Virus record (IMG/VR): IMGVR_UViG_3300011189_000050
Span: 1 to 22,684 of that record
Source of the DNA: a virus
Strand: one strand, 5' to 3'
DNA: 22,684 nucleotides
Shown here: one piece after another, positions 1 through 22,684 of the stretch
How the letters are laid out: each line of letters starts with the position of its first letter
How positions within the stretch are numbered: position 1 is the stretch's first letter
Notes under the pieces: generated by a model
The model's database searches: none
What the model saw: the letters and a program-made list of their open reading frames with translations, nothing else
What the model was told of the DNA's origin: nothing
Position numbers and translations under genes: made by a program

Positions 1-2
1 CC

Positions 3-143
3 GCCGAAGAGTATTGGTGTGCTATGAAGATACTAGATGAACGAAACATTCCGAGATTCTACGAAGACGAAGAGCTTTCCCTTGTGGGGCGTATCGACTT
101 CGCTATGGGCTGTTTTCATAACGTGGAGGTGTGTGATGAGTGA
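3..143 (+). CDS. Hypothetical protein, 5'-truncated by the window edge
   Basis: An open frame of 46 codons runs in from the window edge and stops at TGA 141-143. Its C-terminus reads like a real soluble, acidic protein (ends VEVCDE). The next gene starts inside its last codons (ATG at 136), an overlap typical of coupled phage genes, and this supports the frame as coding. I do not recognise the family and no domain motif is visible in the short piece. The region is richer in G+C than everything after ~860, so it belongs to the possibly foreign left segment. Confidence 0.45.
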   Translation, partial: AEEYWCAMKILDERNIPRFYEDEELSLVGRIDFAMGCFHNVEVCDE

Positions 144-324
144 AGCGAGGAACGAGCGAAAGGAATTAACACAACCGTCTGGTTCTGTTTGTGGGTATTG
201 TGGAACTAAGGGGCTACGCTGGAAAAGATTTAGGGGAGGTTACAACATGCTGACCAAATCGGGCCGAAGGGCTCACAGATGCAAGGGCTACAGAAAAGAG
301 CAAAGTGAACAAATTAAATTTTAA
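136..324 (+). CDS. Small putative zinc-binding protein
   Basis: A 62-residue basic protein if translated from ATG 136, which has a GTGGAGG-like ribosome site just upstream. The longer in-frame start at 37 would overlap the previous gene almost completely and is less likely. Visible features are a CxxC pair (C19, C22) and a later HxC (H47, C49), which together could hold one zinc ion in a zinc-ribbon-like knuckle, and a Lys/Arg-rich body and tail. The function is unknown; a nucleic-acid-binding role is only an inference from charge and the Cys/His pattern. It is followed by the DUF6527 gene after a 16-base gap. Confidence 0.5.
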   Translation: MSEARNERKELTQPSGSVCGYCGTKGLRWKRFRGGYNMLTKSGRRAHRCKGYRKEQSEQIKF

Positions 325-340
325 ACAGAACGCATAGCTC

Positions 341-706
341 ATGGACGCCGACCCTAAATCTCCGCTTCAAGAAGGACGCTCCTCGCAGTCCTTTGCTGCG
401 TCTTGTTCTCCGGTTGCCGCTCTCAAGGTTTATGGCTCGCGTCAGTGCCTAGAATTCCGACCGCACGGTTACGAATTCGCCATTGCTCTGCCAGTCATAA
501 CCTCGGGAAGCCGTGACGAATCGGGAGCGTGGACTTGGAACGGATCACTGGATGCTCCAACCCTTCGCCCAAGCATCAAGACTACTCACGGAGACGGAAC
601 TATCAGTCATCTCTGGCTTAACGATGGAATCTGCCAGCACCTCTCCGACTCCACGGATGGTCTAGCGGGGCAAACGCTACCCCTGATTTCTTTGGAGAAC
701 GCATGA
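341..706 (+). CDS. DUF6527 family protein
   Basis: A 121-residue protein whose second half matches the pattern I know from DUF6527: a W-x-W-N-G stretch followed by a 'PTLRPS' segment (residues ~65-79), then a 'LNDGICQHLSDSTDGLAGQ' region near the C-terminus (~93-111). These short proteins are common in phages and mobile elements and have no established biochemical role. The N-terminal ~25 residues are low in conservation signals, so the true start could lie a few codons downstream. The stop overlaps the next ATG (ATGA at 703-706), which indicates translational coupling with the methyltransferase-headed ORF. The segment is G+C-rich relative to the rest of the window. Confidence 0.6.
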   Translation: MDADPKSPLQEGRSSQSFAASCSPVAALKVYGSRQCLEFRPHGYEFAIALPVITSGSRDESGAWTWNGSLDAPTLRPSIKTTHGDGTISHLWLNDGICQHLSDSTDGLAGQTLPLISLENA

Positions 707-1485
707 AGCCAGGCATCCACAACGAGCGAAGCGAGGCAGAGGATTGTCCTGCGCTGTTTTGTTCTCTCCTCGATTTGTTTTGTTGCGGAGGCGGGGCTTC
801 CGAAGGCTATTCCCGCACCGGATTCACCGTGACGGGTGTAGACATCAAGCCACACCAAACCGATGCGTTTTTCGGTGGTCAGATTCAAAAGATGTGTTCG
901 GTTGTTGCTAGTATGGCAACTGCTAAGTTTAATGAACTTAGAAGCCGGAGATATTGGAATATTGACAGTGACATGGAAGACTGGGACAAAAATAGTAAAC
1001 AGATTAAGAATATTAGGGGTGAGTTCTCTGATGGGTATAATGTATTTGAACACAAAGTATGTCTGGGTGATATTGTGAATTATGTTCCAAATTTGTCATT
1101 GGCGATTTTTGACGCTCGTGCGTTTAATGTTCCTAACTTTGGCGAAGTGTTGAATTATCTTCGATGGAGACAGCGTGATGCTGTAAAGAACTCAATCTCT
1201 ATGGTCGCACAGTCTTTGTATTCTAGTAAAGAGTTACACGGAAAGAACGGAAACGAACAACAAGAATTGATCTTCCAAAAAGGCCAAAACTGGAACGATT
1301 TCAATCCTTCTGTAAAACGAGGAACCACTGTTGTCATGCGATTCGAAGAATATAACGATACTGAACACGGTAAGTATCAACGAAGGGTTTGGACTTCTGA
1401 AACTCCTGATTTATGCAAAGATGATGGTGTATCATACCTTGAAAAACATCTTCTACCTTTTTATAAACCGATTCAAAACAGTTGA
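703..1485 (+). CDS. Chimeric ORF: cytosine-C5 methyltransferase N-terminus joined to a truncated Thg1-like tRNA-His guanylyltransferase
   Basis: Residues ~22-50 carry the SAM-binding motif I of C5-cytosine methyltransferases (LDLFCCGGGASEG, then GVDIKPH). From residue ~53 the protein changes to the C-terminal part of a Thg1 3'-5' polymerase: FGGQIQKMCSVVASMATAKF, FDARAFNVP, then 'LRWRQRDAVKNSISM' and 'SSKELHGK', ending with GQNWND and the distal RRVW region. Both the Thg1 catalytic aspartates (N-terminal half) and all methyltransferase motifs after motif I (PCQ, ENV, target recognition) are missing, so neither activity is expected. The join keeps the reading frame and coincides with a drop in G+C. 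Either a real recombination scar or an assembly chimera. Start overlaps the previous stop (ATGA). Confidence 0.8.
   Translation: MKPGIHNERSEAEDCPALFCSLLDLFCCGGGASEGYSRTGFTVTGVDIKPHQTDAFFGGQIQKMCSVVASMATAKFNELRSRRYWNIDSDMEDWDKNSKQIKNIRGEFSDGYNVFEHKVCLGDIVNYVPNLSLAIFDARAFNVPNFGEVLNYLRWRQRDAVKNSISMVAQSLYSSKELHGKNGNEQQELIFQKGQNWNDFNPSVKRGTTVVMRFEEYNDTEHGKYQRRVWTSETPDLCKDDGVSYLEKHLLPFYKPIQNS
853..870. other. Composition and homology junction (possible contig chimera or recombination point)
   Basis: Left of here the sequence encodes methyltransferase motif I (..GVDIKPH) in G+C-rich codons. Right of here it encodes the middle of a Thg1-like protein (..DAFFGGQIQ) in A+T-rich codons that continue for the rest of the window. 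No inverted or direct repeat, integrase or transposase is visible at the point. Confidence 0.65.
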
Positions 1486-1759
1486 AAAGAATTGTGATGG
1501 GTTGTAAGCCTGACACTTACAAGTTTACAGTTGGATATATTGAGGTAGTCAATGGTAATAGGTCGGTCATGAATGACATAAAAATCTGGTATCCGAAGGT
1601 AAAAGACGGTGGGATATTAGCTGGATACGACTACTTTTATAGAAACTTAAGACGTAATCTTGTGGAGGTGTCACTAGCGGTAAAAGACTTTTTTACAATA
1701 AACATGATATTTATAGTACTACAGAGGATTTGCCTTCTTGGTATATCTTCAAAGATTGA
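1482..1759 (+). pseudogene. Remnant of a class I SAM-dependent methyltransferase, truncated and frameshifted
   Basis: The frame contains the C-terminal signature of small phage/bacterial SAM methyltransferases: DIKIWYPKVKDGGILAGYDY followed by V-x-x-AVKDFF. The N-terminal Rossmann part with the SAM-binding glycine loop is absent. At the T6 run 1689-1694 the frame breaks. Adding one T would continue it as YNKHDIYSTTEDLPSWYIFKD with a stop at 1757-1759, a plausible natural C-terminus. The uncorrected frame reads on to 1775 into unconvincing sequence. The start (TTG 1482 or ATG 1497) overlaps the preceding stop. It sits beside the broken Thg1 gene, so this is a stretch of decayed or mis-assembled sequence. 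The substrate is unknown. Confidence 0.6.
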
Positions 1760-1764
1760 CTACT

Positions 1765-1959
1765 ATGAAAACTAAAACGACACCCGAAACAAAGACTTCC
1801 GCAGAGTGGTTGCACTCCGACGAATTCAAAAATATCATTATAAAAGAACCGTTGGGGTGGGATGCTGATAACTGGACATCGGATTTCTACGAAAATAAAA
1901 TATCCCTAGAAGAGTTCACAATCAGACTTCTAAAGTCTAAGATTGAAATAATGAAATGA
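1765..1959 (+). CDS. Small conserved phage-type hypothetical protein
   Basis: A 64-residue protein from ATG 1765; the in-frame ATG at 1738 lies inside the preceding methyltransferase remnant. After a Thr/Lys-rich N-terminus it reads SAEWLHSDEFK, then GWD, then a 'SLEEFTIRLLKSKIEI' helix. Short phage proteins with a 'HW..x(S/E)xxFK...PDGWD...(I/L)...EF..RL..S' layout are frequent, and I recognise that pattern but know no function for it. Its last codons overlap the Nudix gene (ATGA at 1956-1959), so the two are probably translated together. Confidence 0.6.
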   Translation: MKTKTTPETKTSAEWLHSDEFKNIIIKEPLGWDADNWTSDFYENKISLEEFTIRLLKSKIEIMK

Positions 1960-2405
1960 GAGAAGTAATATCATCAGGAATCTTAATTAAAGGGGGCGAC
2001 AAGTTTCTATTGTGTCACCCCACGGGAATGAAACCACACCAAGGGTGGGGAATTCCAAAAGGTAGAGTTGACCCAGGAGAATCGATTGAACAAACAGCTG
2101 TGAGAGAAACGTTCGAAGAATGTGGTTTACGTATTCCTATATCTGAGATAAAGCCCTTTCATGAAACTTCTTACAGATCAAGTGACGAAGAAGGACCGAT
2201 TCGAAAGTTTTTGAAAGTTTTTTTATATGAAACGGATGAGGATATTCAACTCAAGGAACTTGAGTGTAATTCTTATTTCACTCCTCGTTGGGCAAAGTCT
2301 GAGAACGTCAAGGTTCTTGAAGTTGACCAATTTCGATGGGTGACACTGGATGAGGCTAAAGGTTTGGCTATGAGGTCTATAAAAAGTGTATTTGATTTAT
2401 TTTAA
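1956..2405 (+). CDS. Nudix family pyrophosphohydrolase
   Basis: A 149-residue single-domain Nudix protein. The Nudix box G-x5-E-x7-RE-x2-EE-x-G fits exactly at residues 36-58 (G36, E42, R50-E51, E54-E55, G57), with all metal-binding glutamates present. Upstream 'GWGIPKGRVDPGE' is the usual entry to the box. Nudix enzymes cleave nucleoside diphosphates linked to another moiety (dNTPs, ADP-ribose, NADH, diadenosine polyphosphates, capped RNA). The substrate cannot be read from sequence; dinucleoside polyphosphate or sugar-nucleotide clean-up is typical for phage members. The length is normal for the family. The start overlaps the previous stop. Confidence 0.9.
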   Translation: MREVISSGILIKGGDKFLLCHPTGMKPHQGWGIPKGRVDPGESIEQTAVRETFEECGLRIPISEIKPFHETSYRSSDEEGPIRKFLKVFLYETDEDIQLKELECNSYFTPRWAKSENVKVLEVDQFRWVTLDEAKGLAMRSIKSVFDLF

Positions 2406-2406
2406 A

Positions 2407-2436
2407 TTGACGAGTCGCAAGTCGTTGGTCTATAAT
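2407..2436 (+). promoter_or_regulatory. Sigma70-like promoter, predicted leaderless
   Basis: TTGACG (2407-2412), 18-base spacer, then a perfect TATAAT (2431-2436). Only 6 bases separate the -10 box from ATG 2443, so the predicted transcription start falls on or next to the start codon. It lies just after the Nudix stop. Confidence 0.65.
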
Positions 2437-2442
2437 ATTTTT

Positions 2443-2952
2443 ATGAATCAAATAGTCGAACAATTAAAGGTTTTAGATGATGCTACTATAAGCTTAGTAA
2501 TTTCGTTTTATCTAACAGCTCATGATGAGTATCAAATTGCGTTAACAATCTTAGACACTGCTCTATCAGAAGGTAAAGTATCCAGAAGTCATTTGAAAGA
2601 TAGTGTAGACGTTGTTAAAAACAAACAAGAGAAGTTTAAACTTCTTGATGATATATTAATAGGGTTACACTCACTCTATAAGAAGAAGATTGAGACAATT
2701 ATACGTAATGCAGAGCCTGTCTTTCGTAAAGCCGATTCTGAACGTGATGAACAAATTGCACGTGAGGAAGACAGTATGATTGTTGAGCACCTCAGAGAAC
2801 AGTATAAAAAAGAATCACAGTTTCCAGATGGTGGAATTGATAAGTCTCATGGTTCTGAAGCTGATGACTCAAGTGGAATTCTAACGAACGGCGTTTCGTC
2901 ACGTTTCGTAGGGGGAGACAACACTGGAATGAACAGTTCGTTCGATCACTAA
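2443..2952 (+). CDS. Hypothetical helical protein
   Basis: A 169-residue protein from ATG 2443, chosen because a good promoter ends 6 bases upstream; the in-frame ATG at 2386 lies inside the Nudix gene. Residues ~1-115 look mainly alpha-helical and highly charged (Lys/Glu-rich stretches such as KNKQEKFKLLDD and SERDEQIAREEDS). The last ~50 residues are Gly/Ser/Asp-rich and probably disordered. No catalytic motif or membrane segment is seen and I do not recognise the family. Its stop overlaps the start of the clamp-loader-like gene (the A of TAATG is shared), suggesting coupling and perhaps a replication-related role, but this is inference from position only. Confidence 0.65.
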   Translation: MNQIVEQLKVLDDATISLVISFYLTAHDEYQIALTILDTALSEGKVSRSHLKDSVDVVKNKQEKFKLLDDILIGLHSLYKKKIETIIRNAEPVFRKADSERDEQIAREEDSMIVEHLREQYKKESQFPDGGIDKSHGSEADDSSGILTNGVSSRFVGGDNTGMNSSFDH

Positions 2953-3446
2953 TGCCCGCCAAGAAAACAGTTAAGAAGAAAGCAGCCAAGAAATCAAAAG
3001 GCCCGAAGAAGTTGGGTTTGTTTGACCACTTGAATGCTGTCAAATCTGAACAAGACCCAAAATACTTTGAGAAGATGTCTGATGAAGATAAAAAGACTTG
3101 GAGTAATTGGATGATTCTAAAAGCGTTATCGTATAACATCGATTATCTGTTTGTGGCCAATTGGGCTCAACAGATGATTAGTCTTCCGCCTGAACACATG
3201 TATTCGGTTCTTATTGAGATCATTCCAAAACAAAGAACTTTTGATAAGTTCATCAAAGGAAAGAACGCAGATAAGTTCGACGAGGGTTTGATTGAGTTGG
3301 TGGCTCACTTTTTCTTGGTTTCTAACAAGGAAGCTTTTGACTATTTGAGTATTTTTGTATCGTGTGATGAAGGCAAAAACGACTTGATTAACATATTGGA
3401 GAAACACGGTTATACTGAAAAAGAAATTAAAAAATTGAAACTATGA
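2952..3446 (+). CDS. Probable clamp-loader small subunit, T4 gp62-like
   Basis: A 164-residue protein. Residues ~1-20 are an extremely Lys/Ala-rich tail, after which a helical domain follows. The stretch 'LSYNIDYLFVANWAQQMISL', then YSVLIEIIPKQRTFDKFIKGK and a region ending EAFDYLSIF, has the order and spacing I know from T4 gp62 and its divergent phage homologues (helical N-terminus, 'P(R/K)xK(R)xxKWxK' centre, then 'A..Y'). In T4, gp62 forms the sliding-clamp loader with the ATPase gp44. No gp44 or gp45 is within the window. The Lys-rich tail is unusual for gp62 and may be a DNA-contact extension. The family call rests on pattern memory, not on an alignment. Confidence 0.55.
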   Translation: MPAKKTVKKKAAKKSKGPKKLGLFDHLNAVKSEQDPKYFEKMSDEDKKTWSNWMILKALSYNIDYLFVANWAQQMISLPPEHMYSVLIEIIPKQRTFDKFIKGKNADKFDEGLIELVAHFFLVSNKEAFDYLSIFVSCDEGKNDLINILEKHGYTEKEIKKLKL

Positions 3447-4054
3447 AGCAAAAAATAATTGGATTGACAGGTTTTGCCAGGTCTGGTAAAGATAGCTTTT
3501 ACAAAATCGCTTCGGAGATTTTAAAAGAAGAATATAATTTAAAGTCTATGAGATATGCCTTAGCTGATGCTTTGAAAGCTGATACTAAGAATTTTATCTA
3601 CGATAAGGTTGGGTTGGATGTTTATACAGATAATCCAGATGAGAAGTCTATTTTCCGCCCACTGTTAGTAGCATATGGTAAGTGTAAGCGTGTTCAATCT
3701 AATGGAACGTATTGGACATCCCTTTTACAAAACAAGATTGAATTAGATACTGAAAGTGATGTAGTCTTCGTCACTGACATTCGATATGCTGAATATGAAC
3801 AGGACGAAGTTCAATGGATTAAGAATGTAATGGGTGGTGACTTAATTCATATTACGAAATATGAAGAAGATGGGTTTGGAGGAAAACTTTACATAAAACC
3901 ACCCAACGACGATGAAGCTAAAAACGATCCCGTAATAAGAAGTCATGCAGATGCTTTATTTCAATGGCGCCACAGTCTAGATGCTGGTGGAGTTATGGAT
4001 ACAGAATACATGAAATCTGTAGTTCGTCCATTACTACAAAAAATTATGAATTAA
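3443..4054 (+). CDS. Deoxynucleoside monophosphate kinase, T4 gp1-like
   Basis: A 203-residue P-loop kinase. The Walker A loop GFARSGKDS is at residues ~10-18, followed by the 'MRYALADALKADTKNF' segment seen in T4 gp1-type dNMP kinases. 'VVFVTDIRYAEYE' mid-protein corresponds to the Walker-B/substrate-binding 'DxRxxxE' region of this family. In T4, gp1 phosphorylates dTMP, dGMP and hydroxymethyl-dCMP to the diphosphates and feeds phage DNA synthesis. The length is close to the family norm (~240 in T4, shorter in relatives). Substrate range here is unknown; nothing in the window indicates a modified base. Overlaps the gp62-like gene by 4 bases (ATGA). Confidence 0.75.
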   Translation: MKQKIIGLTGFARSGKDSFYKIASEILKEEYNLKSMRYALADALKADTKNFIYDKVGLDVYTDNPDEKSIFRPLLVAYGKCKRVQSNGTYWTSLLQNKIELDTESDVVFVTDIRYAEYEQDEVQWIKNVMGGDLIHITKYEEDGFGGKLYIKPPNDDEAKNDPVIRSHADALFQWRHSLDAGGVMDTEYMKSVVRPLLQKIMN

Positions 4055-4074
4055 GTATAAAAACAAAAAGACAT

Positions 4075-4103
4075 TTGAACTCCTATATAAAGGATATTAT
4101 AGA
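4075..4103 (+). promoter_or_regulatory. Weak candidate promoter upstream of the 4146 gene
   Basis: TTGAAC (4075-4080), 17-base spacer, TATAGA (4098-4103), in the 91-base gap after the dNMP kinase gene. The gap is very A+T-rich (repeated TATATA up to the ATG), so chance matches are likely. Confidence 0.3.
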
Positions 4104-4145
4104 AGATTGCCCTAAATAGTTATATATATGATATTTATATATGCT

Positions 4146-4475
4146 ATGAAAAGTAAAATTCAACTCGAAATTAATGAGTCGGACGTTCTCAAATCAATAG
4201 CATCTCAAAGCAAAGATGAAACATTCGACTTTGTGGATAAGATACTAAACCATTACGAATATCCGTCGGAAATTGCAGGTGAACTAATTAACCATTTAGA
4301 GGGATATATTGACAGTTATCAAAGATCCGAATATCAACACGAAATACAATCATATGTTGATGGTTCCGGTAATCTAACTGGAAAATACAAACCCAAAGAA
4401 AAAAGGGTACAGTTAGATAAAAAACCTCGAAAGTTAGATTTTTCGAAGGATAAGCCAAGTTATTGTCTAAAATGA
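4146..4475 (+). CDS. Hypothetical protein
   Basis: A 109-residue protein from ATG 4146 (an in-frame ATG at 4128 would add MIFIYA, from a TATATA-rich leader that looks non-coding). The N-terminal two thirds are acidic and helical; the C-terminal ~35 residues are strongly basic (KEKRVQLDKKPRKLDFSKDKP), a tail that could bind nucleic acid. No recognised motif. It is followed at once by a well-formed promoter for the cREC gene, so it probably ends a transcription unit. Confidence 0.6.
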   Translation: MKSKIQLEINESDVLKSIASQSKDETFDFVDKILNHYEYPSEIAGELINHLEGYIDSYQRSEYQHEIQSYVDGSGNLTGKYKPKEKRVQLDKKPRKLDFSKDKPSYCLK

Positions 4476-4476
4476 G

Positions 4477-4505
4477 TTGACACTGAGTTATATATTTCGT
4501 ATTGT
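4477..4505 (+). promoter_or_regulatory. Sigma70-like promoter, predicted leaderless
   Basis: TTGACA (4477-4482), 17-base spacer, TATTGT (4500-4505), then 6 bases to ATG 4512. The geometry matches the promoter at 2407-2436, so the transcript would begin at or next to the start codon. Confidence 0.5.
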
Positions 4506-4511
4506 ATAACC

Positions 4512-4940
4512 ATGAGCTTCTTATTTCTTGATGACGAACGAAACCCATCCCAAGTTAAATGGGGTGTAGATATCGTAGGTGCATGTGGTCAATTTGATTT
4601 GCCACCCGCTCCTTGGGATATTGTGTGTAACTATGATGAATTCGTAAAGTATATTGATACGAAAGGAGTACCTGTGTGGGTTGCGTTCGACCACGACTTG
4701 GCGGATGAACATTATCGTAAATCCATGTATGATCCAGACAAACATTACAGCGATTACTACACAGACGGTACTTTCAAAGAGAAGACAGGCAAGTCTTGTG
4801 CCGATTATCTAGTTCAATATTGTGTCGATAATAAGTTGAAACTGCCTGAACAAATGTTCATACACTCTATGAATCCAATTGGAAGGGAAAATATCCAAAG
4901 TGTATTTAAATCCGCGAAACGAACCTTTGACTTTTTATAA
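4512..4940 (+). CDS. Receiver-like protein of the cREC (cyclic-phosphate-processing receiver) type
   Basis: A 142-residue protein that begins FLFLDDERNP (residues 3-12), the acidic pocket of a receiver fold. It continues with VWVAFDHDLAD mid-protein and 'TGKSCADYLVQYC', and ends with MFIHSMNPIGRENI. This order (LDDxRxP ... DHDL ... tG.(D/S)....L ... HS.NP.G..N) is the signature I associate with the cREC domain, a receiver relative predicted by comparative genomics to act on cyclic phosphate ends in RNA-repair or conflict settings. Unlike two-component receivers, there is no output domain or partner kinase nearby. The predicted role is not experimentally proven. Alone on its own predicted leaderless promoter; followed by a tiny coupled ORF. 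Confidence 0.65.
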   Translation: MSFLFLDDERNPSQVKWGVDIVGACGQFDLPPAPWDIVCNYDEFVKYIDTKGVPVWVAFDHDLADEHYRKSMYDPDKHYSDYYTDGTFKEKTGKSCADYLVQYCVDNKLKLPEQMFIHSMNPIGRENIQSVFKSAKRTFDFL

Positions 4941-4941
4941 T

Positions 4942-5058
4942 ATGAAAATTCCAAGAGAATTAATCGATAAACAAATCGAGCCGCGCTTATTGGGTTACTC
5001 TGACTCCGAACGTGGCAAACTGCGACTTCAAGTTAGGAAAATGTATCACGCTATATAA
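4942..5058 (+). CDS. Tiny hypothetical protein
   Basis: A 38-codon ORF filling the gap between the cREC and DruA-like genes: ATG two bases after the cREC stop, TAA sharing its last base with the next ATG (TAATG at 5056-5060). The product is basic (MKIPRELIDK... QVRKMYHAI) with no known motif. Perfect end-to-end packing with both neighbours is the main reason to believe it is translated. Confidence 0.5.
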   Translation: MKIPRELIDKQIEPRLLGYSDSERGKLRLQVRKMYHAI

Positions 5059-5780
5059 TGAACTTCTTAGATTACAGTGAAGAGATACATTATCCGATTT
5101 ATTTGCAGTTGTGTACACAACCAGCAACTAACGAATTGTTCAGGTCGACGATTGACAATTTTCACTCATATGTAAATTTTGTTTCAAGCCCAACACGCAA
5201 TCTCCGTTGGTTAATCTACCAAACCGACAATAATAAGTTGTTAGGTGCTATTGGTTTATCAAGTTGTGTATTGGCTATCAAATGCCGTGATGATTATATT
5301 GGTTGGTCTAAAGATTCACGATTGAAAAACAGTAACAAGGTCGCCAACAATTCAAGATTTTGTTTAATTCCAAATGCTACTGATATGAAAAATGTTGGGA
5401 GCATGGCTTTACGTCTGTTAAGAACGGATGGAGCTACAGAATGGAAACGTCGTTATGGTGATGACCTCATTGGAATTGAAACTTATATTGAACCCATTGC
5501 AGATGGTGACTTGTATCGTAGCGGAACAGTCTACAAAGCTGATAATTGGACATACATGGGAATGACGAGTGGTAATAGTATACGAAAAGCTCCATTGAGA
5601 CTCTGGAAACAGGAAGATAGCGCAAGAGGAAAATTGGCTCGTCAGAATCCCGAAGCAGCTTGTGAGAAATACGGTTACAATAAACAGGGATATGTAGTTA
5701 AAGATTCCAAACCGAAAATGGTATTTTTTAAACCGCTCACGAAAAAATGGAGAAACGAATTGTTGAATTATGAGGATTGA
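5058..5780 (+). CDS. DruA-like / DUF4338 family protein
   Basis: A 240-residue protein with the DUF4338 layout: LRWLIY (residues ~49-54) and LLGAIGLSS; CRDDYIGWS with a following R; NNSRFCLIP; a region with W, R and YG; then IGIETYIEP and 'YKADNWTYMGMTSG' (the family's 'ETFV...YrAaNW..vG.T.G'), and a 'KMVFFKPL...WRNELL' end. DUF4338 includes DruA of the Druantia anti-phage system, whose biochemistry is unresolved; the same domain also occurs alone in phages and transposon-like settings. No DruE-type helicase is nearby, so this is a solo copy. The call is from motif order only. The fold may be GNAT-like, so a Mom-like base-modification role is an alternative. Confidence 0.55.
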   Translation: MNFLDYSEEIHYPIYLQLCTQPATNELFRSTIDNFHSYVNFVSSPTRNLRWLIYQTDNNKLLGAIGLSSCVLAIKCRDDYIGWSKDSRLKNSNKVANNSRFCLIPNATDMKNVGSMALRLLRTDGATEWKRRYGDDLIGIETYIEPIADGDLYRSGTVYKADNWTYMGMTSGNSIRKAPLRLWKQEDSARGKLARQNPEAACEKYGYNKQGYVVKDSKPKMVFFKPLTKKWRNELLNYED

Positions 5781-5830
5781 GTCTGAACTTGAATTTTGTG
5801 AGAACTATATAACGACTAATATAAAAACTA

Positions 5831-6082
5831 ATGAAAATTGATTTATACCCACTTGATATGTTGACAATACCACAGTTGAAGCTTTGGTTTCGATTGTTTT
5901 GTAACTTATTTAAACGGAAGGCAAATGCAAAACCGACTAGGTTATATTACCCAAGACACAATAAATCATTGTCGGTTGAAGTTATTAAAGTCACTGACTA
6001 TTCGGTAGAATACAAATCTAGTGGAACGATAAAAACTAGATCCCGAAAAGGATTTGAAAAGAGTTATCTGCCGATTAAGTGA
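5831..6082 (+). CDS. Small basic hypothetical protein
   Basis: An 83-residue, strongly basic protein. It has a hydrophobic N-terminal stretch with aromatic residues (IPQLKLWFRLFCNLFKRK), which could be an amphipathic membrane-associated helix, followed by a short beta-rich domain (SLSVEVIKVTDYSVEYKSS). No recognised family. It ends base-to-base with the convergent gene at 6083. The 50 bases before it hold only A+T-rich sequence and a doubtful 23-codon ORF. Confidence 0.55.
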   Translation: MKIDLYPLDMLTIPQLKLWFRLFCNLFKRKANAKPTRLYYPRHNKSLSVEVIKVTDYSVEYKSSGTIKTRSRKGFEKSYLPIK

Positions 6083-6733
6083 TTAATCATACTTACAAGG
6101 TATATCCTCGAAATCCAGATCGAATTGTTCACAGATATCCATACATTTCAGCCAAGCTGATTTAGCTTCTTGTGGGTTGTCGGATTTTGATAATTGTTTT
6201 AACTTCTTTAATTTGGCGAACATTCCAGAATCCATGTTCTGATAAATATATTTATCCATATGAGGAACTCTCTCACCTGTATCGAAATCGTCAATTCCAT
6301 CCGCATGGTTTTCCGATAAGTCATTAAGTTCGTCAATGTCTACTTCAATCTTAGATTCATAATCAGATTGAAGGTTTCCATACTTTTCTTCATAGAGCTT
6401 TTTCAATTCGGAGACATCTTCGATTTGTTCACCGTATTCTCCTGTTAGGAAATATAACATGTTCAAAATAGGCGTGTGAACAGTCGGCATGAATTCGTTA
6501 CTGTCTTTAAAGAACTCTTCTGCTTCTAGAGTCCCTTCTCTAATACCAGCATTCTCTAACATCAATTGACGTTTTCGTGTTCCTCTTTCAATATCTTTAG
6601 CATATTTCTTACTGTATTCTGCTGCTGTGGAATCTAAACTTTGTTTTGACTTTTTGGTTTCCTCTTTGGCTTCTTTTAAACTTTCGAAACAGAAGTCATT
6701 TTTCATTAAATCTATAAGTGAGTAATTATTCAT
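6083..6733 (-). CDS. Acidic hypothetical protein
   Basis: A 216-residue, very acidic, mostly helical protein with coiled-coil-like stretches (ESLKEAKEETKKSKQSLD near residues 18-35; 'LKKLYEEKYGNLQSDYESKI' further on) and a central acidic segment (DIDELNDLSENHADGIDDFD). No enzyme motif. It begins 35 bases from the oppositely oriented HNH gene, so the A+T-rich spacer 6734-6768 probably serves both directions. It is convergent with the gene ending at 6082. The N-terminus lacks the MxxLKxILxE tag of the operon to its right. Confidence 0.65.
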   Translation of the reverse strand: MNNYSLIDLMKNDFCFESLKEAKEETKKSKQSLDSTAAEYSKKYAKDIERGTRKRQLMLENAGIREGTLEAEEFFKDSNEFMPTVHTPILNMLYFLTGEYGEQIEDVSELKKLYEEKYGNLQSDYESKIEVDIDELNDLSENHADGIDDFDTGERVPHMDKYIYQNMDSGMFAKLKKLKQLSKSDNPQEAKSAWLKCMDICEQFDLDFEDIPCKYD

Positions 6734-6768
6734 AATTTTTTAGTTTCTTTGTATATATGTATATATAT

Positions 6769-7035
6769 ATGAGAGATGTTAAAAAGTTACGCAAGAGGGT
6801 TGAAAAATGTATTTTCTGTGGTGAGAATGATAAGGTTGTATTGGATGTACACCGAATCAATGAGGGTTATAAAGGCGGAGAATACACGTTGGAGAATAGT
6901 CTAACTACGTGCAGCAATTGTCACCGAAGGGTTCACCACAGTGGACGTTATAAAATAGATGGTTGGGTTATGACCACCGGCGGTTTACGACTACACTGCT
7001 GGATTGACGAAGAGGAACAATATCTCAAGAGGTAA
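6769..7035 (+). CDS. Small HNH-type zinc-finger nuclease domain protein
   Basis: An 88-residue protein from ATG 6769 (ATG 6757 is in frame and adds MYIY from a TATATA repeat). It has a CxxC (C14, C17), 'VLDVHRINEGYKGGEYT' and CSNCHRRVHH, i.e. a second CxxC (C48, C51) with the HNH-type H-N-H/His residues. This is the compact HNH/McrA fold that cuts or nicks DNA with one metal ion and a structural zinc. Free-standing genes of this size are common in phages, as homing endonucleases or packaging-linked nucleases; no terminase is nearby. It overlaps by 11 bases with the convergent ART gene. Confidence 0.7.
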   Translation: MRDVKKLRKRVEKCIFCGENDKVVLDVHRINEGYKGGEYTLENSLTTCSNCHRRVHHSGRYKIDGWVMTTGGLRLHCWIDEEEQYLKR

Positions 7036-7618
7036 TTTGAGAAGACACTTTGGGTAACATATAGTCATCAATCGATATATCAGAAGGTTTAGTATGAACC
7101 ACCTTTTTTATAATTTCAGGGTTGTGAATTACCAACCATTCTTCTTCACCTGACTGAGATTGTAACGAAGCGTCAACACCGTGTTCTACTACAAACTTCA
7201 TAACCTCCATAGCTTGTTTACCGCCAATTTCTAAATTCACACTCATGTTCAACATTATGAATGCTGGAAGTCTACCCATACGGTCATATGATTTTTGAAT
7301 TGCATCTAAAAAGTCTCGTCGGTTCTTGGTTCCAATATATAACTTGACAAAGTTAACAGCATCTTCTATGGGAATATCAACTGCGTCCGCTAGAGTAATA
7401 TCTTTATCGACATATACAATGGATACAACATTCGAACCACGGCCATATTTCTGTGCGGTTTCATAATTTGTTGTCGTATAAATCCCAGCACCCGCTTCAT
7501 ACCTTCCTTTTTTTGGTGCTGATACTGAAGCATCCCATCTACTCCATTTTTTACCGCCGTGATATACTTTAATGTAATCCTCAACGGATTCATTTAAAAT
7601 TGATTTTAATTTTATCAT
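7025..7618 (-). CDS. Mini ADP-ribosyltransferase-like protein with capsid-targeting-like N-terminus
   Basis: A 197-residue protein. Residues 1-10 (MIKLKSILNE) match the shared tag of this operon with a potential cut after LNE. The rest has the PARP/diphtheria-type ART layout seen in phage polyvalent-protein ART domains: VYHGG (H20), GAGIYTTTNYETAQKYG (Y47, then A and Y), a beta-strand VVSIVYVD, and a late EEEWLVIHNPEII segment (E158-E160) that could supply the third H-Y-E residue. ART enzymes transfer ADP-ribose from NAD+ to proteins or nucleic acids. T4 Alt is a head-packaged ART that modifies host RNA polymerase, so a comparable early role is possible. Last gene of the operon; its ATG overlaps the cca stop (TAATG). 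Confidence 0.6.
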   Translation of the reverse strand: MIKLKSILNESVEDYIKVYHGGKKWSRWDASVSAPKKGRYEAGAGIYTTTNYETAQKYGRGSNVVSIVYVDKDITLADAVDIPIEDAVNFVKLYIGTKNRRDFLDAIQKSYDRMGRLPAFIMLNMSVNLEIGGKQAMEVMKFVVEHGVDASLQSQSGEEEWLVIHNPEIIKKVVHTKPSDISIDDYMLPKVSSQITS

Positions 7619-8880
7619 TATCGTTTCACCAATTGTAACAACTCTTCTTTGGAGACGTTTGGGTTCTCTTCAAATACATCTTGAATTTTATCCAAAATCT
7701 GTTTGAACTCAGGTCCGGATTTCATCCCCATCTTAATCAAATCTTGTCCACTCACAGGTGGTTTGATTGGAGTTGATTTCATCTGCTGTAATCGATCTCT
7801 GATTTTATCTACATCAACGGATAGGTTGAGGTCGTCAATCAACTGTAGAGTAACGTCAGCGTTCTTGCCAGCGATCCGTCTAAACTGACGAATACGCTTA
7901 TCCGACTCACCGTTATTGAAAAATGATTGTAAAGTAACCGCGTTAGCAATCTTACCAACAACATCGTTGGGGTATTTCAATCTCTTTAGAATCGCTTCGA
8001 TTTGACCCTTTGAAAGATCGTGGAATAGTATAGCAATCTTAACTCTTGGGTCAGACGCCTTTTGAATAAGATTCATCTTTTCAGTAGTAATCTCAACTTC
8101 AGGAAACATTGACTTGTTTAGACCTGAGTTTTTGATTAACTTCAAAGCACGCCCTGCGTTATCAGTCTTGAGAATCTTGTCAAACTCATCTTGAATACGT
8201 TCATTTGAGATATTCTTCAACTGATCCGCGTTACGCTTTAATGCCTTCAAAGTATTAAGAGGAATCTTCCAATTGTATTTAACAAAAAACCGAATCAGAC
8301 GTAACATACGAAGTGGATCATCAGCAAAAGTCTTGTCAGGGTCTAAAGGAGTTCTAGCAATACCTTTCTCAAGGTCATCCCTTCCTCTTCCTGTCAAGTC
8401 AACAATTTCGCCGGTTGATACGTTCTTGAATAAACTGTTAGCAGTCAAATCTCGTCGTTCCGCATCTGCTTTCAATGACGCACCTTGAACTTCGGGTTTT
8501 CTGTTTCCAGGTTCATATTTTTCGGATCGTGGAGCAACAGTTTCGATATCAATCTCAGATAAGTCTTCCCCTTTGTAATTTACTTTACGCAAGTTAAACT
8601 TGGCGGTTCCGTATGTTGGAAATACGATTGGGTTACTTCCTTCTTTGAAGTTACCCATTTGTTTAGTTGCCCAATCAGCGAATTTCAGTCCGCCTTCGGG
8701 CATATCAACAACCAAGTCAATATCCTTAATAGGTTTGCCCATCAATTCATCACGTACAGCTCCTCCGGCTATGTACACTTTGTTTTCAAACTCACTTCCT
8801 TTGATAAGGTTCTTGAGGTATTCAACTGATAGAGTTTCTTTCAACCCTTCATTTATTAAGCTTTTAAGTTTAATGTTCAT
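7618..8880 (-). CDS. cca: CCA-adding tRNA nucleotidyltransferase / poly(A) polymerase family
   Basis: A 420-residue class II nucleotidyltransferase. After an N-terminal tag (MNIKLKSLINE) come GGAVRDELMG (39-48) and the metal-binding pair in IKDIDLVVD (D53, D55); then RRDLTANSLF; DPLRMLRLIRF (RNA/nucleotide-binding part of the head domain); and an HD-like segment LFHDLSKG. All core motifs are present and the length is typical. The enzyme rebuilds the 3' CCA end of tRNAs with CTP and ATP; a poly(A) polymerase activity cannot be excluded. In a phage it could repair tRNAs damaged by host nucleases. Start overlaps the ParB-like gene by 11 bases. The tag suggests packaging in the virion. Confidence 0.85.
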   Translation of the reverse strand: MNIKLKSLINEGLKETLSVEYLKNLIKGSEFENKVYIAGGAVRDELMGKPIKDIDLVVDMPEGGLKFADWATKQMGNFKEGSNPIVFPTYGTAKFNLRKVNYKGEDLSEIDIETVAPRSEKYEPGNRKPEVQGASLKADAERRDLTANSLFKNVSTGEIVDLTGRGRDDLEKGIARTPLDPDKTFADDPLRMLRLIRFFVKYNWKIPLNTLKALKRNADQLKNISNERIQDEFDKILKTDNAGRALKLIKNSGLNKSMFPEVEITTEKMNLIQKASDPRVKIAILFHDLSKGQIEAILKRLKYPNDVVGKIANAVTLQSFFNNGESDKRIRQFRRIAGKNADVTLQLIDDLNLSVDVDKIRDRLQQMKSTPIKPPVSGQDLIKMGMKSGPEFKQILDKIQDVFEENPNVSKEELLQLVKR

Positions 8881-9312
8881 CTTGTATCTTTGTAAAAATT
8901 GCTACGGGAATTTTTACTTTATCTATGTAAAGTGTGAATCGTTCGTTTTTCTTTAAAATTCGTTGTAAAACATTATGTAGAGCTAATGTGCGGTGTCGTC
9001 CCTCTTGATTTCCGTTTGGTGCTATAATTGGCATTGGAAATTGGTCATCTTCATTGTTCTGTAATATAGTTATAAATCTTTTTTCATATTTTTCAAGTAA
9101 ATTCTTGTCTACACCCCTTATTTCTTCTGATCTAGTAGTATTTCGGTTACGGGCGGACAATCTGATATACTCATCTGGTCTAATACGGATGATTTCAGTT
9201 GTTATCCCCTTTCGTTCTGCATACTGTACAGAAGTTCATCATACATTGGCATATCAGTTGTCGAATCGCTGATCATAGAATTCAATCTATTGACTAATTC
9301 GGGATATGTCAT
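8870..9312 (-). pseudogene. ParB/sulfiredoxin-like protein, broken by a 1-base frameshift
   Basis: Translation from ATG 9312 (TAATG overlap with the gene before it) gives MTYPELVNRLNSMISDS... MQNERG and then a stop. The C4 run at 9206-9209 (G4 on the coding strand) is one base short. With a fifth G the protein continues ITTEIIRIRPDEYIRLSARN and on to the stop at 8870, ~147 residues. The restored protein has a ParB-like layout: a basic beta-strand entry (IIRIRPDEYI), a helical segment, and the 'GRHRTLAL' motif (GxxR-type nucleotide-binding loop). ParB-fold proteins include CTPases, nucleases and kinases; the function is unknown here. It could be a genuine broken gene, a programmed shift or a sequencing error. 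The last is favoured because overlaps with both neighbours are preserved. Confidence 0.65.
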
Positions 9313-9566
9313 TACGGTGTATTTTGATTTTCCATATCTGCTAACCTACTGTAATAATCTGACATTTCATACAGATGATCCAACGCGATTTCTTCAGCAA
9401 CGTTGCGGTCATCTGTGTGTTCCATTTCAACTTCAATACCAGCTTCTAATTCAGCTTGGACGTTTGATACGTCAACATTGTGTTTGTCTGCTATGTCTTG
9501 AATAGAGTGGCTGTCGGCAATTCCTCCGTCCAGAATTTCTTCCATAATTTTTTTTATTCTGATCAT
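9312..9566 (-). CDS. Acidic hypothetical protein with tag-like N-terminus
   Basis: An 84-residue, very acidic helical protein. It starts MIRIKKIMEE, the same pattern as the tagged proteins of this operon with Glu at position 10 (the residue two before it is Met rather than Ile/Leu). It continues with a predicted helix-turn-helix-sized segment (SIQDIADKHNVDVSNVQAEL) and an acidic C-terminus. No known family. Overlaps upstream (4 bases) and downstream (TAATG), so translation is probably coupled to both. Confidence 0.6.
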   Translation of the reverse strand: MIRIKKIMEEILDGGIADSHSIQDIADKHNVDVSNVQAELEAGIEVEMEHTDDRNVAEEIALDHLYEMSDYYSRLADMENQNTP

Positions 9567-9952
9567 GAGTTTAAATAGTTTGCTATATCTTTTAAATTTT
9601 TACAAATTTTAGCGCCGTTCTTATGAACCATTTTCACTGTCGCTATTAATGATTTCAATTCATCGTCTTGGAATGTTTTGGAATCATATGTCTTTAAAAC
9701 ACAAAAAATGGTTTTCTGTGGTTTCGTGTTGCTATCTTGAACAGCTTCAGCGATGCTGTACACACCTTTCATTTGTGGGGTGATTACATACAAAACAAAG
9801 TCGCTGTTTTCTCTAGCTTCCAACTCTCTTTGGTAATCATCTTCAGTCCAATCGTCAACGACTGGATTAAAATAATCAACTTTTAACATTGGAATCAATT
9901 CCTCACGCCAAGTCGAATCGTTACAGGTTCCTCCTAAGAATACTTTTTTCAT
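9563..9952 (-). CDS. Nucleoside 2-deoxyribosyltransferase-like protein
   Basis: A 129-residue Rossmann-like protein. Signature segments: KKVFLGGTCNDSTWREELIP at residues 2-21, 'YFNPVVDDWTEDD', then 'DFVLYVITPQMKGVYSIAEA'. This order is that of the nucleoside 2-deoxyribosyltransferase-like family, in which 'FLGG', the D of the NPVVDDW segment and the Glu of SIAE line the nucleoside/sugar site. Such enzymes exchange or hydrolyse N-glycosidic bonds of (deoxy)nucleosides, and relatives (TIR/DRT superfamily) can act on NAD-like compounds. The exact substrate is unknown. It lacks the N-terminal tag of its operon neighbours. Overlaps both neighbours by 4 bases. Confidence 0.7.
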   Translation of the reverse strand: MKKVFLGGTCNDSTWREELIPMLKVDYFNPVVDDWTEDDYQRELEARENSDFVLYVITPQMKGVYSIAEAVQDSNTKPQKTIFCVLKTYDSKTFQDDELKSLIATVKMVHKNGAKICKNLKDIANYLNS

Positions 9953-10494
9953 TTTACTAATTGTGTTTCTATTTTTATATTTGGGTATTTAGATTTTAAA
10001 GTGTCGACTGATTCGATGTTTTTATGAGAGTCGTCGTAAAATATCACATACTTTATATTTGGATTTGTTCTAATTTGAGTTTCAATCCAATTCTTTTTAT
10101 CGTTCGGGTCAGAACTATTGAGAGTTATCAACTCAACACTATTTCCTATTTTTAGGCTTCTAATAAATCTCAAAATTGATTTTCTAGCGCCAACTCCCCG
10201 AGCTGTTAATATAACATTCCTATGACCGTCATTACTTCTCAAGTGTTTAATGAATATTCTCATAATGTGTCGAATGTGAGTAGGGTCTTTAACCGATTCG
10301 AAATCTGAGTAGTCCATAGTATCTCCATCCTCCTTAGAATATACAGAATATTGGCTAGGGGATAGTTTTAATCTTTTGCCGTTTTCTTTAGTTACGTATA
10401 CAAAAGATCTCGTTTTGACGAGCGTATCATCAAAATCAAAAACTCTTAAATGTTTCTCATACGATTCGTTTATTATGTTTTTTAACAATTTCAC
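9949..10494 (-). CDS. HAD-superfamily phosphatase with tag-like N-terminus
   Basis: A 181-residue HAD protein starting at GTG 10494 (GTGA overlap with the preceding stop). The tag MKLLKNIINE (Glu10) precedes HAD motif I FDFDDTLVKT (nucleophile D20, acid D22). Motif II is in VILTARG; a Lys lies in DPNDKKNW; motif IV is FYDDS. All four are present, so phosphatase activity is likely. Short HAD domains of this kind occur in RNA-repair-like and polynucleotide-phosphatase proteins of phages. A 3'- or 2'-phosphate end-processing role is an inference; a nucleotidase is equally possible. Confidence 0.75.
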   Translation of the reverse strand: MKLLKNIINESYEKHLRVFDFDDTLVKTRSFVYVTKENGKRLKLSPSQYSVYSKEDGDTMDYSDFESVKDPTHIRHIMRIFIKHLRSNDGHRNVILTARGVGARKSILRFIRSLKIGNSVELITLNSSDPNDKKNWIETQIRTNPNIKYVIFYDDSHKNIESVDTLKSKYPNIKIETQLVK

Positions 10495-11183
10495 TTTACT
10501 CTTTCTATAAATACTTCTAAATGGTCTTTTGTGAAAAACTTTAATGGGTCAGCTCTGGAATCTGCATCTGACATACTAAACTCCTTGTCTTTCCCTTGTC
10601 TTCCCATCATCTGTCTCATTTCTTTTTTGGCTGAATGTGCATTTCTAACGAAAGCGTGTAAATAAGTTTCCATGTCAGTTTTTACCCAAGAACCTTTTTC
10701 TGTTAATATTTTTTTGGGTGGAACAAACTCTTTATGGTGATGCCAAATCTCACCTGAGTATTTGAATCTCCTAGGGTGAACTTTTTTTACAAGAGCATGA
10801 TGTTTGTCGTCATGCCAAAATTCACCATCTTCATCTGGTTCTGCTCCATTTTTAAGACCGGTTTCGACAGACCATATATTATCGTTATCGTCATACTTGT
10901 TAAAGTCTGGATGTTCATCTGTTATTTTCTTTCCGTCCTTATCTTTTACGTAGACCAATCGATTTGAGGCGTCTTTTTTCTTTGGATTTCCGTAACCCCC
11001 ACCCAACAGAAATGTTTCAATGTAACCTTTGGGAAAGGCGTAAATTCCTTTCCTAGTAGGTGGGCTATGGAAACCATCGAAATTCGGATTATACCCTTTC
11101 TGTTTCACGGGAGATAGTCCGCCGAACCGAACAAACTCACCGACCGACTTTCCTTCTGTAAGTATCTGTTTTAATTTAATCAT
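10491..11183 (-). CDS. Hypothetical tagged protein, possibly ART-like
   Basis: A 230-residue protein starting MIKLKQILTE (tag, LTE at 8-10). No family is recognised with confidence. A 'FHSPPTRKGIYAFP' segment (~residues 38-51) recalls the 'GIY' strand of ADP-ribosyltransferases, and later there are His/Trp-rich pieces (FWHDDKHHALVKKVHPRRF, IWHHHKEF) that could bind metal or nucleic acid. The C-terminus is basic and helical. A second virion-packaged ART or a nuclease are both possible; this is only a hint. The coding-strand sequence AGAAGAGG sits directly before ATG 11183. Overlaps by 4 bases with both neighbours. Confidence 0.6.
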   Translation of the reverse strand: MIKLKQILTEGKSVGEFVRFGGLSPVKQKGYNPNFDGFHSPPTRKGIYAFPKGYIETFLLGGGYGNPKKKDASNRLVYVKDKDGKKITDEHPDFNKYDDNDNIWSVETGLKNGAEPDEDGEFWHDDKHHALVKKVHPRRFKYSGEIWHHHKEFVPPKKILTEKGSWVKTDMETYLHAFVRNAHSAKKEMRQMMGRQGKDKEFSMSDADSRADPLKFFTKDHLEVFIERVK

Positions 11184-11764
11184 CCTCTTCTAACCGACTT
11201 CATCATAGCCACTAAATTTTTACCTCTGTATCCCACTTGTTGATACCAATCTGAATCTACCATTTCATTAGCAGCTCGTTTGAAATCATTTTGTGCTACG
11301 GCGGCTCTCATATTTTTAAATTTTGATAATCTGGTTTTTCCCAAATTGAAACTCATATCGATAATAACTTTTCTAACGTCTTTAGGCAATTTTTGAAAAT
11401 TAGGAAACAGATCAACAGCATCTTTGTATGCTAATCTAAGAGAGAAGTTATATAATACATAAACATCTCTTTTTGATAACGGTATTTTACTAACAATCTT
11501 TTGTTTGATTTCTGGATTACGATCAAGAAACTTTCTATTAGTTTCGGAATCTAAGTTAAACCCGACTCCGATAGTTGGATGTCCATGTGTATCCATATAC
11601 ACTGTATCACGAAAACCTTCATGTCGTTCAATTTGACTATATAGTTCTACAGGATCAATCTTCTCAGCTCTATTAGCAAAAGAAGGCAACGCTGAAGCAG
11701 CAGCCATGGTTCCCATAGTTATAGCATTCTTCAATTTACCTTCTTGTAATTTTTCAGCAATCAT
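11180..11764 (-). CDS. GH24 lysozyme (muramidase), T4-lysozyme type
   Basis: A 194-residue lysozyme. The catalytic triad is E49 in ERHEGFRD, D58 in VYMDTHG and T64 in HPTIGVGFN, with spacing (9 and 6 residues) identical to T4 lysozyme E11-D20-T26. A later 'VIIDMSFNLG' helix also fits GH24. It hydrolyses the MurNAc-GlcNAc bond of peptidoglycan. The N-terminus is unusual: a short KLQEGK element (possible LQE cut) followed by a hydrophobic Ala/Met/Thr helix (residues ~13-27) ending ALPSFA, which looks like a signal peptide or signal-arrest helix. It could be the endolysin or a virion-carried lysozyme used at entry; no holin is visible nearby. Overlaps by 4 bases on both sides. Confidence 0.85.
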   Translation of the reverse strand: MIAEKLQEGKLKNAITMGTMAAASALPSFANRAEKIDPVELYSQIERHEGFRDTVYMDTHGHPTIGVGFNLDSETNRKFLDRNPEIKQKIVSKIPLSKRDVYVLYNFSLRLAYKDAVDLFPNFQKLPKDVRKVIIDMSFNLGKTRLSKFKNMRAAVAQNDFKRAANEMVDSDWYQQVGYRGKNLVAMMKSVRRG

Positions 11765-12432
11765 AATCCAGCTTTGTGTAATTGTTCTATTGTGTTTGGG
11801 GTTGACGTGTGAATGATACCCATACCACCGGCCTCAACGAACAGTTTGACATTCTTTTCCATGTCATCAATTAGTAAGTCGCCTTCTTTAGCGAATTCCC
11901 ACTTGTCTTTGCCTGAGTTTACAATGTTGAACTTCAAACCTCCAAGTCCAGCTTTTTGTAACCACGCTTGTTTACCTCTATCGGCATATCCACCCGCACC
12001 AGCGGTTAAGATTTCGATTGGGATGTTTAAAGACCTAAGATACTTTACTAGCTCTTTTCCTCCGTCTTGCCAATCCATATCAGACCAATAGTTTTCTTGG
12101 CCTTTCATTAGAACGTCCCACGCTGGAGACATAGTAAAGTTCTTTCTAAATTGGTCGCCAACAATACCATAGACATCAACTTCGCCTGAGTCTAAAATCT
12201 TGTTTCTCAAATCCGTGGCGGACTTCACGAATTCGGGACGTTCCATGTTGAGATTATCCAACTTTCGTTGTGAGATAGCCTTTCTATAATTAACCACAGA
12301 GTTCCAAATACTGTCGTTGGCTAGATACTTTCGATATTGCTTACTGAAGTCGCAAATCACTCCATCCATATCAAGAGCAATCCGCTTTACAGTGGTCGCA
12401 TTCTCCGTTAGTAAGTATTTCATCTTAATCAT
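11761..12432 (-). CDS. HAD-family 5'(3')-nucleotidase-like protein with tag-like N-terminus
   Basis: A 223-residue HAD protein, first gene of the nine-gene minus-strand operon. The tag MIKMKYLLTE (L8-T-E10) is followed by motif I, ALDMDGVICDF (D21, D23), with a long cap region. Motif II is in IEILTAGAGG, the motif III Lys is near SGKDKWEF, and motif IV is LLIDDMEKN. This resembles the NT5C 5'(3')-deoxyribonucleotidase group, which dephosphorylates (d)NMPs. The catalytic residues are intact. The role may be nucleotide-pool adjustment after host DNA breakdown. No strong promoter is visible just upstream; the A+T-rich gap 12433-12502 separates it from the divergent gene. Confidence 0.75.
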   Translation of the reverse strand: MIKMKYLLTENATTVKRIALDMDGVICDFSKQYRKYLANDSIWNSVVNYRKAISQRKLDNLNMERPEFVKSATDLRNKILDSGEVDVYGIVGDQFRKNFTMSPAWDVLMKGQENYWSDMDWQDGGKELVKYLRSLNIPIEILTAGAGGYADRGKQAWLQKAGLGGLKFNIVNSGKDKWEFAKEGDLLIDDMEKNVKLFVEAGGMGIIHTSTPNTIEQLHKAGL

Positions 12433-12436
12433 CTTA

Positions 12437-12444
12437 TATAAATA
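12437..12444 (+). promoter_or_regulatory. Candidate T4-type late promoter (TATAAATA)
   Basis: An exact TATAAATA on the plus strand in the divergent gap, 58 bases before ATG 12503. T4 late promoters consist essentially of this -10 octamer. The gap is A+T-rich, so chance cannot be excluded. Confidence 0.35.
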
Positions 12445-12464
12445 TCGAATTATGTTTTTTTATG

Positions 12465-12495
12465 TTGACTACACAAAAGATAGATATCATAGTAT
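12465..12495 (+). promoter_or_regulatory. Candidate sigma70-like promoter for the 12503 gene
   Basis: TTGACT (12465-12470), then CATAGT at 17-base or TAGTAT (12490-12495) at 19-base spacing, 7-9 bases before ATG 12503. Again very little room for a leader. Confidence 0.4.
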
Positions 12496-12502
12496 ATAAA
12501 TT

Positions 12503-12781
12503 ATGGAAGATCAAGTTAAAAAGAGTCGGTTCAAGGTAGCATTTTCAGAAGTCGCTGGTAGAGTGGCTATTGTAGATAAAAATTCCGAAGAAGATGTTGA
12601 AACCTTTTCTGACAATGTACCTGAAGAGTTACTTGTTCAACGAATGATGGAAATCCGTGAGGATGAATTGTTTAGAGATCAAATTATCAAAGGAACCTCC
12701 TTAGATACTAATATATCAGATGGTGGTATCATTGTTCCAGGAAGAGAGCCGTTACACGATAACGGAAATATTATAGTTTAA
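12503..12781 (+). CDS. Acidic hypothetical protein
   Basis: A 92-residue acidic protein preceding the co-chaperonin gene. The N-terminal half is mixed strand/helix with a Lys/Arg start (VKKSRFKVAFSEVAGR) and a central acidic helix (PEELLVQRMMEIREDELFRD). The C-terminus is Gly/Ile/Asp-rich and may be extended (DGGIIVPG). No recognised family. It is only 18 bases upstream of groES and no terminator lies between, so the two are probably co-transcribed. Confidence 0.6.
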   Translation: MEDQVKKSRFKVAFSEVAGRVAIVDKNSEEDVETFSDNVPEELLVQRMMEIREDELFRDQIIKGTSLDTNISDGGIIVPGREPLHDNGNIIV

Positions 12782-12799
12782 ACCAAAAATAAAATAATT

Positions 12800-13108
12800 A
12801 TGAGTAAAGAAAAATTAGTTCCAGTTGGACCACGGTTGTTGATACAACCCGTCGTAGATGAAGGTGAACAACAACTCGGAGGAATTATCATCCCCGACGC
12901 TGTTCGAAATGAGAAGGTAAACAAGTCAACAGTCGTTGCTGTTGGTGAAGGGTATCGAAACGAAAAGGGTGAGAACATTGCTCTATCGATTCAGGTCGGT
13001 GATGTTGTTATTACGTCTAAAATGAGTGGGACTGAGGTTAAGTTCGATGGCAACACTTATTATTTAGTCACCGAAGAAGAGATTCTTGGTCGAGTTGTTA
13101 AACAATAA
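12800..13108 (+). CDS. groES: GroES-type co-chaperonin (Cpn10)
   Basis: A 102-residue Cpn10. It starts with VPVGPRLLIQPVVDE, has the mobile-loop region 'QLGGIIIPDAVRNEKVNKST' (the I-I-I/IP tripeptide that docks onto GroEL), and continues with VVAVGEGYRNEKG, VGDVVITSKMSGTEV and a C-terminal 'YYLVTEEEILGRV'. It looks like a bacterial-type GroES rather than the highly diverged T4 gp31, though it serves the same role: capping host GroEL to fold phage proteins, classically the major capsid protein. The length is slightly above the usual 95-97. No clear Shine-Dalgarno before ATG 12800. A strong terminator follows the gene. Confidence 0.9.
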   Translation: MSKEKLVPVGPRLLIQPVVDEGEQQLGGIIIPDAVRNEKVNKSTVVAVGEGYRNEKGENIALSIQVGDVVITSKMSGTEVKFDGNTYYLVTEEEILGRVVKQ

Positions 13109-13130
13109 CATTTACGATACGTAAATTCGA

Positions 13131-13176
13131 TCCTCACTTATGAGTATAAATATTACATAAGTGAGGATTTTTTTTT
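13131..13176 (+). terminator. Intrinsic terminator after groES, with TATAAATA in its loop
   Basis: A perfect 12-bp stem (13131-13142 TCCTCACTTATG with 13156-13167 CATAAGTGAGGA), a 13-base loop, then nine T. The loop contains the octamer TATAAATA (13145-13152), the T4 late-promoter consensus, reading toward the HNH gene at 13244. Confidence 0.85.
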
Positions 13177-13206
13177 ATAACCACAAGTCAGCAGTTAAAA
13201 AAAGTG

Positions 13207-13235
13207 TTGACATAATACCAATTGTGGGGTAAAAT
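13207..13235 (+). promoter_or_regulatory. Sigma70-like promoter, predicted near-leaderless
   Basis: TTGACA (13207-13212), 17-base spacer, TAAAAT (13230-13235), 8 bases before ATG 13244. It restarts transcription after the groES terminator. Confidence 0.6.
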
Positions 13236-13243
13236 GTTATCTT

Positions 13244-13546
13244 ATGTTAGGAAAGTGTCCAATTTGCGGCCGAGAAATGTCGGACGTCAACTCTAATCTT
13301 CACCATTTAGTTCCAAAACTGAAGGGTGGAAGACAGGATGATACAGTCCGATTACATATAATCTGCCATAATAAAATTCATTCCATTTGGTCAGAGAGTG
13401 AACTAATGTATCACTTCAATACAATTGATTCCATAATGGCAGATGTTCGTATGAAGAAGTTTTCGAAGTGGGTATCCAAGAAGGAAACTGACTTCAATGA
13501 TTCTAATAAGATGTCAAACAATCACAGACGGAGACACAGGAAATGA
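13244..13546 (+). CDS. Small HNH endonuclease domain protein
   Basis: A 100-residue protein: CPICG (C5, C8), then NLHHLVPKLKGG, then LHIICHNKIHSI, i.e. the zinc-supported HNH fold with the His-Asn-His residues in place. The C-terminus is rich in Arg/His/Lys (NHRRRHRK), suited to DNA contact. It may be a free-standing homing nuclease or a phage DNA-processing nuclease. Its stop overlaps the start of the 2H phosphoesterase gene (ATGA at 13543-13546), so the two form a short two-gene unit behind one promoter. Confidence 0.75.
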   Translation: MLGKCPICGREMSDVNSNLHHLVPKLKGGRQDDTVRLHIICHNKIHSIWSESELMYHFNTIDSIMADVRMKKFSKWVSKKETDFNDSNKMSNNHRRRHRK

Positions 13547-13947
13547 CACAATATCCATATACAACTACAGGTAAAATTCGGTATGGTCGCCACAAAGATG
13601 ATGGTGGTCATGGCTGGGTTGTGATCGATTGTCCTTCTGATATTGTATACTATTACAACAAAGTTTGTAACTGGTTGTTATTCAAAGGTAGGAGGATTAC
13701 AACTCCACTTCACGGAGCACACATTACGGTTGTTGCTGGGAAGTATGCTGACGTAGATAAAGAATTGTGGGGATACAGAGACGGTGAAGAAATTGAGTTT
13801 TCTTATGGAACAATCCAGGATAACGGCCAAAACTACTTTTGGTTGCCTGTAAAGTGTGATCAAGCCAGCGAGCTTCGTAACTACTTGGGGTTGACGCCTT
13901 TACCGAAGTTCCAATTCCACTTGACAATCGGATATTTAAATGATTGA
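13543..13947 (+). CDS. 2H phosphoesterase-like protein (Acb1-like or RNA cyclic-phosphodiesterase-like)
   Basis: A 134-residue protein with the two HxT motifs that define 2H phosphoesterases: H60-I-T62 in HGAHITVVAGK and H126-L-T128 in FHLTIGYLN. The N-terminus TGKIRYGRHKDDGGHGWVVI and a central YFWLPVKCD complete a compact single domain. 2H enzymes hydrolyse cyclic phosphates or 2'-5' links in RNA and nucleotides. Phage members include Acb1 (T4 gp57B), which degrades cyclic nucleotides of CBASS defence and has the same small size and two-HxT layout. Which substrate applies here is unknown. No 2'-5' ligase-specific features are visible. Co-transcribed with the HNH gene. Confidence 0.7.
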   Translation: MTQYPYTTTGKIRYGRHKDDGGHGWVVIDCPSDIVYYYNKVCNWLLFKGRRITTPLHGAHITVVAGKYADVDKELWGYRDGEEIEFSYGTIQDNGQNYFWLPVKCDQASELRNYLGLTPLPKFQFHLTIGYLND

Positions 13948-14126
13948 CATGAGAGGAACCACTGTCTTTGACTACTGAATCTCTCAAATGACGTATATTC
14001 ATTGTTGAAATAACAGGAACTACTTGACATTTCGGGTAGTTTCTTTATAGTTATAACCGTTGACATCGATAAGATATAGATAAATCGATTTAAACATACA
14101 GTTCAATTCAACCTAGATAAAAGATA
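13948..14126 (+). promoter_or_regulatory. 179-base intergenic leader of the NAD block
   Basis: No ORF longer than nine codons. It contains a promoter-like TTGACA (14024-14029), 16-base spacer, TATAGT (14046-14051). The -35 box lies in the loop of a modest hairpin (arms 14016-14023 and 14036-14043). A second TTGACA at 14060-14065 lacks a good -10. An identical TTGACA-N16-TATAGT precedes prs. About 75 bases of A+T-rich leader run to ATG 14127. Confidence 0.5.
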
Positions 14127-14627
14127 ATGGTTAAGAAAGAAATAGTTGAGGCTATAAATAATAGCCCGTATAAGATTTACATGGCAATCACTGGAGGTGG
14201 AACAGGTTTCATCGGTGATTTCTTAAAGTTTGGCGGAGGAAGTCAGACAATTTTGGGATATGAAGTTCCCTATCACGTTGTCGCTTTAGACCAATATATC
14301 GGTCAGAAGGTGGACAAATCCTGCAGTGAGGAAGTTGCTAATCAAATGGCAAACGTGTCTTTTTTCAAGGCGCTAAGTATTGCTCAAATAGCTAAGCTTC
14401 CCATATCTCTGAACAAACTCATTGGGGTTGGTGTAACCGCTAGTCTCACAAGAGGTGAGAACGAACGAGAGGGTCGTTGGAATGGTGCTTACATTGCTAT
14501 CAATATTGGCGCTGAAATAACCAACTATACAGTTGAGTTCGCCGACGGTACGCGAGATGAACAAGAACAGAATCTCATTGATGCAATTCTTGTTAGAGTT
14601 AGTGAGGTTATCGAAAATGGTTCTTAA
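14127..14627 (+). CDS. CinA C-terminal-domain-like protein (PncC relative, probably without the usual active site)
   Basis: A 166-residue protein of the CinA-C/PncC fold: AITGGGTGFIGDFLKFGGGS (the family's 'ESCTGG..a..l....G(S/A)S'), then GYEVPYHVVAL, CSEEVANQMA and GVGVTASLTR. PncC deamidates NMN to nicotinate mononucleotide with a Ser in ESCTGG and a Lys after the VxYS strand. Here those positions read A-I-T-G-G and Leu, so the classical Ser-Lys dyad appears to be missing. It resembles a eukaryotic/phage branch in which a CinA-like domain accompanies a nucleotidyltransferase, and the next gene is exactly that, overlapping by 11 bases. It may be a partner or substrate-binding subunit rather than an amidase. 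Confidence 0.65.
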   Translation: MVKKEIVEAINNSPYKIYMAITGGGTGFIGDFLKFGGGSQTILGYEVPYHVVALDQYIGQKVDKSCSEEVANQMANVSFFKALSIAQIAKLPISLNKLIGVGVTASLTRGENEREGRWNGAYIAINIGAEITNYTVEFADGTRDEQEQNLIDAILVRVSEVIENGS

Positions 14628-15156
14628 AACTCACAATATCGACTACGATTTGGATTTGAGTAGGGTCTGGCTTTTTCCAGGTAGTTTCAATCCACTTCAC
14701 TATGGTCACACCGATATTCTTCGTAAGGTTACTATGGAATATGGATATTCTGTATTTGAGATTAGTAAGACTAACGTTGATAAACCTACACTTGATGATT
14801 CTGAGATTGATCGTCGGTTAGAATTGTTTGGAGAATATCCAGCTATTATCACAGATGCTCCTAAGTTTGTTGATAAGGTCAATTACGGAGCCAGAAACTT
14901 TGTGATTGGTGCTGATACACTTTTTCGTATCATATGGCGTTTTCCTGTACAAGATATCATGGATTTACACGACAATGATGTAAAGTTTGTAGTGTCTCCG
15001 AGGAACGACATGATTGAAGATGGTGATATATACCGTTTTACATGTGAACTTCCAAAACAGTGTAGAATAATGATTGACAAAATGATAGTAGGTGTGTTAG
15101 ATTATAATAACACCATTAGTAGTACACAATTACGAGAACACAACAATGAAAAATAA
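14617..15156 (+). CDS. NadD-like nucleotidyltransferase (nicotinate/nicotinamide mononucleotide adenylyltransferase family)
   Basis: A 179-residue protein from ATG 14617, with GAGG ten bases upstream; the longer in-frame start lies deep inside the CinA-like gene. FPGSFNPLHYGH carries the HxGH catalytic motif (H28-Y-G30-H31), and ISSTQLR (167-173) is the second signature ISxTxxR, so the adenylyltransferase core is intact. The family transfers AMP from ATP to NMN or NaMN, giving NAD+ or NaAD; a pantetheine-phosphate or other cytidylyl-type substrate is less likely given the neighbours. It overlaps both the CinA-like gene and the NadM-Nudix gene by 11 bases, so all three are probably translated together. 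Confidence 0.75.
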   Translation: MVLKTHNIDYDLDLSRVWLFPGSFNPLHYGHTDILRKVTMEYGYSVFEISKTNVDKPTLDDSEIDRRLELFGEYPAIITDAPKFVDKVNYGARNFVIGADTLFRIIWRFPVQDIMDLHDNDVKFVVSPRNDMIEDGDIYRFTCELPKQCRIMIDKMIVGVLDYNNTISSTQLREHNNEK

Positions 15157-16033
15157 ACATACAGTTATAATCGGTCGTTTTCAACGGCCAACTATTAATC
15201 CCATACTTGATGAATTCATTGAGGATAAACTCACGGAATCTGGCGGAGTTCTAATCCTTGTAGGTTTGGCTCATATCAAAGCTACACTCAAGAATCCAAT
15301 GGATTTTGAGACACGTAAGTTCATGCTTCAAGAAGCTTATCCTGATGCTACTATCGGATACATTAAAGATGTCCGTGAGAACGAAGATTGGTCTGCCAAC
15401 CTCGATGAACAAGTAGATCGGTATGCTAAGAAGAATAAAGTAACAGTTGATGACATTGAAATTTTCGGTGGTAAAGAAACTGTACTGCCACAATACACAG
15501 GCGACAATATTATTTACGCTTTGCCGGCTGAAAGTTATGTCAATGAGAACATTAAAATTGAAGTTCCTTCGTATGCTAAACGGACATTGGAATACCGACT
15601 TGCTGTGTGTGGCATTGTCAATGAAAAATACCCAACGGCCTTTTCGACAGTTGATGTCGCTGTTTTCAAAGGTGACAAGTTGTTATTGGCACGCAAACCA
15701 AATGAGACATTGTTTCGTTTCATTGGTGGGTTCGTTGACCCACGAGAAACTTCAACACAAGCTGCTATTCGTGAGGTTATGGAAGAAGCTAATATCGACA
15801 TTGACAATGTAACATATATTGACGAATTTGTCATTGATGATTGGAGGTACCGTGCAGAAAGTGATAGTATTAAATCGACTCTGTTTACAGCTGTGTATAC
15901 AGATGGCAATCCAACTCCACAGGATGATATTGAAGAACTACGGTTATTTGATGTTGGGAAGATTACGCCTGATATGATAGTTCCTGAACATGTTCCGTTG
16001 TTTAACACATTGGTATTTTTAGGAGATATTTAA
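15146..16033 (+). CDS. NadM-Nudix bifunctional-type protein; Nudix intact, adenylyltransferase motifs lost
   Basis: A 295-residue two-domain protein. The N-terminal ~150 residues follow NadM (IIGRFQ, then ILVGLAH, then TLKNPMDFETRKFM), but where NadM has HxGH the sequence reads IIGRFQRPTINP, and no ISxTxxR follows. NMN adenylyltransferase activity is therefore doubtful. The C-terminal Nudix domain has a complete box (G195-x5-E201-x7-R209-E210-x2-E213-E214) in GGFVDPRETSTQAAIREVME. In the bifunctional family this domain hydrolyses ADP-ribose to AMP and ribose-5-phosphate. Homologous fused proteins occur in cyanobacteria, Francisella and T4-like vibriophages. Set in the NAD block, it is likely an ADP-ribose-directed hydrolase. 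Confidence 0.8.
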   Translation: MKNKHTVIIGRFQRPTINPILDEFIEDKLTESGGVLILVGLAHIKATLKNPMDFETRKFMLQEAYPDATIGYIKDVRENEDWSANLDEQVDRYAKKNKVTVDDIEIFGGKETVLPQYTGDNIIYALPAESYVNENIKIEVPSYAKRTLEYRLAVCGIVNEKYPTAFSTVDVAVFKGDKLLLARKPNETLFRFIGGFVDPRETSTQAAIREVMEEANIDIDNVTYIDEFVIDDWRYRAESDSIKSTLFTAVYTDGNPTPQDDIEELRLFDVGKITPDMIVPEHVPLFNTLVFLGDI

Positions 16034-16034
16034 T

Positions 16035-16688
16035 ATGAAGACAATAACATTAATTAGACACGGACAATCGTTGGGTAATATTAACTCAACGTATTACGTT
16101 ACAACTCCAGATTGGAAGATTCCTCTATCAGATACAGGAAGAAGTCAAGCCGAAGACGTTGGGAAGAAATTGGCTATCCATCTTCAATCCACTTCGGCGG
16201 CTTTATATTTCTCTCCGATGTATCGTGCTAAGGAAACATTTGAATTGATGAAGTCGTCAATTATTTCCAACTTGAGTTCGATTCGTGAAGAACCTCTTGT
16301 ATCTGAACAGTCGTTCGGTATGCCCAATTCATATACTAACGAATTTGGCAATATAGAGATGATGGAAGTGAGAGAATCATATGGTTCATTTTATTATTGT
16401 CCACCGGATGGTGAAAGTACATTGGATGTATTAATGCGAGGTAAACGATTCTTAGATGAAATTGAAAAACGTGGACATGACAACACAGTTGTTGTGACAC
16501 ACGGATCATTTATGAAAGTTATTTTAATGGAACTTTTAGGATGGGATGTTGAATATTTTGACCGCGTTAAACGGCCGGATAACTGCCAAATAATTCACCT
16601 TCAAGGTGAGTTTCTAGGTAGTTGGCATTGTTCAGAAGAAATGAAATTCAGAAAACGTAAAATAAAGGATCACGGAGATTACGCTTAA
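16035..16688 (+). CDS. Histidine phosphatase (phosphoglycerate-mutase-like)
   Basis: A 217-residue protein with the RHG motif in ITLIRHGQSLGN (R8, H9, G10), a second Arg in SPMYRAKET, an acid in PDGEST and the second histidine in VVVTHGSFMK (H156). The catalytic set is complete. Family members are broad phosphatases or mutases acting on sugars, nucleotides, cobalamin intermediates or proteins. AGGAG lies ~12 bases before ATG 16035, and it follows the NadM-Nudix stop by one base. Its position within the NAD block suggests a phosphorylated nucleotide or sugar intermediate as substrate, but sequence cannot tell which. The C-terminal ~20 residues are basic (KFRKRKIKDH). Confidence 0.8.
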   Translation: MKTITLIRHGQSLGNINSTYYVTTPDWKIPLSDTGRSQAEDVGKKLAIHLQSTSAALYFSPMYRAKETFELMKSSIISNLSSIREEPLVSEQSFGMPNSYTNEFGNIEMMEVRESYGSFYYCPPDGESTLDVLMRGKRFLDEIEKRGHDNTVVVTHGSFMKVILMELLGWDVEYFDRVKRPDNCQIIHLQGEFLGSWHCSEEMKFRKRKIKDHGDYA

Positions 16689-16692
16689 AATT

Positions 16693-17028
16693 ATGAAAGA
16701 AACAATTACAGTTACATATAATCAATCTGATATTCTAAAACTTGTCGAAATTGACATGCAAAATCGAGGATATTATGATATCGGTAAGTTGGCCGTTTCC
16801 GTGTTTGTTGGGCGGTATCCTGACTCTGGGACTGATAAAATCGATAGCATTTCGACAACTGCTTCTAAGGGTGAGCCGACAAGTTAAGATGTCGACGGGG
16901 AGTGGAACGTCTCCACTCACAGACTATTGAGAGAGATTCCCGACCGTTCGGAGGTCATTAAAAAACTTGAAAATACCCTTGACTTTGGGGATAAACCTAT
17001 CACTGTTATAAACATACTCCTGATATAG
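16693..17028 (+). pseudogene. Hypothetical protein interrupted by an in-frame stop
   Basis: From ATG 16693 a 64-residue protein (KETITVTYNQSDILKL..., ending SKGEPTS) stops at TAA 16885-16887. In the same frame, immediately after, 46 further sense codons read like natural protein (DVDGEWNVSTHRLLREIPDR, then EVIKKLENTLDFGDKPITV) and stop at 17026-17028. That is 15 bases before the nadV start, with AAGGA between. The spacing suggests that the original gene was ~111 codons. Either a nonsense change, a sequencing error, readthrough, or two small proteins. The conservative reading is a CDS at 16693-16887. No family is recognised. Confidence 0.5.
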
Positions 17029-17043
17029 ATAAGGAAACACAAA

Positions 17044-18498
17044 ATGAATAAAGATACACAAACAATAATTAACCCATTCGATATCATCGATGATACCGAT
17101 TCCTATAAATGTACACACCACATCGGACTCAATAAAGAGGCCGTAACTGATTACCTTGAGGCCCGTGTGGGTGCTCAATTTCCCGAAACCGTAGTTTACG
17201 GTGTAAGTGAAATGCTTGAGGGACTCGCTAACGTTCGTATCACACAAGATATGATTGAAGAAGAGGCGATCCGCTGTAAGTTTCACTTTTTTGGAAATGA
17301 GAAGCTTTTTAACCGAGAAATGTGGGAGTATATCGTCAATGAATTTGACGGAAAACTACCCGTTCGAATTTCATCGGTCGACGAGGGAACTGTTGTTCCA
17401 GTTGACAACGTAATGCTTCAGATTGAGAACCTTGGAGGCAAGTTAACTGCTGCACTTCCAGGTCACCTTGAAACTTTCTTCCTACGAGTATGGTATCCAA
17501 TGACGGTTGCCACAAAGAGTCGCGAGGTTAAGAAGATTCTTAAGAGGTATCTCGACCTAACATCTGACGATGCCAGTCTGTTGCCATTCATGCTTCACGA
17601 CTTCGGTGCTCGTGGCACAACTAACCAACAAGCTGCTGCTACAGGTGGAAGTGCTCACCTTATCAACTTCCTTGGAACTGACACGAAGGTTGCTATGACA
17701 CACATCAATCGTTTGTTCGGTGATTCTTACGAAGGTCTTGGTTACAGCATCTTCGCTACGGAACACAGTCTTATGACAAGTGAGGGTGAAGACGGTGAAC
17801 TCAAAGTTATCCGCCGATGCATGGAACGTGTTGGTATCGGAATGAAGAGTTTCGTTGCCGATAGTTACGATTACTACCGTCACGTTGCTCAATATGTTGG
17901 TCAAGACTTGAAGGAATTTATTCTTGACCAGTATAAAGAGGCTAAGACGGTCGGCATTCCTAATAAGTACGTCATTCGTCCTGACAGTTGTACTCCAGAA
18001 CACCAAACTCCAGAGGAATTGGTTGTATGGACTTACGAACAACTTGAACGTGACTATGGTGTTACTGTCAACAGTAAGGGTTATAAGGAATTGCACCCTG
18101 CTGTCGGAGTAATCTGGGGTGACGGAATCGACATTGACGGAATCGAAAAGATTCTTGAGGCGTTGACGAATGCTGGTTACGCTACCACAACTCAAGTCTT
18201 CGGAATGGGAGGTGGATTGCTCCAGAAAGTAAATCGTGATACGATGCGGTTCGCCTTCAAATGTTGTGCTCAAATGGTTGATGGTGTGTGGGGAGACGTT
18301 CAAAAGAATCCTCTTGATACTTCTAAGAAGAGTAAGGCTGGACGACAAGCTCTCACGAAGGATGACGCCGGAAACTTCATCACAGTTCGTGAAGACGAAC
18401 TCGGTGATCGTGAAAACTTCTTAAAGGTCCACTTTGAATGTGGTGAGATTCTAATCAAGCCAACGTTCGCTCAGATTCGTGAACGTTGTGCTTTATAA
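17044..18498 (+). CDS. nadV: Nicotinamide phosphoribosyltransferase (NAMPT/NadV family)
   Basis: A 484-residue full-length NAMPT. Landmarks: DTDSYKCTHH (D19-Y21, nicotinamide end), the 'LHDFGARGTTNQQAAATGGS' loop then AHLINFLGTDT, EHSLMTS (active-site His), VIRPDSCTPEH (R312, D314; family RPDSG(D/N)P, here with Cys for Gly), IWGDGID and FGMGGGLLQK. It makes NMN from nicotinamide and PRPP. In NARP2-type phage pathways this supplies NAD+ after host NADases act; the related NARP1 enzyme Namat joins nicotinamide to an ADP-ribose pyrophosphate, and homology alone cannot separate them. AAGGA precedes the ATG. Codons are richer in third-position C/G than in neighbours. The 3' end overlaps the convergent HNH gene by 6 bases. 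Confidence 0.9.
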   Translation: MNKDTQTIINPFDIIDDTDSYKCTHHIGLNKEAVTDYLEARVGAQFPETVVYGVSEMLEGLANVRITQDMIEEEAIRCKFHFFGNEKLFNREMWEYIVNEFDGKLPVRISSVDEGTVVPVDNVMLQIENLGGKLTAALPGHLETFFLRVWYPMTVATKSREVKKILKRYLDLTSDDASLLPFMLHDFGARGTTNQQAAATGGSAHLINFLGTDTKVAMTHINRLFGDSYEGLGYSIFATEHSLMTSEGEDGELKVIRRCMERVGIGMKSFVADSYDYYRHVAQYVGQDLKEFILDQYKEAKTVGIPNKYVIRPDSCTPEHQTPEELVVWTYEQLERDYGVTVNSKGYKELHPAVGVIWGDGIDIDGIEKILEALTNAGYATTTQVFGMGGGLLQKVNRDTMRFAFKCCAQMVDGVWGDVQKNPLDTSKKSKAGRQALTKDDAGNFITVREDELGDRENFLKVHFECGEILIKPTFAQIRERCAL

Positions 18499-19494
18499 CT
18501 CATTATAGAACTTCCAGCCGTCGTTTTGATAAGATGTAATGTCTTTCGGAACGACGGCTTTTTTACGTCCATCTAACCACATCCATTTTCGACCTTTGTT
18601 AGTTTTGCACAACCTCCCACGTTGCCATCCATTGTTTAGAAATTTTGATAGTTCTGTTGGGGGGATTCGTTTTTCCCGTGTTCCGTTGTGTATTGCTATT
18701 TTGGAATTTGATTTATCCTTACGATACATACCAATCACCCACTTATCGTTTAAAAACGAATTGAGTTCCGACTTTGATACCATTTTATTACTACAATTTT
18801 TATTTATCCACACCGTATCCTTAGTTGAACTGGACAGACTACCTAATACCCAACCACTCTCTATATACTGAGGAATATCATCAACCCTCACGTTCGTTTC
18901 AACCACACCGTTATTTATTCGCTTCATACCTTTCGTCATACTGGAATAAAATTCCGACGAAATTGAGGTTCCTCGTTCCCACCCTTCGGATATGTATATG
19001 TCAAGTTCTTCCGCCGTCACTCTACGGTCTTTCCCGTTCTTGGTAATATATTTTAACCCGGCAGTTCGTTTCACTGTCATCAAATGTTTTACTTCCCCTG
19101 ATTGGATACGTGGGTCGTCTTTATCAATCCTAAAACAATCACCATCTTCGCCAATAACCATCCGCGTTTGTTTAAGATATTCGGAATACTTCACACGATA
19201 CAGTTCATACAATCTGCTCTTGGATAAATTTTCACTGCGGCCGTATCCGTTGTCGTTCATCATATAATTCACGGCGCATAACAAATTCCCCTCAGACGGA
19301 AACATCCGAGTTAGTAACACATGGCATATAAAATGTTCTCTTGCTGTGAGTAATACCAAGTTTGATTCTGAGTTGTCACCTCCCAAACACCTCGGTATTA
19401 TATGATGATTTTCGTAATATTCACCTGTGAGTTTGTTCCGGTTCAATGACTTTGAATTGTCTATGATATTGTAGTATATTTTTTTATAATTCAT
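18493..19494 (-). CDS. HNH homing endonuclease with repeated DNA-binding modules
   Basis: A 333-residue protein. The N-terminal HNH nuclease is at ~27-60 (ENHHIIPRCLGGDN, then N45, then AREHFICHVLL). It is followed by at least five repeats of ~37-43 residues, each of the form (I/W)-x-N/D-G-x-(K/R)-x-V/I-x(4)-L/I-x(4)-G/K-W-x-x-G, with the conserved Trp at 172, 215, 252, 290 and 327. Such repeats are NUMOD-like modules that read target DNA in mobile HNH endonucleases. It sits between nadV and prs on the opposite strand, overlapping the nadV end by 6 bases, the pattern expected for a selfish gene inserted between conserved phage genes. No intron or intein is evident. Confidence 0.85.
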   Translation of the reverse strand: MNYKKIYYNIIDNSKSLNRNKLTGEYYENHHIIPRCLGGDNSESNLVLLTAREHFICHVLLTRMFPSEGNLLCAVNYMMNDNGYGRSENLSKSRLYELYRVKYSEYLKQTRMVIGEDGDCFRIDKDDPRIQSGEVKHLMTVKRTAGLKYITKNGKDRRVTAEELDIYISEGWERGTSISSEFYSSMTKGMKRINNGVVETNVRVDDIPQYIESGWVLGSLSSSTKDTVWINKNCSNKMVSKSELNSFLNDKWVIGMYRKDKSNSKIAIHNGTREKRIPPTELSKFLNNGWQRGRLCKTNKGRKWMWLDGRKKAVVPKDITSYQNDGWKFYNEL

Positions 19495-19526
19495 TCCATT
19501 TAATCCCTAATCCGTTTGCGTTTAAA

Positions 19527-19534
19527 TATAAATA
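19527..19534 (+). promoter_or_regulatory. Candidate T4-type late promoter (TATAAATA)
   Basis: An exact TATAAATA on the plus strand in the 174-base gap between the homing endonuclease and prs. It lies 134 bases before ATG 19669, upstream of the sigma70-like promoter. Confidence 0.3.
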
Positions 19535-19587
19535 GTAGTATCTGAGTATTTTAACTTGATATATTTTGATTTTTTTTTAAATGACCC

Positions 19588-19615
19588 TTGACATATATAA
19601 CATAAAGTGTATAGT
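19588..19615 (+). promoter_or_regulatory. Sigma70-like promoter of prs
   Basis: TTGACA (19588-19593), 16-base spacer, TATAGT (19610-19615), the same two boxes and spacing as in the leader of the NAD block at 14024-14051. About 50 bases of leader remain before ATG 19669. A T9 run (19570-19578) lies just upstream. Confidence 0.55.
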
Positions 19616-19668
19616 CATTGTTATATCAACAAATAAATAAAACGCATAGGATCACATTTCTTAAATTT

Positions 19669-20622
19669 ATGTCTGAATCACAACTAAAAATCTTCTCAGG
19701 TTCGAGCAATCCGAAACTTGTAAATGAAATTTGTCGTCAACTAAAAATGGATCAGAGTGACGTATATTTACATTCGTTTCCGTCTGGTGAACGGTATTGT
19801 CAATACAAAGAAAACATTCGTGGTGCTGACGTTTATATTGTTCAAAGTATGAATTCTCCTGTGAATGATAACTTGATGGAGTTGATGGTTATGATTGATG
19901 CCGCTCGAAGAGCAAGTGCTTGTCGTATTACTGTCGTCATTCCATATATGGGTTATATTCGACAAGATCGAAAAACAAAAAGTCGAACACCTATCTCCGG
20001 TCGAATGGTTGCTGATATGTTACAAGGTGCTGGGATTGGTCGAGTGATTGGTATGGATTTTCACTGCGCTCAGGCTCAGGGATTCTTTAGTATTCCCGTT
20101 GACCATTTGTATGCTACTCCTACCATCGTCGATTATGTGAACGGTGATGTTGATGTGGTAGTATCTCCTGATGTAGGCGGTGTAAAACGAGCTCACGCTT
20201 TTGCTGAGACGTTGGGGTCTGAGTTTGTGTTTGTTGCTAAAAAACGAATCGACGACACCACGGTCGAAACGAGTTCTGTGAGTGGTGACGTGGCCGGAAA
20301 GAATGTGTTAATCGTAGATGACATGACAGAGAGCGCAGGAACATTAATTTCCGCCGCCACTGCTTGTGTGTGTGCTGGTGCTTCTAAAGTGAGGTGTGCT
20401 ATTACACATGGCGTATTTTCTTCAGTTGCTTATCAACGACTTAAAACTCAAGACGTGATAGATGAATTTATCTTTACAGATACAACAATCAATGATATCA
20501 TAACTCAAGACACGTTTCCATTTCTTACACAGTTGAGTGTGGCTCCAACTTTCGCTCGTGCTATTGAACGAAACCATAACAATGAAAGTATCAGTGAACT
20601 TTTTACAATAGAAGGATTTTAA
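19669..20622 (+). CDS. prs: Ribose-phosphate pyrophosphokinase (PRPP synthetase family)
   Basis: A 317-residue protein from ATG 19669 (a TTG at 19618 is in frame but gives an over-long product). It follows E. coli Prs closely: PSGERYCQYKENIRG, QSMNSPVNDNLMELMVMIDA, IPYMGYIRQDRK (ATP site), MDFHCAQAQGFF (metal His132), SPDVGGVKRA, the KKR catalytic loop (191-193), VLIVDDMTESAGT (ribose-5-phosphate loop 214-225) and NNESIS near the end. It makes PRPP from ribose-5-phosphate and ATP, the co-substrate of NadV. The phosphate loop reads ESAGT where most have DT(G/A)GT, a mild change that could alter substrate choice (see the ADP-ribose kinase Adps of NARP1). Own promoter; pth2 follows after 3 bases. 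Confidence 0.9.
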   Translation: MSESQLKIFSGSSNPKLVNEICRQLKMDQSDVYLHSFPSGERYCQYKENIRGADVYIVQSMNSPVNDNLMELMVMIDAARRASACRITVVIPYMGYIRQDRKTKSRTPISGRMVADMLQGAGIGRVIGMDFHCAQAQGFFSIPVDHLYATPTIVDYVNGDVDVVVSPDVGGVKRAHAFAETLGSEFVFVAKKRIDDTTVETSSVSGDVAGKNVLIVDDMTESAGTLISAATACVCAGASKVRCAITHGVFSSVAYQRLKTQDVIDEFIFTDTTINDIITQDTFPFLTQLSVAPTFARAIERNHNNESISELFTIEGF

Positions 20623-20625
20623 ATT

Positions 20626-21105
20626 ATGAAAAAACTAACCCAACCCCAACCAGATTACAGATTATACATTCTGACTCGCACAGATTTGCCGTCACTTACT
20701 CCAGGGAAAGCCGCGGCTCACGTCGGCCACGCTTGTAATGCATTCGTGTATGAAAATCCCTCTGCTGAAAACCCTTCTGTAATGGAATGGGAGAACCAAA
20801 GCCCCCAAGGTTTTGGCACAACTATTACATTGGCTGCGTCGATAGATCAGATACAATATATAGGTGAGTCGAAGTATACACCCGGTATTATTTTTGGAAT
20901 TTCCACTGACCCTACATATCCTTATTATGTAGATAAAGAGATTGTTACGCTAATCGATTCAGATGTTCACACTTTACCTCCGGAGGAAACTGATACCGGC
21001 GGTTTTGTGTGTTTTCGAAGTGAAATCACTGCTGCTTACTATTTTGGTGACGCGGAAGATGCACATTTTAGGTCTTTGGTTTCAGACCTCTCACTACTTC
21101 CTTAG
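20626..21105 (+). CDS. Peptidyl-tRNA hydrolase, Pth2 family
   Basis: A 159-residue protein of the archaeal/eukaryal-type Pth2 fold: LYILTRTDLPSLTPGKAAAH with VGHAC (family 'vR.DL.m..GK.aAQ..Ha'), a central TTITLAAS strand (in place of 'KVVLKV'), and TLIDSDVHTLPPEET (family 'i.DAG.T.v.pGt.T'). The DAG-like step reads SDV and there is an insert of ~25 residues after the first helix, so it is a divergent member. Pth2 releases tRNA from stalled peptidyl-tRNA, recycling tRNA during heavy translation or after translation is blocked. AAGGA lies ~12 bases before the ATG; it follows prs by 3 bases and is probably co-transcribed with it. Confidence 0.7.
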   Translation: MKKLTQPQPDYRLYILTRTDLPSLTPGKAAAHVGHACNAFVYENPSAENPSVMEWENQSPQGFGTTITLAASIDQIQYIGESKYTPGIIFGISTDPTYPYYVDKEIVTLIDSDVHTLPPEETDTGGFVCFRSEITAAYYFGDAEDAHFRSLVSDLSLLP

Positions 21106-21107
21106 AC

Positions 21108-21425
21108 ATGAAAAACAAAGAAATATATGTAAAATGTGATTGTTTTTCTGAAGTACTCAATGTGGAGTATGACGAAGAAACTAAAACCTTCAGCGTCTGT
21201 ATTTATACAGACTTTCCAGATAAGCTTACATTTAGAAATAGATGTAGATTCATTTGGCGTATTATCAAAACAGGAAAACCATATGGTGACCAGATGATTA
21301 TACATTATACCAAAGCTGAAGACCTAGCGGATTTCATTAACGAAATCAAAGCACAAAGAGAAGCCTACGATGCTGCTGAACTTATTAAATCGAAAACAGA
21401 TACACAAACGGAGGAACGTTCATAG
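21108..21425 (+). CDS. Conserved phage-type hypothetical protein
   Basis: A 105-residue acidic protein: an N-terminal KCDCFSEVLNVEYDEETK with a CxC, a central beta region (FSVCIYTDF), then RCRFIWRIIKTGKPYGDQMI and a C-terminal helical AEDLADFINEI. Short phage proteins with a 'C(D/H)CxS..L.(V/I)E.D' start and a later 'RxxxxWR.....G..Y.D.(V/M)' segment are common and unnamed; I recognise the pattern only. It follows pth2 by 2 bases. Its 3' end overlaps the convergent ParB-like gene by 41 bases, so the two mRNAs would be complementary there. Confidence 0.6.
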   Translation: MKNKEIYVKCDCFSEVLNVEYDEETKTFSVCIYTDFPDKLTFRNRCRFIWRIIKTGKPYGDQMIIHYTKAEDLADFINEIKAQREAYDAAELIKSKTDTQTEERS

Positions 21426-21825
21426 CTTTAGCGACCATCAATCTGGCGTTACCTGCTAATAGAATGTATTCATTTTTGTGTCTTACTACGATAGGTGCTT
21501 TCATCTTTTTAACATCGTCTTTGAAACCGTCTTTGATGTTTTTCCAATCCTTTTCGTAGGTTGGATCTTTCTTTTGGTGTTTCTGAATAGTTTGAACCAT
21601 ATCATAGAAAGACTCAGTTTTTGTGGAATCAGTATTTTTAAGCCGTTCCCATACTTTTTGAGGCATCAATCGAAGTTGGCCTGACGGAAACCTATCAACA
21701 ATGGTTTTCAAAGATAAATCGAACTCTTCGGCCGCAGAGCGTATAGCAGCTTCCTCATCATTCAACGACGGAATCTCCCATTTATTATCAATTTCCAACA
21801 ATAACTGTTTTAACGTAATTTCCAC
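21385..21825 (-). CDS. ParB/sulfiredoxin-like protein with tag-like N-terminus
   Basis: A 146-residue protein from GTG 21825. The first 11 residues (MEITLKQLLLE, Glu11) match the tag shared by the big minus-strand operon, although this gene stands alone. The C-terminal ~40 residues are ParB-like: MKAPIVVRHKNEYILLAGNA followed by RLMVAKAMNVPP (a GNxRLxxAxxxG nucleotide-binding loop). The middle is helical and charged (QKHQKKDPTYEKDWKN). Phage ParB-fold proteins include CTPases and nucleases; the catalytic role here is unknown. It is the second ParB-like protein in the window, and together with the tag this points to a head-packaged effector. It starts 67 bases from the oppositely oriented nuclease gene. 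Confidence 0.65.
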   Translation of the reverse strand: MEITLKQLLLEIDNKWEIPSLNDEEAAIRSAAEEFDLSLKTIVDRFPSGQLRLMPQKVWERLKNTDSTKTESFYDMVQTIQKHQKKDPTYEKDWKNIKDGFKDDVKKMKAPIVVRHKNEYILLAGNARLMVAKAMNVPPFVYLFSI

Positions 21826-21828
21826 AAC

Positions 21829-21836
21829 TATAAATA
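21829..21836 (+). promoter_or_regulatory. Candidate T4-type late promoter (TATAAATA)
   Basis: An exact TATAAATA on the plus strand, 56 bases before ATG 21893, in the short divergent gap. Confidence 0.35.
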
Positions 21837-21857
21837 CTTAAAACAAATTATTATATG

Positions 21858-21886
21858 TTGACTTTCTTATTTTTTTCATAATTATT
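21858..21886 (+). promoter_or_regulatory. Candidate sigma70-like promoter for the PD-(D/E)XK gene
   Basis: TTGACT (21858-21863), 17-base spacer, ATTATT (21881-21886), then 6 bases to ATG 21893. The -10 is weak, but the geometry repeats that of the promoters at 2407 and 4477. Confidence 0.35.
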
Positions 21887-21892
21887 GTCCCT

Positions 21893-22684
21893 ATGTCTGA
21901 ATCAGTAGCAGAAAAAAAGAGAGTGGGTGGGAAACAAAAAAAGATTTCCTATTCGCAGTTTCAAACCTATTTAAAATGTCCTCAAGCATGGAAATATGGG
22001 TATATCGACAATATGAGAACATTCGAACAAAATGTTCATTGTGCTTTTGGAACCGCTGTTCATGAAGCTATCCAAACCTTCTTATCAGAGTTATATTACA
22101 AAGTTGATGGGTCGGATGCTAACGAAACAAAAGGTAGTCGTGCTGCTGATTCGGTAGACGTTAAGAAAATTTTCGATGATGTATTTGAGAAGGAACTCAA
22201 AAACGAATCGAGACGTTCTTGTAAGGATGAAAAAGGTGATTACATTTTAGATGATGGAGGACAGAAGACCTATGAAACTGTGAGTGCACCCGTTGTGATT
22301 GAAGATTCTGAGAAAGAGAAATTCAGACAACACGGATATCAAATCTTGGATGCTGCTACAGGTTTAGATTCGAGACGTAAATATTTCCCACCTAAGAAGT
22401 ATAAATTGTTTGGTATTGAAACTGTTATTGATATGCCAGTGTTGAACAATCTAAAATTTGTTGGGTATCTTGACATTGTGTTACAAGATGCTAATACAGG
22501 CAAATTCAAAATTATCGATTTGAAAACTTCAACTCGTATGTGGAATACGTATCAACAGAATGATGTGTTCAAGATTTATCAGTTGCTTTTGTATAAGGCG
22601 TTTTTTGCACAACAGTTCGGTGTTCCTCTAACAAAGATTGACGTTGAGTTTATTGTGTTGAAAAGAACACTGATGGAGAACGTA
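21893..22684 (+). CDS. PD-(D/E)XK nuclease, RecB/Cas4-like, 3'-truncated by the window edge
   Basis: 264 codons, still open at the window end. The N-terminus has the RecB/AddB-family entry SYSQFQTYLKCPQAWKYGY and FGTAVHEAI. The nuclease core is FVGYLDIVL (D194) followed by KIIDLKTST (D209, K211), the complete D...DxK metal site. The next helix 'YQLLLYKAFFAQQFGV' is the family's Q-x3-Y motif. Such enzymes act as 5'-3' or helicase-coupled exonucleases in recombination, repair or replication. T4-like phages often carry one near recombination genes, but the neighbour on that side is outside the window. Residues ~60-150 are an acidic insert. No Cys cluster for an iron-sulphur site is visible in the available part. 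Confidence 0.8.
   Translation, partial: MSESVAEKKRVGGKQKKISYSQFQTYLKCPQAWKYGYIDNMRTFEQNVHCAFGTAVHEAIQTFLSELYYKVDGSDANETKGSRAADSVDVKKIFDDVFEKELKNESRRSCKDEKGDYILDDGGQKTYETVSAPVVIEDSEKEKFRQHGYQILDAATGLDSRRKYFPPKKYKLFGIETVIDMPVLNNLKFVGYLDIVLQDANTGKFKIIDLKTSTRMWNTYQQNDVFKIYQLLLYKAFFAQQFGVPLTKIDVEFIVLKRTLMENV

Follow-up and report, generated by a model that had tools for sequence, protein, structure and literature searches.

The window, by which we mean the whole stretch of DNA analysed here, is a phage contig of 22,684 bases held as an IMG/VR virus record. A 76-kb contig, 3300035034_001740, is identical to it at 99.9% from base 577 onwards, so the gene arrangement in the window is not an accident of assembly; bases 1–576 lie outside the start of this longer contig. 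The gene set described below is found again in independent phage contigs and is therefore not a chance grouping.

The block opens on the plus strand with a gene for a CinA-like protein of 166 residues (14127–14627), followed by a predicted NadD-like NMN/NaMN adenylyltransferase of 179 residues (14617–15156; CTP_transf_like, E 1.1e-8) and a NadM-Nudix protein (15146–16033; NUDIX, 1.6e-15). The first gene overlaps the second and the second overlaps the third, and the gene of a branch 1 histidine phosphatase begins directly after them (16035–16688; 3.5e-27, phrog_12933). A small ORF of 64 codons without a Pfam or PHROG family (16693–16887) precedes nadV (17044–18498), and prs, encoding a ribose-phosphate pyrophosphokinase of 317 residues, occupies 19669–20622 from its ATG, with an alternative TTG start at 19618. 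All of these genes lie on the plus strand, as does that of a PTH2-like protein recognised by family matches (20626–21105), a conserved neighbour also seen in the comparison with a related contig, L004, for which we propose no role in the pathway. A 2H phosphoesterase gene lies upstream of the block (13543–13947, plus strand), and its counterpart is upstream in L004 too, with 62% identity.

Family matches, together with the fold of the L004 homologue, place the Nudix, Prs, NadV, NadD-like, CinA-like and histidine phosphatase proteins exactly where an earlier, sequence-only reading had put them. That reading described the block as lying entirely on one strand, which holds for the enzymes it named but not for the block: an HNH homing endonuclease gene on the minus strand (18493–19494; phrog_655) separates nadV from prs, and is not present at that place in L004. 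Two plus-strand sites of the form TTGACA-N16-TATAGT, one 5' of the cinA-like gene (14024–14051) and one 5' of prs (19588–19615), match TTGACAT-N15-TATAGT perfectly, as no other place in the window does. As consensus matches they are no more than suggestive of promoters.

Several other genes in the window are worth recording. On the minus strand between 7025 and 12432, at least four neighbouring proteins (7025–7618, 7618–8880, 10491–11183 and 11761–12432) open with a leader resembling M-x-IKLKxxLxE, which we take to be similar to the T4 capsid-targeting leader of packaged and injected proteins; three further pieces of the 76-kb contig contain no match to it. The first of these proteins may be an ADP-ribosyltransferase, its match to ART-PolyVal (E 0.0012) falling short of the cut-off. 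The products of 9949–10494 and 11180–11764 look alike by eye, and 9563–9952 (minus strand) encodes a protein that resembles nucleoside 2-deoxyribosyltransferases and matches TIR_2 weakly. At 5058–5780, on the plus strand, there is a clear match to DruA (PF14236, 1e-21), a component that takes its name from the Druantia system of defence. In PADLOC the window gave a Nudix match and a second, weak one, both of them uninformative.

The NadM-Nudix protein has its best NCBIfam matches in the models of bifunctional NadM/Nudix enzymes, below their cut-offs, and matches 2qjt and 2qjo in the PDB. NadM enzymes carry a GRFQ segment followed by (H/T)xGH and, further on, SGxxxR. The window protein reads GRFQRPTINPI, with TINP in place of HxGH, and its C-terminal SGxxxR motif is gone. 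The Nudix box, GGFVDPRETSTQAAIREVMEE, is intact. The NMNAT half is thus predicted to be dead, a point that the earlier identification of this protein as NadM-Nudix had overlooked, while the Nudix half, which it had recognised correctly, is likely an ADP-ribose pyrophosphatase. Substrate specificity of Nudix proteins is not readable from sequence, and NAD+ or NADH may also be cleaved.

To place this loss in context, we compared 84 NadM-Nudix proteins, seven encoded beside CinA–NadD genes and 77 others. In the alignment, the second catalytic His is missing in all seven and kept in 76 of the 77, which read (H/T)xxH or similar (Fisher test, 1.8e-9, a value that, like the corresponding rank tests, ignores kinship). 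The replacements differ: TINP in the window, CSEM in L004/L011, CYAL in L123, HSEQ or HAEQ in L010, L019 and L037, and HEAF in L093, the last taken from the raw frame because that contig carries frameshifts. The sole exception to the association is L084 (3053–4078), which has HDEQ in place of HxxH and no CinA–NadD gene visible in a contig that is a 9.6-kb fragment. In a characterised NMNAT, mutating either His strongly lowers activity (PMC13036487).

The decay is confined largely to one half of the protein. Among the seven, the conservation of the NMNAT half minus that of the Nudix half ranges from −0.7 to −1.5 bits per column; the figure for 70 other proteins is +0.17 ± 0.23. The score of the Nudix half is normal in six of the seven and somewhat lower in L123, and the Nudix box is intact. 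The repeated coupling of motif decay to CinA–NadD also speaks for the Nudix half as what these proteins retain, in keeping with ADP-ribose recycling. On a tree of NadM-Nudix proteins built with the trait columns left out, loci with CinA–NadD fall in three places, and the branches with strong support require two or more origins; by this tree, the NMNAT motif was lost at least twice. Asp53, Arg57, Asp75, Trp82 and Asp87 (window numbering) remain invariant in the degenerate half, which leaves room for some function in binding or structure; otherwise the half may simply have decayed.

The CinA-like protein has no Pfam or PHROG match by sequence, and comparing a profile of the CinA part directly with the CinA entries of the PDB gives an E-value of only 1.4, so that fold comparison was needed. 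In the predicted structure of the L004 homologue, a CinA–NadD fusion (mean pLDDT 72), residues 1–160 match CinA structures (Z 15.8 to 2a9s) and residues 203–364 match NadD/NMNAT structures (Z 11.3 to 4rpi). Judged by this homologue, the window protein has a CinA fold. In TtCinA the phosphate of NMN is bound by Gly284, Ser286 and Tyr296, and Lys301, the general base, is absolutely conserved in NMN deamidases (PMC4246079). Using reference residues from that paper and from PMC3855486, we observe in the phage proteins that G-x-S is kept, that the Tyr is mostly kept (and is kept in the window), and that a conserved Arg is present. The general-base Lys of YxNxxK is missing in 31 of 31 sequences in what is a remote alignment, with Leu in the window, Phe, Thr, Trp, Met or Gln elsewhere, and His in L093; the AESCTGG block is altered as well. 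This is a strong hint, short of proof, that the window protein is a pseudo-deamidase. The NadD-like protein retains HYGH and ISSTQLR, corresponding to the HxGH and SSTxxR motifs, and the HxxH of the NadD part is intact in all 31 sequences (30 fusions and the split pair of the window), making it a candidate NMN/NaMN adenylyltransferase.

Scanning with the NadD part uncovered 46 loci, with 30 distinct CinA–NadD fusions in one ORF, two of them near-copies. The separate NadD-like enzyme and CinA-like partner noted in the window on first reading are thus present there as a split pair and fused in nearly all relatives. NadV is encoded within 10 kb of the fusion in 18 of the 30, in several cases directly adjoining and with a Nudix ORF ahead. 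When 18 CinA–NadD contigs, L157 and L186 included, were searched whole with a NadM-Nudix profile and the motifs read, six contained a degenerate protein, nine a Nudix part only, and three no match; none of them yielded a NadM whose NMNAT motif was intact. No prs was found in L123 or L093, both of which are incomplete contigs. NADAR-like ORFs, judged by eye, lie near CinA–NadD/NadV in L037 (5981–6487) and L093 (13733–14155).

Among named phage records, the fusion occurs in uncultured megaphages only. One of these, an uncultured phage of 485 kb (LR745208.1; fusion L134, 7953–9104), has neither NadM nor NadV detected. A match in LR756502 was set aside, as it resembles a CoaD-type enzyme and not NadD. 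No relative was confirmed in contigs of bacterial or archaeal genomes, where the short scan patterns make for weak evidence, and none was found on plasmids. A literature search for eukaryotic CinA–NadD fusions turned up nothing. The fusion matches no PHROG family, and Pfam recognises its nucleotidyltransferase half only. Surveys based on NadM would therefore miss this variant or assign its last step to the wrong protein.

NadV scores above the cut-off of NF006629, and its best structure matches are Nampt. Prs is full length and canonical (TIGR01251, 342.6 against a cut-off of 113; NF002320, 358.9 against 297), in contrast to the Adps-like proteins of PJN02 and KhF3, which are short. These assignments bear on whether the block could be NARP1, with the apparent Prs really Adps and the apparent NadV really Namat, so that NAD+ would be rebuilt in two steps. 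In favour of this idea, Adps is homologous to Prs and Namat to Nampt (PMC12774641). The window NadV, however, has Gly and Lys at the Namat clamp positions Phe392 and Tyr396, which are aromatic in Namat. With a Nampt-type NadV and a canonical Prs, the block is not NARP1; we rejected it on these residues and on the Prs type, and regard it as extremely improbable.

From the observed gene content, the loss of the motif and the way it repeatedly accompanies CinA–NadD, the folds and the family types, we infer the activities, the order of substrates and the biological purpose of the block. The Nudix half of NadM-Nudix would split ADP-ribose into AMP and ribose-5-phosphate, products that for Nudix ADPRases are known to be reusable via ATP and PRPP (PMC3680494). 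Prs would convert ribose-5-phosphate to PRPP, and NadV would join PRPP and nicotinamide to give NMN. Adenylylation of NMN to NAD+ would then fall to the NadD-like enzyme acting together with the CinA-like protein, and the NMNAT half of NadM-Nudix would take no further part in catalysis. The CinA-like part may serve as a non-deamidating NMN-site domain that holds or hands over NMN. Such a pathway would restore NAD+ after an NADase-type defence, or could just as well sustain it in the infected cell to the benefit of phage metabolism. The loop from ADP-ribose and nicotinamide to NAD+ that had been proposed for this DNA thus stands on paper, in that each step has a candidate with intact motifs (Nudix box, Prs, Nampt-type NadV, and HxGH/SSTxxR of NadD).

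The coupling of NMNAT motif loss to CinA–NadD in several phage lineages explains the presence of a separate NadD-like enzyme. Because this loss goes with CinA–NadD, and because other phages with the fusion keep only a Nudix ORF, CinA–NadD is most likely the replacement for NadM as adenylylating enzyme. We therefore consider the block to be, with somewhat better than even probability, a pathway of NAD+ salvage in a phage in which the last step has passed from NadM to the NadD-like and CinA-like proteins. Repeated motif decay coupled to CinA–NadD makes for a clear prediction that enzyme assays can address.

A broader purpose, in which NAD+ and PRPP are kept high for phage replication and no defence is countered, is possible, if doubtful. 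It has been proposed for KVP40-type salvage, and under it the Nudix protein would be a housekeeping hydrolase and Prs would serve nucleotide synthesis. The occurrence of NadV in 1906 phage records, which makes it common equipment, is consistent with such a supply function, as are the lack of a Prs beside nadV in L123 and the deoxynucleotide-kinase-like and nucleotidase-like genes of the window. The recurrence of Nudix, NadV and an NMNAT together across distant phages argues the other way, and salvage of this type has been described as counter-defence (PMC9503650), literature that by analogy makes a role of the block against NADase defences plausible. The phage might instead consume NAD+ itself, through the ADP-ribosyltransferase candidate at 7025–7618, and recycle the products. 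If this enzyme is present, NAD+ salvage need not mean counter-defence. We regard recycling of this kind as very unlikely to be the purpose of the block, since the ART-PolyVal match that suggests it is weak and a modifying enzyme would probably use up little NAD+.

Two further possibilities concern the CinA-like protein. A deamidated route, in which it converts NMN to NaMN, the NadD-like enzyme forms NaAD, and host NadE completes NAD+, would suit the pairing of a CinA fold with a NadD fold and the retained G-x-S, Tyr and Arg of the NMN-phosphate site. Loss of the catalytic Lys in all 31 sequences makes this route unlikely, and the altered AESCTGG block also speaks against it; no NadE was found in seven contigs searched, a lack that the host could make good. 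The CinA-like domain could also be functional and no relic, with a chemistry of its own or a role in channelling, taking NMN or an NAD-derived immune molecule (for example a cyclic ADP-ribose) and passing a product directly to the fused NadD-like active site. This is rather improbable in our estimate. If true, CinA–NadD would be a dedicated counter-defence enzyme across large phages, including the 485-kb phage.

Rebuilding of NAD+ has only lately been recognised as a way in which phages respond to NADase defences, and the salvage variant that we favour, with its last step re-assigned, shares features with several known systems. KVP40 NadV/NatV salvage and NARP2 have in common with the window that they are phage-borne, that a Nampt-type NadV makes NMN, and that a protein of the NadM-Nudix family lies beside NadV. 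The window differs from them in including Prs and in having a NadD-like enzyme with a CinA-like partner, its NadM-Nudix being without the NMNAT catalytic motif: an NMN adenylyltransferase with intact HxGH, as in NARP2 and KVP40, is here, judged by motifs, the NadD-like protein and not NadM-Nudix. The Nudix domain of KVP40 NatV reportedly prefers ADP-ribose, NAD+ and NADH. The kinship to known salvage proposed at the outset accordingly stands for the KVP40 type and not for NARP1. With NARP1 the block shares its starting products, ADP-ribose and nicotinamide, and homologous enzyme families, but it would proceed in four steps through ribose-5-phosphate, PRPP and NMN.

The bacterial bifunctional enzymes Synechocystis slr0787 and Francisella NadM have the same order of two domains as the window protein, with the Nudix half intact in each, whereas the NMNAT active site is lost in the window. 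Similarly, the CinA/PncC NMN deamidases share their fold and phosphate-site residues with the window CinA-like protein, which has kept neither the catalytic Lys nor the AESCTGG block and is partnered with, or fused to, NadD and not COG1058. Judged against these systems, CinA–NadD appears to be an undescribed two-part protein, and the block a salvage variant of the NARP2/KVP40 type.
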